Positions 1-64,000 of a stretch of 64,000 bases of DNA are shown here, piece after piece. Under the pieces are notes generated by a model, which was not told where the DNA came from, searched no databases, and saw only the letters and a program-made list of their open reading frames with translations. This DNA comes from Acidobacteriota bacterium (GTDB lineage Bacteria; Acidobacteriota; Terriglobia; Terriglobales; Acidobacteriaceae). Both the position numbers and the translations under genes were made by a program. Position 1 is the stretch's first letter. Every line of letters begins with the position of its first letter. The stretch lies in the NCBI GenBank assembly GCA_021813745.1, contig JAKAJO010000076.1, positions 1-64,000 of the forward strand, written 5' to 3'.

Positions 1-408
1 GCCGTCTGACCCGGGGAGGATGGGGACTTTGGCCTTCTTCATGGCCTGGCGGGCTTTTTCTTTTTCGCCCATGAGGCGGGTGACCTCAGGCGGCGGGCCA
101 ATGAACTTGATGTTGGAGGCGCGGCAGACCTCGGCGAAGTTGGCATTCTCACTGAGCAGGCCGTAGCCGGGGTGGATGGCGTCGACGTCGGCGATTTCGG
201 CGGCGGAGATGACGGCGGGGACGTTGAGGTAGCTCTCGGTGGGGCGCGGCGGGCCGATGCAGATGGCTTCGTCGGCGAAGCGGACATGGAGGGAGTTGCG
301 GTCAGCTTCACTGTAGACGGCTACGGTGCGCACGCCGAGCTCGCGGCAGGCGTTGATGACGCGCAGGGCGATTTCACCGCGATTGGCAATCAGAACTTTA
401 CGAAACAT
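1..408 (-). CDS. accC: Acetyl-CoA carboxylase biotin carboxylase subunit (N-terminal part)
   Basis: Partial gene: the first 136 codons are present and the rest lies beyond the left edge. The reading frame starts with an ATG at 408 and opens with the biotin-carboxylase N-terminus ([17 protein letters not shown]), followed by the [10 protein letters not shown] block and a [13 protein letters not shown] block. The family carboxylates the biotin carried on AccB, using ATP and bicarbonate, in the first step of fatty-acid synthesis in the cytoplasm. It lies directly downstream of accB on the same strand, which is the usual accB-accC order. Identification is secure; only the C-terminal ATP-grasp part cannot be seen. 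Confidence 0.95.
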
Positions 409-476
409 AGACGAAATCCACGAAAAAAGAAGTTAGCAGGTCGGCAAGTCAGCGAGTCAACGGGGATGTACTGTGC

Positions 477-977
477 CTACCCCTCGCGAATGGTGAAGAG
501 CGGCTGGCCGAACTCAATGGGCTGGCCATTGGAGACGAGGCATTTGACGATTTCGCCGGAGGCGTCAGCCTCAATCTCGTTCATGAGCTTCATGGCTTCG
601 ACGATGCAGATGACCTGGCCCTTCTGGACGCGGTCACCGGGGGAGACGAAGGGTGATGCGCCGGGCGAGGGGGAGCCGTAAAAGGTGCCGACAATGGGGG
701 ACTTGACTGTGTGCAGGGTCTCTGCTGGTTCGGTTGCAGCAGCAGGAGCGACCGGAGCAGCCGGCGCGGTATGGTGGACCGGCGTGGGCGGAGCCGAATG
801 GGCGGGCGCAGCGGCGACGAGGCGAGCGAGCTCAGCGAGATTCGCCGAGGAGGCTGCGGGCTGCTCAAACTTGAGGCGGATCTTGGTGTCGCCACGGTCG
901 AGGTCAAATTCTGCGACCTGGTACTCCTTGAGGAATTCGATGAGCTCTTTGAGGTCTTTCATGTCCTGAGGTTTCAT
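477..977 (-). CDS. accB: Biotin carboxyl carrier protein of acetyl-CoA carboxylase
   Basis: About 166 residues. The N-terminal helix region ([21 protein letters not shown]) is typical of AccB, then comes an Ala/Pro-rich hinge (about residues 60-90), then the biotinyl domain with the [11 protein letters not shown] motif whose lysine is biotinylated. The protein carries carboxybiotin between AccC and the carboxyltransferase. The ATG at 977 is chosen because a GGAGAGG sits about ten bases upstream. An in-frame ATG at 1019 would add 14 unlike residues, and one at 962 is also possible. It lies between the M24 peptidase gene and accC, the frequent pepQ-accB-accC arrangement. Confidence 0.95.
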
Positions 978-1022
978 GCGTTCGGTGCCTCTCCGGGGCC
1001 TAGTTGATGTGCGGTTCAAGCT

Positions 1023-2114
1023 TCAGAGTTCGATGAAGGCCTTGGGCGCCGGGGTGAGCACCTGGCCTCCGTTTCGGGTAACGGCCACCATATCTTCAAT
1101 GCGGATGCCGAATTCATCGGGCAGATAGATGCCAGGCTCGATGGTGACGACCATACCGGGAAGCAGGTGGGCCGTCTGTCCGGCGCCGATGCGCGGCGGC
1201 TCGTGGATCTCCAGGCCGACCCCGTGGCCAGTGGAGTGGGTGAAAGCATCTGCCAGACCGGCGTGGCGGAGGACGCTGCGCGCGGCCTCATCAACGTCAG
1301 CGCAGGAGACGCCTGCGGAAACGGCAGAGACGGCGGCCATCTGGGCGTCAAGGACGGCCTGGTAGGCGCTGCGTTCACGGGCGGACGGCTTGCCCAGGTG
1401 GACGGTACGAGTCATATCAGAGCAGTAACCCTTGTGGATTATACCGAAGTCGAGGGTGAGAAAGCCCTTGCGCGGGAGACGAGCGGCGGTGGCACGGCCG
1501 TGGGGCAAGGCGGAACGGCGGCCGGAGGCGACGATGGTCTCAAACGACATGCCTTCAACGCCGAGAAGTCGAGCCCGATGCTCAAGTTCGGCGGCAACTT
1601 CAAACTCGGCGAGACCGGGACGCAGGAAGGCGAGGATGTGATCGAAGAGACTGCAGCCGATGAGGGCGGCTTCGATCATCAGGGTGAGCTCGTCCTCGTC
1701 TTTCACGATGCGGAGGGACTCAACGAGCGGGGACGCGAGCGGCTGGAGGAAGGCGCGGCGGAGGGTTGCAGGCAGGGCGGCGCGAAGACGTGAGAGATCG
1801 TCGACGGTGGTGAATGCGGGATCGAACCCGGCGAGGCTGACGCCGGATTGGACAGCAAGCCACTGGGCGGCATGGACGGCTGGCGAGCTTGAGACAATCT
1901 GGACCCTTGCAGCCGAGACCTCTTCGGCGGCTTGGGTGGTGTAGCGGCCGTCTGTGAAGAGGCGCGCGGCGCGACGGGTGACGGCGAGCGCGGCACTGGA
2001 GCCGGTGAAACCGCAGAGGTAGCGGACGTCAGGCAGATGGGTAACGAGCAGGCCGGGAAATCCGGCGCGCGTCATGCGGCGACGTAGCTGCCCGATTCGA
2101 CGGAAATGGTCCAT
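1023..2114 (-). CDS. M24 family Xaa-Pro aminopeptidase/dipeptidase
   Basis: 363 residues, a normal length for a bacterial PepP/PepQ-type enzyme. The N-terminal creatinase-like domain (FPGLLVTHLPDVRYLCGFTG) is followed by the pita-bread fold. The five metal ligands can be seen: Asp in LDFG, Asp in CSDMTR, His in STGHGVGLEIHE, Glu in TIEPG and Glu in RIEDM. The family removes N-terminal residues next to proline, or cleaves X-Pro dipeptides, with two divalent metals in the cytoplasm. It ends about 45 bases before accB and is probably co-transcribed with it. Aminopeptidase and prolidase cannot be told apart from sequence alone. Confidence 0.9.
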   Translation of the reverse strand: MDHFRRIGQLRRRMTRAGFPGLLVTHLPDVRYLCGFTGSSAALAVTRRAARLFTDGRYTTQAAEEVSAARVQIVSSSPAVHAAQWLAVQSGVSLAGFDPAFTTVDDLSRLRAALPATLRRAFLQPLASPLVESLRIVKDEDELTLMIEAALIGCSLFDHILAFLRPGLAEFEVAAELEHRARLLGVEGMSFETIVASGRRSALPHGRATAARLPRKGFLTLDFGIIHKGYCSDMTRTVHLGKPSARERSAYQAVLDAQMAAVSAVSAGVSCADVDEAARSVLRHAGLADAFTHSTGHGVGLEIHEPPRIGAGQTAHLLPGMVVTIEPGIYLPDEFGIRIEDMVAVTRNGGQVLTPAPKAFIEL

Positions 2115-2177
2115 CGCACAGTTGTATCACGGCAGAGCGTACGAGAAGAGACTCGAGAGCAGCTGAAAGTGTCTGAC

Positions 2178-2447
2178 CTAAAGCGCGGCCTTGACGGGCT
2201 TTTTCTGATGGGGGTCTGGCTCGGCCTGGGCGGTGCGCTGGTCCGATTGGCGATCCATCCACTCGTCGAGGCGGGTGCGCTTGAAGCGCCAGCGGTTGCC
2301 TAGCTTGAAGGCTGGAACGAAGCCTTCCGAGGCGTATTTATAAAGAGTGTCGGGCGAGATGCCGAGGTAATCGGAGGCCTGACGGATGTCCATGACCTCA
2401 CGGACTTCAGGAACCAGCAGGTTGGATCGAGCGGCGGAGTGGCGCAT
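2178..2447 (-). CDS. Small helix-turn-helix (excisionase/MerR-like) DNA-binding protein
   Basis: 89 residues. The middle reads DIRQASDYLGISPDTLYKYASEG, then a wing with WRFKRTRLDEWM, which is the HTH_17 excisionase/AlpA-type fold: recognition helix, then a W-R-F wing and the (L/I)xxW(M/I) ending. The ATG at 2447 follows AAAAGGGG at six bases; a longer frame to 2501 lacks such a site. There is no phage or integrase neighbour, so it is more likely a chromosomal regulator of the BldC/HTH_17 type than a true excisionase. It lies upstream of the M24 peptidase on the same strand. The target is unknown. Confidence 0.8.
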   Translation of the reverse strand: MRHSAARSNLLVPEVREVMDIRQASDYLGISPDTLYKYASEGFVPAFKLGNRWRFKRTRLDEWMDRQSDQRTAQAEPDPHQKKPVKAAL

Positions 2448-2790
2448 GATTCCCCTTTTGCAGATTGGTGGAAGACCAATCATGCAGGTCCCGGCAGGCA
2501 AGCCGGTACTCCTGTATATAGCGCGAATTCACCGGTCGGTTCAAGGATTTTCAGGGAGTTGCGAGAAATTGGGGGAGTTTTGGGTGGGAGGCGCTGAGCT
2601 GGGCGCCGTCTATGGGGCGGATCAATACAAGGGGTTGAGAAATAGCGGGAGACCTTGCCCTATATCTTGGGGGATTGAACCGGATGGTACCTGAGGAAAC
2701 GAATCGCCCCCGGTAGAGACTGCACGGGGGCGAGTGGGAGAAACGAGCCGGAGGCGGAGGCTTGGCGGTGGCGCTCCGGCTGGATCGGAG
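2448..2790. other. Gene-free stretch with one hairpin
   Basis: About 340 bases between the start of the small HTH gene and the end of the M48 protease gene, both on the minus strand. It should hold the promoter of the HTH/peptidase/acc group and the terminator of the protease gene. The only structure seen is the hairpin at 2704-2733. No convincing reading frame or RNA gene was found. Confidence 0.5.
2704..2733 (-). terminator. Candidate terminator of the M48 protease gene
   Basis: Perfect 9-bp inverted repeat TCGCCCCCG/CGGGGGCGA with a 12-base loop, about 60 bases after the stop of the minus-strand protease gene. On that strand it is followed by a weakly T-rich stretch (TTCGTTTCC), so termination is plausible but not certain. 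Confidence 0.5.
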
Positions 2791-4215
2791 TCAGTTTTGG
2801 TCGTCGCGGCGATGGAGCGTGGGCTTGTCAGTGGAGGAGTTGTTGCTGCTGTCTGCACTGGAGTTGCCGTTGTTTCCGCTCGAATCCGTGCTGGCGCGGC
2901 GGAGTGAGGGCTTGGGTCCATTCTTTGCATCAAGGAGACGGCGCTTGTTCTCAATCCGGGCGAGACGGGCCTTCACATCGTCAAATTCGGATGTGGTGAC
3001 GAGGTACTCGTCTTTCGCGGGCAGGATGCGCGCGATCTCTTCCTGTGAGTGGAGAATACGATCGGGTGTTTGCGGATGGTCTGAAAAAGCGCGGGCAACA
3101 AGGCCGGGCTTGCGCTTCTCGAGGGCCTGGATCTTTTCAAAAAAGTCGATGAAGGCCTGCGGGTCGTAGCCGGCGCGGTACATGTACTGGACGCCGAGGT
3201 AGTCGGCTTGCGCCTCGAAGTCACGCGAGAACTGGAGGAAGGCGATGGGAATGGCGAGCTGCGAGGCTTCGTAGATACCGTAGCCTGTCCAGGTGTAGCC
3301 GGTCATCATGATGAGCGGGATGGAGCCAATCTGCGCGTAGTTCATTCGGGTCATTTCGCGGGCGGCATGATGCGCGCAGACATGCGCCGTCTCGTGCGCC
3401 ATTACGCCTGCGAGCTCGGCTTCCTCATCGGCATTGAGGATGAGGCCTGAGTTGACATAGAAGAAGCCGCCCGGCAAGGCCATGGCGTTGATTTCGTCGG
3501 AGTCGATGACCTTGATGGTGAAGGGCACCTTGCAGTCCGAGTTCTTCACAATGTTTTGGCCAATCCGATTGACATACTCGGTCACAACGGGGTCAGTGAT
3601 GAAACGGGTGCTCTTCTCGATCTCGTCGGCATACTGTTTGCCCATCTTGATTTCAGAGTCGGTGGAGTACCAGTTGCCGAGGCCGCGGCCGCCGATATTG
3701 CGGTTGCCAACGGCGTTGACATCTTCAATGCTGCCGGGATGCACCTTGATGAGGTCGCTCCCTACCCCGACGACTTTATCGGGATCTACTTTGTCATCCC
3801 CTTTGACCGGGGTGGTGCCAGGCTCAACATCATCCACAGACTGCTTGTCATTCTTTCCGTGCTTCTTATCCTTTTTTGAACTGGCCTGACTGGGTGGTGG
3901 CGGAGGGACATCACCGGCAACAGGCTGGGTTCCTGGCGCGGGCTTGGCCGCAGGTGCAGACGAGGCCGCAGGTGTTGATGAAGTGGAAGGCGCTGACGCG
4001 GTGGCAGGTGTTGACGAGGGCGCAGGGGCAGATGCAGCCGGGGGAGTATTGGAGGGCGCGGGAGCCGTGCTGGCAGGCGCGGTGGCCGCGGGCGCGGATT
4101 GCGGAGTCTGCGCGGGAGCTTGCTGTGATGCAGACTGGGCCACGAGCGCGCAGGGCCATACGAGGACGAAAGCCGCCCACGCTGCTGTGTTGAGAATTGA
4201 AGTTGCAGACCTCAT
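2791..4215 (-). CDS. Exported M48 family zinc metalloprotease with Ala/Pro/Ser-rich linker
   Basis: 474 residues. Signal peptide (about 1-27, ending VAQSAS), then about 80 residues of Ala/Pro/Ser/Thr-rich low complexity, a Lys/Asp-rich patch, then the M48 catalytic domain with HETAH (zinc ligands and catalytic Glu) and the downstream FEAQAD glutamate ligand. The C-terminus is Ser/Asn-rich. The family (BepA/LoiP-like) acts on damaged or misassembled outer-membrane proteins in the periplasm. The ATG at 4215 is preferred because GGGGAGGT lies seven bases upstream; a start at 4254 has no such site. It is divergent from the phosphatase gene starting at 4445. The long linker is unusual and may reach across the periplasm or peptidoglycan (inference). 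Confidence 0.88.
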   Translation of the reverse strand: MRSATSILNTAAWAAFVLVWPCALVAQSASQQAPAQTPQSAPAATAPASTAPAPSNTPPAASAPAPSSTPATASAPSTSSTPAASSAPAAKPAPGTQPVAGDVPPPPPSQASSKKDKKHGKNDKQSVDDVEPGTTPVKGDDKVDPDKVVGVGSDLIKVHPGSIEDVNAVGNRNIGGRGLGNWYSTDSEIKMGKQYADEIEKSTRFITDPVVTEYVNRIGQNIVKNSDCKVPFTIKVIDSDEINAMALPGGFFYVNSGLILNADEEAELAGVMAHETAHVCAHHAAREMTRMNYAQIGSIPLIMMTGYTWTGYGIYEASQLAIPIAFLQFSRDFEAQADYLGVQYMYRAGYDPQAFIDFFEKIQALEKRKPGLVARAFSDHPQTPDRILHSQEEIARILPAKDEYLVTTSEFDDVKARLARIENKRRLLDAKNGPKPSLRRASTDSSGNNGNSSADSSNNSSTDKPTLHRRDDQN

Positions 4216-4444
4216 GGAACCACCTCCCCGGCGCAGAAGCCGCCCCGACGGCACCTCCGCTTCGCTCCAGTTCGTTAGACGCTAGTATGAGGCCCGCGGG
4301 CAGCGAGCGGACGGAATTATTTGCCGGATGAAGGTAGCGGTTGTGGTGGATCTGCTGCAAGAATGCGGAAGATCAGAATGGAGTGTTGGGATGGTGGAGG
4401 GGCGTGTTTTAGAGTGTTGAACACGGTGCGCGGAGGGAAAACTG

Positions 4445-6607
4445 GTGAGAGCAAAGGCTAAGGTCTGGCTGATCGCCGCAAGCCTGGTGTGCTGTGTGAC
4501 TGTGGGACAAGTCAAGGCGCAGCAAAAACATGGCACAGCATCGCTGAGCGAGGTGCTGCGTGGGTCCTCTCATCTTCCGGCAGCGCGCAGTGATGCGCCA
4601 GGCACGCCGGAAGTGTTTGTGGATGCGACGCATCTGGGTTCTCCCATCACACTCGACAAGGGTTGGCGTGTTGGCGTAACGGCAAACCCAGATGCGGCGA
4701 ATCCAGATTTTGATGACACAAAATGGCAAGTGAAAAATGCCGGCGATTCTCTGGAGAACCTCCAGGATCTGGACCATCCGGAGGACGGTGGAGGAGCGCA
4801 GAGTGGAGGGTTTCCCAAACCGGGTCAATTCCCGCGACACGGGCATGGAAGACCGTTTGTATGGTTTCGACTGCATGTGAAATTGCCTCCACAACATGAA
4901 CCGGTGTCGTTATTGGTTGTGGTGCCTGTGGTGCCGAGTACGGGGATGTCGATTGATGCGGGTGGGCCGGGCCTGACAGTGTATGCAAACGGAAGAAGGA
5001 TAGCCGCGGAGGGTCCGCATGGCGCTGCGCCGGAGACTTTTCAGGAAATCACGCGGCTCTACAATCTTCGGCTGTCGCCGACAGACACGGACCTTACGCT
5101 GGTGGCGCGCACGATTTATATTCCCTTCGGATCTGGCGCCTTTACGAACTTTTTTACGGGTCGAACGCTGAAGCTGGGGATCCAATCGGACCTGCAGGAG
5201 GAGCTGGATCTGTGGTCGGCGGACAATTTGTTTGAGCTCCTGCCCCGGCTCGTGTACTCCGTTCTGCTGCTAGTTCTGACGATCTTTCTGCTGGCGCTGT
5301 ATGGGTCGCAGAAGGGTCATCGAGAGTATCTGTGGCTGGCGTTGCACGAGCTTGTGCAGGCGCCGATTGCGTTTATCGACCTGGCAGGCAGCACAGCGAT
5401 TCTGGACCGCGGATGGTATGCAGCGGTTGTCACGCAACTGGTGGTGATCTCTGCCTATCTCTACTTTGAGTTTCTGGTCGCATTTCTGTCACTTCGTATG
5501 CGGTGGTACATTCGGCTGCCGCGCTGGACAGCGCCCGTGCTGCTGGGAGTGGGCCCGACCCTGGGGTTAGTGTTTGGCTTGCGCAGTTTTGGGTGGGTGC
5601 TGGTGACCGGCATCATCTGGTTTGCAGCCTTTTTGTGGATGGTGGGCTGGTTTGTCTTCATTTTCACCACTTTGATATCGGCGACGCTCCGCAAGAACTA
5701 TGAGGCGGGACTGTTGCTGATTCCGCTGTTGCTAACGATGGTGGGGATCATCGATCCCATTCTGAGCGGAAGCCTGAACTCCTGGAACGGGCAGACCTAT
5801 CACTCGCCGCTGACATTGCAGGCAGGGCCGATTCCGATTCATTTTTCGTCGATTGCGGATTTTGCGGGACTGCTGGCGATTGTGCTGATCATCTTTGTGC
5901 GCTTCCTGCACGTCCAGCGCGATCAGGAGCGTGCGGCGAGCGAACTGGAGGCAGCGCGCAGCGTGCAGGAGTTGATGATTCCCCTTGAGCAGCAGAAGAC
6001 GCCGGGCTTTGAAGTGGACTCGGTATACAACCCGGCGCAAGAGGTCGGTGGGGATTTTTTCCATGTGGAGTCAACGGGAGATGGCGGCCTGCTGGTCGTG
6101 ATTGGCGACGTGGCTGGCAAAGGGCTGAAAGCGGCGATGAACGTGTCAATGCTGATGGGAGCGCTGCGGCGTACGACCGAGAGAAGCCCGGCAAAGATTC
6201 TTCAGTCGCTGAACCGTGTTTTGGCCGGAAGCGAAAGTCTGACGACATGCCAGGCTGTGCTTTTTGGACCGGATGGCGAGGTTGTGGTGTCCAATGCGGG
6301 GCATTTGCCGCCTTATTTGAACAGTCAGGAGCTTGCTGTACCAGGCGGACTACCTTTAGGCGCGATCTCGGAAGTGCATTACGAAGAGGTGCGCGTGTAC
6401 CTGCACCCCGGCGACCGGTTGCTTCTGCTCTCAGACGGCGTTGTGGAGGCGCGCAAGCCTTCCGGCGAGCTGTTTGGCTTTGAGCGCGTGCATAACCTGA
6501 GCAATCAGTCGGCGTTTTACATTGCCGACGCGGCGAAGGAGTTTGGGCAGGAGGACGACATCACGGTGGTGACGGTGCGGCGGCTGGCGGAGGCGATGGC
6601 GGCGTAA
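4445..6607 (+). CDS. Membrane PP2C/SpoIIE-type serine phosphatase
   Basis: 720 residues, GTG start behind GGAGGG. Signal peptide (1-25), an extracytoplasmic beta-rich domain (about 50-255) resembling the jelly-roll sensory domains of 7TM-type receptors, several hydrophobic helices (about 265-490), a short coiled linker (RDQERAASELEAARSVQ), then a SpoIIE/RsbU phosphatase domain (about 515-715). Metal-binding motifs are visible: VGGDFF, IGDVAGKG, NAGHLPP, LLLSDGVVEA and QEDDITV. The family dephosphorylates anti-anti-sigma proteins, so this is probably a membrane input to a partner-switching stress or sigma pathway. No kinase or antagonist gene is adjacent, so the partner must be encoded elsewhere. 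Confidence 0.88.
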   Translation: MRAKAKVWLIAASLVCCVTVGQVKAQQKHGTASLSEVLRGSSHLPAARSDAPGTPEVFVDATHLGSPITLDKGWRVGVTANPDAANPDFDDTKWQVKNAGDSLENLQDLDHPEDGGGAQSGGFPKPGQFPRHGHGRPFVWFRLHVKLPPQHEPVSLLVVVPVVPSTGMSIDAGGPGLTVYANGRRIAAEGPHGAAPETFQEITRLYNLRLSPTDTDLTLVARTIYIPFGSGAFTNFFTGRTLKLGIQSDLQEELDLWSADNLFELLPRLVYSVLLLVLTIFLLALYGSQKGHREYLWLALHELVQAPIAFIDLAGSTAILDRGWYAAVVTQLVVISAYLYFEFLVAFLSLRMRWYIRLPRWTAPVLLGVGPTLGLVFGLRSFGWVLVTGIIWFAAFLWMVGWFVFIFTTLISATLRKNYEAGLLLIPLLLTMVGIIDPILSGSLNSWNGQTYHSPLTLQAGPIPIHFSSIADFAGLLAIVLIIFVRFLHVQRDQERAASELEAARSVQELMIPLEQQKTPGFEVDSVYNPAQEVGGDFFHVESTGDGGLLVVIGDVAGKGLKAAMNVSMLMGALRRTTERSPAKILQSLNRVLAGSESLTTCQAVLFGPDGEVVVSNAGHLPPYLNSQELAVPGGLPLGAISEVHYEEVRVYLHPGDRLLLLSDGVVEARKPSGELFGFERVHNLSNQSAFYIADAAKEFGQEDDITVVTVRRLAEAMAA

Positions 6608-6645
6608 CTGAAAGATACCACCAATGTTTTGCTTGGAGGACCGGG

Positions 6646-7437
6646 ATGAGGGTCGAGTCGGCGCTAAAGATGGGAATTCGAATGATGTGGCAGTGTGTCC
6701 CGAAGCGACATCGAGCCTCGCTTCTGAATGCGATCATTCGACAGGCCAGCGCAGACGAACAGCGTTCTGTTGCGATGGGGAATCTCAGCCTTATTCTGAC
6801 CTTGCTACGAACAATTGGCTTCAGGCCTGACCTAATCGTGGATGTCGGTGCAAATCGTGGATCCTGGACCCTTGAGGCCTATCGCATCTTTCCGGAGCCC
6901 CGGTATTTCCTCGTCGACGCGGACCCTGCAAATGCAAAAGGTCTTGAGGAAGTTTGTAGCGCTCTACCCCAATGTAGTTTTTCAATTTCGCTCCTGGGAC
7001 GTGAGTCGCGTTCGAATGTGCGGTTTTATCAAATGGGTACTGGTTCATCTGTGCTCGCTGAGAAGACCGAGATTGATCGCAACGAACTCTTACTTTCCAT
7101 GACCACGCTTGATGACCTAGTCAAGGCCAGTGGTTTTGAGCGGGGCCTTTTGAAGCTTGATGTTCAGGGGTATGAACTGGAAGTGCTTCTTGGAGCGCGG
7201 GAATTGCTCAGCAAGGCTGAAGTGGTCATCTTGGAATGCTCATTGATCCAGTACAACGATGACGCACCGCTCTTCGCGGAGGTTGTTGATTTTATGAAGA
7301 GCCGCGGCTTTCTGACTTACGACTTTTGCGGGCAGGCGCGGCGGGCTAGTGATGGGGTTCTTTTCCAGACAGATGTCGTGTTCGTTAAGGAGGAATCCAA
7401 TTTGCGCAAGCCCTTTACCGATTGGACTCCCAAATAG
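6646..7437 (+). CDS. FkbM family SAM-dependent methyltransferase
   Basis: 263 residues, ATG preceded by GGAGGA at about five bases. The SAM-binding block LIVDVGANRGSWTLE (about residue 65) and the later LLKLDVQGYELEVLLGA block are the two hallmarks of the FkbM family. These enzymes O-methylate sugars or natural products. It follows the phosphatase gene by 38 bases but has no functional link to it that can be seen. By eye its codons are less GC-rich than those of its neighbours (many ATT, CTT, GAT), which hints at acquisition from elsewhere. The substrate is unknown; a surface glycan is a reasonable guess. Confidence 0.85.
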   Translation: MRVESALKMGIRMMWQCVPKRHRASLLNAIIRQASADEQRSVAMGNLSLILTLLRTIGFRPDLIVDVGANRGSWTLEAYRIFPEPRYFLVDADPANAKGLEEVCSALPQCSFSISLLGRESRSNVRFYQMGTGSSVLAEKTEIDRNELLLSMTTLDDLVKASGFERGLLKLDVQGYELEVLLGARELLSKAEVVILECSLIQYNDDAPLFAEVVDFMKSRGFLTYDFCGQARRASDGVLFQTDVVFVKEESNLRKPFTDWTPK

Positions 7438-7451
7438 CGATTGGGGACGCT

Positions 7452-8561
7452 TCAGAAGAGCTGTCCTTTGAAGAGATAGACGAGCTCGATGAGCAGGATG
7501 AGAACGACGGTTGCTTCAAGGAAAAAGGCGCGGCTCTGGTTGAACTGCTCGACCATGTCCTGATACAGGTCTTCCGCGATGCGCAGCTTGCGGGCGACGA
7601 GTTCTTTGTAGTCGGGCACGCCGACGCGGACCGTGGCCAGCTTGTAAAAGCGCGCCGCGAACATATCACTGAGGAATTTGATAGCATTATCAGCCCGCTC
7701 GGTGAGCTCAGTGACGTCGAGCAGCACGGTGTGCAGGCGTCGCGCAGAGCGGGCGAGTCCCCAACGGGCAAGGAGGCCTCGCTTTTCAGCGAGCAGGTCG
7801 TAGACACTGTCGAGGATGCCGGTGAGTTGCTCGTCGTAGTGGCGGAATTCAAGAAGCTGGGAGTTGGCGTATTCGATGAGCTGGATTGAGGTGTCGGCCC
7901 CTGCGGCGGAGTCATAGAGGAAGGCGGCGTTCCAGCCAAGGACGGCGAGATCGCTGGAGTAGTACGAGATCTGAGAGCTGAGGACCTCATTGACTTCGCC
8001 CTGGGCGAGTTGCTGACGATCTCCGCGAACGACCTGGGCGATTTGCGGGCCGTAGGCGCGGCTGAGATCGCCCGCGTTGCGCATTCCTGGCGCCTCGCGC
8101 ACATGAAAGATGAAGTAGTCCTCACTGAGCCAGCGGTCATAGGGTTTGATCATGGCGGAGGTGATGGGCCCAAGCCGGGCGCGGATGATCGGTTCTACGC
8201 GCGAGGCAAAGTCCACATCCCACACCCAGCGGCTGGCAAGGCGGACGAGCGCTTCCCAGTCACCCGCAAAGGGGATCTGATAGATAACGCTGGCAATGCC
8301 GTAGTCGTAGTACTTGACCTCTCCTTCGAGGAGCTCGCCGGTGTCAAGGACGAGCGGTTCGAGCGGGCCGACGACCGGAGGCTTTTGATAGCGGACATAG
8401 GCGGGAGCGGGTTGCTTCATGCTGGGCTGCGCGACGGTGCGCGCGCTGATGGCCTGGCGCAGCAATTCGAGGCGCAACTCTTCGCAGACATCGAACTGAA
8501 TCAGCACGAAGACAGAGCCGCTGAGGATGGGAGGCGCCGAAGCTGGACTCGCTGAAGACAT
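7452..8561 (-). CDS. C-terminal membrane-anchored protein, possibly RMD1/YagE (DUF155)-like
   Basis: About 369 residues. The protein has no signal peptide, is mostly helical in the C-terminal half, and ends with one strong transmembrane segment (FFLEATVVLILLIELVYLF) just before the stop. The overall plan resembles the RMD1/DUF155 family: an N-terminal alpha/beta part with an aromatic YYDYGIASVIYQIPF block, then long helices and a C-terminal anchor. I do not see a diagnostic catalytic motif and hold the family assignment loosely. The start is uncertain: the ATG at 8561 gives a sensible N-terminus, but no strong ribosome-binding site is visible, and a longer frame reaches 8825. It lies downstream of the inositol-phosphate synthase gene. 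Confidence 0.6.
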   Translation of the reverse strand: MSSASPASAPPILSGSVFVLIQFDVCEELRLELLRQAISARTVAQPSMKQPAPAYVRYQKPPVVGPLEPLVLDTGELLEGEVKYYDYGIASVIYQIPFAGDWEALVRLASRWVWDVDFASRVEPIIRARLGPITSAMIKPYDRWLSEDYFIFHVREAPGMRNAGDLSRAYGPQIAQVVRGDRQQLAQGEVNEVLSSQISYYSSDLAVLGWNAAFLYDSAAGADTSIQLIEYANSQLLEFRHYDEQLTGILDSVYDLLAEKRGLLARWGLARSARRLHTVLLDVTELTERADNAIKFLSDMFAARFYKLATVRVGVPDYKELVARKLRIAEDLYQDMVEQFNQSRAFFLEATVVLILLIELVYLFKGQLF

Positions 8562-8632
8562 CGCAGTACATCGGCATGGTAACCGATCCTGGATCTGGCT
8601 GCTGTGGTTGGGAGCACGTGCGTGGAGCGCTA

Positions 8633-8659
8633 GCGCCGGTCCAAGCGCAGGACCGGCGC
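8633..8659 (-). terminator. Hairpin after the inositol-phosphate synthase gene
   Basis: Perfect 10-bp inverted repeat GCGCCGGTCC/GGACCGGCGC with a 7-base loop, about a dozen bases past the stop of the minus-strand gene. No T-tract follows, so it could be a terminator or a 3' stabilising structure. Confidence 0.55.
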
Positions 8660-8671
8660 CACGGAAGGAGA

Positions 8672-10018
8672 TTAGTCGTAATACTCGAGCCCGAGGTGGG
8701 TGATGAGGTCTGCGCCCATGATGTGGCGCAGGGTGTTCTTGAGCTTCATCGACTGGATGAAGAGATCGTGCTCGGGGTAGAGGCCGGCAGCAGTCTGGGG
8801 TGATTTGAGGTAGAAGCTCAACCACTCCTGCACGCCGATGGAGCGGAGCGATGGCGTGCGCTTGGCGAGGTCAAGGAAGAGGACCAGGTCGAGCGCGATG
8901 GGCGCAGCAAGGATGGAGTCGCGGCAGAGGAAGTCCACCTTGATCTGCATCGGGTAGCCGAGCCATCCGAAGATGTCGATGTTGTCCCAGGCTTCCTTTT
9001 CGTCGCCGCGGGGCGGGTAATAGTTGATGCGGATCTTGTGGTAGAGATCCTTATACAGGTCCGGATAGAGCTCAGGCTGGAAGATGTATTCGAGCGAGCC
9101 GAGCTTGGACTCTTCCTTGGTCTTGAAGGACTGCGGATCGTCGAGGACTTCGCCGTCGCGGTTGCCGAGGATGTTGGTGGAGAACCAACCGCGGACGCCG
9201 AGCATGCGGGCCTTGAAGGCCGGCGCGAGTACAGTCTTCATGAAGGTCTGGCCGGTCTTGAAGTCCTTGCCGCAGATGGGTGCGGCGTTCCGCTTGGAGA
9301 GCTCAATGAGGGCGGGCGCATCGACGGTGAGGTTGGGTGCGCCGTTGGCGAAGGGCACGCCCTCGCTGAGCGCGGCGTAAGCGTAGATCTGGGACGGCGC
9401 AATGCCGATGTCGTTGGAGTCGAGGCCTTTCTCAAACGCCTCGAGCGACTGATGGACGGCGGTGGGTTCGAGGAAGATCTCCGTGGAGCCGGCCCAGATC
9501 ATGACGACGCGATCGACGGTCTTCTTGAAATTGCGGATGTCGTCGATGACCTGATTGGCGAGGTCGCGCTTCGTCTTTCCCTTCTTGACGTGAGTGCCGT
9601 GGAGGCGCTTGACGTAGTACTGATCGAAGACGGCCGGCATGGGCCTGATGGTTTCGAGAAAGGGCTTGAGCTGGGCCAGCGTCTCCTTGTCGAGGACGGC
9701 GGCATGGGCTGCGGCCTCATAAACGTTGTCTTCGAAGATGTCCCAGCCGGTGAAGACGACGTCGTTGAGATTGGCGAGCGGAACAAAGTCCTTGATGAGG
9801 GGCGATGTGTTCTCAGTCCGCTTGCCGAGGCGGATGGTGCCCATCTGCGTGAGGGAGCCAATCGGTTTGGCGAGTCCTCGGCGGACTGCCTCAACGCCAG
9901 CGATCATGGTGGTGGCGACGGCGCCCAGGCCGATGACCATCACACCCAGTTTGCCCTTGGCGGGCTCAATCGGTGCTGCACCAGCGGTCTTTTGGCCGCC
10001 TTGCGCTTCAGTTGACAT
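8672..10018 (-). CDS. ino1: Inositol-3-phosphate synthase
   Basis: 448 residues. The N-terminal Rossmann motif (GVMVIGLGAVATTMIAG) binds NAD, followed by GSLTQMGTIRLGKRTEN, a DIFEDN block and CGKDFKTGQT, and further on NILGNRDGEVL and the KVDFLCRDSILAAPI region; all are conserved in the Bacteroidetes-type myo-inositol-phosphate synthases. The enzyme isomerises glucose-6-phosphate to inositol-3-phosphate. The ATG at 10018 is supported by GGAGA five bases upstream, and a start at 10066 adds unlike residues. It lies between dedA and the RMD1-like gene on the same strand. The likely use is inositol lipids or inositol solutes; no CDP-inositol transferase gene is in view. Confidence 0.9.
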   Translation of the reverse strand: MSTEAQGGQKTAGAAPIEPAKGKLGVMVIGLGAVATTMIAGVEAVRRGLAKPIGSLTQMGTIRLGKRTENTSPLIKDFVPLANLNDVVFTGWDIFEDNVYEAAAHAAVLDKETLAQLKPFLETIRPMPAVFDQYYVKRLHGTHVKKGKTKRDLANQVIDDIRNFKKTVDRVVMIWAGSTEIFLEPTAVHQSLEAFEKGLDSNDIGIAPSQIYAYAALSEGVPFANGAPNLTVDAPALIELSKRNAAPICGKDFKTGQTFMKTVLAPAFKARMLGVRGWFSTNILGNRDGEVLDDPQSFKTKEESKLGSLEYIFQPELYPDLYKDLYHKIRINYYPPRGDEKEAWDNIDIFGWLGYPMQIKVDFLCRDSILAAPIALDLVLFLDLAKRTPSLRSIGVQEWLSFYLKSPQTAAGLYPEHDLFIQSMKLKNTLRHIMGADLITHLGLEYYD

Positions 10019-10100
10019 TGCTTCTCCTAACCTTGATTGAATTGCTGCTGGACTGCGTACAAACAATGATTACGAATGGAGCCAGAAAAACCAGTTTACC

Positions 10101-10131
10101 CCCATGCGGGCGGCTCGCGTCCCGCGATGGG
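10101..10131 (-). terminator. Candidate terminator of the dedA gene
   Basis: Inverted repeat CCCATGCGGG/CCCGCgATGGG (one bulged base) directly after the stop of the minus-strand dedA gene. On that strand the hairpin is followed, about ten bases on, by a run of five T residues. Confidence 0.5.
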
Positions 10132-10770
10132 CTAGGCAGAATCCTCTCTGCCATTGCGATTGACATGGGCCCAGACAAACCAGATGAAACTGGCGACGAG
10201 AGCAACCTCCACGGCGAGATGAAAGCGGTGGAAGGCCTGCTCGAAGCGCGGGTCGGTATGCCACTTCTCGCCGAGCTTCATGCCGATGTAGGCGAGAACG
10301 AAGCACCATGGCCACGAACCCACAAAAGTATAGATGTGGAAGCGGAGCTGGTTCATCTTTGCGATGCCGGCGGGAAAGGCGATGAAGGTGCGAACGACGG
10401 GCAGGAGGCGCGCGAGGAGGACGGTGATGGAGCCGTACTTTTGAAAGAAATACGTCATGCGGACGAGGTCGTGATGGCTCATCAGGACCCACTTGCCGTA
10501 GCGCTCGACGAGCGGACGGCCGCCTTTGGCGCCGATCCAATAAGCGACGACGGAACCGAGATTGCATCCGATGGCGCCTGCGGTGGCGGCCCAGAAGAGG
10601 CGCATGTGGCCGAGATAGATGACGTACCCGGCGAAGGGCATGATGATCTCAGATGGCAGCGGGATGCAGGCCGACTCGATGCCCATCAGGAAGGCGATGC
10701 CGGCATAGCCGCCGAGGTCGATGACACGTGTAATGAACTGGACCAGGACGGCGAGAATGTGTTCGGTCAT
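10132..10770 (-). CDS. DedA family membrane protein
   Basis: 212 residues, a normal DedA length. The conserved blocks are visible: SACIPLPSEIIMPFAGY near residue 35, the glycine-rich GCNLGSVVAYWIG, and RLLPVVRTFIAFPAG with its essential arginine, which form the re-entrant hairpins of the family, followed by hydrophobic helices. DedA proteins are inner-membrane flippases or transporters linked to undecaprenyl-phosphate or phospholipid recycling. The ATG at 10770 matches the usual N-terminus; the ribosome-binding site is weak. It is divergent from hemQ and upstream of ino1 by about 110 bases. Confidence 0.9.
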   Translation of the reverse strand: MTEHILAVLVQFITRVIDLGGYAGIAFLMGIESACIPLPSEIIMPFAGYVIYLGHMRLFWAATAGAIGCNLGSVVAYWIGAKGGRPLVERYGKWVLMSHHDLVRMTYFFQKYGSITVLLARLLPVVRTFIAFPAGIAKMNQLRFHIYTFVGSWPWCFVLAYIGMKLGEKWHTDPRFEQAFHRFHLAVEVALVASFIWFVWAHVNRNGREDSA

Positions 10771-10984
10771 TGGCGTACTCAGTATATAGGCCGGGCACAG
10801 GGCAGAGACAGGCTGGATGCGGCGTTTGCCGAGGGTTTTCTGAACACAGAGTCTTTTGAGGTGGTGCAAGGTCGTTGCTCCCTGATGTCCGTGTCGATTG
10901 AAGAGCAGCGGCTTTGGGATATGGCACCCAGGAATTGCGATAGCATGAGGGTGGTGAAAGCGAGAAACAAACGAGGTGAATCGA

Positions 10985-11815
10985 TTGAGCGAATTTCCGC
11001 CGGTTCCGTTGACACTTGAGGGTGCGAGCACACTGCATCAGTTTTTCCGGTTTGACTGGAAGGCGTGGAAGGCGCTGCCTGCCGCGGAGCGCGGGCGCAT
11101 TGCGGCCGATGCCGCGGCTGCGCTGAAGAAGATGGAGCGCGCGAGCATGGATGGGCCGGTGCAGACGGCGGTCTTCTCGCAACTGGGACACAAGGGCGAT
11201 TTGATTCTGCTGCACTTTCGCGAGTCGATGGAGGCACTGAACCAGGCGGAGCTGGAGCTGGCGCAGAGTTCTTTCTTTGACTTTCTGGAATTGCGGCATT
11301 CGTATGTTTCGGTGGTGGAGCTGGGGCTGTATGAGTCGACGCGGAAGACGTATGAGGCTGCGGAGGCGAAGGGATTTGCCCAACATTCCGCTGAGTGGAA
11401 CGCGGAAGTCGAGGCGAGCCTGCAGCGCGGCGCGGAAGCGATGAAGTCACGGCTGTGGCCGGCGGTGCCGGATACGAAGTATTTGTGTTTTTATCCCATG
11501 GACCGCAAGCGCGGCGAGGAGAAGAACTGGTATTCGGTTCCCTTTGCCGAGCGGCAGCGCATGATGCACCTGCACGGGCTGATCGGGCGGCGGTATGGAG
11601 ATGTGGTGAAGCAGATCATCACGGGCTCGATTGGGATGGACGACTGGGAGTGGGGCGTGGACCTGTTCGCCGAGGACCCGGTGGTCTTCAAGAAGCTGAT
11701 TTACGAGATGCGCTTCGACGAGGTGAGCGCGGTGTATGGCCTGTTTGGGCAGTTCTTCCTGGGGCTGCGGCTGCCGGTGGAGAAGCTGAGCGGGTGGCTG
11801 GAAGGACGGCTGTAG
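10985..11815 (+). CDS. hemQ: Coproheme decarboxylase (HemQ/ChdC, chlorite dismutase family)
   Basis: 276 residues. The C-terminal half carries the HemQ signature: CFYPMDRKR, NWYSVP, MMHLHGLIGRRYG (with the proximal haem histidine), ITGSIGMDDWEWGVDLF and MRFDEVSAVYG. The enzyme decarboxylates coproheme III to protohaem IX with peroxide, the last step of the coproporphyrin-dependent haem pathway. The TTG at 10985 is chosen because GAGGTGA lies just upstream; a GTG at 10976 overlaps that site and has none of its own. It stands alone on the plus strand, a few kilobases from the hemA-hemC-hemD operon. Function is secure, start moderately so. Confidence 0.93.
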   Translation: MSEFPPVPLTLEGASTLHQFFRFDWKAWKALPAAERGRIAADAAAALKKMERASMDGPVQTAVFSQLGHKGDLILLHFRESMEALNQAELELAQSSFFDFLELRHSYVSVVELGLYESTRKTYEAAEAKGFAQHSAEWNAEVEASLQRGAEAMKSRLWPAVPDTKYLCFYPMDRKRGEEKNWYSVPFAERQRMMHLHGLIGRRYGDVVKQIITGSIGMDDWEWGVDLFAEDPVVFKKLIYEMRFDEVSAVYGLFGQFFLGLRLPVEKLSGWLEGRL

Positions 11816-11894
11816 TTCCGGAAGAATCGTTGTTCGTTTCAGGAGCTGAAGGCCTCTGCTCCCTCCGTGGGCTTGCAGATTTACACTCCTAACC

Positions 11895-12593
11895 ATGCCT
11901 GCGAAGAAAACACGTTCAGTGAAAGCTCCGAAGAAGCCTGCGCGCGGCGACCTTGCGCCGGAGCGGGTGGCGGCGATTTTGAAGGGGCTGGATGAGGCGT
12001 ATCCGGAGGCGGAGTGCGCGCTGGATCATCGGTCGCCGTGGGAGCTGCTGGTGGCGACGATTCTTTCGGCGCAGTGCACGGATGCGCGGGTGAACATGGT
12101 GACGCCGGAGCTGTTCCGGCGCTTCCCTACCCCGGCGGCGATGGCCAAGGCGAAGCCTGCGGAGCTGGAGGCGCTGATTCGCTCGACGGGGTTCTTTCGG
12201 AACAAGGCGAAGTCGATTCTGGGCGCAGCAAAAAAGATTACAACCGAGTTTGGCGGCAAGGTTCCGGAGACGCTGGCCGAACTGACGACCGTGCCGGGCG
12301 CGGCGCGGAAGACGGCGAACGTGGTGCTGGGTGTGTGCTTCGGCAAGGCCGAGGGCGTGGTGGTGGATACGCATGTGCTGCGGATTGCGCGGCGGCTGGG
12401 ACTGGCCAAGGGCGACACGCCGCAGAAGGTGGAGCAGGAGCTGATGCAGGTGCTGTCGCAGGACCGGTGGATCGGCTTCAGCCACCAGATCATTCATCAT
12501 GGGCGAGCGGTTTGCTTGGCGCGCAAGCCGAAGTGCAACCAGTGCAATCTGGAGCCGCTGTGCCGCGCGAAGGATAAGACGTGGAGTAGCTGA
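11895..12593 (+). CDS. nth: Endonuclease III (DNA glycosylase/AP lyase)
   Basis: 232 residues, with about 25 extra basic residues at the N-terminus. The helix-hairpin-helix reads TTVPGAARKTANVVL with the catalytic lysine in RKTA (the usual GVG is GAA here), the catalytic aspartate is in VVDTHVLR, and the iron-sulphur ligands follow the C-x6-C-x2-C-x5-C pattern in CLARKPKCNQCNLEPLC. The enzyme removes oxidised pyrimidines and nicks the DNA. It is convergent with hemD; the hairpin repeat at 12599-12637 lies between them. Confidence 0.95.
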   Translation: MPAKKTRSVKAPKKPARGDLAPERVAAILKGLDEAYPEAECALDHRSPWELLVATILSAQCTDARVNMVTPELFRRFPTPAAMAKAKPAELEALIRSTGFFRNKAKSILGAAKKITTEFGGKVPETLAELTTVPGAARKTANVVLGVCFGKAEGVVVDTHVLRIARRLGLAKGDTPQKVEQELMQVLSQDRWIGFSHQIIHHGRAVCLARKPKCNQCNLEPLCRAKDKTWSS

Positions 12594-12598
12594 TGTTC

Positions 12599-12637
12599 GG
12601 CATTCCCAGGTCTCAGAATCGAGACCTGGGGCACCCG
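12599..12637. repeat. REP-like hairpin repeat, copy A (intergenic)
   Basis: A 39-base unit with a 10-bp perfect stem, CCCAGGTCTC/GAGACCTGGG, and a 6-base loop, flanked by GGCATT on the left and GGCACCCG on the right. It lies in the 46-base gap between the convergent nth and hemD genes, where it could end transcription from both sides. A second copy sits inside hemC at 13587-13625 and matches at about 33 of 39 positions, with a paired change inside the stem. Confidence 0.8.
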
Positions 12638-12639
12638 AG

Positions 12640-13416
12640 TTAGTGAGAGAGCAAGCTGACCGCGGCGGCGATGAGGCCGGGGATGTCGTGCGGGGCGGCT
12701 TCGACGGCGGGGGGCCAGTTGTGCTCGCGCAGGGTCTGGCTGGTGATGGGACCGATGGAGATGGCGGGGATTCCTGCAAAGGGAAAGACGAGGCCGGCGG
12801 CGCGGGCGGCGTCGGCGAGGTGAGTGACGCTGGAGGAGCTGGTGAAGGTAGCGGCGTCGATTCCCTGCTCCAATGCGGCGCGGAGCTGCGCGGGCGCGGC
12901 GGCAGGCATGGCGTTGCGATAGGCGTCGGCGACATCGACGGTGGCACCGGCGGCGCGGAGCGCGTCCGGGATGACATCGCGGGCGACGGCGGCGCGGGCG
13001 ATCAGAACGCGCTTGCCGGAGATGTGGGGCGCGAGCGCAGCGGCGAGGCTTTCGCCGACGTAGGCTTCCGGAACGAGTGCGACGTGCAGGTTCACTTTGC
13101 GGGCTTCCTCTGCCGTGGCGGCACCGACGGCGGCCACCTGCGGGAGATGAATTGCGGAGAGTTGGAGGCCGAGCGTGGCGGCGCGATTGGCCACGGCGCG
13201 GACGGCGTTGGTGCTGGTGAGGATGAGCCAGTGGTAACTGGCGAGCTGGCGGAGGGCTTGGTCGAGGGCGTCGTAACTCAAGGGCGGCTGGATTTCAAGA
13301 ACGGGGACTTCGACAGGAATGGCGCCGAGAGCGCGGAGGCCGTCGCTGAGTTTACCGGCCTGCGAGGCGGCGCGAGTGACGAGGATCCGGCGGCCAGCGA
13401 GGGACGGCGCGGTCAC
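12640..13416 (-). CDS. hemD: Uroporphyrinogen-III synthase
   Basis: 258 residues. HemD is poorly conserved, but the plan fits: N-terminal LAGRRILVTRAASQAGKLSDGLRALGA, then LILTSTNAVRAVANR, AAVGAATAEEARK, a middle TFTSSSSVTHLADAA and a C-terminal ISIGPITSQTLREH. It cyclises hydroxymethylbilane with inversion of ring D to uroporphyrinogen III. The GTG start overlaps the hemC stop by four bases (GTGA), so the two are translationally coupled. It is the last gene of the ccsA-hemA-hemC-hemD run. Confidence 0.92.
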   Translation of the reverse strand: MTAPSLAGRRILVTRAASQAGKLSDGLRALGAIPVEVPVLEIQPPLSYDALDQALRQLASYHWLILTSTNAVRAVANRAATLGLQLSAIHLPQVAAVGAATAEEARKVNLHVALVPEAYVGESLAAALAPHISGKRVLIARAAVARDVIPDALRAAGATVDVADAYRNAMPAAAPAQLRAALEQGIDAATFTSSSSVTHLADAARAAGLVFPFAGIPAISIGPITSQTLREHNWPPAVEAAPHDIPGLIAAAVSLLSH

Positions 13417-14393
13417 CGGATGGCTCCGCCATGGGCCGCAAGCAACGGGCCAGCGCCGGCGGCGATGAGCATTTCTGCGGCGAGGCGGCCGAGGGCGGCA
13501 GGGTCGGTGGTGGCCGGAGCGCAGTGATGGATGCGGATGGCGCGGCCGGAATCAGGCGCGGCGACGACGGCGAAGATTTCGACGTTGTCATTCCCCGGTC
13601 TCACCATCGAGACCGGAGGCACCCGGCCCGGTTCTGAGGACCGCGCGGGCACTGGGCGGCAATGGACTCCGATGGGAACCTGGCAGCCGCCGCCTAATGC
13701 AGCAAGCGCGGCGCGTTCGGCGGTGACGGCGAAGCGGGTGGCGGGATCGTTGAGAAAGGCGACGGCGGCGAGGGAGGCCGCATCGTCGTGGCGGGTTTCA
13801 ATGCCGAGCGAGCCCTGACCGGCGGCGGGCGTGAAGTCGGCGGGGTCGAGGCGCTCGCGAATCCACTCGGTCTTTTCCAGGCGGTCGAGGCCGGCCGCGG
13901 CGAGCAGAATGGCGTCCACCTGCCCCTCGGCGAGCTTGCGGAGACGGGTGTCGACGTTGCCGCGGAATTCCACGGCCTCAATGTCGGGACGGAGGGCTTT
14001 CAACTGGGCGCGGCGGCGCTGGCTGCTGGTACCGACGCGGGCGCCCTGCGGCAGTGCGGATAAGTTGGAATAGTTGACTGAAACGAAGACGTCGCGCGAG
14101 TCCACGCGCGGCGGCGTGGCGGCTAGAGCGAAGGGCTCGGGCAGCTCAGTGGGCAGGTCTTTGAGCGAGTGCACGGCGAGATGGACGCGGCCCTCAGCGA
14201 GCGCTTCTTCAATCTCCTTGGTGAACATACCCTTGGAGCCCACTTGCGCGAAGGTAACTTCCTGCAGGCGGTCGCCGGTGGTCTTGATGATCTCAATCTC
14301 CACGTTGTGACCCTGTTCGCGGAGAAGCGCGGCGATGTGGTTGCTTTGCCAGAGAGCGAGTTGCGAGCCACGACTGCCGATACGCAGGTTCAT
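13413..14393 (-). CDS. hemC: Hydroxymethylbilane synthase (porphobilinogen deaminase) with inserted loop
   Basis: 326 residues. It starts MNLRIGSRGSQLALWQSN and carries the family blocks for substrate binding (KDLPTELPEPF, GTSSQRRRAQL) and the cofactor site ALGGGCQVPIG, whose cysteine holds the dipyrromethane. The enzyme joins four porphobilinogens. After CQVPIGVHC there are roughly two dozen extra residues, compared with the E. coli enzyme as I remember it, before the usual beta-strand (NVEIFAVVAAPD). Thirteen of them (RVPPVSMVRPGND, about residues 257-269) are encoded exactly by a copy of the hairpin repeat. The ATG overlaps the hemA stop by four bases. The reading frame is intact, so the enzyme is probably functional. 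Confidence 0.95.
   Translation of the reverse strand: MNLRIGSRGSQLALWQSNHIAALLREQGHNVEIEIIKTTGDRLQEVTFAQVGSKGMFTKEIEEALAEGRVHLAVHSLKDLPTELPEPFALAATPPRVDSRDVFVSVNYSNLSALPQGARVGTSSQRRRAQLKALRPDIEAVEFRGNVDTRLRKLAEGQVDAILLAAAGLDRLEKTEWIRERLDPADFTPAAGQGSLGIETRHDDAASLAAVAFLNDPATRFAVTAERAALAALGGGCQVPIGVHCRPVPARSSEPGRVPPVSMVRPGNDNVEIFAVVAAPDSGRAIRIHHCAPATTDPAALGRLAAEMLIAAGAGPLLAAHGGAIR
13587..13625. repeat. REP-like hairpin repeat, copy B (inside hemC, in frame)
   Basis: A 39-base unit matching the copy at 12599-12637 at about 33 positions. Its stem CCGGTCTC/GAGACCGG differs from copy A by a paired A-to-C and T-to-G change, so the hairpin is kept although the sequence changed. It spans exactly 13 codons of hemC and keeps the frame. 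Confidence 0.75.
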
Positions 14394-15733
14394 TTGCCCC
14401 CCACGGCGCTGGTTTCTCGGGATTGCTGGATCTCGGGTTTCTGCTGGATTTCCGAAGTTGTGGGAGGTTGCGGCTCGGCTGCGGTGGGCAACGACCAGGT
14501 TTCGCAGAGGGCTTCAAGGCGGGTGGAGTCGTTTTCGCGAGCGGCCTGTTTGAGCGCCTGCATGGGTGGATGGAGAAACTTGTTCACGAGGCCGCGCGTG
14601 AGGGCCTCGACTGCTGCGACCTGCTCGGGCGTCAGGGAATCGAGGCGGGCGTGGATGCGGCGGAGCTCTGCCTGGCGGATCTCTTCGGCCTGGCGCTGGA
14701 GCGCGACGATGGCGGGCGCGACGTTGACGGTGCGCTGGCGCTGGTGGAAGCGCTCGACCTCGGCGGCGACGAGAGCTTCCGCGTCGGTGGCCTGGTTTTT
14801 GCGCTCGGCAATGTGGGCCGCGGCAACCTGCTGGAGGTCATCAATGTCGTAGACGAAGAGGCCGTCGAGCTTATTGACCTCGGGATCGACGTCGCGGGGG
14901 ACGGCGATGTCGATGAAAAACATGGGGCGGTTGCGCCGGCGCTGGAGGAATGCGTGGCCGTGCTCGCGGCGGAAGATGGGATGCGGCGCGCCGGTGGAGG
15001 TGATGACGATGTCGGCCTCGCTGGCGGCTTCGTGGAGCTGCTCGAAGGGGATGACGCGGCCTTTGAAGGGCTCGGCGAGGGTCCGCGCGCGCTCCAGGGT
15101 GCGGTTGGTGACGAGGATGGTGCCGGCGCCCTGCTGCACGAGATGGCGTGCGGCGAGTTCGCTCATTTTGCCTGCGCCGACGAGGAAGACAGTACGGCCC
15201 TGGAGCGAGCCGAAGATCTTGCGGGCGAGCTCAACGGCGACTGAGGCGATGGAGACGGAGTTGGAGCCGATTTCGGTTTCGGTACGGACCTTCTTGGCTG
15301 TGGCAAAGGCGCTCTGGAGCAAATGATCGAGCTGGCCACCGACGGTGCCTGCGGAGCGTGCGATGGCGAAGGCTTCCTTGACCTGGCCGAGAATCTGAGG
15401 CTCGCCAACGACCATGGAGTCAAGGCTGGAGGCGACGCGGAAGAGATGGCGGACGGCGTGCTGGTCGCGGTGCTGATAGATGTGCGGCGCGAGTAGACCG
15501 GGGTCAAGGCCAAAATGGCGATGCAGGAAGGTGGTCAGGTCGGTGTCGGCTGACTCCAGCGCTGCGACGATTTCGACGCGGTTGCAGGTGGAGACGATCA
15601 TGCACTCGGTGACGCCGGGCGTTGCGGCAAGGGCGCGGGTGGTCTCGGGCAGATCGTCCCGGGAGATGGCGATGCGCTCGCGGAGCTCGATGGGCGCGGT
15701 CTTGTGGTTGATGCCGATGACGGTGAGGGTCAT
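14390..15733 (-). CDS. hemA: Glutamyl-tRNA reductase
   Basis: 447 residues starting MTLTVIGINHKTAPIELRERI. The catalytic cysteine is in the MIVSTCNRVEIVA block, followed by HLFRVASSLDSMVVGEPQILGQVK and the NADPH-binding GAGKMSELAARHL, then a dimerisation tail. It reduces glutamyl-tRNA to glutamate-1-semialdehyde, the first committed step of C5 haem synthesis. The ATG at 15733 overlaps the end of the upstream ccsA-like gene by four bases (ATGA), and its own stop overlaps the hemC start in the same way. A longer in-frame extension to 15883 runs into the neighbouring gene and is not used. Confidence 0.97.
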   Translation of the reverse strand: MTLTVIGINHKTAPIELRERIAISRDDLPETTRALAATPGVTECMIVSTCNRVEIVAALESADTDLTTFLHRHFGLDPGLLAPHIYQHRDQHAVRHLFRVASSLDSMVVGEPQILGQVKEAFAIARSAGTVGGQLDHLLQSAFATAKKVRTETEIGSNSVSIASVAVELARKIFGSLQGRTVFLVGAGKMSELAARHLVQQGAGTILVTNRTLERARTLAEPFKGRVIPFEQLHEAASEADIVITSTGAPHPIFRREHGHAFLQRRRNRPMFFIDIAVPRDVDPEVNKLDGLFVYDIDDLQQVAAAHIAERKNQATDAEALVAAEVERFHQRQRTVNVAPAIVALQRQAEEIRQAELRRIHARLDSLTPEQVAAVEALTRGLVNKFLHPPMQALKQAARENDSTRLEALCETWSLPTAAEPQPPTTSEIQQKPEIQQSRETSAVGGK

Positions 15734-16566
15734 TGTGCACCGAACCTGTGAACGTGGCTGAAGGCGTTGGCGGCAAAGACAGCGAGCATGACGATGAAGA
15801 CGGCGCCGGAGACATAGGCGGCGCGGCGTCCGCGCAGGCCGGCGGCCTGACGGATGAAGATCAGCAAAACATAGACGAACCACATCAGGAAAGACGCGAT
15901 GATCTTGGGGTCTTCAAAGTAAGCGGCGCCCAAGGATGTCTCCTGCACGAGGACTGAGCCGATGACGAGGCCGACGGTCATGCAGGGAAAACCGAAGAGG
16001 AGTGTGGCGTGAGCGATGCGTTCCAGCGTGTCGAGGGGCGGCAGCCAGTCGAATGCTGTGGAGCCGGAGGCCAGTTGTGCTTTGAGCTTGGATTTGAGGC
16101 GGCGCTCCTGGACGAGGTAAAGGATGGAGGCAAGCAAGCTGAAGCCAAGGGCGGCGTACGCGGCGAGCAGCGCAACGATGTGGGCGACGAGCCAGCTGGT
16201 GCGGACGCCCTCGGACGGGAAGGTATAGCGAACGAGGCCGAGAGCCGGGACGAAGACGAGGAAAAAGGTGATGGGCAGGGCGAAGATGCCAAGGGAGATG
16301 GCGTCATAGAGCCACCAGACGAGCAGGAAGAGCGAAGCGACGACGAAGCCGAGGAGCGATTCCGCTTCGCGGACTCCAACGGGGAGCCAGCTGTGGCCCT
16401 GCACGAGCATTTCGACCACGGAGACAAAGTGGAAGAAGTAGGCCATGCCGGCGAGGTGAACACAGCTCTTGCGCCAGCGTTCGAGTTTGAAGAGCACGGC
16501 GGGGAAGACGGCAATGCTTGCCGTTGCGTACAGCACTGCCGCGACTCTTAACCAGAGAAGGTGCAT
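15730..16566 (-). CDS. CcsA/HemX-like cytochrome c assembly membrane protein
   Basis: 278 residues, almost entirely hydrophobic, with about eight transmembrane helices. The conserved region RTSWLVAHIVALLAAYAALGFS with its histidine, and a YLVQERRLK block, match the CcsA/CcmC/HemX family (cytochrome c biogenesis, haem handling). As the first gene of the hemA-hemC-hemD operon it occupies the place held by hemX in many bacteria, where the product is thought to tune GluTR levels or move haem. CcsA and HemX cannot be separated with certainty; the absence of a neighbouring ResB-like gene favours HemX. Confidence 0.85.
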   Translation of the reverse strand: MHLLWLRVAAVLYATASIAVFPAVLFKLERWRKSCVHLAGMAYFFHFVSVVEMLVQGHSWLPVGVREAESLLGFVVASLFLLVWWLYDAISLGIFALPITFFLVFVPALGLVRYTFPSEGVRTSWLVAHIVALLAAYAALGFSLLASILYLVQERRLKSKLKAQLASGSTAFDWLPPLDTLERIAHATLLFGFPCMTVGLVIGSVLVQETSLGAAYFEDPKIIASFLMWFVYVLLIFIRQAAGLRGRRAAYVSGAVFIVMLAVFAANAFSHVHRFGAQ

Positions 16567-16578
16567 CTCGAGTTCAAT

Positions 16579-16592
16579 CTTAAGGCCTTAAG
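16579..16592. promoter_or_regulatory. 14-bp perfect palindrome before the haem operon
   Basis: CTTAAGGCCTTAAG, a perfect DNA palindrome 13 bases upstream of the ccsA-like ATG. Being next to the ribosome-binding region, it could act as an operator or fold in the leader RNA. Its function is unknown. Confidence 0.4.
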
Positions 16593-16603
16593 GGGTCATG
16601 ACG

Positions 16604-16619
16604 TGTGACGTAAATCACC
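16604..16619. promoter_or_regulatory. CRP/FNR-type binding-site candidate
   Basis: TGTGA-N6-TCACC, close to the CRP consensus TGTGA-N6-TCACA, about 40 bases upstream of the ccsA-like start codon. It lies between the haem operon and the divergent SGNH esterase gene (start at 16821). A Crp/Fnr-family regulator of haem synthesis would make biological sense but is inferred from one site. Confidence 0.45.
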
Positions 16620-16633
16620 AAGAGAAGGGTTTT

Positions 16634-16651
16634 GTCTCAGAAATCTGAGAC
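16634..16651. promoter_or_regulatory. Short palindrome in the divergent intergenic region
   Basis: GTCTCAGAAATCTGAGAC: two 8-base half-sites around an AA centre. It partly resembles the loop region of the hairpin repeat (GTCTCAGAATCGAGAC) but lacks its flanks. It could be an operator shared by the haem operon and the SGNH gene. Confidence 0.35.
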
Positions 16652-16820
16652 GGGGGAACGACTTACGATGGGGCCGCTGTTGGACATGGGTGCCGGAGGC
16701 TGGTTTGCCCAGGCAGTATGAGCGCAGCGATTGTGCTGGCGCTCCGTTGGGCAGTCTCGACTATGCTGGTACGGGCCGGAAACCCGAGCCAGAATGCTTC
16801 CCATGGAGGAGAACAGGATC

Positions 16821-18041
16821 ATGGTTGGTCGCTGCCGTAGTGGTGTGTCGTTGCTGGGACTTTTGCTGTGCATGACTGGAATAGGGGCAGCGCAGGGTGA
16901 AGCGCATCCCGAGTGGGTGGGCACCTGGGCGACGTCGCCGATGCCAGTGGAGAACACGTTTGCGATGCACGATTTCAGCGGGATGACGCTGCGTGAGATT
17001 GTGCATGTTTCGGCGGGCGGGGAGCAGGTGCGCATCCGGTTCACGAATGAGTTCGGTAAGGATCCGTTGCGGCTGAGCGATGTGCATGTGGCGGTCAGCG
17101 CGGGTGGTAATGCAATCAAGGACGGCACGGATCATGTGCTGACGTTTGGCGGCGCAAAGACGGTCCGGGTGACTGCCGGCGCGGTGGCCTACTCCGACCC
17201 GGTGACGATGACGTTAGCTCCAATGAGCGACCTGGCTGTGAGCTTTTATGTGCCGTCGCAGGTGATGCGCCAGGAGACCTTTCACGATTTCGCGGATCAG
17301 GACAACTATATGGTGAGCGGCGATGCGGCGGGCGCGGCTTCGCTGACGGATGCGAAGACGCTGGAGTCGTGGTACTTCCTGGATGGAGTGGATGTGACGT
17401 GGACGAAGGGCGCACGCGCAATTGTGACGCTGGGCGACTCGATTACAGATGGGGCCCATTCATCACGGAACGAAAACATGCGCTGGCCGGATGTGCTGGC
17501 CGCGCAGCTGCAGAAGGCGCACGGGATGGAGCATGTGGGCGTTCTGAACGAAGGTATTGGTGGCAACCGCGTGCTGAATGATGGCTGGGGCCCGAGCGCG
17601 CTGGCCAGGCTGGACCGCGATGTGCTAGCGCAGAACGGCGCGCAGTATGTGATCGTGCTGGAGAGCATCAATGACATCGGACGGTTTCATCGGATGATGG
17701 GGCCCGAGGACGACGTGACGACCGAGCAACTGGAGCAGGGCTTGAAGCAAATTGCCGATGCGGCGCACGAGCACGGCATGAAGGCCTACGGGGCGACGCT
17801 GACGCCGTATGGCGGCGCGGGCTACTGGTCCGAGAAGGGCGAGCAGGTGCGCGAAGCGGTGAACAACTGGATTCGCACGAGCGGGACGTTTGACGGCGTG
17901 ATTGATTTCGACAAGATTACCCAGGACCCGGCAAACCCCACGCAGTTTAACCCGGCGTATGACACAGGCGATCATCTGCACCCGAACGATGCGGGCTACA
18001 AGGCGATGGGCGAAGGGATCGACCTGAAGTTGTTTCAATAG
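16821..18041 (+). CDS. Exported SGNH/GDSL-type esterase
   Basis: About 406 residues. Signal peptide (1-26, ending GAAQG), a beta-rich N-terminal segment (about 30-190) starting with WVGTWATSPMPVEN, then an SGNH hydrolase domain: block I GDSITDG (catalytic Ser), block II GIGGNRVL, block III ESINDIG and block V DHLHPNDAGYKAMG with the catalytic Asp and His. The family de-esterifies sugars or lipids; here the site is outside the cytoplasm. Block III is usually GxND and here is SIND, still keeping the asparagine. The ATG at 16821 is preferred for the GGAGGA upstream and the clean signal peptide, although two upstream in-frame ATGs exist. Confidence 0.88.
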   Translation: MVGRCRSGVSLLGLLLCMTGIGAAQGEAHPEWVGTWATSPMPVENTFAMHDFSGMTLREIVHVSAGGEQVRIRFTNEFGKDPLRLSDVHVAVSAGGNAIKDGTDHVLTFGGAKTVRVTAGAVAYSDPVTMTLAPMSDLAVSFYVPSQVMRQETFHDFADQDNYMVSGDAAGAASLTDAKTLESWYFLDGVDVTWTKGARAIVTLGDSITDGAHSSRNENMRWPDVLAAQLQKAHGMEHVGVLNEGIGGNRVLNDGWGPSALARLDRDVLAQNGAQYVIVLESINDIGRFHRMMGPEDDVTTEQLEQGLKQIADAAHEHGMKAYGATLTPYGGAGYWSEKGEQVREAVNNWIRTSGTFDGVIDFDKITQDPANPTQFNPAYDTGDHLHPNDAGYKAMGEGIDLKLFQ

Positions 18042-18054
18042 CTGATCGTCAAGG

Positions 18055-18582
18055 CTAGAGCGCGGGCTGAAGGACGGCCAGGCCCGCGCGGGAAACCTGC
18101 ACGTCGTCTTCCGACTTGCCACCGCTGAAGGCGACGATGATGTGGCCGGTCTTTCCCTGCCCAATGACGCCACCTTGCCAGCCGAATTCGCCGGTCATGG
18201 GAGGACGGCTGGCGGTGCCACTGTTCTGGAGCGTGTCGGCCATCTCGGCCGATTTGGCATAGGCGATGCCGATGAGGTTGTTGCCTTTGCTGGTGGCGCT
18301 GGGCGCATCCTTCATGCGGCCGACGACGGCCATCTTCGAGAGCCATCCCTGCACGGTGTCTCCGGGTGCGTAGGAGACGACGGCAACGCCGGTGACGCCA
18401 AGCTGAGCGGCGCGGGCACGCATGGCAGCGATGGCGCGTGAGGCCAAAGAGTCAAATTTCTTGGCACTGACGGGTTTGCCTGTGTGATGCATGGCCGCAG
18501 ATTGGGCCATGGCGCGTGGCGCCACGGAAAACTGAAACAGAGCCAGTAAGACGGCGGTGGCAAGGACGGAGTTGGGTTTCAT
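18055..18582 (-). CDS. Exported GlcG/HbpS-like protein
   Basis: 175 residues. Signal peptide (1-26, PRAMAQ), then a domain matching the GlcG/HbpS family: FDSLASRAIAAMRARAAQLGVTGVAVV, a middle SKGNNLIGIAYAKSAEMADTL and the C-terminal FGWQGGVI...HIIVAFSGG...SEDDVQVSRAGLAVL, equivalent to the family's GGGVPL and GVSGGT-EQDEEVA-AGL blocks. HbpS members bind haem or act as redox sensors; others are of unknown function. It converges on the SGNH gene with a 13-base gap. The substrate or ligand is not known. Confidence 0.75.
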   Translation of the reverse strand: MKPNSVLATAVLLALFQFSVAPRAMAQSAAMHHTGKPVSAKKFDSLASRAIAAMRARAAQLGVTGVAVVSYAPGDTVQGWLSKMAVVGRMKDAPSATSKGNNLIGIAYAKSAEMADTLQNSGTASRPPMTGEFGWQGGVIGQGKTGHIIVAFSGGKSEDDVQVSRAGLAVLQPAL

Positions 18583-18711
18583 TGGATTGCCTTGGCGAGG
18601 ATTGAGCGACGCTGCGCGAGGAGCCTCGTCGCCAGAGCGGGATTGTAGCGGATGGGGCCCGGGAGTGTGCAATCGTGGCGGTGCTCCGGAGGATGCGCAG
18701 GATCCCGTTCC

Positions 18712-20025
18712 TCAGGTTGTGCTGTTTAGATTCGGGACAGGCTCAGCTTCTGGACGGAAGCGTAAGAGTGCCCAGAGATAAAACAGGCCGAGGGCGAGAA
18801 GGCTGAGCGGGACAGGGAAGGTGACCAGGGCGAACCGCAATCGGGCCGGCTCAGGCAGTGAGACGATGGGGAGCGGCTTGAAGACGATCAGCATCACGGC
18901 CCAGAACAAATCGGAGCTCAGTAGCACTGCGATGCCGGTGACGGCGAGTGCGAGATAGCGCGCGGTTGAACGCTGGGTCCACAACAATGCAAGCGCCGGG
19001 AGCGTGAGGGCGATAAGCTTCGCGTCATATTGACGGTGATAGACCGGCAACATGGACAAGGGCGCGATGGCTGCGACGGCAAACCAGAGCTTGGTGACGG
19101 AGCCGCGGATACGGAATGTCGCCACGGCCCACACAAGGAGCACGGGCGCCATGGCTACGAGCGAGGCCAAGTTGTAGAAACTGGGATCATTCTTGATGAA
19201 GCAGAAAATGACCTGGAGGCTGGCAATGAAGCAGGATCCGTAGACGCTTGCCGGATCGTTGGTGCTCCCGGACTGGGTGTACATCCTCAGATTTGCGGCC
19301 GCCTCCGCGGGCCATTGCGGGGCGATGTGCGAGATCCAGAGGAGAGCCGGCAGGCTCAGCAGAGCCGCGAGCCCGAGCGATTGCCATGCGAGCTTTCGAT
19401 AGGGGTTTCTGGCAAGCAGGAAGCATAGCCAGATCAAGCCGGCATCATGGGGCTTCAAGACTAGGCTGAGTGCAAGAGCAAGTACGCCAAATGCGAGCCA
19501 CCGCTGTCGCATGAAGCTCCAGACAGCAATGATGGCGAGGGTGACTGCGATGCCAGCGGGATTGGCATAGAACACGAGCGAGCTGCTGCCCGCGATCAGG
19601 AATCCGAGGAGAAGTCCGACGAGGCGCGAGTTGGATGGGGCGACGAGATCCAGAACGAGCAGGCAAGCGCAGAAGAAACCGCCGGCAATGAGGAAAAACC
19701 AGAACGGTTTTGCCAGGCGATAGGGGAGCAATGCGATGGGCGCCACCGGCACATACTCGGTGGGTGGATAGACATTGTGCGTGACGCCGACCTGCTCCAT
19801 GTGTGTTCGAAAGGGTGGTGCGCCGATAAGACGGTAGGTATTCAGCACGCTTTGCGGATCGTAGGGATCGGCGCCACTAAGGAACGATTTTGTGCTGGAA
19901 TACGCGGTTCTGAAGTCGGTCATGCAGTGCGGGTCTGTGGCCACGAGGCCGATACCTATGAAGAGAAATACGCACGTTCCTAGGACCAGGAGGAAGAGGC
20001 CATCATTACGAGCGGGATGTATCAC
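18712..20025 (-). CDS. GT87-like membrane glycosyltransferase (copy 1)
   Basis: About 437 residues with about ten hydrophobic helices. An extracytoplasmic loop near the N-terminus has D-F-x-T-A-Y (MTDFRTAYSSTKSFLSGADPYDP) and VYPPTEYVPV, as in the GT87/DUF2029 polyprenol-phosphate mannosyltransferase family, and LKPHDAGLIWLCFLLA and PVYHRQYDAKLI further on. These enzymes add hexoses from lipid-linked donors outside the membrane. No ATG gives a sensible start; the GTG at 20025 aligns with the start of the neighbouring paralogue. The genes are tandem duplicates, with very similar C-terminal ends. Confidence 0.7.
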   Translation of the reverse strand: MIHPARNDGLFLLVLGTCVFLFIGIGLVATDPHCMTDFRTAYSSTKSFLSGADPYDPQSVLNTYRLIGAPPFRTHMEQVGVTHNVYPPTEYVPVAPIALLPYRLAKPFWFFLIAGGFFCACLLVLDLVAPSNSRLVGLLLGFLIAGSSSLVFYANPAGIAVTLAIIAVWSFMRQRWLAFGVLALALSLVLKPHDAGLIWLCFLLARNPYRKLAWQSLGLAALLSLPALLWISHIAPQWPAEAAANLRMYTQSGSTNDPASVYGSCFIASLQVIFCFIKNDPSFYNLASLVAMAPVLLVWAVATFRIRGSVTKLWFAVAAIAPLSMLPVYHRQYDAKLIALTLPALALLWTQRSTARYLALAVTGIAVLLSSDLFWAVMLIVFKPLPIVSLPEPARLRFALVTFPVPLSLLALGLFYLWALLRFRPEAEPVPNLNSTT

Positions 20026-20152
20026 GCGCCTGATGATAAAGCAGGCCTGATCTTTACGCCAGTTGCAAAGTAGGCGCGTAGCGCATTGAGTGATCGGATG
20101 AGGTCGGAAGGCCTTCGCGGGATACCACGGAGAACACCCCGCATATCGTTTC

Positions 20153-21469
20153 TCAGGTTGTGCAGTTTTGATTTGGATTAGGCTCAGTTTCACTACGGAA
20201 GCACATCAGTGCCCAGAGATAGAACGCCCCGAGGGCGAGAAGGCTGAGCGGAACTGGGAAAGTTAGCGCGGCCAAGAGAATGGAGCCATGCGGGCCGGTG
20301 ACTTTGAGATGCAGGGTTTTGACGAGGACAAAGATTACAGACCAGATTAGGTCGTTGCTCAGGAAAAATGCAGCAACAGTTAACCAGATCGCCCACCGCC
20401 CAAGCCTTTTGGCTGACTTCCACAAGAGGGCGCAGGCAGGGATTGTGAGGATGATGAGTTTTGCGTCGTATTGCCGATGATAGATGGACACCATGGACAG
20501 TGCGGTAATCGCAGCGACAGAAAGCCAGAGGCGGTATTCGAACTTTTGAGCACCGATGGTGCCCCGTGCCCAAGTAAGCAGAAGGGGCACAGAGATAAGC
20601 CAAGTAGCAATATTGTAAAATCGCGGGCTATTGTGCATGAAGGCAAATATGACCTGCAGACAGGTGATGAAGCACGTGCCATGCAGGCCATAGGGGGTAT
20701 TGCTCTGCCCGTCACTCGAAAAGAACTGTAGGTTCTGCGCAAGCTCCGCGGGCCAGTTAGGTGCCAAGAAACTGAGCCACGCAACCGCAGGAAGGGTTAG
20801 TGCCAACGCGACGGCGAGGGCCTGACCCGCACTACGCCGATAGACACCACCTGCAAGCAAGAAGCAGAGCCAGAGCAGACCGGAGTCGTGTGGCTTGAGC
20901 GCAAGTGCGGCGCCGAGCGCAAGGACGCCTGCCTTGGCGTAGCGCTGGCGAATGATACTGACGACGCCGAGCGCTGTCAGTGTGACCTCGATGCCTGCGG
21001 CGTTGGCATAGCGCACGAGAGATTCGCTCCCGAGAAGCATTAAAGCCAACAAAGCGCCGGCGAGACTAGGCGCTGTGGAGGTTTGAAAGATCGCGAACCC
21101 GGCGAGGATGAAGCCGACGGCGATGAAGAAAAGCCACAACGCACGCGCCAACTTGAAAGGGAGCAAGGCGAGCGGACTGACGAGAGCAATCTCAGAAGGT
21201 GGATAGACATTGCGCGTAAAAACACCCTGATCGTACGCTGACTGAAACGGTAAAGCGCCCGTGAGCTGTCTTGCGTGCATCACATCATCGGGGTTGTACG
21301 GATCGCGATGTAGGATTGCGGACTTTGCACTGTAATATGCAGTGTCGAAGTCGGCCATGCCGGACCTGGTTACAACAGCCAAATCCGCCCCGGTGAGAAG
21401 AAATAGAGCGGCACCGAGGAAAAACAAGATGAGTCCATCCTGGCGGGCACGAGTTCTCATGAAGCCCAT
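20153..21469 (-). CDS. GT87-like membrane glycosyltransferase (copy 2)
   Basis: About 438 residues, clearly a paralogue of the gene at 18712-20025: the same FDTAYYSAKSAILHRDPYNP, NVYPPSEIALVSPLALLPF, LKPHDSGLLWLCFLLAGG, YHRQYDAKLI and FPVPLSLLALGAFYLWAL blocks, and a nearly identical C-terminus (SETEPNPNQN here, PEAEPVPNLN there). It is probably a membrane glycosyltransferase using polyprenyl-phosphate sugars. The start at the MGFMRTRARQDG methionine is chosen by homology; longer frames reach into mutS, which is divergent, and have no support. The ribosome-binding site is weak. Confidence 0.7.
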   Translation of the reverse strand: MGFMRTRARQDGLILFFLGAALFLLTGADLAVVTRSGMADFDTAYYSAKSAILHRDPYNPDDVMHARQLTGALPFQSAYDQGVFTRNVYPPSEIALVSPLALLPFKLARALWLFFIAVGFILAGFAIFQTSTAPSLAGALLALMLLGSESLVRYANAAGIEVTLTALGVVSIIRQRYAKAGVLALGAALALKPHDSGLLWLCFLLAGGVYRRSAGQALAVALALTLPAVAWLSFLAPNWPAELAQNLQFFSSDGQSNTPYGLHGTCFITCLQVIFAFMHNSPRFYNIATWLISVPLLLTWARGTIGAQKFEYRLWLSVAAITALSMVSIYHRQYDAKLIILTIPACALLWKSAKRLGRWAIWLTVAAFFLSNDLIWSVIFVLVKTLHLKVTGPHGSILLAALTFPVPLSLLALGAFYLWALMCFRSETEPNPNQNCTT

Positions 21470-21584
21470 GATACTGGGGGCCGATGCTTCAGAAGGATGA
21501 GAAACTGGACCGAATTTCCCAGAGGAATCGACGTATGCAAGGACCTGCTGAATGGGTTGTGGGACGCGGTAAGCTGAATGGAGC

Positions 21585-24278
21585 GTGAATCGAGACGAAG
21601 AGACCATTTTGGCGCCGGAGTTGCTGGGCGCTGGCGCGGAGGCGGAAGGCGCGCGGACGGCGAAGTCCGCGCCTGAGCTGACGCCCTTTATGCGCCAATG
21701 GACGGCGGCGAAGCGGGAGAATCCCGACGCGCTTCTCTTCTTTCGCATGGGAGACTTCTACGAGCTCTTTTATGACGACGCGACAGTGGCAAGCCGTGAG
21801 CTGCAGTTGACGCTGACCGCGCGGGACCGCGAAAAGCAGGTGCCGATGTGCGGCGTGCCGTATCACTCAGTGGAGCAATATCTGACGCGGCTGCTGCGCA
21901 AGGGGTATCGGATTGCCATCTGTGAGCAGATGGAGGATCCGAAGCTCACAAAGAAGATTGTGCGGCGCGAGGTGACGCGGGTGCTGTCTCCGGGGACGGC
22001 GCTGGATGCCGGACTGGGGCAAGAGCAGAACAATTTTCTTGCGGCGTACATGGAACTTGGCAGTAAGGATCCGGTGTGTGCGCTGGCGTTGCTGGATCTT
22101 TCGACTGGCGAGTTCCGAACGGCTGAGTTCACCGGCGCGGGTGGGCGCGAAAAGGCGGTGGATGAGTTGCTGCTGACGATGCCGAGCGAGGTACTGCTGC
22201 CGGTGAGCGCTGAAACTCCGCCGAGCCTTGAGCGGATTGCCACACACACACGCGTGGACGACTGGGTGTGGACGCGCGACTTTGCAGTGCCGCTGGTGGA
22301 GCGGCAATTGGGCGTGCGTTCGCTGGAAGGATTCGGCCTGACGGGGCACGACGCAGCGGCGATTGCGGCAGGCGCGGTGCTGCACTATGTGCGTACGACG
22401 CAAAAGAATGATGCATTACACGTGGATTCGCTGCACTTTGAGGAGCACTCGACTGCGCTGGAACTGGACCCGGTGACGGTGCGCAACCTGGAACTGGTGG
22501 AGCCGCTGTTTCAGGGGCAGGATGCGCGCGCAACGCTCTTTCACACATTGGACGCGTGCCAAACGCCGATGGGTAAACGGATGCTGCGCGCGACGATTCT
22601 ACGGCCATTGATGGACCGGGTGACGCTGGAAGCGCGATACGAGGCTGTGGGTGAAGCGCAGAAAGATTTGCTGAAGCGCGAGGATTTGCGACGCGCATTT
22701 GGCGGCATTCTGGACCTGGAGCGGCTGCTGGCGAAGATTTCGCTCGACTCCGCCGGGCCGCGGGATGTGCGCGCGCTGGCGATGAGCCTGGCGCGGCTGC
22801 CCGGATTGAAAGCGGCACTGGGCGCGATGGCGGTTCCGCTATGGCGCGAGATGGCGGAAGGACTGGACGTTCTGAAGGATCTGACGGAACGGGTGGAGAT
22901 GACGCTGGTGAGCGAGCCGCCTCTGACGCTGGCCGATGGTGGCGTGATTGCGGCGGGTGTCGATGCAGAGCTCGACGAACTGCGCTCGATTTCCTCGACC
23001 GGACGCCAGCAGATTGCGGCGATCGAGGAACGAGAGCGGCAGCGAACGGGGATTGCATCGCTGAAGGTACGCTACAACTCAGTCTTCGGCTACTACATCG
23101 AGATTACGAAAGCGAATCTGGCGCTGGTGCCAGCAGACTACGAACGCAAGCAAACACTGGTGAATGCGGAGCGGTTTACGACGCCGGAACTGAAGGAGCA
23201 CGAGCGTAAAATCCTCACGGCGCACGAACGGTGCATTGAAATTGAGCGGCGCATCTTTGTAGAACTGCGCGCAAGCGTGCTTCACGCTGCGGGACGGATT
23301 CGGCGGTCGTCGCACGCGGTGGCGGAAGCGGACCTGCTGGCGGACTTTGCGCATCTGGGAGCAGTGAGGAACTATGTGCGGCCGGAAGTGGTGGACGAGC
23401 CGGTTCTGGAGGCTGTCGCAGCCCGGCATCCGGTGATTGAGCAGTGGATGGAAGAGACACGTGAGGGCCGGTTTATTGCGAACGACGTGTATCTAAACGC
23501 GGGCGAGGATGGTCCCAGTCTGTTGCTGATTACCGGGCCGAACATGGGCGGCAAGAGCACGTATCTGCGGCAGGCTGCGATGCTGGCCCTGATGGCGCAG
23601 ATGGGCTGCTTTGTGCCTGCGGACCGGATGCGGCTGGGGCTGGTGGATCGCATCTACACACGGATTGGCGCGAGCGACAATGTGGCGCGCGGACGATCGA
23701 CTTTCATGGTGGAGATGACGGAGACTGCGACAATTCTGAACACGGCGACGCAGCGGTCGTTGATTCTTCTGGACGAGATGGGGCGCGGCACGGCGACGTT
23801 TGATGGACTGAGCCTGGCGTGGGCGACGGTGGAGTATCTGCATGCGGAGACGGGTGCGCGGACGCTCTTTGCAACGCACTATCACGAACTGACCATGCTG
23901 GCGGAAAAGCTGAAGCGGGTGCGGAATCTGCGCGTGAGCGTGAAGGAGACTCCAAAAGGGATTGTGTTTCTGCACGCGATTGAGCCGGGCGCAGCGAGCA
24001 AGAGCTACGGCATTGAAGTGGCGAAACTGGCGGGATTGCCAGCCGCGGTGATTGAGCGCGCACGACACGTGCTGCGGCAACACGAAAAGCAAGAGCGGCA
24101 GAGCGTGCAGGTAGAGACACAGCCTGAACCTTTGCAACTGACGATGTTTACGCCACTGTCGCAACGCATCGTGGACCGAATTGAAGAAGTGGACGTAAAT
24201 ACGCTGACACCACTGCAGGCGCTGAACCTGCTGGAGGAGTTGCAGCAGGAGTTGAAGCAAAAGGGACATAGGGACTAA
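21585..24278 (+). CDS. mutS: DNA mismatch repair protein MutS
   Basis: 897 residues, a normal MutS length. Domain I has the mismatch-reading F-x-E near the N-terminus (LLFFRMGDFYELFYDDA), then the connector, lever and clamp regions, then the ATPase with Walker A GPNMGGKST (about residue 650), the LLDEMGRGT Walker B region and FATHYHEL. The C-terminal helix-turn-helix dimerisation part follows. MutS finds base mismatches and recruits MutL. The GTG start has only a weak site (GGAGC). It heads a run with nagZ, anmK and the solute-binding protein, all close-spaced. Confidence 0.97.
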   Translation: MNRDEETILAPELLGAGAEAEGARTAKSAPELTPFMRQWTAAKRENPDALLFFRMGDFYELFYDDATVASRELQLTLTARDREKQVPMCGVPYHSVEQYLTRLLRKGYRIAICEQMEDPKLTKKIVRREVTRVLSPGTALDAGLGQEQNNFLAAYMELGSKDPVCALALLDLSTGEFRTAEFTGAGGREKAVDELLLTMPSEVLLPVSAETPPSLERIATHTRVDDWVWTRDFAVPLVERQLGVRSLEGFGLTGHDAAAIAAGAVLHYVRTTQKNDALHVDSLHFEEHSTALELDPVTVRNLELVEPLFQGQDARATLFHTLDACQTPMGKRMLRATILRPLMDRVTLEARYEAVGEAQKDLLKREDLRRAFGGILDLERLLAKISLDSAGPRDVRALAMSLARLPGLKAALGAMAVPLWREMAEGLDVLKDLTERVEMTLVSEPPLTLADGGVIAAGVDAELDELRSISSTGRQQIAAIEERERQRTGIASLKVRYNSVFGYYIEITKANLALVPADYERKQTLVNAERFTTPELKEHERKILTAHERCIEIERRIFVELRASVLHAAGRIRRSSHAVAEADLLADFAHLGAVRNYVRPEVVDEPVLEAVAARHPVIEQWMEETREGRFIANDVYLNAGEDGPSLLLITGPNMGGKSTYLRQAAMLALMAQMGCFVPADRMRLGLVDRIYTRIGASDNVARGRSTFMVEMTETATILNTATQRSLILLDEMGRGTATFDGLSLAWATVEYLHAETGARTLFATHYHELTMLAEKLKRVRNLRVSVKETPKGIVFLHAIEPGAASKSYGIEVAKLAGLPAAVIERARHVLRQHEKQERQSVQVETQPEPLQLTMFTPLSQRIVDRIEEVDVNTLTPLQALNLLEELQQELKQKGHRD

Positions 24279-24331
24279 GCGATGCGGGACTGGCAATCAC
24301 GCTTGCACGAGGGATGGTTTCAAGGAGCGCG

Positions 24332-25474
24332 ATGACGATGACGTTGCGCCATGCGGCAGGAAACCTGATGGTGGTGGGCCTGAGCGGAACGGGGTTGACC
24401 GGGCTGGAGCGCGCCTGGATGCGGCTGCTGCAACCAGGCGGCGTGATTCTGTTTCGGCGCAACATTGCGGACACGCGACAGACGCGAGCGTTGCTGAACG
24501 AGGCGACGGCGCTGTGCGCGGACGAGAGCTTTCGCTGCGTCGATGTGGAAGGCGGAACGGTGGACAGATTGCGCGATGCGCTGGCACCGATGCCCTCTGC
24601 GCAGGCTGTGGCGCAGGCCATGAACAAACGCGGTATTTTGGCCCTTGCCAGGAAACATGGCGAGCTGATTGGACGGGCAGTGCGCGCCTTCGGCTTCAAC
24701 ACAACCCTGGCTCCGGTGCTGGATCTGGCGTTACCGGCGAGCGCGCAGGTGATGGGGACGCGCGTGGTGGCTGCTGATGCGGCGCGTGTAAGCGCTTATG
24801 CCGGCGCGATGCTGGATGGCCTTACGGCGCAAGGCGTGGCGGGATGCGGCAAGCACTTTCCTGGGCTCGGAGGCGGATCGCTTGACTCCCACCTGGAGAC
24901 GCCGCGAATTCTGCGCAGATGGATCGAGCTCTGGCAGGAAGATCTTGCACCCTATCGCTCGCTGCGCAAAAAGTTGCCCCTGGTAATGGTGAGTCATGCG
25001 GCGTATCCGCAGACACCCGGGGGTGAAAGGCCGGCAAGTGTCTCTGCCTATTGGATGACGAATGTGCTGCGCAAGCGGATGGGGTACGGGGGGATTCTCC
25101 TCTCGGATGATCTGGAGATGGGCGGAATCCTAAAGTACATGTCCATTGAAGAAGCCAGCGTGGAAGCCGTGCGCGCGGGCATGGACACGATGGAAATTTG
25201 CCACAGCCCGGAGCTGATTCTGCGTGGGTATGAGGCGCTGCTACGCGAGGGCGAGAAATCGGCAGCTTTCCGGAAGATGCTGCTGAAGCGGGCACAGAGG
25301 GTAAGCCGGAAGCGAGCCAAGCTTTTCAAGGCCGGCACCGGAGCGGCGATGAGCCAGAAGCAGTTGACCGCATTGCGGGAGAGAATCCTGCGATTCGGCG
25401 ATGAGGTCAGAGACCTTGCGACTGAGACAGCCGGTGCGGAACTGAAGCCCGGCAAGCATGTGGAGGCAACGTGA
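24332..25474 (+). CDS. nagZ: Beta-N-acetylhexosaminidase NagZ (GH3)
   Basis: 380 residues, a GH3 enzyme. The NagZ loop motif KHFPGLGGGSLDSH supplies the His-Asp acid/base dyad, and the nucleophile aspartate is in LLSDDLEMGG. The usual DQEGGRVQR is DVEGGTVDRLRD here, a variant. NagZ removes GlcNAc from anhydroMurNAc-peptides in the cytoplasm during peptidoglycan recycling. The ATG at 24332 follows AAGGAG; a start at 24314 is less well placed. It follows mutS by 53 bases and its stop overlaps the anmK start (TGATG). Confidence 0.93.
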   Translation: MTMTLRHAAGNLMVVGLSGTGLTGLERAWMRLLQPGGVILFRRNIADTRQTRALLNEATALCADESFRCVDVEGGTVDRLRDALAPMPSAQAVAQAMNKRGILALARKHGELIGRAVRAFGFNTTLAPVLDLALPASAQVMGTRVVAADAARVSAYAGAMLDGLTAQGVAGCGKHFPGLGGGSLDSHLETPRILRRWIELWQEDLAPYRSLRKKLPLVMVSHAAYPQTPGGERPASVSAYWMTNVLRKRMGYGGILLSDDLEMGGILKYMSIEEASVEAVRAGMDTMEICHSPELILRGYEALLREGEKSAAFRKMLLKRAQRVSRKRAKLFKAGTGAAMSQKQLTALRERILRFGDEVRDLATETAGAELKPGKHVEAT

Positions 25475-26640
25475 TGCCGAAGGTGATGTTGGTCGCAGGC
25501 GTGATGAGCGGAACCTCGGCAGACGGTATCGACGTGGCGCTGGTGCGCATTGCGCCGGGCCGGATGCGGCCTCTGGTTACGCTGCTGGCGCATGAGGGAT
25601 TTCCCTACCCTGCGACGCTGCGCAAGGCAGTGCTGACGGCGATGAATGCAAGGTCGATTTCAACGGCTGAGCTGGCGCGATTGAACTGGCGGATCGGCAT
25701 CGCATATGCGGAAGCGGTGCGCGCGACTGCGGATCGGCACAATGTACGGGTCGATCTGGTGGGATGTCATGGGCAGACGCTCTACCATCAGGCGCAACGT
25801 GGACTGTACGCTGGGCGAAACTTCAGCTGCACCTGGCAGGCGGGCGAGGCTGCGCTGATTGCCGTGAAGGTGTGCGCGCCGGTGGTCTCAAATTTCAGGC
25901 CGGCGGACATCGCCGCGGGCGGACAAGGCGCGCCGCTGGTACCGCTGCTGGACTGGGTTCTCTTTGCGGATGCGAAGCGAGGGCGGGTGCTGCAGAACAT
26001 TGGCGGCATTGCGAATCTGACGGCGATTCCTGCAGGCGGGCGGGCGGAAGACCTGATTGCGTTTGATACAGGCCCTGGCAACATGTTGATCGATGCGCTG
26101 GCGGAGAAGCTGCTGCAGAAGCCGTATGACCGCAACGGCGCGGCGGCAGCGAGTGGATCGGTGATTGATCCTGTGCTCAGAGCGATGCTGCGCGATGGGT
26201 ATTTCCTGTTGAAACCACCGCGCACGGCGGGACGGGAGCAGTTTGGACGCGCTTATGCTGCGAAGTTTTTGTCGGCGTGCCGAAAGCACAGCCGCAAGCC
26301 GGAAGACGCATTGGCAACTGCGACGGCGCTGACTGCAGAGAGCATCGCGGCAAGCTATCGACGATTTGTGCATCGCCGCATGAAACACGCGCCGCTGGAC
26401 TACATTGTATCGGGCGGGGGCGCGCGCAACGCGACGCTGATGGCGATGCTCGCGCGAAGACTTGAGCCGCTGGGGTGCGAGCTCGCCACGAGCGACGAAT
26501 TTGGCCTGCCGGCTGCGGCAAAAGAGGCTGTGGCCTTTGCCCTGCTTGCCTGGCAGACGTGGAACAGGCTGCCAGGCAATGTGCCCGCTGCGACGGGTGC
26601 GCGACGCGGCGCGATTCTTGGCCAGGTGACGTATGTGTAG
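25474..26640 (+). CDS. anmK: Anhydro-N-acetylmuramic acid kinase
   Basis: 388 residues. The ATP-binding VAGVMSGTSADGIDVAL block, GCHGQTLYH with the catalytic region, NFRPADIAAGGQGAPLVP, QNIGGIANLT and DTGPGNMLIDAL are all AnmK hallmarks. It phosphorylates and opens anhydroMurNAc to MurNAc-6-phosphate, right after NagZ in recycling. The ATG at 25474 is preferred over a GTG at 25471 because GGAGG lies seven bases upstream. The NagZ-AnmK pair makes the recycling role firm; the downstream MurQ etherase is not in the window. Confidence 0.95.
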   Translation: MPKVMLVAGVMSGTSADGIDVALVRIAPGRMRPLVTLLAHEGFPYPATLRKAVLTAMNARSISTAELARLNWRIGIAYAEAVRATADRHNVRVDLVGCHGQTLYHQAQRGLYAGRNFSCTWQAGEAALIAVKVCAPVVSNFRPADIAAGGQGAPLVPLLDWVLFADAKRGRVLQNIGGIANLTAIPAGGRAEDLIAFDTGPGNMLIDALAEKLLQKPYDRNGAAAASGSVIDPVLRAMLRDGYFLLKPPRTAGREQFGRAYAAKFLSACRKHSRKPEDALATATALTAESIAASYRRFVHRRMKHAPLDYIVSGGGARNATLMAMLARRLEPLGCELATSDEFGLPAAAKEAVAFALLAWQTWNRLPGNVPAATGARRGAILGQVTYV

Positions 26641-28162
26641 TTGCCGGGCTGCTGGAATCGCTGTGGCGCTGCTGTATCTCATGCTGGCTGGATGCCGTAC
26701 GGAGCCGCGGAATCCAAAGACGGTGGTCTTTCTTATTGACAGCAGCCCCGCGAGCCTGGATCCGCGCGTGGGTACCGATGTGCAGTCGGAACGGATTGAT
26801 GAGCTTCTTTTTGACGGGCTTGTGGATCGAGACGCGCAGTTCCGGCCAATTCCGGCCCTGGCAAGCTCCTGGGAGCAGCCGGATCCGCTGACATGGGTCT
26901 TTCACCTGCGAACGGGAGTTCACTTTGCGGATGGACGCGCACTGACCGCGCGGGACGTGGTGTGGACCGTGGAGTCGATGCGGAACGGAACGCTGATTTC
27001 TCCAAAGGCCGCGGCGTATGCCAGTGTTGAAACGATTACGGCGCCGGACGATGCGACGGTTGTGTTTCATCTGAGGTATCCCGATAATTTTCTGCTTCGC
27101 AATGTGGCAACGGGCGCATTGGGTGTGGTGCCGGCGGGCTGCGGGCGCGAGTTCTGGAAGAATCCTGTGGGGACAGGACCATTTCGATTTGTGAGCCAGC
27201 AAACGGACCAGGACGTGGTTGTGGAGGGTAATCCATTGAGCTGGCGGGCACAGCCGAGGATTGAGCGGGTGCGTTTTGCCGTAGTGCCGGATGCAATCAC
27301 GATGGCCCTGGAACTCGAAAAAGGCACGGGAGATGTGGCGATCAATTCCCTGCCCATGGATGCGCTGCCAGAGCTGGCGGCGCGGCCACTTCTGAAGGTG
27401 GAAGATGTGCCGGGGACCGAGGTGCAGTATCTTGCGTTCAACCTCCGCGATCCACTGCTCAGTCATGTGGAGGTGCGGCGCGCGATTGCGTGTGCGATTG
27501 ACAGGGGGCTGATCATACGAACGCTGCTAAGGGGATACGCGCGACCCGCCGTGAGCCTTCTGCCGCCGACGCACTGGGCCTGGACGGGGAATGTGGAGCG
27601 GTATGACTACGATCCTGCGCGTGCAGAGAGGCTACTGGACGCAGCGGGCTATCGGCGTGGCGCGGATGGCATCCGGTTTCATCTAACGATGAAGACAAGC
27701 ACGACAGAGGATACCCGATTGTTGGCAGCCGTGCTGCAACAGGAACTGGCACGAGTGGGTGTGGCGCTGGATTTGCGGAGCTATGAATTCGCGACGTTCT
27801 ACTCCGATGTGACGCGAGGGGCATTTCAGATGTACTCGCTGCGGTGGATTGGCGGCAATGAACAGCCGGACATCTTCAGTTATGTCTTTGAGACGAAGCA
27901 CTTTTCGCCACTGGGAGCAAATCGGGGACACTACTCGAATCTGAAACTTGACGCACTGCTGGAGGATGCAGCCAGAACGAGCCAGATGGAAGAACAGCGT
28001 AAGGATTACGTCGAAGCGCAGGAAATTTTGGCACGGGATTTGCCGGCAGTTAACCTGTGGTATCTGGATACAGTGGTGGTACACAACCGCCGACTGAGAG
28101 GCGTGAACCCATCTGCTTCGGGAAGTTATCGCTTCCTGGAAAGCGCGGAAGTGGCACGGTGA
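26633..28162 (+). CDS. Solute-binding lipoprotein of the peptide/oligopeptide (family 5) type
   Basis: 509 residues. Lipobox LMLAGC near residue 20 indicates a lipoprotein. The family-5 body follows: SPASLDPRVGTDVQSERIDELLFDGLVDRD, WVFHLRTGVHFADGRALTARDVVWTV, GTGPFRF, VQYLAFNLRDPLLSHVEVRRAIACAIDR and the C-terminal NLWYLDTVVVHNRRL. Such proteins bind peptides or similar ligands for an ABC importer. The gene overlaps the end of anmK by eight bases, so it is coupled to the recycling genes, and a muropeptide or murein-peptide ligand is likely (inference). The permease and ATPase genes are not adjacent. Confidence 0.88.
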   Translation: MCSCRAAGIAVALLYLMLAGCRTEPRNPKTVVFLIDSSPASLDPRVGTDVQSERIDELLFDGLVDRDAQFRPIPALASSWEQPDPLTWVFHLRTGVHFADGRALTARDVVWTVESMRNGTLISPKAAAYASVETITAPDDATVVFHLRYPDNFLLRNVATGALGVVPAGCGREFWKNPVGTGPFRFVSQQTDQDVVVEGNPLSWRAQPRIERVRFAVVPDAITMALELEKGTGDVAINSLPMDALPELAARPLLKVEDVPGTEVQYLAFNLRDPLLSHVEVRRAIACAIDRGLIIRTLLRGYARPAVSLLPPTHWAWTGNVERYDYDPARAERLLDAAGYRRGADGIRFHLTMKTSTTEDTRLLAAVLQQELARVGVALDLRSYEFATFYSDVTRGAFQMYSLRWIGGNEQPDIFSYVFETKHFSPLGANRGHYSNLKLDALLEDAARTSQMEEQRKDYVEAQEILARDLPAVNLWYLDTVVVHNRRLRGVNPSASGSYRFLESAEVAR

Positions 28163-28332
28163 TGGCGGGTCTTCAGCGTGTCTTAAGTTTTCCTTGCAAA
28201 TCTCTGGGCTGATTGGAGCTTTTCAGTCCATTCGCGTCTCATACCTCGATAGTTTTTTCTCAACTTTCAGAGCCTGTCTCTCGTCTATTTCACTGACAGC
28301 CCTTTGCGGCCAAGTCGGGATGGAGTGAACAG

Positions 28333-29505
28333 GTGAGGATAGTAAGGAACTGCGCAGCAAGCATTGGCATCGGTTCGCAGGCCTTGGCGCTGCTTGTCTG
28401 GCTTGCCTCTGCGGCGGTCTTTGCCCAGGCCCCGACGCGATTTGTCGGCACGATCACAGCGGTAAACGGCAACACGCTCAGCGTGAAGACGGACGGGGAT
28501 GGCGTGCGCGAGGTGCAGGTACCGGATTCGGCTGTCTTGAAGCGCGTTGAACCGGGACAGAAGGATCTGAGCGCCGCAGTGGATATCAAGCTGACCGATC
28601 TTGAGACGGGAGATCGCGTTCTTGTGAAGCTGACACCTGCAGCGGAGGGTGCTGTAGCGGAGGCAGCACAGATTATTACCATCAAGGCGGCCGATGTCGC
28701 GGAGAAGGAACAGAAGGAACGCGAAGACTGGCAACTGCACGGCGTCGGAGGACTGGTGAAGAGCGTGGATCCAGCCGCAGGAACCATTGTGCTGGTGAGT
28801 GGTACGGGGTCGACCAGTCGCACCGTAACAGTACATGTAAGCAAGACGACTGTTCTGCGTCGATATGCACCCGATTCTGTTCGCTTCGACCTGGCGCAGG
28901 TGGCACCCATTGACGCGATTCACGCCGGCGACCAATTGCGTGCGAAGGGTGAGAAAAGCGCGGACGGTACGGAACTGAATGCGGATGAGGTTGTGTCGGG
29001 GAGTTTTCGCAATATCTCCGGCGTGATCTTATCGGTTGACGACGCGAATCAAGCGATTGCCATCAAGGATCTTTTGACGAAGAAGCCGGTGAAAGTGCAC
29101 ATCACGCCGGATGCGCAGATGCATTCTCTACCTCCGATGATGGCGCAGGTTCTGGCAGCGCGGCTAAAAGGGGGGACAACCGTTGCTAGGGCCGGAGGGC
29201 AATCCGGGCAGAACGGCGGGCGAGGGGCATGGGCTGGCGCTTCCGGTGGTGCGCGAGGGGAAGAAGGACGCTCCTCGCAAGGTGGCAGCATGCAGCAGAT
29301 CCTGAATCGAACCCCAGTCATTCACTTCGGTGATTTGAAAAAGGGGGATGCTGTAATGCTGGTTTCAACGCAGGGTGCCGGGGAAGTCACGGCAATTACC
29401 CTGCTCTCTGGCGTGGAACCTTTGCTTGAGGCACCAGAAGCAAGCCAAAACCTGCTTGCGAACTGGAGCATGGGCTCAGGCGGAGCGGAAGACGTCGCGC
29501 AATAA
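28333..29505 (+). CDS. Exported DUF5666-domain protein
   Basis: 390 residues, GTG start behind GGAG. Signal peptide (1-32, AAVFAQ), then three beta-rich repeats of the DUF5666 type: FVGTITAVNGNTLSVKTDGDG, GLVKSVDPAAGTIVLV and ISGVILSVDDANQAIAIKD, each a small barrel-like unit often ending in a TxxT/D or VxL pattern. A Gly/Arg/Ser-rich linker (about residues 285-320, GGQSGQNGGRGAWAG) separates the last repeat from a C-terminal conserved segment (HFGDLKKGDAVMLVSTQGAG). It lies just upstream of the TonB receptor gene. The function of the domain is unknown. Confidence 0.75.
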   Translation: MRIVRNCAASIGIGSQALALLVWLASAAVFAQAPTRFVGTITAVNGNTLSVKTDGDGVREVQVPDSAVLKRVEPGQKDLSAAVDIKLTDLETGDRVLVKLTPAAEGAVAEAAQIITIKAADVAEKEQKEREDWQLHGVGGLVKSVDPAAGTIVLVSGTGSTSRTVTVHVSKTTVLRRYAPDSVRFDLAQVAPIDAIHAGDQLRAKGEKSADGTELNADEVVSGSFRNISGVILSVDDANQAIAIKDLLTKKPVKVHITPDAQMHSLPPMMAQVLAARLKGGTTVARAGGQSGQNGGRGAWAGASGGARGEEGRSSQGGSMQQILNRTPVIHFGDLKKGDAVMLVSTQGAGEVTAITLLSGVEPLLEAPEASQNLLANWSMGSGGAEDVAQ

Positions 29506-29524
29506 GGATGAAAACGTATTGCAG

Positions 29525-32500
29525 ATGAGGAGCACAGGCAAAGTGTACTCAAAACTACATTGGACACTTCATTGGTTAATTGCCATCTTTTTTGGATTGG
29601 CTGCGCTGGCGGCTCACTCGCAGTCGAGCGAAGCGGGGGCGACTGCGACGATTCACGGACACGTTTCGGACCCGACTGGCGCACTGATTCCGGGCGCAGA
29701 GGTCTCCATAACAAAGGCGATGGGAGCTGAGACGCATACGACGACCGCGGATGCGCGCGGCGTGTATCAAGTGCAGGGTTTGATGCCGGGCGGCTACACG
29801 ATCAGCGTTTCGGCACCTGGATTTGCACCGTTTCAATCTCAGACGATCCAATTGGAGGCCGGGCAACTGAAGCGCGTGGATGTGACGATGGCGATTCAGA
29901 CCGAGCAACAGAATGTTGTCGTAACGGACGAAACTCCGACAGTGAACGTGGAGGCCGGCGGCAACACCAATACGATTGTGCTGAAGGGCAAGGATCTGGA
30001 CACACTGTCCGATGACCCAGACGAACTTTCGAATGAGCTTCAGGCGCTGGCAGGGCCGTCTGCGGGTCCGAATGGAGGACAGATCTACATCGATGGATTT
30101 ACAGGCGGGCAGCTTCCGCCAAAGTCTGCGATCCGCGAGATTCGCATCAACCAGAACCCATTTTCAGCGGAATTTGACAAGTTGGGATATGGGCGGATCG
30201 AGATCTTGACCAAGCCGGGTACGGACAAGCTCCACGGTCAATTTTTTATTCAGGGAAATTACAGCGAATTCAACACTGGCAATCCATTTCTCCAAAACGT
30301 GCCGCCGTACAATCGCGTGCAGTACAACGGCACGGTGAGCGGATCGCTCTCGAAAAAGGCATCATTTTTCATGAGCATGGAGCAGCGCGATAACCACGAT
30401 CAGCAGGTGTACGTGTACTATCCGGCGATCCTGGATCCAGCGACGAATTTGTACTCACTGAGTTCGGTGCAAAGTTCCGGTTCTTTATCAAATCCGCACA
30501 ATCACATCAATGTGTCGCCCCGGATGGACTTTCAGCTTGGGCAGAACAACACGCTGACCCTGCGCTATCAGCTCTACTATGACTCGGAGTCTGGCGATAT
30601 TACTTCGCAGGAACTTCCCTCTCAGTCCGTCACTTCAACCTCAACCGAGCACACATTTCAACTGAGTGATTCGCAGATCATCAACGACCATATGGTGAAC
30701 GAGACGCACCTTGAGTACCGACGGGCGCTGGAGTCGATTTCACCCGTCAGTACGCAGCCGACCATCATCGTCGCCGGAGACTTTACGGGAGGAGGCGCAT
30801 CGAGCGGAGCGTCGAATTCCCACGGCGATCATTTCGAACTGCAGAACTTCACCACGATGTCGGTGGGATCACAAAGCATCAAATTTGGCACATGGCTGCG
30901 CGACGATCGTGAGGCTTTGAATGCTTTCGGTAATCGCAACGGAACTTTGATTCTGACGGAAAGCCAGTACCCGACGGTACTCAACGCACTGGCAAGCGGA
31001 AAGAATCTGAACTCCATCGGCAACAATCTCGTGAACCTCAGCATTACGGCTGGCCAAACCGCATACACCGCCAACGTGTTCAATGGATCGCTGTTTGTGC
31101 AGGATGACTGGAAGGTCAATCCGCGTTTGACGCTTTCCGGAGGCATCCGCTGGGAAACGCAAAACCATATCGCGGACCATAATGACTGGGCGCCCCGCGT
31201 TGCCATGGCCTATGCATTGGATGCAAAAGGTAACAAGCCCGCGAAAACCGTCCTGCGTGCAGGGTACGGCATCTTTTATGACCGATTTGGAATCAACAGG
31301 CTGATGCTGGCAACACAGCAGAGCATCAATTCAGGTCAGGTTCAAATTACTTCTCAATCCGCAAGCTGCCTGAACGGAACCAGTTTGACACAGATTGACT
31401 TTTCGGGCTGTCTGCCGGCAGCGCCATACAAGCCCAACGCACTTTCGACGCTGGTGCAGGTCGCGCCAGGCTTCCATGCACCTTACACGCACCAGATTGG
31501 AGCCAGCATTGAGCGGCAGATCACAAAGTCGATCACTGGAACTGTGACGTATCTCCATTCCTATGGCGTGCACCAGGTGGTCACTATCAATGCGAATGCT
31601 TATCTGCCGGGAACGTATCAATACGGCAGCACAGTGCTGACCGGCGTTCGGCCCAATGCATCACTTGGCATTGTTCAGCAATATCTGTCTGAAGCAGTAT
31701 TCAAGCAGGACCAGATGATTGCGAACATCAATGCGCGGATTAGCAAGAATTTCAATATCTTCGGCTTTTACAACCTGGCCTGGGCGAACACCGATGATGC
31801 GGGTGGGATGGCCTCAAATTCATACAATCTGCAACAGGATTACGGTCCGGCAACTTTTGTTTCACGTCATTTTGTTTTCCTGATGGGCAATTACATGGGT
31901 CCGTGGGGACTCCGGTTCAACCCGTTCATCATCGCAAAGTCGGGCAATCCATTCAATTTTGTCTCGAACGTCGATCTTACCGGTGACAACTTCCTCAATG
32001 ATCGCCCTGCTTACGCATCGAGCTCGGATTGTCAGGCCCCGTACAGCACTCATCCGCGCTATGTTCAGACCTTTCTCGGCTGCATGGACACGCAACCAGT
32101 GGCGGGCGAACCTCTGATTCCGATGAACGATGGAGTAGGGCCACCTTCGGTGGCCGTCAATATGCGTATCAGCCGCACCATTGGCATCGGCCCCAAGGTT
32201 GAAGGCGCGAGTGGTCCGTCGATGTTCGGAGGCCCGCATGGAGGCCCGCATGGAGGGAGGGGCGGACCCGGTGGCGGACTTGGGCCGGGCGGACTGGGTG
32301 GAGGTGGACCGCATGGTCCCATGGGTCCCACAGTTTCTCACAAGTACAACCTAACGTTCACTGCGCAAGCGCTGAATCTTTTTAACAACGTGAATTACGG
32401 GCAGCCAGTGGGAACAATCAATCCTACTGCGCTGCAGGATGCAAGCGGCAGCGTCGTTGGCGTAACTCCCGGCGCTAATTTCGATCGATCGACCAGCCTG

Positions 32501-32569
32501 GCAGGACGCATCTTCTCGATGGGGCCGGCATCTCGACGCATCTTTGTGCAGGCTATTTTCTCGTTTTAA
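29525..32569 (+). CDS. Oar-like TonB-dependent receptor with carboxypeptidase-regulatory domain
   Basis: 1014 residues. Signal peptide (1-34, HSQSSE), then a carboxypeptidase-regulatory beta-sandwich (about 40-120, TIHGHVSDPTGALIPGAEVSI), a plug region (NTNTIVLKGKDLDTL) and a long outer-membrane barrel ending in F (FVQAIFSF). Near the C-terminus, about residues 900-936, lies a Gly/His/Pro-rich stretch (GGPHGGPHGGRGGPGGG). The family imports large molecules or glycan fragments. The ATG at 29525 is the best fit to the signal peptide; the ribosome-binding site is weak. The next gene, convergent, is a beta-mannosidase, which suggests a mannan-type substrate (inference). No SusD-like partner is present. 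Confidence 0.85.
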   Translation: MRSTGKVYSKLHWTLHWLIAIFFGLAALAAHSQSSEAGATATIHGHVSDPTGALIPGAEVSITKAMGAETHTTTADARGVYQVQGLMPGGYTISVSAPGFAPFQSQTIQLEAGQLKRVDVTMAIQTEQQNVVVTDETPTVNVEAGGNTNTIVLKGKDLDTLSDDPDELSNELQALAGPSAGPNGGQIYIDGFTGGQLPPKSAIREIRINQNPFSAEFDKLGYGRIEILTKPGTDKLHGQFFIQGNYSEFNTGNPFLQNVPPYNRVQYNGTVSGSLSKKASFFMSMEQRDNHDQQVYVYYPAILDPATNLYSLSSVQSSGSLSNPHNHINVSPRMDFQLGQNNTLTLRYQLYYDSESGDITSQELPSQSVTSTSTEHTFQLSDSQIINDHMVNETHLEYRRALESISPVSTQPTIIVAGDFTGGGASSGASNSHGDHFELQNFTTMSVGSQSIKFGTWLRDDREALNAFGNRNGTLILTESQYPTVLNALASGKNLNSIGNNLVNLSITAGQTAYTANVFNGSLFVQDDWKVNPRLTLSGGIRWETQNHIADHNDWAPRVAMAYALDAKGNKPAKTVLRAGYGIFYDRFGINRLMLATQQSINSGQVQITSQSASCLNGTSLTQIDFSGCLPAAPYKPNALSTLVQVAPGFHAPYTHQIGASIERQITKSITGTVTYLHSYGVHQVVTINANAYLPGTYQYGSTVLTGVRPNASLGIVQQYLSEAVFKQDQMIANINARISKNFNIFGFYNLAWANTDDAGGMASNSYNLQQDYGPATFVSRHFVFLMGNYMGPWGLRFNPFIIAKSGNPFNFVSNVDLTGDNFLNDRPAYASSSDCQAPYSTHPRYVQTFLGCMDTQPVAGEPLIPMNDGVGPPSVAVNMRISRTIGIGPKVEGASGPSMFGGPHGGPHGGRGGPGGGLGPGGLGGGGPHGPMGPTVSHKYNLTFTAQALNLFNNVNYGQPVGTINPTALQDASGSVVGVTPGANFDRSTSLAGRIFSMGPASRRIFVQAIFSF

Positions 32570-32583
32570 CGAATCCTGCTTGG

Positions 32584-32616
32584 ACCCTGCGGTTATCGGC
32601 TAAGTGACCGCAGGGT
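32584..32616. terminator. Bidirectional terminator between TonB receptor and beta-mannosidase genes
   Basis: Perfect 10-bp inverted repeat ACCCTGCGGT/ACCGCAGGGT with a 13-base loop, placed in the 60-base gap between the convergent genes. No clear T-tract follows on the plus strand; the AT-rich bases before the minus-strand gene's stop may serve the other side. Confidence 0.65.
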
Positions 32617-32629
32617 ATGGAGAGCATTC

Positions 32630-35245
32630 TTATTTTGTTGCTTCAATGACCGGTGCGCTGGGATCATGCTTGAACGCGTCAGTGAGAGAGATGACGGAGA
32701 GCCCCGACTTCAGCTTTTCAAGTGTTGCCGCGGACTGCACGGTGATTTCTCGTGTTTCACCCGGAAGCAGATCGAAGTAGTTGTCAGAGACGGTGGCGTC
32801 CAAATTCCCGAAGGAAAGGTACACATCGCGCGCCAGAACGGGTGAAGTGACACGCACCTTGAAGTTCCCTTTCCCGCCCACGGTCTCCACCGTAAGTTGA
32901 GCCGGTTTGAGATGAACTTCTTTCACCGGAGCGAGATAGGCAATGTTGCGCGACAACGAAGCGCCACCAGATGTGAGTTCGGCAACGACAAAGACACGCG
33001 ACGTATCCTCTGCTCCAGCGTTGGCGAGCTTTTCGAGGGGCCAGTCGAGATAAATCTTGCTGGCGAGGGGTTCGACGGAAACATCGTGCTTGTCCTCAAG
33101 CAAAACTTTTCCTTTAAAATCCATCAGTCGGACGTCGAGCGTGGCCGGCATCGCACTGGTTTTGTCGGAAACGATGTAGATGCGCATGGAGCCCCCTTCC
33201 ACATGCGGTGAGACCAGTATGGGCGCATAAAAGCGGCGCGCGTAGTACTGCAGGGCTTTCCAGCGGCCGTCGTAGTCGATGCTGGACCATGAGGCGACGG
33301 GCCAGCAATCATTCAATTGCCAGAAGAGCGAGCCCATGGTCTCTGGACGACTGCGACGGAAGTATTCGGCGCCGATTTTAATGCCCTCTGCCTGAAGTAC
33401 CTGACTGACGTAGAGGAACGAAGCGAAGTCCTTCGGCTCCGGATAGTCGCGCAAAAGGTAATCATGGATGATGGAGTTGCCTTCATCGTTTTTCTGATGC
33501 GCGAGCATGACAGGCGTGAAGATACTGGTGCGGTCTTCAGGCAGGGTGAAGGTGTCGATGGTGCGCATTTCCGGGAAAGACTGGAATCCAAACTCTGTGA
33601 CGAAGCGTGGGTGATGGGTCTCGTAGGTAGAGAATGGGACGCGGCCGTGCCAGACATCCCAGATATGTTCGTCTCCGCTGCGGAAGTGATCGCTGAGTTG
33701 TTCATAATCTGCACTGGGCGAACTGGGCCAGTACGGAATCTCGGGCTCGAGGTGTGCAACAACGCGAGGCAGGATGCCGCTGAACTCGGTGAGATAGTCC
33801 TGCCACATCTGATACCGCACGTCGGGCGGAAAGTTGGGACGGCCAGCCCAGCCCATGGCAATCTCGGTTTCGTTGTTGCCGCACCACAGGACGATGCTGG
33901 GATGGTTGCGCAGGCGCCGGACTTGGTCTTCGGCTTCCGCTTTGATGTTCTGCTTGAAGGCATAGGTGCCGGGCTGCCAGTTGTTGCCGAACATGAAGTC
34001 CTGCCAGACCATGATGCCGAGTTCGTCGCAGATGGAGTAGAACTCATCGCTTTCGTAATAGCCACCACCCCAGTGCCGGATCATATTCATGTTGGCATCG
34101 CGGGCGGATTGAAGGATGCGTCGATAATCAGAGATCGTGACGCGGTCAGGAAAGCTGTCGAACGGAATCACGTCAGCACCCTTCGCGAATACGGGGATGC
34201 CGTTCACGATGAATTCAAAAGAACGCCCCCACTGGTCAAGCTGGCGGCGCAGCACGATGGAACGAAGGCCTGTCTTCACAGTGCGCGAATCATTCACGGC
34301 CTTTTCAGTCTTGAGTTGCGCCGTGAACTGATAGAGCGGCTGGTCACCATAGCCTGCGGGAAACCAGAGATGCGGCTGGCGAATCTCGATCGGAAAGTCG
34401 AAGACATTCTGTCCGGAGTGAAGGTCAACGGAACGATTGATGGTGATGGTCTTACCGTCTATCGCATATTCAAAGGTGAGATTTGCAGGACCATTCGTAG
34501 ACGCCTGGAGCACGACCTCCGCATCGAGGTGTGCCACTTCCCTGCTGACATCGCGCTGGTGAATCGCGAGGTCGTCGATGCGCGCCCTGTCCCAGGCCTC
34601 AATGCGCACGGGGCGCCAGATGCCACTGGTGACAAAGCGCGGGCCCCAGTCCCATCCATACTCGTAGGCGGCTTTTCGAATGTAGGTTCGGGACTGTACC
34701 TCTGTACGAGGCTGCCAGGGGTCGGTGGCGGCAACCGCCTCGGCAGCTTTGATTGGCGATGGGAATACCACTCGGATCTCGTTTTCACCCACATGCAGGT
34801 GAGGGCGAATAGGGACTCGCCAGATTCGGAACATGTTGTCTGCGTTGAGGAGCTGAACGCCATTCACGTAGACCTGTGCGGCGGCATCGAGCCCGTCAAA
34901 AACGAGATCGACGTTGGCGCGGGCCATGATCGCGGGAGTAACGTCAACCGTGTCCCGATACTCCCAACTTTCCTGTTCGATCCACTGGAGTCGGGATTCG
35001 TTGTCACGGAAAAAGGGATCAGGTATCGTCTTGTTGGCGAGCAAATCAAGGTGAACGTCTCCGGGCACCGTTGCGGGCATCCAACCCGCATCAGGAGACT
35101 GGGGAGCTGCCACCACCTTACGAAACTGCCAGCCATGATTGAGTTCCAACGCCGTATTCTGCGCCCCTGCTGAGGCACTCCCCATCACGATCGTGAATGT
35201 GGCCAAAAGACCGCTCAACTTTGCCCAGACGGATACTGCCTGCAT
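32630..35245 (-). CDS. Exported GH2 beta-mannosidase
   Basis: 871 residues. Signal peptide (1-28), sugar-binding domain (LNHGWQFRKV, WMPATVPGDVHLDLL), immunoglobulin-like domain, TIM barrel and C-terminal beta domains, as in exo-beta-mannosidases. The acid/base glutamate is in LWCGNNETE and the nucleophile in FVTEFGFQSFP; WEYRDTV and YEYGWDWGPRF are further mannosidase blocks. It releases mannose from the non-reducing ends of mannan or N-glycan cores, outside the cytoplasm. The ATG at 35245 is preferred over 35251 because GGGAGGG lies seven bases away rather than one. Convergent with the TonB receptor. Confidence 0.93.
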   Translation of the reverse strand: MQAVSVWAKLSGLLATFTIVMGSASAGAQNTALELNHGWQFRKVVAAPQSPDAGWMPATVPGDVHLDLLANKTIPDPFFRDNESRLQWIEQESWEYRDTVDVTPAIMARANVDLVFDGLDAAAQVYVNGVQLLNADNMFRIWRVPIRPHLHVGENEIRVVFPSPIKAAEAVAATDPWQPRTEVQSRTYIRKAAYEYGWDWGPRFVTSGIWRPVRIEAWDRARIDDLAIHQRDVSREVAHLDAEVVLQASTNGPANLTFEYAIDGKTITINRSVDLHSGQNVFDFPIEIRQPHLWFPAGYGDQPLYQFTAQLKTEKAVNDSRTVKTGLRSIVLRRQLDQWGRSFEFIVNGIPVFAKGADVIPFDSFPDRVTISDYRRILQSARDANMNMIRHWGGGYYESDEFYSICDELGIMVWQDFMFGNNWQPGTYAFKQNIKAEAEDQVRRLRNHPSIVLWCGNNETEIAMGWAGRPNFPPDVRYQMWQDYLTEFSGILPRVVAHLEPEIPYWPSSPSADYEQLSDHFRSGDEHIWDVWHGRVPFSTYETHHPRFVTEFGFQSFPEMRTIDTFTLPEDRTSIFTPVMLAHQKNDEGNSIIHDYLLRDYPEPKDFASFLYVSQVLQAEGIKIGAEYFRRSRPETMGSLFWQLNDCWPVASWSSIDYDGRWKALQYYARRFYAPILVSPHVEGGSMRIYIVSDKTSAMPATLDVRLMDFKGKVLLEDKHDVSVEPLASKIYLDWPLEKLANAGAEDTSRVFVVAELTSGGASLSRNIAYLAPVKEVHLKPAQLTVETVGGKGNFKVRVTSPVLARDVYLSFGNLDATVSDNYFDLLPGETREITVQSAATLEKLKSGLSVISLTDAFKHDPSAPVIEATK

Positions 35246-35324
35246 TCCCATTCCCTCCCGATGCCTGGTCGATGAGGCGCCTAACTTGCCTCATTGCGTC
35301 GCAACGATTTCGCCGTTCAGGGTA

Positions 35325-36455
35325 TCAAACGACCTTTGCCTCATGCGATGAGCTCTGGGCGATCCACTGAGAGTAGAACGATTCCCATTGGGCCGCGCGA
35401 GCTTCGATATCGAAGCGGTCGAGGATACGAAGGCGAGCGGCGCGACCCTTTTCCTGACGCTGATCCACGGCATCAAGCAGGACGGCCCGCATGGCCATTA
35501 CAAGGGCAGAGGAATCCCCGGGAGGAACGACGGAGCCTGTACTCCCCATGAGTTCGCGCACGCCACCAACGTCCGTCGCGACGACAGGCTTCCCCGCGGC
35601 CATTGCCTCTGCAACGACCAGGGGCATGCCCTCCCAAGCTGAGCTGAGGACGAAGGCGTCAGCGGCATTCATGAGTGCGGGCATATCGCGGCGCAAGCCG
35701 AGACGGCGCACGCGCTGGAGAGTCTCATTTGACGGAACGAAGCCCGCAGGGATTCCGATGCCGGAAGATGCGGCTGACTGGCCTGCCAGCCAGAGCTGTG
35801 TGTTGGGCTGATGTGGCCAGAGCTGCTCAAATGCACGCAAGAGATTCGGAAAGTCTTTTGCGGGCACGTCGCGACCTGCGGCGAGAAAAATGAAATCGTC
35901 TCCCGCATCGAGTTCGGCACGGAGTCGTGCTCGCGCCCCGACGTCAGGGCCGAAAGCAGAAGCATCCACGGCGTTCGCAACAACAGTGACCTTGCGGCGT
36001 GGCACCGCGCGCAGGCGGACGAAGCGGTCCGCTGCGGCCTGGCTGACAGCGGTTGTGTGGAGGGCCAATGCGTCAGTGAGGCGGTACGCAAGCATCCGGG
36101 GCCAGCCGCCCTCGTAGACATTGTGGATGGTTGAGATGGTGCGCGGTGTGGCGCAGGTAAGTCTCAAAAGACGCGCAACGATGTTGGCGTAGAAGGTGTG
36201 ACCGTGAAGAATCTCCGGTGCGAAATTCCGAAGCACCTGGACCGCACGAGCAAATGCCTCGATTGCACCGGCAGGCGACTTCGTCATGGAGAGATGAACG
36301 ACGGGCAAGTCTGTTGCCCATTGCTCCGCTTCTGAAGGAAGCAGGACGAGAATGAGAACGGCGTGGCCGCGCCGGGCCAGGCACTCGGCGATGTCGATGA
36401 CCTGCTTTTCCGCTCCTCCGATGCCGAGGGAACTGAGCAGGTAGGCGATGCGCAT
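35325..36455 (-). CDS. GT4-family glycosyltransferase
   Basis: 376 residues starting MRIAYLLSSLGIGGAEKQVID, the GT-B N-terminal nucleotide-free side. The C-terminal half has FLAAGRDVPAKDFPNLLRAF and the EX7E motif SAWEGMPLVVAEAMAAGKPVVATDVGG that binds the nucleotide sugar. Such enzymes build surface or capsular glycans in the cytoplasm. The ATG at 36455 follows AAGGA; a frame to 36491 is longer but weaker. It lies upstream of the beta-mannosidase on the same strand, with an 80-base gap. The donor and acceptor are unknown. Confidence 0.88.
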   Translation of the reverse strand: MRIAYLLSSLGIGGAEKQVIDIAECLARRGHAVLILVLLPSEAEQWATDLPVVHLSMTKSPAGAIEAFARAVQVLRNFAPEILHGHTFYANIVARLLRLTCATPRTISTIHNVYEGGWPRMLAYRLTDALALHTTAVSQAAADRFVRLRAVPRRKVTVVANAVDASAFGPDVGARARLRAELDAGDDFIFLAAGRDVPAKDFPNLLRAFEQLWPHQPNTQLWLAGQSAASSGIGIPAGFVPSNETLQRVRRLGLRRDMPALMNAADAFVLSSAWEGMPLVVAEAMAAGKPVVATDVGGVRELMGSTGSVVPPGDSSALVMAMRAVLLDAVDQRQEKGRAARLRILDRFDIEARAAQWESFYSQWIAQSSSHEAKVV

Positions 36456-36506
36456 GCGGTCCTTATTCCAGCAGATGGACTGGTGCAACAAGGATAGCGC
36501 GAAGGG

Positions 36507-36837
36507 TCAGATCTCTTCCTCGATGTGAAATCGACTGCGGATGAGTGTACCGGCGGCAAAGGTCCCGGCGCCCAGAACAAGAATCACAAGAATCAGAAGA
36601 GCCGCGCACCAGTCGTTATCGGCATCCGCTGCATGAAACTTATCTGGGTTCGAGAGCACACCGAGAAAGACATCCCGCTCCGAGAGAGGTTGGATGCGCA
36701 GTCATCGCGTGGCCTCCCGGGTCGAAGTGGCGTGCGCCTGCGCCGCAGAGCTGCCAGGCGGGTTCGATGACCGGATAGTCGTGGATGTCGAGGATGTATT
36801 GAACGAGTGAAATCGCGTGTTGGATGCCTTTCCGCAA
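36507..36837 (-). pseudogene. Possible frameshifted short membrane protein remnant
   Basis: A minus-strand frame ending at 36507 encodes about 64 residues without a normal start: LRIQPLSERDVFLGVLSNP, then a transmembrane segment (LLILVILVLGAGTFAAGTLI) and the acidic end RSRFHIEEEI. It is closed upstream by a TGA, but the overlapping frame from an ATG at 36837 (MRKGIQHAISLVQYILDIHD...HFDPGGHAMT) would join it by one frameshift near 36700-36705. That join would give a protein of about 105-110 residues. I do not recognise the protein. It may be a degraded gene, a sequencing error or chance. Confidence 0.3.
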
Positions 36838-36931
36838 CTATAGCCGGACCAATGGGATATGCCGCGAGTATCGAGCGACTCCGCGCGGAATGACGTCAAG
36901 TGGGAGGCGCCTGCCGATAAGTTTATATTTC

Positions 36932-36950
36932 TCAATGAAATCCTCATTGA
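36932..36950. promoter_or_regulatory. Small hairpin in the zinc-ribbon gene leader
   Basis: TCAATGA-AATCC-TCATTGA, a 7-bp inverted repeat with a 5-base loop in an AT-rich patch about 40 bases upstream of the ATG at 36992. It could be an operator or leader structure. Confidence 0.3.
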
Positions 36951-36991
36951 TCTGGTGCATAATGTGAGGAACCAGCACCACGAGGAGAACC

Positions 36992-37315
36992 ATGGCAGGA
37001 GATATTCAACTTACGTGCAGCGATTGCGGGCAGGAGTTCATCTTCACCGCTGCAGATCAGGCGTTCTTCCAGGAACGCGGCTATTCGACCCCCAAGCGCT
37101 GCAAAACCTGCCGCATGGCAAAAAAGAACGTCCAAGGCGGCGGAGGCGGATATCGCTCCGCATCTTCGCAGGGTACACCCGTCATCTGTTCGGGCTGCGG
37201 ACAGCCCACCACCGTTCCTTTCGAGCCACGAGGAGACAGGCCTGTCTTTTGCAGGGATTGTTATCAGGCACGCAAGGGTTCGGGCGGCGGTTCACGAGAG
37301 CGGGGACGTTACTAG
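36992..37315 (+). CDS. Double zinc-ribbon protein
   Basis: 107 residues. The first module CSDCGQEFIFTAADQAFF...PKRCKTCR is a zf-trcl-type zinc-binding domain (CxxC ... CxxC), then a Gly-rich linker, then a second module CSGCGQPTTVPFEPRGDRPVFCRDCY with the same four-cysteine spacing, and a Gly/Arg-rich tail (SGGGSRERGRY). Proteins like this are common in Acidobacteria and Deltaproteobacteria and may bind RNA or DNA; function is not known. A GAGGAG sits six bases before the ATG. It is followed by a 12-bp hairpin that probably ends the transcript. Confidence 0.8.
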   Translation: MAGDIQLTCSDCGQEFIFTAADQAFFQERGYSTPKRCKTCRMAKKNVQGGGGGYRSASSQGTPVICSGCGQPTTVPFEPRGDRPVFCRDCYQARKGSGGGSRERGRY

Positions 37316-37328
37316 CAGGACTGAATGT

Positions 37329-37362
37329 GCTTCAGAAGGAGTGCGAATCATCCTTCTGAAGC
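37329..37362 (+). terminator. Terminator hairpin after the zinc-ribbon gene
   Basis: Perfect 12-bp inverted repeat GCTTCAGAAGGA/TCCTTCTGAAGC with a 10-base loop, starting 14 bases after the stop codon. No T-tract follows, but the stem is long. Confidence 0.6.
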
Positions 37363-37445
37363 GCACTTCGGATCGCGGGATCGCGCGATAGCCATCACTT
37401 GAGATTGGGAATGACCGGGTCGATGCGAAATCAGCCCGGCGTTTT

Positions 37446-39371
37446 CTAGTGCCGTTTTTTAGCCGTCTTTTTCGTCTGCGATTTTGGCGAATGCGTTGGT
37501 TTGGATGACTTCGCCACCTTTTTGACCGACTTGACGATGGCCTTATGAGCCGCTGGCTTGTGTGCCGCTTTGTGGACAGGCTTGGGTGCTGGCCTTGGCG
37601 CTGGCTTGGTCTTCGCGGCTTTCACTGGCTTGAGACTGGGCTTCGGAGCTGGCTTTGTCGCCGTCTTGGACGTTGCAGGACGCGCTGATTCTCCCCTCAC
37701 AGGATTTGCCACTTCCTTCTGCTTCGACTTTTCCGCTGTCTGCCTGGAGGCCACAGGCTTCGACTCCTTTGACTCTACCTTGGCAACTTCTGCCTTAGTC
37801 CCGGACTTGGCTTTTGCGGCCGGCGCTGGAGCGGTATTAGAAGCGGATTTCGACTTTCCGCGAGCAGGCTTGACTTCTTCCTCTTCTTCGGATTCCTCTT
37901 CGCTTTCCAGATCCTGATCCAGATCGTCTTTGCCGAGTCCGAGGTCAAGCTCATCCTCGTCGCCACTGATATCGTCCAAGTCGGTCTCTTCGATGTCCTC
38001 TTCGCTCTCGTCCTCATCCTCGAAGGAGCGTTCCTTGACCTTGGCCTCCGCGCTACGTTTGACTCGGCTCCGCTTGATGGTGATCTGCGGTGGAGGCGCC
38101 GGGGGCGAATAGGGTTCGAGGAAGGCCTTCGTCTCTTCGGGCGTCGTAAGCTTGCCATCGATAAGTTGCAGAAAGATCTGTTCCAGAAGCTCGCCATACT
38201 TCGGCAACTCGGGGGTAATCCGCATCTCCTGCATTTGCGCGTACGGAATCCTCTGCCGCGCCTCAGGCCAGACACGCAGGAATTGCTCATAGCGGTTCCT
38301 GACGGCCGCATCCTTTGCCGTGAAACCGAGCCAGAGTACAGCCTCAGGGTCGTACGTGGTAAAGAGCTTGTAGCAGGCTGAAGGAGTCTGGTGATCCTTG
38401 GCTGCCAGTTGCTTGGCAAAGGCCGCCGCAATCGAGTCGAGACTATTCCACTCTTCCACGAAGCCGGGGCGCAGCATGAGCTTTTTGAGCGCGGTCAGAT
38501 CCTTGGACGGAAGCTTGGCGGTGAGCAATTGCATCTGCGCCGCGGACATGTCAGGATGCACACCCTGCGCGAGCAAATCCACGGTGAGATCATGGAGCGC
38601 CTTGAGCTTCTCTTCGTCGACCCTGGCCGAGGTCCAGCTTGGAAAGAGCAGCTTCATCCAGCCTTCGGCCTCGTGAGCGCGCATCACCTTTAAGCCGTCA
38701 TCTTCATGTCCGATTTGTTCCAGCTCGCGACTGCGCTCGTGCGCGGAAAGGTGCTCAATCACACCTTCTTCCTTGGCGTTGTCGTAGCGCTGCTGGGTGC
38801 GGGGATCAAGTTCCCATCCGAGGCGGGCGCGATACCGAGTGGCACGAATCAGCAGAGACGGCTGCTCCAGAAACCCGTAGTTGGAAACCAGGCGGAGGGT
38901 GCGGGCCTCAATGTCGGCTGCGCCATTGAGTGGATCCATCAACAGGCCGAAGGAACCCTCATTCAGGGAGATCGCCATCGCGTTGACGGTGAAGTCACGA
39001 CGGCGAAGATCGTCCTGAATGGAAGAAGCGTGAAAGGCAGGCTTGCCAGGTTTCGGATATTCGCAGCGGTGGGTGCTGACCAGATCCACGCGAACCGTGC
39101 CGGGAAAGCACAAGTAAAGGGACCGGGACTCGGAGTCGTCTCCCCAGACCTTTGCGCCGAGCTTTTCGAGGGGCTTACGGAGCTTGAGCGCATTCCCCTG
39201 GATGGCAAGCTCCAGGTCGCGGACTGCGTGACCGCTGGTCAGGTCGCGAACAGCATCTCCGGTGAGAAAGAGGAGCAAACCTGCTTCCCTGGCTGCTTCC
39301 CGCAAGTGACGCAAGGCGCTCTGCTGGTCGGCGGAGAGCCGGTTTTCAAGAAGGTAAATGTAGTCGGGCAT
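37446..39371 (-). CDS. CCA-adding/poly(A) polymerase-family nucleotidyltransferase with acidic and lysine-rich tail
   Basis: 641 residues. The N-terminal half is a class II tRNA nucleotidyltransferase: TGDAVRDLTSGHAVRDLELAIQG (nucleotide-binding G-[GS] motif with Asp in place of the second Gly, then D-x-E), RVDLVS, the QDDLRRRDFTVNAMA block and the LIRATRYRARLGW RNA-binding helices. From about residue 430 the protein changes: an acidic run rich in Glu and Asp (about 445-500), then about 140 residues of Lys/Ala/Pro/Thr, very like histone H1 tails. Normal enzymes of this family end near residue 420. It adds CCA or A tails to RNA; the tail is described under findings. Confidence 0.85.
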   Translation of the reverse strand: MPDYIYLLENRLSADQQSALRHLREAAREAGLLLFLTGDAVRDLTSGHAVRDLELAIQGNALKLRKPLEKLGAKVWGDDSESRSLYLCFPGTVRVDLVSTHRCEYPKPGKPAFHASSIQDDLRRRDFTVNAMAISLNEGSFGLLMDPLNGAADIEARTLRLVSNYGFLEQPSLLIRATRYRARLGWELDPRTQQRYDNAKEEGVIEHLSAHERSRELEQIGHEDDGLKVMRAHEAEGWMKLLFPSWTSARVDEEKLKALHDLTVDLLAQGVHPDMSAAQMQLLTAKLPSKDLTALKKLMLRPGFVEEWNSLDSIAAAFAKQLAAKDHQTPSACYKLFTTYDPEAVLWLGFTAKDAAVRNRYEQFLRVWPEARQRIPYAQMQEMRITPELPKYGELLEQIFLQLIDGKLTTPEETKAFLEPYSPPAPPPQITIKRSRVKRSAEAKVKERSFEDEDESEEDIEETDLDDISGDEDELDLGLGKDDLDQDLESEEESEEEEEVKPARGKSKSASNTAPAPAAKAKSGTKAEVAKVESKESKPVASRQTAEKSKQKEVANPVRGESARPATSKTATKPAPKPSLKPVKAAKTKPAPRPAPKPVHKAAHKPAAHKAIVKSVKKVAKSSKPTHSPKSQTKKTAKKRH

Positions 39372-39560
39372 TCCGTTCCCTGCTTCCGTCCCCTTGCGCC
39401 CAGGCCAAGTGGCTGATGCAGATACACTTATCTCTCACCTGAGTAAGGGCTGCAAAGCATCACCTTACCATAACAAGACGCTCTTGACCAGAGAGCGGCG
39501 CACAAATCTTGTTGCATTCGAGCAGATGTCAGGCACCAGACCGTGCGACAATCCTGAACG

Positions 39561-40073
39561 ATGGCCTCTTTACGTAAGCCCGTGATAGTGCGGAAGTTCA
39601 GCCGGGAATGGATCGCCGGATATGCGGGAGCTGGTTTTGACCGCAATGCGCCCACGCTCGAACTGCTGGACACAGGCGGCAGGGTGATCTCGATGACCTG
39701 GGAGGCGGTAAAGTGGGTCTGTTTTGTGCGGGAGCTGTCGATCGGGGATCCGAACCAGCCGGAACGCCTGCTACAAAAGCGCTTTGCGGTGCGTCCCCGA
39801 ACGCCTGGGCTCTGGTTACGCATGATTTTGATAGACGGCGAGGAACTGGAGGGTGTGGCAGCAAATGACCGCTCTCTGGTCGAGGGCCATGGATTGATGT
39901 TGATTCCGCCGGACACACGCTCGAACACGCAGCGGATTTTTGTGCCAAGGCAGGCAATCCAGACGCTGGAAGTACTGGCGTTGATTGGGGTGGCGCGGCG
40001 GCGCCACACTGATGCCGGCAGGACTGCAGAGCAGTCCGAGCTCTTCCCTGCCGAGAGTGCGGGTGAGTCCTGA
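39561..40073 (+). CDS. Conserved hypothetical protein, possibly DUF6982-like
   Basis: 170 residues, no signal peptide, no membrane segment. A basic start (MASLRKPVIVRKFSREWIAGY) is followed by alternating beta-strand blocks (TLELLDTGGRVISMTWEAVKWVCFVREL, GLWLRMILIDGEELEGVAAND, RIFVPRQAIQTLEVLALIG). The pattern resembles a duplicated small barrel, and I recall similar acidobacterial proteins under DUF6982, though I cannot confirm this. It lies upstream of lpxD by about 50 bases, same strand. No function is proposed. Confidence 0.7.
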   Translation: MASLRKPVIVRKFSREWIAGYAGAGFDRNAPTLELLDTGGRVISMTWEAVKWVCFVRELSIGDPNQPERLLQKRFAVRPRTPGLWLRMILIDGEELEGVAANDRSLVEGHGLMLIPPDTRSNTQRIFVPRQAIQTLEVLALIGVARRRHTDAGRTAEQSELFPAESAGES

Positions 40074-40122
40074 GGCAACCGGCCGGCGCGAAAGGCAGCT
40101 GTTGTCCGTTACAATCACGACG

Positions 40123-41151
40123 ATGAAGCTTGGCGAGTTGGCAACCCGGCTGGGCGCGGAGCTGCGCGGTGAGGCTTCGCTGGAAGTGACTGGCGTAAAA
40201 GGGATTGAGGACGCCGGACCGAGCGAAGTGACCTTCGTGGCCAATCCCCACTACGCAGGCCTTGCGCGGACGACCAGAGCAGCCGCGGTGCTGGTGGAAC
40301 CGGAATTTCCCGAGATTGCCGTTGCGACTTTACGCATCCGCAATCCGTATCACGCCTTCTCCCGCGCCCTTGGAATGTTCTATCAGCCGCCGGCCTACCC
40401 GCCGGGAGTTCATCCGACGTCGGTGATCGACCCGACAGCGGAAATTGGTCCTGATGCCCACATTGGGGCGTATGTTGTGGTAGGGCCGGGGGTGAAGCTC
40501 GGGCCGCAGGCGACGCTGTTGCCGCATGTTGTGCTGTATCCCGGCGTGCAGGTGGGTAGTCACTTCTTTGCCCATGCTCATGCGGTGGTGCGGGAGCATT
40601 GCGTGCTGGGCGACCATGTCACGCTGGAAAACGGCGCGATTGTGGGGGCTGACGGCTTTGGATTCTCAAAGAATGACGCAGGAGAGTGGGAGAAGATTCC
40701 ACAGTCCGGGCCTGTGCGTCTGGGCAATCGCGTCGATGTACAGGCCAATGCCTGTGTGGACCGGGCCACGGTGGGCGCGACAGAGATTGGTGACGGCACC
40801 AAGATTGACAACCTGGTGCAGGTCGGTCATGGATCGCGCGTTGGCGGGAACTCGCTGTTGTGCGCCCAAGTGGGGTTGGCGGGGTCGTCTGAAGTGGGTA
40901 ACAACGCGATCCTGGCGGGACAGGCGGGAGTGGCCGGGCATTGCAGCCTGGGCGATGGCGTAATTCTGACCGCACAATCGGGAGTCTCCCATGACGTGCC
41001 TGCCGGCAAGATGGTGTCAGGCTCCCCGGCGTTCGACAATCGCCTCTGGCTGCGCGCGACGGCCCTCTTTCAGCGGCTTCCCGAGCTGGCGAAGCGGCTT
41101 GAACGGCTGGAGAAGAAGGTTGCCGCGTCGAGCGAGGAGGAGTCACGATGA
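40123..41151 (+). CDS. lpxD: UDP-3-O-acylglucosamine N-acyltransferase
   Basis: 342 residues. The N-terminal uridine-binding domain (MKLGELATRLGAELRG, VTFVANPHYAGLA) is followed by a left-handed beta-helix of hexapeptide repeats (GVHPTSVIDPTAEIGPD onward). The catalytic histidine is in IDNLVQVGHGSRV, matching the family's DNLxQIAHN. A C-terminal helix ends the protein. LpxD adds the second acyl chain in lipid A synthesis and shows the cell has LPS-like lipids. The ATG at 40123 is the family start; its ribosome-binding site is weak. Its end overlaps the next gene by four bases. Confidence 0.96.
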   Translation: MKLGELATRLGAELRGEASLEVTGVKGIEDAGPSEVTFVANPHYAGLARTTRAAAVLVEPEFPEIAVATLRIRNPYHAFSRALGMFYQPPAYPPGVHPTSVIDPTAEIGPDAHIGAYVVVGPGVKLGPQATLLPHVVLYPGVQVGSHFFAHAHAVVREHCVLGDHVTLENGAIVGADGFGFSKNDAGEWEKIPQSGPVRLGNRVDVQANACVDRATVGATEIGDGTKIDNLVQVGHGSRVGGNSLLCAQVGLAGSSEVGNNAILAGQAGVAGHCSLGDGVILTAQSGVSHDVPAGKMVSGSPAFDNRLWLRATALFQRLPELAKRLERLEKKVAASSEEESR

Positions 41152-41516
41152 CGCTGAAGATCAAGGTTGCAGCTGCCGTGCTGGCTGGAGTTGCCCTGTC
41201 AGCCGCAGGATGCCACTCAAGCAGGATCAGTGCCATGGTGGAGAACCAGACAGGGCTGCCGATTACATTGCTTGAAGTGGATTATCCGAGCGCCAGCTTT
41301 GGAGTCGATGCGCTGGCAGCCGGAGGCACCTACCGATATCAGTTCAAGGTGCGGGACAGCGGCGCGGTGAAGGTGCAGTATACCGAGGAGCCGAGCCACA
41401 CGGTGCGCCAGGCGAGCGGGCCCACCCTCAGCGAAGGCGAAGCGGGCCGTCTGGAGATTGTCCTGCTTCCGAGTGGCAAGGTGAAGTTCCTTCCAGAGTT
41501 GACGCAGGATCATTAA
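41148..41516 (+). CDS. Small exported lipoprotein
   Basis: 122 residues. Lipobox LSAAGC at about residue 20, then a single beta-sandwich-like domain (SAMVENQTGLPITLLEVDYPSASFGVDAL, TYRYQFKVRDSGAVKVQYTEE). The start overlaps the lpxD stop by four bases (ATGA), so it is coupled to lipid A synthesis genes. The family is not one I recognise by name. An outer-membrane-facing role is likely because of the lipid anchor and the gene order. Confidence 0.75.
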   Translation: MTLKIKVAAAVLAGVALSAAGCHSSRISAMVENQTGLPITLLEVDYPSASFGVDALAAGGTYRYQFKVRDSGAVKVQYTEEPSHTVRQASGPTLSEGEAGRLEIVLLPSGKVKFLPELTQDH

Positions 41517-41729
41517 CGGCGTACCGCGGCAGAGAGGGTACCGCCCGATGCCGTGAGAAACCTCCGCGCTTCAGGGAAAGCCGCCGGAGTGACGTTTTCC
41601 GGATTAAAAGAGGGTTGAAATTCCGTCCGTGCCTGACGCACCTCTTTAAGTTCATTCTCATCCAGACTCCTTCATCGACTCTCAAGCCCCCATCTTTCCG
41701 GCCGATAGACAGCCTATGGGAGGGTGCGT

Positions 41730-43601
41730 GTGGGCGATGGGTTCGCGAGCCTTGGCAAGCATCTGGTCCGCCAATGGATGGCTCGCGCTCGTCTGATCCT
41801 GAACCCGCTCGTTTCTGGAGTCGCGGTGGGGCTTGCCACGGCGTTCGTGGTTTGGAACGAGCCGCCGAATCCCGGAACGGACCTGCTTTGGATCGCCAAT
41901 GGCGTACTGCTGGGTTATCTGCTGCTGGCTCCCAGGCGCCGCTGGCCCGTCTATCTCACGGCCGGCCTGATTGCCCAGATTGTCGGGAGTTCGCTGATCA
42001 CCGCGCAGTGGGCATCAAACTCCATTGTCGCAACGCTGAATGTGCTTGAAGTCGCAGTCGGGGCCCAGTTGCTGAAGAAGCGGAACCATGAACTGCCGGA
42101 TTTTACGCAGGCGCGCTATCAAATCAAGTTCATTCTGGCGGCCGTCCTGGCGGGGCCGATTGCCGCGGGGCTTCTATATGGAATCTATTGCGCAGTCTGG
42201 ATGCATGATGCCCTGTTTTCCAACTGGGCGATCTGGGTGGCAGCGGATGGTCTTGGGACGGCGGTGACGGCGCCGGCTTGTGTGGCGGTATTTCGCAATG
42301 GGCTCAAGGTGCCATGGCGTGTTTCGCGGCCGTGGCTCTACCCGGCGCTGTTGGTAGCTTGCACGATCCTCGCATTTCATCAATCTTCGTGGCCGCCTGC
42401 CGCCCTGATCTACCCCGCGCTTGTTTTGCTGCTCCTCGCGATGGGTATGGCCTGGGCTTCCCTGGGCGCTCTGTTTCTCACCTGCGCCGGTACCTATCTG
42501 GTGTTGAGGCATCCCATGCCTGTGCGTCCGGATGAAGCCTTGCGGAGCCAGCATCCTGCGGTGTGGATCCAGATTCTTGTCGTGTCGGCGCTGTTCACGC
42601 TGTACTCGATCTCCATTGTGATTGAAAGGCAGCGCGCCACAGAGAAGACGCTGAACCAGATTGCCGCGCTGCATGCACTGGTGACGGAGAACTCGCGAGA
42701 CATGATTCTGCTTGCAGATCTGGACGGGCATCGCAGCTATGTCTCCGGCGCGGCGGAGGCGATGACCGGGTGGACGGTAAAGGAACTGATGCGCTATGAG
42801 TGCGTGGAATGGATTCACGCTGAAGATCAGGCTGCAGTCAGCGCAGCCATGGCGCGGTTGCGTGCGGGGGCGGAGGCCGAGCGAATCGAGTATCGCATCC
42901 AGCGCCGCCAGGGAGACTATCTCTGGGTGGAGTCGAGCCTGCGCCTGATCCGCCATGCCGTGACCGGCAGGCCTTCGGGAATTCTCAACATGGCGAGGGA
43001 TATCTCGCAGAGAAAGTCGAGCGAGAAAGAGCTTCGTGATGCTTACCAGGCGCTGGAGGCACTTGCGGTGACGGATCCGCTCACGCACGTCTCCAATCGA
43101 CGCAAACTCGATCAGTTGCTCAGTCAGGAGTGGCGTCGAGCGCAACGGGAGAACCGCGCACTTTCACTTCTGCTTGTGGATGTCGATTTCTTCAAGGCCT
43201 ACAACGACACATTTGGACATCTGGGTGGAGACAGCTGCCTGAAGCAGATTGCTGAGGTCACCCTCGATGTGGTGACGCGGCCCGGCGATCTGGTGGCACG
43301 TTTTGGTGGCGAAGAGTTCGCGATCCTGTTGCCCAACACGGGGCAGGAAGGGGCGGTCCAGATTGCCGGGAAGATCAGCGAAGGGCTGCGCGCTCGCCAG
43401 CTGGTTCATCCGGTGAGTCCGACGGGCTATCTCACAGTCTCAATTGGATTGGCGACGATGATCCCGGTCATCGGGCAGCCAAGCATTTTGCTGATTCAGC
43501 GGGCGGATGAGGCGCTCTATGCGGCAAAGCGCGCTGGGCGAAACCGCGCCTGCACGTTTGAGCAAGCCCGAGCCAACGCGGCACTCTCCCAAGTGAGCTG
43601 A
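41730..43601 (+). CDS. MASE1-PAS-GGDEF diguanylate cyclase
   Basis: About 623 residues. An N-terminal MASE1 membrane sensor with about eight helices (to about residue 300), a PAS/PAC module ([29 protein letters not shown] ... [13 protein letters not shown]), then GGDEF with [12 protein letters not shown] at its active site. The autoinhibition site R-x-x-D lies five residues before it ([14 protein letters not shown]), so both synthesis and feedback are expected. It makes cyclic di-GMP in response to a membrane or PAS signal. The GTG at 41730 is chosen since GGGAGG is six bases upstream; a GTG at 41724 directly abuts that site. No EAL domain is present. Confidence 0.9.
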
Positions 43602-43624
43602 AGGGCAGGTCTTGGGAAGGGCGC

Positions 43625-43663
43625 GGCAGGATCCTCCCCGGCTATCGCCGCGCGGATCCTGCC
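43625..43663. terminator. Bidirectional terminator between cyclase and exported protein
   Basis: Perfect 10-bp inverted repeat GGCAGGATCC/GGATCCTGCC with a 19-base loop that itself contains a GC-rich palindrome, in the 70-base gap between convergent genes. Confidence 0.6.
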
Positions 43664-43672
43664 CTTGCGAAA

Positions 43673-44626
43673 TCAGTGGACCATGCTCTGGAAGAGCTGG
43701 GAACTGAGCAGAGTATTAAAGGTCGAGTCTGATGTCGCGAAGTGGATGTTGAGCTGACCTGCGCTCGAGGAGACATCCGTGGCGGCCATGGCCGCCTTTT
43801 CCATATCCGTGCCGCTCACCTTTTTGTAAGCAACAGCAGCATTCAGAAGCGATGAAACCGTCGCCGCAGCAAACATATCACCGGTGGAGACGGTGAGGTC
43901 GAAGACCACGCCATGAGCGAAGTTCATGGAGTACCACGAAGAGAGCAGGCGCTTACGCACAGAGTCATAGTCGGTCATGGACCCGGCCTGCCCAAGCAAC
44001 TGCTTCATCATGGTCTGGGTGCCTTTTTGATCCAGGATGCTCCACAGCGGTTCAGAGTCAACCGACCGCATCGCGTCCATCATGGCACCGTTGGTAAGGA
44101 GACTCGGCGCCATACCGTCGCGCGCATCGAGGCTTGCCTTCACGGCTTCCTGGTCTCCAAAAATCAGGGTCGAGGGATCTACAAAACATAGGACCATGCC
44201 GGTCTTGCCCATTGGATAAATTTTGTTGTTCCGAATGAGCTTGGGTTTGACGCGCTTCTTCTGAAAGTTCGCCATGATGTCGTCGACAGGAAACTGTCCC
44301 TGGGCAACACCCACCGTTTCGACCTGGTCCGTTGAGCCGCTCGGCCGGAAGAGCGCAAAGGCCAGATCGTCGACATCATGGTTGTCATTGAGTCCCGATT
44401 TGGCGAGCGCGTCGTCAAACTGCTTGAGGTCGGGCGGCATCACCTTATCGCGCAGGGCCATTGCGGTATCGGAATTCTGCATGGCCCGGTAATCGATGGC
44501 CACCAGCTGCTGAACATCGTGCGGAATCGCACTTCGAGCATCGCCGCTGAGCTGCGCCGCGGTGGCAGGCAGTGCAGCCGACAAAAGAGCTGACGCAAGT
44601 GCTAGTTGAAGAGTCCTATCGAACAA
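43673..44626 (-). CDS. Exported protein of unknown function
   Basis: 317 residues. Signal peptide (1-24, ALPATAAQ), then a soluble body with no motif I recognise: FALFRPSGSTDQVETVGVAQGQFPVDDIMANFQ and AMMDAMRSVDSEPLWSILDQKGTQTMMKQ, and a beta-rich C-terminus (SAGQLNIHFATSDSTFNTLLSS). The start is the TTG at 44626, since AGGAGG lies exactly six bases upstream and the signal peptide follows; ATG-led frames to 44647 or 44839 lack such a site. It may be periplasmic or surface-associated. I propose no function. Confidence 0.65.
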   Translation of the reverse strand: MFDRTLQLALASALLSAALPATAAQLSGDARSAIPHDVQQLVAIDYRAMQNSDTAMALRDKVMPPDLKQFDDALAKSGLNDNHDVDDLAFALFRPSGSTDQVETVGVAQGQFPVDDIMANFQKKRVKPKLIRNNKIYPMGKTGMVLCFVDPSTLIFGDQEAVKASLDARDGMAPSLLTNGAMMDAMRSVDSEPLWSILDQKGTQTMMKQLLGQAGSMTDYDSVRKRLLSSWYSMNFAHGVVFDLTVSTGDMFAAATVSSLLNAAVAYKKVSGTDMEKAAMAATDVSSSAGQLNIHFATSDSTFNTLLSSQLFQSMVH

Positions 44627-44820
44627 GTCATTCCTCCTGGAATGCATCCGCCGTCGCGCAGTCCGCTCTGTTGAGCCGGAGTCGGTTTTTATCGGGCGGG
44701 AGGGGTGGCAAGCCAACTGTATCTGTCGCTGGAAGTCAACAGGAGATGGATCCAAGGCGTGACTCACCCTTCTCATTTTATCCTCAGCGCGTCTTACGCT
44801 GCATTCCGTGCCGATCCCTG

Positions 44821-45741
44821 CTATCGAGCGCCTGGCCATGCAAGCGGCGCCGCGAGGCGCCGCTCCAGGACCTTGGTCTCGGGATCGAACTCAGTCAATT
44901 GACGCATCCACTCGCTCTCGCGCTCGCAGGCGGCCTCTGGGAGCAATCCCACAATCTCGCTTTCCGCGAGGGGAATCTTGTGACGCAGTGCCATTTGCGA
45001 GATGGTGTTGTAGACATGGGAAATCGGCGTAGCATCCACATCCGTGATGTTCATGGAAAGCTGGGCGCGGCCATGCGCCAGCAGGCCCATCGCCTTGACG
45101 GTTTTCAAACCGCCGGAGTTTGCGCGGATTTCACGGGCCATGGCGCGAACCGCGGCGACATCCGATGAGTCGAAATAGAGGTTGTACTCGACCAGGAACT
45201 TACGGGCTCCGACGATGCAGGCTCCAGCGGTGGGATGGAGGCCCGGACCGCCCAGGTCGGGCCGGCGTGCGGCCTCCTTGCGGACCGCTTCGCGCAGGCC
45301 TTCAAACTGGTCGCGGCGCAGATCGTCGAGGTTGACGCGATCTGGACGGGCTGCAGCAGCACCATAAAAGTAGACGGGGATGCCATATCGCTGCCAGAGT
45401 TCCGCCCCCGCCTGCCGCGCCAGCAAGACGCACTGTTCGAGTTTGACACCGGAGACGGGGACAAAGGGGATCACATCGGCCGCGCCAATCCTGGGATGAG
45501 CACCCTCCTGACTCGTCAGGTCAATCAGTTCGGCCGCTTTGCCAGCACCCCGAATGGCGGACTCGACGACAGCGAGCGGTTCGCCCGCAATCGTGACGAG
45601 CGAACGGTTACGATCCGCATCGAGCGACCAGTCGAGAAGATGCACTCCTTCGACGCGCATTGCGGCCACGATCGCCTCAACCCGGCGAAGGTCTCTGCCT
45701 TCGGAGAAGTTGGGGACGCATTCGATGACCGGCTTTGTCAT
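44821..45741 (-). CDS. ftcD: Glutamate formimidoyltransferase (FTCD N-terminal type)
   Basis: 306 residues covering the formiminotransferase part only. It starts MTKPVIECVPNFSEGRD, and has DADRNRSLVTIAGEP, EGAHPRIGAADVIPFVPV and LHPTAGACIVGARKFLVEYN, which bind formimino-glutamate and folate. The reaction moves the formimino group to tetrahydrofolate in histidine breakdown. The ATG at 45741 is preferred over 45750 because AAGG is then nine bases away, while for 45750 it directly adjoins the codon. No other hut gene is adjacent. The cyclodeaminase domain of animal FTCD is absent. Confidence 0.92.
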   Translation of the reverse strand: MTKPVIECVPNFSEGRDLRRVEAIVAAMRVEGVHLLDWSLDADRNRSLVTIAGEPLAVVESAIRGAGKAAELIDLTSQEGAHPRIGAADVIPFVPVSGVKLEQCVLLARQAGAELWQRYGIPVYFYGAAAARPDRVNLDDLRRDQFEGLREAVRKEAARRPDLGGPGLHPTAGACIVGARKFLVEYNLYFDSSDVAAVRAMAREIRANSGGLKTVKAMGLLAHGRAQLSMNITDVDATPISHVYNTISQMALRHKIPLAESEIVGLLPEAACERESEWMRQLTEFDPETKVLERRLAAPLAWPGAR

Positions 45742-45758
45742 GAAATTCATCCTTCGTT

Positions 45759-46478
45759 CTATCGCCAGAAGGTGTAGCCCACCTGAACCTGGATGCTGGC
45801 ATTGACACCCGGGTTGCGATCACCGAGAGAGGCCGAGGAGATGTGGACTCCGTTCACGCCGAGATCGATGGAGCGGCCGGGACGAATGAAGTAGTGCACA
45901 CCACCCCCACCCTGCGGGGAGAAATTGAATACAGAGGTTCCGCCGGGCGTGCCGTGGGGAATGAGTTGATCCGGCGGAAACTTATGAGTCGTATAGATGA
46001 GTCCTCCGGCAGCCTGAAACCAGGGCTGGAAGCGCCGGGAATGGGTCAGAAAGTTCCAACGGAAAATGACCGGCGTGAGGCTGACGCCCGTGTACGTGCC
46101 GCCGCCCACCTGGGCCTGAAAGGGCTGTCCTAGATACGTGAACGTCTGGATGTGAGGTGGGGGCGTGTAGGCTTGCCAAAAAGGAATGATGTTCCCGGCG
46201 AGTTGAAACTGCCCTGTTAGGATGCCGGCGTGCAAAACCGGCGTGAGAACTTTGCCCAACTCGACACCCGTAAAGAAAAACTTGAAGGTGTCTCGGTTTC
46301 CCACTCCGGTTCCCCAATTGACAAAGGGCCCATACTCCCAACTGCGATGCTCGCGCACTTGAGCCACGAGATCATCCTGCGCGGTCTGCGACTTCTGCGC
46401 ATGCGCAATGGGAGCCTGCGCTGGAACGAAGACGGTTAGAAAAAATAGAGCGATTGGGAGCGAGGATTTCCGGATCAA
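45759..46478 (-). CDS. PagL-like lipid A 3-O-deacylase (acyloxyacyl hydrolase)
   Basis: 239 residues. The TTG at 46478 follows AAGGGA and gives a signal peptide (IRKSSLPIALFFLTVFVPAQA). The body is a small beta-barrel with the PagL plan: GVELGKVLTPVLHAGILTGQFQLAGNIIPFW, and the C-terminal VNGVHISSASLGDRNPGVNASIQVQVGYTFW, whose H-x-S is the catalytic pair. PagL removes the 3-O acyl chain from lipid A in the outer membrane. The third triad residue (Glu in Pseudomonas) is not obvious. It lies between yebC and ftcD; lpxD is 5 kb away. Start moderately sure. Confidence 0.8.
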   Translation of the reverse strand: MIRKSSLPIALFFLTVFVPAQAPIAHAQKSQTAQDDLVAQVREHRSWEYGPFVNWGTGVGNRDTFKFFFTGVELGKVLTPVLHAGILTGQFQLAGNIIPFWQAYTPPPHIQTFTYLGQPFQAQVGGGTYTGVSLTPVIFRWNFLTHSRRFQPWFQAAGGLIYTTHKFPPDQLIPHGTPGGTSVFNFSPQGGGGVHYFIRPGRSIDLGVNGVHISSASLGDRNPGVNASIQVQVGYTFWR

Positions 46479-46571
46479 TGGACTTCCCTTCTTGAGAGAT
46501 GGACGTAGAATCCCGAGAAAAAGGCCGCCACATTCGGGCGGCCCTGTTACGAATGCCCGATTTGAAGCCAC

Positions 46572-47318
<747 letters not shown>

Positions 47319-47553
47319 GAGAACCTCAATCGTGGTGAAAATACTGGCGCTTGGGACGCACCTGACCCTGTGAGTATACCACTTGGGAGTATGCCCCAGG
47401 AACGGCCGTGGGCAGCCTTGCGGACCACTCAGACCCGTCGCAAAACCCCGCAACTTCCAGCGCTTCCTAATCTTACAAAACGGCATCTAAAATGGAAGGT
47501 GCAAGCCGCTTTCGACCCGGTTCGTGATTCCCTGCAATTGCCTAGGAGCCCCA

Positions 47554-48411
47554 TTGAAGACGATCCTTTCTCTCCTCCTGCTGACGGGTGTGGCCCTTGG
47601 TGTAGCTCGCGCCCAAGATAACTACGAGATTCAGGTTTATCCCTCAGAGACCATGGATCCTGGCGTACTGCTGGTTGAGTTGCACAGCAATTACACAGTC
47701 GAAGGCAGCACCTCCACCCAGTTTGGCATGCTGCCGACGCAGGGCCAGGAACACGAGACCGTGGAATTCACGCAGGGTCTTAACGATTGGGCAGAAGTGG
47801 GATTCTACGTCTTCACTGAAGAAAAGAACGGGACGGGCGTGCAATGGGTGGGCGACCACATCCGGCCACGCGTGCGCGTACCTCCCTCGTGGCACTGGCC
47901 GGTCGGCGTGAGCGTGTCAAACGAGGTGGGATACGCCCGTGCTGCGTATTCCAACCCCACGTGGTCCTGGCAGATTATGCCCATCGTCGACCAGACACTC
48001 GGAAAGTGGTACTGGTCGGTGAACACGACAATGAATCTTGGGATCCATCCGACCGGCCTTCCTGCCGGCACTTCAACAGCGGTCCGGCAATACTATAACC
48101 GTGTGGTTTCGCCGAGCGGCTTAACGTTTGGGCCGGCCGCAACCGTGACCTACCAGCCCAACAAGCTCTTCAACTTTGGTGTGGAGTACTACGGGTACTG
48201 GGGCGAGTTTGGCCACTTTCTGAGCCTGCACAATCAGCAACAACAATTCTTTCCTGTTGTGAACCTGTTTGTCTCACCCAAATGGGAGATCAACTTCGGC
48301 GCGGGATGGGGAGCGACGGCTGCCACAGATCATTTGATTGTAAAAGGAATCATCGGTCACTACTTTGACTGGCATCGTCTGCATTTGCATTTGCATTCAT
48401 CCGGCTCATAG
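47554..48411 (+). CDS. Exported protein, possibly outer-membrane barrel, unknown function
   Basis: 285 residues. Signal peptide (1-20, ALGVARAQ) after a TTG start with AGGAG five bases upstream (a GTG at 47524 is longer and unsupported). The mature part alternates polar and aromatic residues (NYEIQVYPSETMDPGVLLVELHS, LNDWAEVGFYVFTEE, WYWSVNTTMNLGIHP) and ends HRLHLHLHSS, rich in histidine. This fits a transmembrane beta-barrel or a surface-exposed protein. I do not recognise the family. The short His-rich end may bind metal but is not convincing alone. Confidence 0.65.
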   Translation: MKTILSLLLLTGVALGVARAQDNYEIQVYPSETMDPGVLLVELHSNYTVEGSTSTQFGMLPTQGQEHETVEFTQGLNDWAEVGFYVFTEEKNGTGVQWVGDHIRPRVRVPPSWHWPVGVSVSNEVGYARAAYSNPTWSWQIMPIVDQTLGKWYWSVNTTMNLGIHPTGLPAGTSTAVRQYYNRVVSPSGLTFGPAATVTYQPNKLFNFGVEYYGYWGEFGHFLSLHNQQQQFFPVVNLFVSPKWEINFGAGWGATAATDHLIVKGIIGHYFDWHRLHLHLHSSGS

Positions 48412-48478
48412 TGGCCTGCGGGCCAACACCCCAGGCTCGCCGGCGACGCAGCCCCTTGTTGCCGGAGTGATTAGGCCT

Positions 48479-49600
48479 TTACGCCAGCGCCAATGCAGGA
48501 ATTGCTTCTTTGCGCACGGTGAGCCGCTCGATCAGATCGCTTCGTACTTCGAAGCCGCGACCCGGCGAGTCGGGGACTTCGATTTCGCCTTCGGGTGAGA
48601 CGGTGACCTCCGGCTCGATAATGTCCTCCTGCCAGTAGCGCGCAGAAGCCGATACATCGCCGGGCAGTGTGAAGTTGGGCAGGGTGGAAAGCGCGATATT
48701 GTGGGAGCGGCCTACACCGGACTCGAGCATGCCGCCGCACCAAACGGGAATGCCCCGCTCCTGTGCCGCGTTGTGTACGGCGATTGCCTCAGAGAACCCA
48801 CCGACGCGGCCGAGCTTGATGTTGATGATCTTGCAGGACTCCATCTCCGCGGCGGCCAGCGCATCACGGCGATTGCGGATTGATTCATCGAGGCAAATGG
48901 CGGTATTGAGGCGCTTCTGCAACATGGAGTGGTAGTAGAAATCGTCGTACCATAGCGGTTGCTCAATCATGAGGAGATCAAAGGCGTCAAAGGACACAAG
49001 ATGGTCTGCATCGCGCAGCCGGTAGGCAGAATTGGCATCGCAGCTGAGCTGAATACCGGGCCAACGGCTGCGCACATTTTCGAAGACCTCAACATCCCAA
49101 CCGGGCTTGCACTTGAGCTTGATGCGCCGGTAGCCGGCGGCGAGTTCCTTCTCGACGATGCTGAGCAGCTCAGGAATGCCGGACTGAATCCCGATGGATA
49201 CGCCGCAGGCGACGCGATCGCGCACGCCACCGAGCAGATGGGCAAGAGGAACCCCTTCACGTTGCGCTTCCAGGTCCCAGATTGCATTTTCCAAGGTGGC
49301 CTTTGCCATGCGATTGCCACGAACCTTGCGGAAGATGCGCGGGCAATCCCCGCCGTGCTCCGGACTTTCCGCGGCGAGCATGGGACCCAGTTCGTGAAGG
49401 AGCACTTGCCAGGCCGAATCCGTGGACTCACCTGAAAAATACGGGTGCTCACCGGCTGTGCACTCTCCCCAGCCGGTCAACCCTTCGGATTGGATCTCGG
49501 CAAGAAGGATCCGGCGGTTGCGTGTCACTCCGAAGCTGGTTTCAAAAGGACGAACAAGCGGAAGATGAAGTTCGCGAAGAATGATTCCTTCAATTTTCAT
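48479..49600 (-). CDS. Enolase-superfamily N-acylamino-acid racemase / o-succinylbenzoate synthase
   Basis: 373 residues. The KxK catalytic motif (RIKLKCKPG), the metal ligands D, E, D (CDANSAY, MIEQPL, CLDES) and the far lysine in IINIKLGRVGG are all in place for the MenC/NSAR group. Members racemise N-succinyl or N-acetyl amino acids, or make o-succinylbenzoate for menaquinone. The ATG overlaps the stop of the GNAT gene by four bases. A neighbouring acyltransferase, and the lack of any men genes nearby, argue for the racemase role (inference). The last gene of the mazG operon. Confidence 0.85.
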   Translation of the reverse strand: MKIEGIILRELHLPLVRPFETSFGVTRNRRILLAEIQSEGLTGWGECTAGEHPYFSGESTDSAWQVLLHELGPMLAAESPEHGGDCPRIFRKVRGNRMAKATLENAIWDLEAQREGVPLAHLLGGVRDRVACGVSIGIQSGIPELLSIVEKELAAGYRRIKLKCKPGWDVEVFENVRSRWPGIQLSCDANSAYRLRDADHLVSFDAFDLLMIEQPLWYDDFYYHSMLQKRLNTAICLDESIRNRRDALAAAEMESCKIINIKLGRVGGFSEAIAVHNAAQERGIPVWCGGMLESGVGRSHNIALSTLPNFTLPGDVSASARYWQEDIIEPEVTVSPEGEIEVPDSPGRGFEVRSDLIERLTVRKEAIPALALA

Positions 49601-50394
49601 ACTGTTTCCATTCCTTTATGCGATGGGCCCAGTTCGAAGACGCCGTTGCCTTCCTCGTCCCGCGTATATCCCAACACCACAAGACCCGCTGCAAATGCTT
49701 TCTGAAAACGGGTACGGTTCTGCTGCTGCACTTCCTCAGCCCGATGACGCAACCCATCAGAGGCCTTCCACCTTGCAATCGCCGCGGGAACCTTGATGCG
49801 TTCGGTGACCTCCACCAGCTCGCGTGGACCGCCTGCAAGAACTGCCCGCACCCGAGGTGAGTCGAGCGCCCATTCGGCAACAAGCCGGTCAGTTGGCAAT
49901 CCCCCTTGAAGACGAGAAGAGGATACACCATAAAAATCGATGTAGTACGAGCGAGCAACGGCGCCCAGCTTGTGGATATTGAGATATGCGTTGCGGATTT
50001 CGAGCGGATCGAAAGTCCACTCGATGTGGCGGATGCCCCTTGAGAGCGCGTCACGCCGTTGTTCCAGCTTGAGTTGCGTGCCAAGGCCATGGTTGCGCCA
50101 GGGCTCGCGGACAGCCAGCATATGGGAGTGCAGATATGGCTGTGGCCCGGCCGGGCCAGACTTGATCCCAGGCAAAGAAAAGGCAAATCCGACGAGTGAT
50201 TTGGAACTGCCGTGCGGGCCTGCGCCGGGCTGTTCAGTATCGAACGCGCCGATGATCTGGCCGCCAATCTTTCGGGCGACGATAAAGACCTTGCGCGGAA
50301 TCACGTCGCTGGCGTCATAGCCCCAGGTCTCAATTTGCAATTGGACGCAGGCTTCGTACTCGTCCAGGGTTTCGCAAGCGCGAACGAGGATCAC
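49597..50394 (-). CDS. GNAT-family N-acyltransferase
   Basis: 265 residues. The acyl-CoA binding motif (LHSHMLAVREPWRNHGLGTQLKLEQR: the RxxGxG/A loop) is clear and the N-terminal strand ends in CVQLQIETWGYDASDVIP. The C-terminal extra domain (VRAVLAGGPRELVEVTERIKVP) is long for a GNAT and matches the type found beside N-acylamino-acid racemases. It probably N-acylates (succinyl or acetyl) amino acids that the racemase then inverts. The GTG start overlaps the mazG stop by four bases (GTGA) with GGAGAG upstream. Confidence 0.85.
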   Translation of the reverse strand: MILVRACETLDEYEACVQLQIETWGYDASDVIPRKVFIVARKIGGQIIGAFDTEQPGAGPHGSSKSLVGFAFSLPGIKSGPAGPQPYLHSHMLAVREPWRNHGLGTQLKLEQRRDALSRGIRHIEWTFDPLEIRNAYLNIHKLGAVARSYYIDFYGVSSSRLQGGLPTDRLVAEWALDSPRVRAVLAGGPRELVEVTERIKVPAAIARWKASDGLRHRAEEVQQQNRTRFQKAFAAGLVVLGYTRDEEGNGVFELGPSHKGMETV

Positions 50395-51329
50395 GACGTG
50401 CTCTCCGGTGCGGCAAGAGTGCGCTTGGCATGCGCCCAAAGGCCCTCAAGTTCCTCGGGACTGAGTTCTTCAAGAGGCCTGGAAGCATCCAGTTCCATCT
50501 GCTGGAAGCGCTGGCGAAAACGGAGATTGCAGCCGCGCAAGGCCATCTCGGCATCCACGTCCAGATGACGTCCCAGATTCACCACGGTAAAGAGCAGGTC
50601 GCCAAGCTCAGCTTCGACGGCCCGCTTGCGCGCCGGGTCGTGCTCCGCAGCTGCAGCCTCCACTTCGAGTTCCGCCGTCTCCTCCGCAAGCTTGGGCAGA
50701 AGGTCGCGCCATTGTGGCCAGTCAAAGCCGGCCTTGGCTGCCTTGGCGCCCAGCTTTGCCGCTTCGGCCAGCGCGGGAATCGCCCGCTGCACGGCGTCAA
50801 GGCGGGAGACTTCCGCTGACCCAGCTTTGGGGGATGACTTTTCGGCCGCCTTGATTTCATCCCAGTTGCGAAGGACGGCAGCGGCAGAACCCTCGACGTC
50901 CACATTCACGCTGGCGCGATTTCCTGCAGCGCGTGCGGCCTCTTCGCCGAAGACATGAGGATGACGGCGAATGAGCTTGCGATTCAGGTGGTCAAGAACG
51001 TCGCTGATGTTGAAGCGGCCCTCATTGGAAGCCATCTCCGCGTAGAAGAGGACCTGAAGCAGTAGGTCGCCCAACTCTTCCGCCAGATGCGGAAAATCGC
51101 GCCGCTCGATGGCGTCAAAGACCTCGTAGGCCTCTTCGAGAGTGTATTTTCGGATGGTATCGAAGGTCTGTTCGCGGTCCCAAGGGCAGCCATCTGGTCC
51201 GCGGAGGCGAGCCATGATGACGACCGATTGCTCAAAAAGTCTCGCAGCGCCCGCAGGATCGGTAATCGCGCACGGCGTTGAGGAATCGCGCGAGAGCTGT
51301 GGACTGGCGGTCTTACCTGCGTTGTCCAT
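50391..51329 (-). CDS. mazG: MazG nucleoside triphosphate pyrophosphohydrolase
   Basis: 312 residues with the two MazG repeats. The first reads RLRGPDGCPWDREQTFDTIRKYTLEEAYEVFDAI ... LAEELGDLLLQVLFYAE; the second has LAEETAELEVE ... VEAELGDLLFTVVNLGRHL. The paired E-x-x-E ... E-x-x-D residues bind magnesium. MazG hydrolyses (d)NTPs to monophosphates and, in E. coli, affects (p)ppGpp after amino-acid shortage. The first gene of an overlapping operon with the GNAT and racemase. The ATG at 51329 follows a weak GGA. Confidence 0.93.
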   Translation of the reverse strand: MDNAGKTASPQLSRDSSTPCAITDPAGAARLFEQSVVIMARLRGPDGCPWDREQTFDTIRKYTLEEAYEVFDAIERRDFPHLAEELGDLLLQVLFYAEMASNEGRFNISDVLDHLNRKLIRRHPHVFGEEAARAAGNRASVNVDVEGSAAAVLRNWDEIKAAEKSSPKAGSAEVSRLDAVQRAIPALAEAAKLGAKAAKAGFDWPQWRDLLPKLAEETAELEVEAAAAEHDPARKRAVEAELGDLLFTVVNLGRHLDVDAEMALRGCNLRFRQRFQQMELDASRPLEELSPEELEGLWAHAKRTLAAPESTS

Positions 51330-51440
51330 CTCTTCCAGTGTAATCCGGCTGGTGACGGATCGAGCCCGCATGCTGCAACGCGCTCACGCGATCTTTCGAT
51401 TCTGCGTCCAGAGGTGGAAAAACCGTATACTCAGGCTCGC

Positions 51441-52358
51441 ATGATACAGATTGCCGGCACCCTTCTGTTCGCTCTCATTGGACTCGCCTTTGGCAGTTTT
51501 TTGAATGTGTGCGCCAGCCGCTGGCCTGAAGATGAAAGCGTGGTGAAGCCACGCTCCCATTGCCGCTCCTGCAATCGGCAACTGGCGTGGTGGGAAAATA
51601 TCCCGGTGCTGAGCTGGCTGGCACTGCGGGGGCGGTGCCGGAGCTGCCGAGCGGTGATTGGTGTCCGTTATCCACTTGCAGAAGCGGCGGTCGCGGCGAC
51701 GTGGGCATTGGCTGCGTGGAACGGCATGTCCGTGTTGGACAGTCCTGGAGCAGAATGGCTGCAGATTGTTGACGCTCTCGGCTTTGCCGCCACGCAGATG
51801 GTGTTCTGCTGGCTTCTTATTCTCCTTGCGACTCTGGATGCCGAGCACTTCTGGCTGCCGGACCGGGTCACGCTGCCTGGCGCCGTCCTGGGAGGACTTT
51901 TGAGTCTGCTGCGCTTCGGCGCACTCTGGCTGTGGAGTTCCCTTCCCTTACATTGGAGCCTTCTGGGAGTGGCAGAAGGTCATCGTGCGCTCCTGTTGCA
52001 CGGTGTGATGCCGTGGCTGATCAGCATGCTCCTGCTTCCAGGAATACTTCTGCTGATTCGATGGGGATATGGCGCATGGCGCGGACAGGAAGGCGTTGGA
52101 CTTGGTGACATCAAGCTGATGCTGTTGCTGTCTGCATGGATGGGACTGAGCCATGCATTGCTGGCCTTCTTCCTCGGAATCTCTTTCGGGGCCATCGCGG
52201 CCATCGTTCTCCTGCTGAGACCACGAAGCGGCGGCTCACTGCATTCAAAGCGACTCAGCAAGATCCCTCTGGGGACATTTCTTTGCATCGGGGGAATTCT
52301 CAGCGCCTTCTGGGGGCGCGAGATACTCACCGCCTATTTGAGATTCTCCGGCTTCTAA
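51441..52358 (+). CDS. pilD: Prepilin peptidase / N-methyltransferase (A24)
   Basis: 305 residues. The N-terminal domain has the zinc site CRSCNRQLAWWENIPVLSWLALRGRCRSC, four cysteines in two CxxC pairs. The catalytic aspartates are in LDAEHFWLPD and GLGDIKLML, followed by several transmembrane helices. The enzyme cuts and methylates type IV pilin-like prepilins in the inner membrane. The start at 51441 matches the usual short hydrophobic N-terminus; the frame extends to a GTG at 51414. Its end overlaps the next (convergent) gene by four bases. No pilin gene is in view. Confidence 0.93.
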   Translation: MIQIAGTLLFALIGLAFGSFLNVCASRWPEDESVVKPRSHCRSCNRQLAWWENIPVLSWLALRGRCRSCRAVIGVRYPLAEAAVAATWALAAWNGMSVLDSPGAEWLQIVDALGFAATQMVFCWLLILLATLDAEHFWLPDRVTLPGAVLGGLLSLLRFGALWLWSSLPLHWSLLGVAEGHRALLLHGVMPWLISMLLLPGILLLIRWGYGAWRGQEGVGLGDIKLMLLLSAWMGLSHALLAFFLGISFGAIAAIVLLLRPRSGGSLHSKRLSKIPLGTFLCIGGILSAFWGREILTAYLRFSGF

Positions 52359-53119
52359 GGTTGAGACGGGCGAGCCGACTTTGCGGGGATCGAGACATCG
52401 GGCGCATTTGCAATTTCAGGCTGGCGGAGAATCTTGCGCGCATCCTTGCCGTGCTTGCTGTCCGGGTCGTAATCAACCACTTTCAGGTAGTACGCCTTGG
52501 CCTGGGCAAACTGGCCAAGATGGCGCTCCGCCTCAGCAAGACCCCAGTAGACGTCCGGATTTTCGGGATCTTCCACCATCGCGGATTCAAAGCGTGACAG
52601 TGCGCCCCTCCAATCTCCGTTATCGAGATAAAACTGACCGATGTTGAGATTCTTCTTCGGGCCGTCATGCGGGAAGGCCAGGTTCGCAGATGTGTCCTCT
52701 TCGCCCTTGCGGTGATGTCCTGTGTCCGGAGGTGGCTGCAGCAACTGGTCCAACCCGGAGGAGCTGTCGCTGCTTCCGGAGACCTCGCCGGTACTTTCGG
52801 AGCCTGGATCATCCGGGCTGCGAACTGGATCGGCGTCATCGCTTGGCATGGCGATGCTGGCGGCATTTCCTGAAGAATTGGAAGACGGCATAGAGCCCGG
52901 CGAATCGGCGGAAGGCATGACAGGTATGTTCGTTGTGTCGGTTGGAAAAGGATTGGCTTCAGGTTGCGAAGCTGCCGGCGGAGCGGCCGGGGTGGCGTTG
53001 CCTTTGGGGGAGGTCGTGGATGGACCCTGTTGTTGACCCAACGCGGTGGCCCCGGCAAGCAACCCGGTCCACGCTCCGCAGCAGATGAGCGCCAATGCCA
53101 TTGTGCGTGCCCGGTTCAT
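52355..53119 (-). CDS. Exported TPR-repeat protein
   Basis: 254 residues. Signal peptide (1-28, ATALGQ), a long Pro/Ser/Gln-rich linker (about 30-145), then two or three TPR-like repeats (LNIGQFYLDNGDWRGALSRFESAMVEDPENPDVYWGLAEAERHLGQFAQAKAYYLKV shortened: GDWRGALSRFESAMV; VYWGLAEAERHLG; AQAKAYYLKVVDYD). TPR proteins scaffold other proteins; here the likely place is the periplasm. Its stop overlaps that of pilD, the genes being convergent. It may assist pilus or secretion assembly, but nothing proves it. Confidence 0.75.
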   Translation of the reverse strand: MNRARTMALALICCGAWTGLLAGATALGQQQGPSTTSPKGNATPAAPPAASQPEANPFPTDTTNIPVMPSADSPGSMPSSNSSGNAASIAMPSDDADPVRSPDDPGSESTGEVSGSSDSSSGLDQLLQPPPDTGHHRKGEEDTSANLAFPHDGPKKNLNIGQFYLDNGDWRGALSRFESAMVEDPENPDVYWGLAEAERHLGQFAQAKAYYLKVVDYDPDSKHGKDARKILRQPEIANAPDVSIPAKSARPSQP

Positions 53120-53222
53120 TGTGTAAGGTCCAACCCTTCCCGTGCCGATTTTCAACAACCACTTCAATGGTAGGATGCGGTGCATAGACTCTTCAAGCGC
53201 CCGAGGATTTAGCGAACCGCAC

Positions 53223-53714
53223 ATGGGACTGATCATCCGCTCTTCCGCCATTCATGCAGCAGGCTGTTACACCACAACACCAATCGGGAAAGGCGTGCTG
53301 GTGGCCGAGTACGATGGCCCCCGGCTGACCAAGCGGGAAGCCGACACGGCCTATGAGGAGTCGCCGATCACTTACCTGTTCGGGATCGGCGACGGTTCGA
53401 CAGTCATCGATGGGCACTCCATGGCCATGTTCATCAATCACAGCTGCGATCCGAATTGCGAAACAGAAGAGCTGCAAGGTCGAGTCTGGATCCGTGCAAT
53501 TCGCGATATCGCAGCGGGAGAAGAAATTACCTACGACTACTGCCTTTACGACGGCGGAGACGATGAGGCCATCTGCAACTGCGGCGCGCCCCAGTGCCGT
53601 GGCACGATGTACTCTCCGCAGGAGTCAAAAAAGCGCAGGCGCAAGACGCTCTCCAACAAGCGGCAACAAGCCGCGCCGCGCGGGCGCAGGACCGCGCAAC
53701 AGGGACGACGCTGA
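53223..53714 (+). CDS. SET-domain protein with basic tail
   Basis: 163 residues. A complete small SET domain: start LIIRSSAIHAAGCYTTTPIGKGVLVAEYDG, the pseudoknot with NHSCDPNCE and GEEITYDYCLY, and a post-SET CNCGAPQCRG (three cysteines). The last 30 residues (KKRRRKTLSNKRQQ...GRR) are strongly basic. SET proteins transfer methyl groups to lysine. Bacterial examples exist, some acting on DNA-binding proteins. The ATG at 53223 begins at the domain start. It stands between a TPR gene and an S41 protease, with no visible operon. Substrate unknown. Confidence 0.85.
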   Translation: MGLIIRSSAIHAAGCYTTTPIGKGVLVAEYDGPRLTKREADTAYEESPITYLFGIGDGSTVIDGHSMAMFINHSCDPNCETEELQGRVWIRAIRDIAAGEEITYDYCLYDGGDDEAICNCGAPQCRGTMYSPQESKKRRRKTLSNKRQQAAPRGRRTAQQGRR

Positions 53715-53757
53715 GACCGCTTGCACGCTGCAAGGCAGCCTTGGGAAAATGCGATTT

Positions 53758-55176
53758 TTAGTTTTCCGGCGGTTCGGAAGGAAAGAGCTTCGCGGCCTGT
53801 TCTGGAGTGATCTTTACGCCCGCAAGCCCCGCCGCATAGGCCAGCACCGGATCCCTTCCCGCCGCCAGATCGGCCTGGGTTGGCAGGAAGACCCTGTCTG
53901 GCTGCACTCCGATATGCTCAATGCTCTTGCCATCGGGCATGACCGTATCCGCAACGGTGACGGATGCGCCGAAGTAATACACCGGATTCTGCCCGAGGAC
54001 GTGGCGAAACATCCGCGACTCCATGGTTCTTCCCGAGGTATGGTCGCCCAGAATGGTCCCGCGCTGCTCAATCTGGATGATTCGCGCAAAAATCTCGCCG
54101 GCCGATGCGGTTCTGCTGTCAACCAACACAATTAAATCCCCGGTGTAAGCATTTTTGCGATCGCCCTTCACGATCATGGGAGCGGTCTTATTCCGCGTTA
54201 CCCACTGGCCGAGGAGCACATCGTATGGGAAGAGTTCTGCAAGGTAGCTTTTCAGCGAATCGACTGCGCCACCCAGGTTGCCGCGCAGATCAATCAAGAG
54301 CGTCTTGCACCCCCGCGTCCTGGCAAACAGCTGTGCAACACCGACGCTACCGAGAGCAAAGTCCGGAATCTGTAGGATCATAAGATTCGAGCCGAATTCA
54401 ACAGAACGAACCCGATCTTTAGAGACCGCGTCTTCAAAATTGATTCTCTGCTGATTCAAGTACCACGATTCATCGCCCAAACCCATCAGGCCGGGTGTCT
54501 TCTTGATGGTGGCGACAGCCTGGATATGCAGAAGCTTGTGTGTAGGGTCGAGCAGGTCCACGGTGACAGCCGCAGCCGGCGCAATTACATACATGGCATA
54601 AAGCAGTCCAGATGCGCTGGCACGGTCCACAGTAAAACCGTTCAGCGTCAGCAGCTGATCGCCAACACGCATTCCTTTGCTTGCAGCATCGCTCTTGGCA
54701 TCGACCTCCGTGACGAAGGCATTGTTCCCGACGATCTGGAACTTCCAGCCGTAGTCCACTGTGCGGTCGTAGCGCGGCGGAAAGAAACGTGTATGGGAGT
54801 CATTCAGAGATTCCAGAAGACCGGCAATCTGGGCATTTGCATCCGACATCTCGGGAGCCTTGTCGATATTCTCTTTAGCCCGCCGGACCAGAGCATCCCA
54901 GTCAAGGCCATGCATCTTCGGATCGTAGTAATTTCTGCGAACATCCGAGGACACATCATGGAGCATTCCTTCTGCCAGGTCTCGATTCACCCGTGTCAGC
55001 TTCTGCGCGGACGCAATCTGCATCACAACGCAAAGCCCTGCGAGGATTGAAACGCCCCTGCATCCACCGTGCCCGGCAATCACGTCCGGATAAAAACACC
55101 GTGAGGCCCATGCAAAGAAGTGCTTCACATCGTATCGAATATTTCGCTGAAACTTGATCGGCGCCGCCATGATCAT
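53758..55176 (-). CDS. S41 family C-terminal processing protease
   Basis: 472 residues. N-terminal hydrophobic signal or anchor (about 40-62), a PDZ domain (VDAKSDAASKGMRVGDQLLTLNG), then the S41 catalytic core with LLIDLRGNLGGAVDSLKSYL and the Ser in SRTASAGEIFARI; the lysine that pairs with it is not obvious, although the Glu nearby fits tricorn-like relatives. Such enzymes trim the C-termini of periplasmic or membrane proteins. The ATG at 55176 is chosen over a TTG at 55188 because of GGAG six bases upstream. It ends 43 bases from the SET gene (convergent). Confidence 0.85.
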   Translation of the reverse strand: MIMAAPIKFQRNIRYDVKHFFAWASRCFYPDVIAGHGGCRGVSILAGLCVVMQIASAQKLTRVNRDLAEGMLHDVSSDVRRNYYDPKMHGLDWDALVRRAKENIDKAPEMSDANAQIAGLLESLNDSHTRFFPPRYDRTVDYGWKFQIVGNNAFVTEVDAKSDAASKGMRVGDQLLTLNGFTVDRASASGLLYAMYVIAPAAAVTVDLLDPTHKLLHIQAVATIKKTPGLMGLGDESWYLNQQRINFEDAVSKDRVRSVEFGSNLMILQIPDFALGSVGVAQLFARTRGCKTLLIDLRGNLGGAVDSLKSYLAELFPYDVLLGQWVTRNKTAPMIVKGDRKNAYTGDLIVLVDSRTASAGEIFARIIQIEQRGTILGDHTSGRTMESRMFRHVLGQNPVYYFGASVTVADTVMPDGKSIEHIGVQPDRVFLPTQADLAAGRDPVLAYAAGLAGVKITPEQAAKLFPSEPPEN

Positions 55177-55712
55177 CCTGAGCTCCAAGTTCTAAACAGA
55201 CTATGCGGTGTACGTCAATGTCACGAGACACCCTGCCGCGTTCTGTCCTGCGACTTCCATCCGCGGCCTTGCATTCGGAGTCGTCCAAGCGCGGTTCGGC
55301 CTGCCAGGACTTGCCAGTTCCGGAATCAATCGGCGAGTCACCAAAGTGGAGTCCCTCAGGTCACCGAGCAGTACCCATCTTGGCCGAGGCTGATTTCCGC
55401 AGTGGCAACACACTCAGCGCACTACGCGGACTGAGTTGCCGCCTGCTCAACAGGAACGCTCAGCAAAACGACAGGGAGCAACGCAGTGATCCGGCTAGAT
55501 ATTGCGGCACCTCATCAATGGAGAAGATGATTGCAAATACCCTGTTCACTCTCAGATGGAGCAGGAACCGGATACTTCAGCAAGTCACTCACCTCAGCGG
55601 GACAAATTGGGTTCGCCCGCGAGGCGCTTTTCCAACCGCGATGCTGTGGTCCGAAACGATACAATCCCACCTAGGCAATCAACGGAATCAGACAACTGGA
55701 GGAGCAGGTCGC
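55177..55712. other. Gene-free stretch upstream of dnaX
   Basis: About 535 bases between the divergent S41 and dnaX genes. The dnaX frame stays open back to 55203, but the extension has no DnaX-like residues. I looked for a signal-recognition-particle RNA or a serine tRNA, which often lie here, and saw neither. Minus-strand 55201-55413 is open but I do not recognise its product. Confidence 0.5.
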
Positions 55713-57638
55713 ATGGGGTATCAGGTTCTGGCCAGAAAGTATCGTCCGCAGCGCTTTGCCGATGTGGCGGGGCAGGACCACGTCACGCGAACGCTGTTGA
55801 ATGCGCTGAGCCAGAACCGGATCGCGCACGGCTACATCTTCTCGGGCCATCGTGGCATTGGAAAAACGACGATTGCGCGCATCCTGGCGCAGGCGCTGAA
55901 TTGTCGCACGGCGGTTGGCTCTGCGGAACGGCCAACCCCGGAGCCCTGCGGCATCTGCGACTCCTGTAGTGAGATTCGCCAGGGCTCGGCGGTGGACGTG
56001 ATCGAAATCGACGCCGCTACAAATCGCGGCATTGATGAGATTCGCGAGTTGCGCGACGCGGCGCGCTATGCACCGGCGCGGGACCGCTACAAGATTTACA
56101 TTCTCGACGAGGCGCACCAGATCACCGAAGCGGCCTTCAATGCCCTGCTGAAAACGCTGGAGGAGCCACCAGCGCACGTCATCTTCATGATGGCAACGAC
56201 GGAGCCGGAGAACATCCCACAGACGATTCGTTCGCGTTGCCAGCACTTCAGCTTTCACGCCGTGCGCTTTGACGACATTTTGGAACAACTGCGAAAAATC
56301 GCGCGCGAGGAGCAGGTGGAGGCCGAGGATGCGGCACTGGCGCTGCTGGCCGAGGCCGGCGATGGCTCGATGCGAGATGCGCTGTCCATCATGGACCAGG
56401 CAATTGCGTCGGCTCCGGTGCAGGATGGCAGACCCGTTCTGGCGGCGGAGCAGATTCGCGACCTGATGGGCTCAGTGCCGCAGGCCGTCTTTGAGCGACT
56501 GATGGAAGCCATAGCACAGGGGGAAAGCGTCGCGCTGATGGAGCAACTCAACGTCCTGCTGAATGCCGGGCACAGCCCGTCCTCGCTGGCGCGACAGATG
56601 GTGCGCTACCTGCGGAATGCTTTGATGGCCAAACTGGGCGGCGAACAGACGGAGCTTTTGCAGATCAGCGGCGATGAGCGGGCAAGAGCCGCACGTACGG
56701 CCATGCTTTTCACCGAAGAAGATCTGACACGTAATTTGCAAATTATGTTGAGGACCTTCGACGACCTGAACTTCCGGCAGGAGCAGCGGTTCCACCTGGA
56801 GCTGGGACTGATGAAGCTGGTTCACGCACAGCGCCTGCTGCCGCTGGAAGAGTTGCTGAGCGCGCTGGGAGGAAAGGGCCTGCCCGACAAAGCACCGGCA
56901 AGTCCCTCGCCCAGTCCCGCGCAAAGACCTTCGGCGAGCGCGACGCGCAGTACATCAGCGTCACCGGCAGCGTCGCCCACTGCCGCGCCGAGCCTGTCGC
57001 CGTTTGGCTCCGCGGGTGGCAACTGGGGCCCGGGCCGCACGATGGAGAGCAACACAAAGCCGGTAAGCTCAGGCTCCAACGTGACAGAGATGCCGAGGCC
57101 CATCTCCGCGCCATCCAGCGAGCTGCCGCGCGTCGCGCTGGACGCAAAAGCAGAACCGGCGGTCGCGGCACCCCCAGCGGGATTCACGTCTTCACTGACG
57201 GAGGGCTCTCTGGCGAAGGCCCCCGAGAATGCAACGGCCGGTTGCGCTGTTGATGCCGAAACGATGCGACAGGCGGTGGTGAGCGCGCTCGAACTGGGCG
57301 GTCACTCCTCCGCGTCACAACTGCTGAGCGCCGCTACGTGGAGTGTTGAAGGGGCAGGCATACGGATTGAGACCGCGCCGATGGGCAAGAAGATGTTGAG
57401 CCTGACGGTCAACGCTGCCTCGGAAAAGATCATCCGCCAGGAACTCCAGCGACTCGGCGCGCCATCCCGTTTCCTCGTCGTACCGGGAGCTGGCGCTGCT
57501 CCCGGAGGAGCCATGGCCGTGGCGGCACCGGCGGCTGGCAGCGTGCAAGAAGCGGCGTTGGCGCATCCAATGGTGCAGAAAGCTAAGGAAATCTTCAAGG
57601 CCGAGGTCCGGAGCGTGGTCGACCTGCGGTCCAAATAG
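55713..57638 (+). CDS. dnaX: DNA polymerase III subunits gamma/tau
   Basis: 641 residues starting MGYQVLARKYRPQRFADVAGQ. Walker A is GHRGIGKTT (about residue 45), the zinc site C...CGICDSC follows, then the Walker B IYILDEAHQ and sensor TTEPENIPQTIRSRC. After about residue 380 comes an Ala/Pro/Ser-rich linker and a C-terminal domain V tail. It is the clamp-loader motor. The ATG at 55713 has GGAGGAG eight bases upstream. It is followed by ybaB, an MBL hydrolase and recR on the same strand. Confidence 0.97.
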   Translation: MGYQVLARKYRPQRFADVAGQDHVTRTLLNALSQNRIAHGYIFSGHRGIGKTTIARILAQALNCRTAVGSAERPTPEPCGICDSCSEIRQGSAVDVIEIDAATNRGIDEIRELRDAARYAPARDRYKIYILDEAHQITEAAFNALLKTLEEPPAHVIFMMATTEPENIPQTIRSRCQHFSFHAVRFDDILEQLRKIAREEQVEAEDAALALLAEAGDGSMRDALSIMDQAIASAPVQDGRPVLAAEQIRDLMGSVPQAVFERLMEAIAQGESVALMEQLNVLLNAGHSPSSLARQMVRYLRNALMAKLGGEQTELLQISGDERARAARTAMLFTEEDLTRNLQIMLRTFDDLNFRQEQRFHLELGLMKLVHAQRLLPLEELLSALGGKGLPDKAPASPSPSPAQRPSASATRSTSASPAASPTAAPSLSPFGSAGGNWGPGRTMESNTKPVSSGSNVTEMPRPISAPSSELPRVALDAKAEPAVAAPPAGFTSSLTEGSLAKAPENATAGCAVDAETMRQAVVSALELGGHSSASQLLSAATWSVEGAGIRIETAPMGKKMLSLTVNAASEKIIRQELQRLGAPSRFLVVPGAGAAPGGAMAVAAPAAGSVQEAALAHPMVQKAKEIFKAEVRSVVDLRSK

Positions 57639-57657
57639 AGTCGCGAAGGGGAACATC

Positions 57658-57984
57658 ATGATCAATCCACTGAAGCTGGGGGAAATGCTCTCACAGGCCA
57701 ACCAGATGCAGGAGGAGATGAAGAAAAAGCTGGAGCAAACTGTCGTCGAGGGCGGAAGCGGAGGCGGTGCCGTGCTCGCCACGATGAACGGCAAGAAACA
57801 ATTGCTCAAGCTGCATATCGACGCGGCGGCAGTCACCAGTCTTAGTGGGGATCAGGCTGATGTGGAGATGCTGGAAGACCTGATTGTCTCCGCGGTAAAC
57901 GAAGCGGGTCGCAAGGCGGACGAGGCGATTCAATCAAGTGTGCAGGGGATGCTGGGCGGTCTGAATCTGCCCGGACTGGGCTGA
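57658..57984 (+). CDS. ybaB: YbaB/EbfC nucleoid-associated protein
   Basis: 108 residues starting MINPLKLGEMLSQANQMQEEMKKKLEQTVVEG, with the family's GGAVLATMNGKKQLLKLHID and a C-terminal EDLIVSAVNEAGRKADE helix. YbaB dimers bind DNA and shape the nucleoid. It sits 19 bases after dnaX and upstream of recR, the usual neighbours. The Shine-Dalgarno AAGGGG is a few bases before the ATG. Confidence 0.95.
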   Translation: MINPLKLGEMLSQANQMQEEMKKKLEQTVVEGGSGGGAVLATMNGKKQLLKLHIDAAAVTSLSGDQADVEMLEDLIVSAVNEAGRKADEAIQSSVQGMLGGLNLPGLG

Positions 57985-58004
57985 GGTTTGGTAAGGAGGT
58001 CAAG

Positions 58005-58961
58005 ATGGTTTCAATCGCAAGTCGCAGAAGCTTTCTGCAGTTCGGACTCAGCGCCGCCGGAGCGGCACTGGCTCCGCGATGGGCCTTGGCGGAGGCCACC
58101 AATGCGCCACAGCAAGCCGCGGCGCAGGACGATCCGGGCAAAGTGCCGGTAAAGTCGACCAAACTCGCCGAAAATGTCTATCTGTTGCAGGGTGCGGGCG
58201 GCAATATGGTGCTCCAGACAGGAGCAGACGGGCTGCTGCTGATTGACGCGAGCTACGCGCCGGCGGTCCCGCGCATTCGTGAGGCCATTGCCGAGCTAGT
58301 GCCCGCAGCACCTTCCGCTCCGAGCCAACTTATCAATACGCACTGGCACCAGGACCACACAGGCGGCAACGAGGGCATGCATGCGGCGGGTTTCTCGATT
58401 CTTGCGCATCGTCGGACTCGCGACCGGCTCAGCCACCCACAAGTAATGAAGCTCTTCCATCGAACCGTTGATGCCTCCCCTGCGGCGGCTCTCCCCACTC
58501 AGGTTTTCGACAGCACGATGACTGTCTTCCGCAACGGGGACACGCTGGATCTGGTGCACTTTGCGCCGGCGCATACGGACAGCGATATCTACATTCACTT
58601 CAAGAACGCGAATGTCCTGCATCTGGGCGATATCTGGTTCAACGGAATGTATCCATTCATCGATGAAGGGACCGGCGGCAACATTGATGGAATGATCGCC
58701 GGCAGCAGGCAAGGCCTGGAGATCGCAGACAATGCGACAAAGATCATTCCCGGCCACGGGCCCCTTGGCAACAAGGAAGAACTCGCGGCTTACCATGAGA
58801 TGCTTTTGGCGGTGCGGGAAAAGGTAGCAGGGCTCAAGAAGCAGGGATTGAACGAGCAAGAAGCACTGGCAAAGAAGCCGACGGCAGAATTCGACGCTCA
58901 ATGGGGCAAAGGCTTTATGGCAGCGGACGTCTTTGCCGGAATCGTATACCGAACCGTCTGA
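58005..58961 (+). CDS. Tat-exported MBL-fold metallo-hydrolase
   Basis: 318 residues. A twin-arginine signal (SRRSFLQFGLSAAGAALAPRWA, N-terminal 35 residues) precedes a metallo-beta-lactamase fold. Zinc motif HWHQDHTGG (about residue 108), then HFAPAHTDSDIYIHF, LGDIWF and the last histidine in IIPGHGPLG. The class is wide (glyoxalase II-like to sulphatase and beta-lactamase); the precise substrate is unknown. It is exported folded, so a metal is probably loaded in the cytoplasm. It interrupts the usual ybaB-recR pairing. Confidence 0.88.
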   Translation: MVSIASRRSFLQFGLSAAGAALAPRWALAEATNAPQQAAAQDDPGKVPVKSTKLAENVYLLQGAGGNMVLQTGADGLLLIDASYAPAVPRIREAIAELVPAAPSAPSQLINTHWHQDHTGGNEGMHAAGFSILAHRRTRDRLSHPQVMKLFHRTVDASPAAALPTQVFDSTMTVFRNGDTLDLVHFAPAHTDSDIYIHFKNANVLHLGDIWFNGMYPFIDEGTGGNIDGMIAGSRQGLEIADNATKIIPGHGPLGNKEELAAYHEMLLAVREKVAGLKKQGLNEQEALAKKPTAEFDAQWGKGFMAADVFAGIVYRTV

Positions 58962-58991
58962 GCGCGGCAGAACATCAGGGAGGATCAGGCC

Positions 58992-59597
58992 GTGTCACGC
59001 TATGCCGAGCCGATGGCACGGCTCATTGAGGAATTGAAAAAGCTGCCCGGTGTGGGCACAAAGACTGCGCAGCGCTACGCATTCCACATCCTGCGCTCGT
59101 CGGATGAAGACGCCTCTGCGCTTGCCGGCGCCGTGCGCGCGCTCAAGGCCGGCCTGCATCTCTGTTCTGTCTGCAATAACGTGACCGACGTAGACCCCTG
59201 CGCCTATTGTGCGAATCCAGCACGCAATCACCGGCTGGTCTGCGTGGTGGAAGAACCCACCAGCATTGCAGCCATCGAGCGAACGCAGGGTTTTCACGGC
59301 GTGTATCACGTCCTGCACGGCACGCTTTCTCCGTTGCACGGCGTAGGGCCGGATCAGCTTCGAACGGCGACGCTGGTGGGGCGCGTTGAACGCGGCGAGG
59401 TGGATGAGGTGATTCTGGCTACGAGCCCGACACTGGAGGGCGAAGCGACTGCAAACTGGCTGGCCAATGCGCTGCGTGGCAAGGCCGCCCGGGTGACTCG
59501 GATTGCCACAGGCGTTCCGGCCGGAAGCGATATCGAATATGCTGATGAAGTCACGATGGCGCGAGCGCTGGAGGGGCGCCACGAACTGAAGACCTGA
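58992..59597 (+). CDS. recR: Recombination protein RecR
   Basis: 201 residues, GTG start with GGGAGG eight bases upstream. The N-terminal helix-hairpin-helix (LIEELKKLPGVGTKTAQRYAFHIL), the C4 zinc finger CSVCNNVTDVDPCAYC, the TOPRIM domain (CVVEEPTSIAAIERT ... LATSPTLEGEATA) and a C-terminal ATP-like fold are all typical. RecR acts with RecO and RecF in single-strand gap repair. It is in the dnaX-ybaB group. The usual companion recO is not in the window. Confidence 0.96.
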   Translation: MSRYAEPMARLIEELKKLPGVGTKTAQRYAFHILRSSDEDASALAGAVRALKAGLHLCSVCNNVTDVDPCAYCANPARNHRLVCVVEEPTSIAAIERTQGFHGVYHVLHGTLSPLHGVGPDQLRTATLVGRVERGEVDEVILATSPTLEGEATANWLANALRGKAARVTRIATGVPAGSDIEYADEVTMARALEGRHELKT

Positions 59598-59620
59598 CCG
59601 ATTTGGCGATCGATTGAGGA

Positions 59621-59992
59621 CTACCCGCGAAGCTTGCTCAGCAGGTCCTGCGGATGCACGGGCTTGGCCAGAATCTCAAACTCGTACCCCCGTGCGCGCG
59701 CCTTCTCCAGCAGATCGGCAGTGGCCGCCTGACCCGAGAAAAGGAGGATCTTAATCGCGGGGAGCATGGCCCGGATACGGATGGCCGCATCGATCCCGTT
59801 CAGGTCGGCCATGATCACATCGGTGATCAGCATGTCCGGTTGCAGCGTGGCCGCCATCTCGACGGCTTTTTCTCCGGAATAGACGGGATGAGCCTCAAAT
59901 CCGCTCTGGTTCAGAATCATGGCGAGGGTATTTGCGATGACTTGCTCATCGTCAACGACAAGAACCTTGGGCTTGACGTGATTTTCGGGCAT
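59621..59992 (-). CDS. Stand-alone response-regulator receiver domain
   Basis: 123 residues, receiver domain only. Acidic pocket DDE near residue 14, phosphoacceptor Asp in DMLITDVIM (about residue 55), Ser in LLFSGQA and Lys in LAKPVHP. It has no output domain, so it works by binding a partner (like CheY or Spo0F). No kinase gene is adjacent. It is convergent with recR. Confidence 0.88.
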   Translation of the reverse strand: MPENHVKPKVLVVDDEQVIANTLAMILNQSGFEAHPVYSGEKAVEMAATLQPDMLITDVIMADLNGIDAAIRIRAMLPAIKILLFSGQAATADLLEKARARGYEFEILAKPVHPQDLLSKLRG

Positions 59993-60268
59993 ACTCTCCT
60001 AAAGCTGGTCCTTTTATCGTATTGCGGCTTTCAGTCGTTCGTTGCATCCCTACGCGAGTAGCCCCACAACGGCTTGGCCCACTCGCAGACGAAAAACAGA
60101 GTTCGTTAAGAGCATGATACGCTTTGCCCGCAAGTGCAAGCATGGCAAAGTGATTTCCCGGAGGCGTACCCCCGCGGCAGAGGAATTCATGCCGATATTA
60201 CCGGGGGGACCTAGACTTTTGAAGACGGGCAATTCCGCACTGGGTTGCCGTATGAGGAGATGCCTGCC

Positions 60269-61651
60269 ATGCAGGAGACATTCGCTACAAGGCTCGAAAC
60301 GCCAGCAGGCAACGGGACCATCATTCGAGCCGAGGGAATTGAGAAATATTACGCGCAACCGAGCCAGAACCGGATCCAGGTAATTGCGCCAACGGATCTG
60401 AGCATTGTGCCGGGAGAGATTGTCGCGCTTTTGGGCCCTTCGGGCTCGGGCAAATCCACCATGCTGCGTATGTTGAGCGGGCTTTCGCAACCTTCTGCCG
60501 GGCAGGTGTACTGGCATGAGCGCCCGATTCAACATGCTGCTGCCAATGTCTCCATCGTCTTTCAGAGCTTCGCGCTTTTTCCATGGCTCACCGTGCTTGA
60601 AAATGTAGAAGCCCCGTTACAGGCCCGCGGTGTTCCCGCTTCTCAGCGGCGCGAGCGCAGCCTTAAGATGCTGGACACGGTCGGACTGGACGGATTCGAG
60701 GCGGCGTATCCCAAGGAGCTTTCGGGGGGCATGCGGCAGCGGGTGGGCTTTGCCCGCGCTCTTGTGGTGGAGCCTGAAGTCCTCTTCATGGACGAGCCAT
60801 TTTCCGCGCTCGATGTGTTGACGGCTGAAAACCTGCGCAGTGAACTTCTGGAACTGTGGGCGAAGAAAACGATGCCTACACAGGCCGTCTTTCTGGTGAC
60901 GCACAACATTGAAGAGGCGGTCTTGCTCGCCGATCGCATCATTGTCCTGGGACGGAATCCCGGTCATATTCGGACTGACTTCAAAGTGCAGCTTACCCAG
61001 CCGCGCGATCGCAAATCGGAGGCCTTCACGCAGCTTGTGGACTACATCTATAAAGTTCTGACTCGACCTGATATCGCTCCGGCTGAGGCCCCGGAGCAGC
61101 AGACTGGGCGTCGTGTGCGCGACCAGCGGCAAATGCGGTACCAGATGCTGCCCCATGCACGCCCCGGCGGAGTCGCAGGCCTGCTGGAACTCCTGGTGGA
61201 CAGGGGCGGACAGGAGGATATTTATCGCCTGGCCGACGATCTGGCGTTCGAGATCGACGATTTGCTGCCCATTGTGGACGCAGCTCAGCTGCTCGGATTT
61301 CTCAAAGTCGAAGAAGGCGACGTCGCATTGACGGAGTCAGGAACGGAGTTTGCCAACTCGGAGATTCTGCGGCAGAAGGAGATCTTCCGGGATGCGGCGG
61401 AGAAGAATGTGCTTCTGCTGCGCCAGATTGCGCGCGCCCTGGAAGCCAAGAGCGATCACACGGTGCCGGAGGACTTCTTCCTCGACATGCTGGATGAACA
61501 GTTCAGCGAGGACGAGTGCCAGCGTCAGATGGAAACGGCCATCACATGGGGCCGCTATGCCGAGCTCTTTGACTTTGACGCCAGCAAACGACGGTTCGTT
61601 CTACCCGACCTCCAGGAAGAAGAAGCTGCGATGCAAGAGGGCGGCGAGTGA
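60269..61651 (+). CDS. ABC importer ATPase with AAA-associated C-terminal domain
   Basis: 460 residues. ATPase with Walker A LLGPSGSGKST (about residues 55-65), Q-loop VFQSFALFPWLTV, signature LSGGMRQR, Walker B VLFMDEPFSALD and switch histidine VTHNIEEAV: the nitrate/sulphonate/taurine (NrtD/SsuB/TauB) type. After about residue 260 comes an unusual domain (RPGGVAGLLELLVDRGGQEDIYRLADDLAFEIDDLLP), the AAA_assoc_C type. The ATG at 60269 has GAGGAG nine bases upstream. Its stop overlaps the permease start by four bases (GTGA). No binding protein gene is near. Confidence 0.88.
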   Translation: MQETFATRLETPAGNGTIIRAEGIEKYYAQPSQNRIQVIAPTDLSIVPGEIVALLGPSGSGKSTMLRMLSGLSQPSAGQVYWHERPIQHAAANVSIVFQSFALFPWLTVLENVEAPLQARGVPASQRRERSLKMLDTVGLDGFEAAYPKELSGGMRQRVGFARALVVEPEVLFMDEPFSALDVLTAENLRSELLELWAKKTMPTQAVFLVTHNIEEAVLLADRIIVLGRNPGHIRTDFKVQLTQPRDRKSEAFTQLVDYIYKVLTRPDIAPAEAPEQQTGRRVRDQRQMRYQMLPHARPGGVAGLLELLVDRGGQEDIYRLADDLAFEIDDLLPIVDAAQLLGFLKVEEGDVALTESGTEFANSEILRQKEIFRDAAEKNVLLLRQIARALEAKSDHTVPEDFFLDMLDEQFSEDECQRQMETAITWGRYAELFDFDASKRRFVLPDLQEEEAAMQEGGE

Positions 61652-63396
61652 GAGTCCAGAATACCTTTGGCCGTTCCCTGGTTGCCGTGCGCAATTGGCC
61701 CTTCTTCATGGACCTGATGATTGCGGCATGCGGACTGGCTATCTTCTTCGGCATGATTCGGATCGGCACCTATTGGCTCAGCAGCCCCATGCCGGAAGCA
61801 CCCATTTCGCATTCGATTCGGGCGCTGCCGCTTTATGCCTTCTACTCCATTGTGCGCATCGGCATCGCGTATCTGCTGAGCCTTGTTTTCGCCGTGGCCT
61901 ATGGCTACATCGCCGCCTATAACCCGCGCGTGGAAGCCTGGATGATTGCGGTGCTCGATATTCTGCAATCGATTCCCGTGCTCAGTTTTCTTCCGGGCGT
62001 GATGCTGGCAATGATGGCCCTGGTCCCAGGACATCAGCTCGGCATTGAGATGGGCTCCATCCTGCTGATTTTTACCGGGCAGGTATGGAATATGGCCTTC
62101 AGCTTCTATGCGTCGCTCAAGAGCATTCCGCGCGAAATGATTGAGGCATCGCGCATTTATCGTTATTCCGGCTGGCAGCGCTTCTGGCAGCTTGAAATGC
62201 CCTTTGCTGCAATCGGACTGATCTGGAACTCGATTGTCTCCGTGGCGGGAGGTTGGTTCTTCCTAATCGCGTGCGAAATGTTTCCACTGGGCAACCGCTT
62301 CTTTCGTCTCCCGGGGCTTGGGAGCTATCTGCAGACGGCCGCGTCGGCGAGCCCCGTCGACATGCATGGCCTGATGTGGGGCCTTGCCGTGCTGGTGCTC
62401 ATCATCGTCGCAACCGATCAACTGCTTTGGCGCCCCCTGATTGCCTGGAGCGACAAGTTCAAGTTCGAACAGGTGGAGTCGTCGACACGGGTCAGTTCCC
62501 CGCTTTTGGCTCTGATTCACCGCTCCAGCCGCCTGGTGCAGTTGCCTGCCCGGATATGGGGTACCCTGGACGAGCACATTTACCAAATGCTGGCCACGCG
62601 GAGCCGCGATATCTCCGTCAAGCCCATGGACGAAAACGGTCCCGGCGGCAGCAGAATGCTGCAGGCCGGCCTGGCCATCTTTGGAGGACTCGTGGCCCTA
62701 TGGGGTGGCACAGAAGCGTACCACCTGATTCGGGGCGTTACCTGGCTCGATATACGTCTGCTGTTCCTGGGAGCGGGCGCCACCTTTCTTCGCGTGAATG
62801 CATCGCTGGCCCTTGCCGCAGCGTGGACCATTCCGGTGGGGGTGATGATTGGCTTCAATCCAAAGATGGCAAAGATTCTCCAACCCGTGACACAGGTGGT
62901 CGCCTCGGTGCCGGCCACGGCGCTATTCCCTGTCTTGCTGGTGGGCCTGATCCGGCTTGGAGGTGGACTGGGAATCGGATCCATTGCCCTCATGCTGCTG
63001 GGGACGCAGTGGTACATTCTGTTCAACATCATCGCGGGTGCCATGGCGATTCCATCGGACTTGAAAGAGGCCGCGCAACTCTATCGCTTCACCCGTTGGC
63101 AGAGATGGAAGACACTGATATTGCCGGGCATCTTCCCCTATCTCATTACCGGGATGGTGACAGCCTCGGGCGGTGCGTGGAATGCCTCCATTGTGGCGGA
63201 GTATTTTCACATCGGTCACCAGACGCTGGAGACGATGGGGCTGGGCGCGCAGATCAGCGCTGCGACGGACAGCGGCAGATTCTCGACCCTGCTACTGGCT
63301 ACCGTGCTAATGGCGTTGATGGTCGTCACAGTCAACCGGCTCGTGTGGCGCCGGCTTTATCGGCTTGCCGAGACACGGTATAAACTCGAGGGTTAG
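61648..63396 (+). CDS. ABC importer permease with two fused domains
   Basis: 582 residues. Two binding-protein-dependent permease domains in one chain: the first has EMIEASRIYRYSGWQRFWQLEMP as its coupling loop, the second has DLKEAAQLYRFTRWQRWKTLILPG at about residue 480; each has about six transmembrane helices. A middle linker (about residues 275-345) contains no domain I recognise. Usually such importers use two separate or identical permeases. The GTG start is shared with the end of the ATPase gene. The substrate is unknown; nitrate, sulphonate or bicarbonate-type substrates are likely by family. Confidence 0.88.
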   Translation: MRVQNTFGRSLVAVRNWPFFMDLMIAACGLAIFFGMIRIGTYWLSSPMPEAPISHSIRALPLYAFYSIVRIGIAYLLSLVFAVAYGYIAAYNPRVEAWMIAVLDILQSIPVLSFLPGVMLAMMALVPGHQLGIEMGSILLIFTGQVWNMAFSFYASLKSIPREMIEASRIYRYSGWQRFWQLEMPFAAIGLIWNSIVSVAGGWFFLIACEMFPLGNRFFRLPGLGSYLQTAASASPVDMHGLMWGLAVLVLIIVATDQLLWRPLIAWSDKFKFEQVESSTRVSSPLLALIHRSSRLVQLPARIWGTLDEHIYQMLATRSRDISVKPMDENGPGGSRMLQAGLAIFGGLVALWGGTEAYHLIRGVTWLDIRLLFLGAGATFLRVNASLALAAAWTIPVGVMIGFNPKMAKILQPVTQVVASVPATALFPVLLVGLIRLGGGLGIGSIALMLLGTQWYILFNIIAGAMAIPSDLKEAAQLYRFTRWQRWKTLILPGIFPYLITGMVTASGGAWNASIVAEYFHIGHQTLETMGLGAQISAATDSGRFSTLLLATVLMALMVVTVNRLVWRRLYRLAETRYKLEG

Positions 63397-63451
63397 CGGC
63401 GAGTCATTGCACTCCGCTGCAACGCGAGCCATTCCGGGAGTCTTCATCCAC

Positions 63452-64000
63452 ATGATTCGAATCGGTCTAGTCGCCTTTGGCATGGCGGGGCGCGTCTTCC
63501 ATGCACCGCTCATCTCCTCAGTCGATGGTCTCGAGTTAACTGCAGTCGTCGAGCGATCTTCCAACAACGCTGTGGCGCGCTACCCGTCGATCCGGACCGT
63601 TCGAAGCCTGGAAGAATTGCTGCGTGATCCCACAATCGATCTGGTTGTAGTGGCAACGCCGAGCGGTACGCACTTTGATGTGGCGCGGCAGGTTTTGGAA
63701 TCCGGCAAGCACGTCGTGGTCGATAAGCCAACGGCTGTGGAATCGGCCCAGATCGCCACGTTGATCCGTCTGGCAGCGCAACAGGAGAGGCTGCTGATTC
63801 CCTTCCACAATCGGCGCTGGGATGGTGACTTCAGGACGATTCAAAAGCTGCTGGCAACTGAGACGCTGGGGCGCATCGTCCACGTGCAATCCACCTTTGA
63901 CCGCTGGAACCCTGGCAACACGCGCGTTCCCTGGAAGGATGATCCGGAATTGGGCGGCGGCATGCTGCTGGATCTGGGCACGCATCTCGTCGACCAGGCA
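63452..64000 (+). CDS. Gfo/Idh/MocA-family oxidoreductase (N-terminal part)
   Basis: Partial gene: the first 183 codons are present. Starts MIRIGLVAFGMAGRVFHAPLI, an NAD(P)-binding Rossmann motif (GxxGxxG variant, G-F-G-M-A-G), followed by DLVVVATPSGTHFDVARQVLESGKHVVVDKPTAVE, whose lysine (DKP) is catalytic, and GGGMLLDLGTHLVDQ at the edge. The family oxidises or reduces sugars and polyols such as inositol. It lies after the ABC permease on the same strand with a 55-base gap. Substrate not determinable here. Confidence 0.9.
   Translation, partial: MIRIGLVAFGMAGRVFHAPLISSVDGLELTAVVERSSNNAVARYPSIRTVRSLEELLRDPTIDLVVVATPSGTHFDVARQVLESGKHVVVDKPTAVESAQIATLIRLAAQQERLLIPFHNRRWDGDFRTIQKLLATETLGRIVHVQSTFDRWNPGNTRVPWKDDPELGGGMLLDLGTHLVDQA

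Follow-up and report, generated by a model that had tools for sequence, protein, structure and literature searches.

CCA- and A-adding enzymes are usually regarded as housekeeping proteins in which the catalytic and base-reading residues hardly change. The described systems closest to the gene considered here are the class II A-adding enzyme of Aquifex (1vfg/4wby, a structure entry that we take to be the A-adding enzyme AaL), represented among curated models by NF041569, and the class II CCA-adding enzyme of Thermotoga (3h37/3h38), together with the canonical CCA enzyme encoded near tsaD. For the Thermotoga enzyme, the available text of PMC3925840 gives Asp55, Asp57 and Asp99 as the three catalytic carboxylates and Asp174 and Arg177 as the base-reading pair. 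The gene at 37446..39371 on the minus strand of the window (the whole stretch of 64,000 nucleotides that was analyzed) has the core fold and the best curated model in common with the A-adding enzyme, and the head-neck-body arrangement and motif B (RRDFTxN) in common with the CCA-adding enzymes. It differs from the former in its altered GG, DxD and EDxxR motifs, in an additional charged tail and in having no counterpart to the N-terminal DHH/CBS part of the long A-adding form, and from the latter in the missing Pfam matches to PolyA_pol_RNAbd, HD and NucTran2_2 as well as in changed carboxylates and a changed base-reading pair. We describe it as a derived class II tRNA nucleotidyltransferase paralog that bears a charged tail; a literature search of titles and abstract openings returned nothing on this paralog in Acidobacteria.

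The open reading frame starts with ATG, runs from 39371 to 37446 and gives a product of 641 aa, while the plus-strand frame across the same interval holds several stops. The earlier note had placed a nucleotidyltransferase core in this frame (naming no strand), and this assignment holds: the PolyA_pol head domain PF01743 covers residues 34-160 (E 1.5e-16, 61.4 bits against a cut-off of 23) and is the only domain above cut-off in a Pfam scan of the 641-aa protein. The core comprises residues 1-430 (38082..39371, minus strand), which AlphaFold2 models as head, neck and body with a pLDDT of 92. The closest PDB structures found with VIA-align are the Thermotoga CCA enzyme 3h38 (Z 23.6) and the Aquifex entries 4wby and 4wc2 (Z 23.1 and 22.4), each to be read with a large overall rmsd of 13-18. 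The PolyA_pol head and the head-neck-body arrangement place the protein in the class II tRNA nucleotidyltransferase/PolyA_pol superfamily, and its core contains the near-invariant arginines R42, R125, R176, R179 and R183. The gene was found in 57 of the 59 genus genomes, its own genome counted; the two from which it is absent (G030 and G066) are each 84% complete. Many of the compared genomes are MAGs, and named relatives among the best ortholog matches include Occallatibacter savannae and Terracidiphilus gabretensis.

As to ancestry, the best NCBIfam model for this gene is the A-adding model NF041569, matched only over model positions 453-869 of 880 and with 114.9 bits against a cut-off of 1440, so that the score falls short of what the full-length form demands. 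The core part of the same model is also the best match for one sister-family ortholog, one class-level ortholog and one ortholog with an intact site, and two canonical-type proteins match CCA models best. Long A-adding-type homologs from other Acidobacteriota form the nearest group in a midpoint-rooted tree. The NCBIfam/Pfam scan covered 5 of these 11 long homologs; all five match NF041569 best with 575.5-816.7 bits (below the cut-off of 1440), all five carry DHH and DHHA1, and four carry CBS. Their core begins at residue 351-580 in 10 of 11 cases, the remaining one being cut by a contig end. On these family models, an origin of the paralog in the A-adding branch appears well supported.

Whether the genome has a second, plain CCA enzyme had been put forward as a check in the earlier note, and the answer differs between the genus and this assembly. 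Of the 32 genus genomes with a completeness of at least 90% and a contamination of at most 5%, 29 carry a second PF01743 gene (counted by eye), and where it was read in one relative it encodes head, RNA-binding, HD and C-terminal domains. The flexible loop and the HD motif of the canonical CCA enzyme are found in 18 of 18 family copies examined. Since the loop is retained, with the motif DGR[RH]P in all 18 copies, and the available text of PMC7014341 gives its deletion as the hallmark of bacterial CC-adding enzymes, the second enzyme is ruled out as a CC-adding partner. The canonical CCA gene was not found in this assembly, and neither was tsaD, whose sole trace is a weak match of 26 bits. Where the two genes were read, in four relatives, cca lies near tsaD, adjoining it in three and separated by another long ORF in G026, and the other two genomes without a canonical cca (G012 and G079) lack tsaD as well. 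Because cca is missing together with tsaD, an assembly gap is the simplest and a likely explanation, and a true absence of the CCA enzyme from this genome was judged unlikely; a real loss of the cca/tsaD segment is also conceivable. The cysS gene, which is near cca in some relatives, has another neighborhood both here and in the close relative G026, and hence does not serve as a gap marker. CCA is encoded at the end of all tRNA genes read (30 of 48 loci), which means that nucleotide addition is probably a repair task. In the four relatives read (loci L215-L218) the canonical cca is divergent and sits beside or near tsaD, apparently a lasting pair of tRNA-maturation genes.

To compare the active sites, 176 heads were aligned: 109 family orthologs, 13 sister-family, 7 wider-class, 11 long A-adding-type and 36 canonical-type. 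The canonical-type set consists of the heads of the second gene (36 rows, 35 distinct, two rows being the same gene), 108 of the 109 family cores are distinct, and loci L002-L031 were omitted to prevent doubles of named loci. At position 54, Asp is present in 40 of the family orthologs and Glu in the other 69, the latter forming what we call the rewired clade, which includes this gene. When a difference is counted as fixed at 85% or more on both sides, only 5 of 423 positions separate the 69 from the 40 orthologs, namely G39D, D54E, E96D, R173L and K360R. Three of these five serve catalysis or base reading, and a fourth is a glycine of the GG motif.

The structure-match alignment equates positions 52, 54, 96, 170 and 173 with Thermotoga Asp55, Asp57, Asp99, Asp174 and Arg177. 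At residue 39 (39255..39257, minus strand), the family alignment places Asp where the second Gly of GG would stand (TGDAVRD). This replacement of GG by GD, already pointed out in the earlier note, is not a one-off: Asp is found in 65 of 69 rewired cores and Gly in all 40 other family cores, which rules out a sequencing error, and Gly or Ser occupies the position in 3 of 67 rewired rows. Asp39 comes with Glu54 in 65 of 65 distinct cores. Residues 52-54 (D-L-E; 39210..39218, minus strand) hold the first two catalytic carboxylates in the head alignment and correspond to the canonical DxD, which is present in all 36 canonical-type rows (35 distinct) and in all 11 long A-adding-type rows. In the rewired clade, position 52 is Asp in 28, Glu in 37, Gly in 2 and Ala in 2 of the rows (acidic in 65 of 69), and position 54 is Glu in all 69. 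The third catalytic carboxylate is residue 96 (Asp; 39084..39086, minus strand), which aligns with Thermotoga Asp99 as that residue is described in the available text of PMC3925840; it is Asp in 58 and Asn in 6 of 67 rewired rows and Glu in 37 of 40 other family rows, the remaining 3 of these 40 intact rows and 3 of the 7 class rows being non-acidic (Ser or Ala in the former, Ser in the latter). This gene departs from the GG and DxD of motif A, and each of its three carboxylate positions is acidic (D52, E54, D96).

Motif D is changed as well. The base-reading Asp and Arg of EDxxR are Gln and Leu in this gene (E-Q-P-S-L, residues 170-173 being Q-P-S-L in the family alignment; 38853..38864, minus strand). 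Position 173 is Leu in 61 of 69 rewired rows against Arg in 39 of 40 other family rows, with Arg in 4 of 67 rewired rows, and 11 of the 40 intact-site family rows have Glu or Gln at position 170. Positions 96 and 170 are weaker evidence because intact relatives vary there too, and this variability within the intact set means that the whole paralog line is looser than the canonical enzymes. GG, DxD, both base-reading residues (Asp, Arg) and, in motif B, Asp and Asn are present throughout the canonical-type and long rows. Motif B reads RRDFTVNA in this gene, in agreement with RRDxxxN, and its R125, D126 and N130 are invariant in 109 of 109 family rows.

A tree of the family cores, built on 107 of the 109 rows (67 rewired and 40 other, two partial rows being omitted), recovers the rewired clade as monophyletic, with the 67 of 67 Glu54 leaves together at a support of 0.995. 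The same clade has an SH-aLRT of 100 in a thinned, midpoint-rooted tree of 107 rows, which takes in one in three of rows L062-L117 and 5 of the 36 canonical ones, leaves out the fragment L158, and has outer branches that are long and partly open. The clade corresponds to Terracidiphilus/Occallatibacter/Acidicapsa. In the rewired part of the tree there were 13 changes at position 52 (76% of sites changed less), compared with one in the other part; positions 169, 170 and 173 underwent 10, 15 and 6 changes there, compared with 0, 5 and 1 elsewhere. Inside the rewired clade there are no changes at position 54, R125, D126 or N130, and 3 at D39. The first carboxylate and the base reader have been released, whereas D39 and E54 are held, and this holding makes the pattern one beyond simple decay and leaves room for a rebuilt metal site. 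The core is under strong purifying selection: when the ten closest pairs from each clade are compared, dN/dS is 0.03-0.14.

The sister family (13 rows) departs further from the canonical site. Its first carboxylate is acidic in none of the 13 rows (T/S/H/F/V/L), the motif B Asp is replaced by Gly in all 13 (RRD to RRG), and the third carboxylate is Arg in all 13; at the second, 10 rows retain an acidic residue. The gene is kept in 13 of the 14 genomes there. Judging from these residues, the sister family has lost the site independently and more completely than the rewired clade, and its proteins can hardly be active. At class level (n = 7), the six rows with a readable head all have GG and DxD, and one row has Gln at 170.

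Strong selection on the core, a site that is changed or apparently destroyed and a normal CCA enzyme alongside make a job without A or CCA addition the most likely one for this paralog. The reading that we prefer, tentatively and at a little under an even chance, is that an A-adding-type paralog no longer carries out canonical A/CCA addition and survives chiefly by binding RNA. On this view the gene descends from an old duplicate in the A-adding branch that is kept across Acidobacteriaceae beside the ordinary CCA enzyme, and in the Terracidiphilus/Occallatibacter/Acidicapsa clade its site was rebuilt: GD replaced GG, mostly [D/E]xE replaced DxD, Asp took the place of Glu at the third carboxylate, and the base-reading Asp/Arg pair was lost. 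The comparisons themselves establish the paralogy and conservation of the gene, its residue changes, the purifying selection, the predicted disorder of the tail and the canonical enzyme of the relatives, whereas the loss of canonical activity, the binding of RNA and the part played by the tail are inferences. A folded core with conserved arginines suggests RNA binding, and the head-neck-body scaffold together with these arginines would probably bind RNA (tRNA-like acceptor ends). What speaks against such a reading is that R125, D126 and N130 of motif B and E54 do not vary, leaving much of the catalytic apparatus untouched.

It is on this point that the main rival draws, according to which the protein is a rebuilt active transferase in which D39, [D/E]52, E54 and D96 still bind metal and, the base-reading pair being lost, another nucleotide, or any nucleotide, is added to RNA 3' ends; we consider this possible, if rather unlikely. 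D39 and E54, with 3 changes and none, are held too tightly for simple decay, which favors a rebuilt working site, and the invariance of motif B agrees with one. A D-x-E pair also occurs in kanamycin nucleotidyltransferase, and D54E combined with E96D resembles a carboxylate swap. In the available text of PMC3925840, mutation of the two base-reading residues permits other nucleotides to be added, and Glu59 is named as the first carboxylate in the class I enzyme of archaea. A working site fits less well with the Gly or Ala at position 52 in 4 of 69 rows and the Asn at position 96 in 6 of 67, and the sister family keeps its gene even with a seemingly destroyed site. The GG motif is expected beside the triphosphate, and the extra Asp introduced there likewise counts against a transferase.

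The preferred reading, of a mainly RNA-binding protein, also takes in the tail. More than 200 codons had been described beyond about residue 430, first a Glu/Asp patch and then a Lys/Ala/Pro/Thr stretch, and the frame bears this out, with 211 aa beyond the core that form an acidic part followed by a Lys/Ala/Pro-rich part. A Pro-rich linker with a basic end, YSPPAPPPQITIKRSR, covers residues 421-436 in the alignment of orthologs (38064..38111, minus strand), and its motif type occurs in 57 of 109 family orthologs against 0 of 13 sister-family rows. The acidic half follows at about residues 450-499 by charge-window count (37875..38024, minus strand; Glu/Asp-rich), and residues 501-641 form the Lys/Ala/Pro/Thr-rich half, recognized by its composition and basic end, with the C-terminal end KSQTKKTAKKRH (37449..37871, minus strand). 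Residues 437-641 are predicted to be disordered: they show zero secondary structure and a pLDDT mostly of 33-46 in a full-length model built with 8 sequences, in which the head part 102-169 is poor too.

The comparison with relatives that had been proposed for the tail shows it to be kept in kind and charge. In every one of the 106 Acidobacteriaceae orthologs whose tail could be read (106 of the 109 family orthologs entered the tail statistics, three rewired rows being omitted), the second half has the more positive charge. Two basic residues (K/R/H) close the chain in 65 of the 66 rewired tails and in 38 of the 40 other family tails. An acidic patch, defined as a 30-residue window with a net charge of -8 or lower, is present in all 66 rewired tails against 18 of the 40 others. 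As a control, 502 ORFs with a length of 250 aa or more were taken from the window and the flanks of 80 named related loci, spurious frames included; a Lys/Ala/Pro-type C-terminus was found in 76, and all 76 are this gene. A local accident and a proteome-wide habit are both ruled out as the source of the tail, which is family-wide and, among these long ORFs, confined to this gene. One exception among the genus loci is L015, outside the 109 counted, with a tail of 339 residues and a non-basic end. Sequence change is faster in the tails than in the core, and their alignment is poor (dN/dS of 0.05-0.56 against 0.03-0.14 in the ten closest pairs per clade, one tail dS not being computable). Long A-adding-type homologs elsewhere in the phylum stop 9-23 residues past the core in 11 of 11 cases, and sister-family rows run for 14-197 residues past it. 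The sister-family orthologs in which the site is apparently destroyed are L142-L145, L147, L151-L156, L159 and L160; part of them carry basic tails, of up to 197 residues.

The earlier note had taken tail and GD in combination as a possible mark of a changed job. The altered active site fits this suggestion, but tail and GD are separate features and not one package, because the 40 orthologs with GG and Asp54 carry basic tails too. The changes that travel with GD are D54E, E96D, R173L and a stronger acidic patch, and these accompanying changes, which had gone unmentioned, are the stronger evidence. By composition and predicted lack of structure, the tail shows the Lys/Ala/Pro-rich disordered region of histone H1-like tails, and we assume the composition of the bacterial protein AlgP to be like it. 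The stretch here differs from AlgP-like proteins, themselves also named H1-like in the available text of PMC9239181, in being fused to a folded nucleotidyltransferase core with an acidic patch in front. Such a tail suggests extra electrostatic contacts, and the disordered acidic-then-basic region would allow weak, multivalent interactions with RNA, DNA or ribosomes.

That the protein simply adds A or repairs CCA ends as an ordinary enzyme, its low-complexity tail being neutral, its changes tolerated and its job unchanged, seems improbable to us. The fold and the closest solved structures are those of CCA- and A-adding enzymes, the best NCBIfam model is an A-adding one (though far below cut-off), the core is under purifying selection, and the faster-evolving, poorly aligned tails would agree with neutrality. 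However, the 36 canonical-type and 11 long rows are uniform in GG, in DxD and in the base-reading Asp and Arg, all of which are altered here, the tail is kept in kind in every readable ortholog, and 29 of the 32 good genus genomes have a second, canonical enzyme. A poly(A) polymerase tailing mRNA is very improbable, since the PolyA_pol head domain shared with PcnB and the separate CC-adding, A-adding and poly(A) enzymes of Geobacter (available text of PMC8208693) are offset by pcnB models far below cut-off and by the PAP I signature given in the same text, [LIV][LIV]G[RK][RK]Fx[LIV]h[HQL][LIV] (any residue at h), occurring in 0 of 109 family orthologs.

The surroundings of the gene were compared for seven window genes. 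A DUF6982 protein identified by Pfam is encoded divergently at 39561..40073 on the plus strand; it lies near this gene in 71 of 80 named loci, divergently in 70 of the 71 and at a median distance of 227 bases, and this conserved adjacency could reflect a shared regulator or pathway. At 36992-37315 on the plus strand, a 107-aa protein with two zinc-finger-like domains (zf_Tbcl and zf_Tbcl_2/CxxC-x17-CxxC) ends just downstream of the gene, and was seen in 14 of the 80 named loci, whose flanks are short.

The mainly RNA-binding role that we prefer can be carried further, to a bacterial family of tRNA-nucleotidyltransferase pseudoenzymes in which the site was lost or rebuilt twice independently within one order, and which is selected beside the CCA enzyme as an RNA-binding organizer with an acidic-basic, H1-like tail that may form condensates; as a whole, we regard this wider proposal as doubtful. 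The intact, rebuilt and apparently destroyed sites constitute a natural series within one bacterial order, built on the same scaffold and all retained. This series makes it testable what the scaffold does without nucleotide addition and how a protein-templated base-reading pocket is retuned. For the rewired clade and the sister family, names assigned from the domain alone (CCA enzyme, poly(A) polymerase) are untrustworthy.
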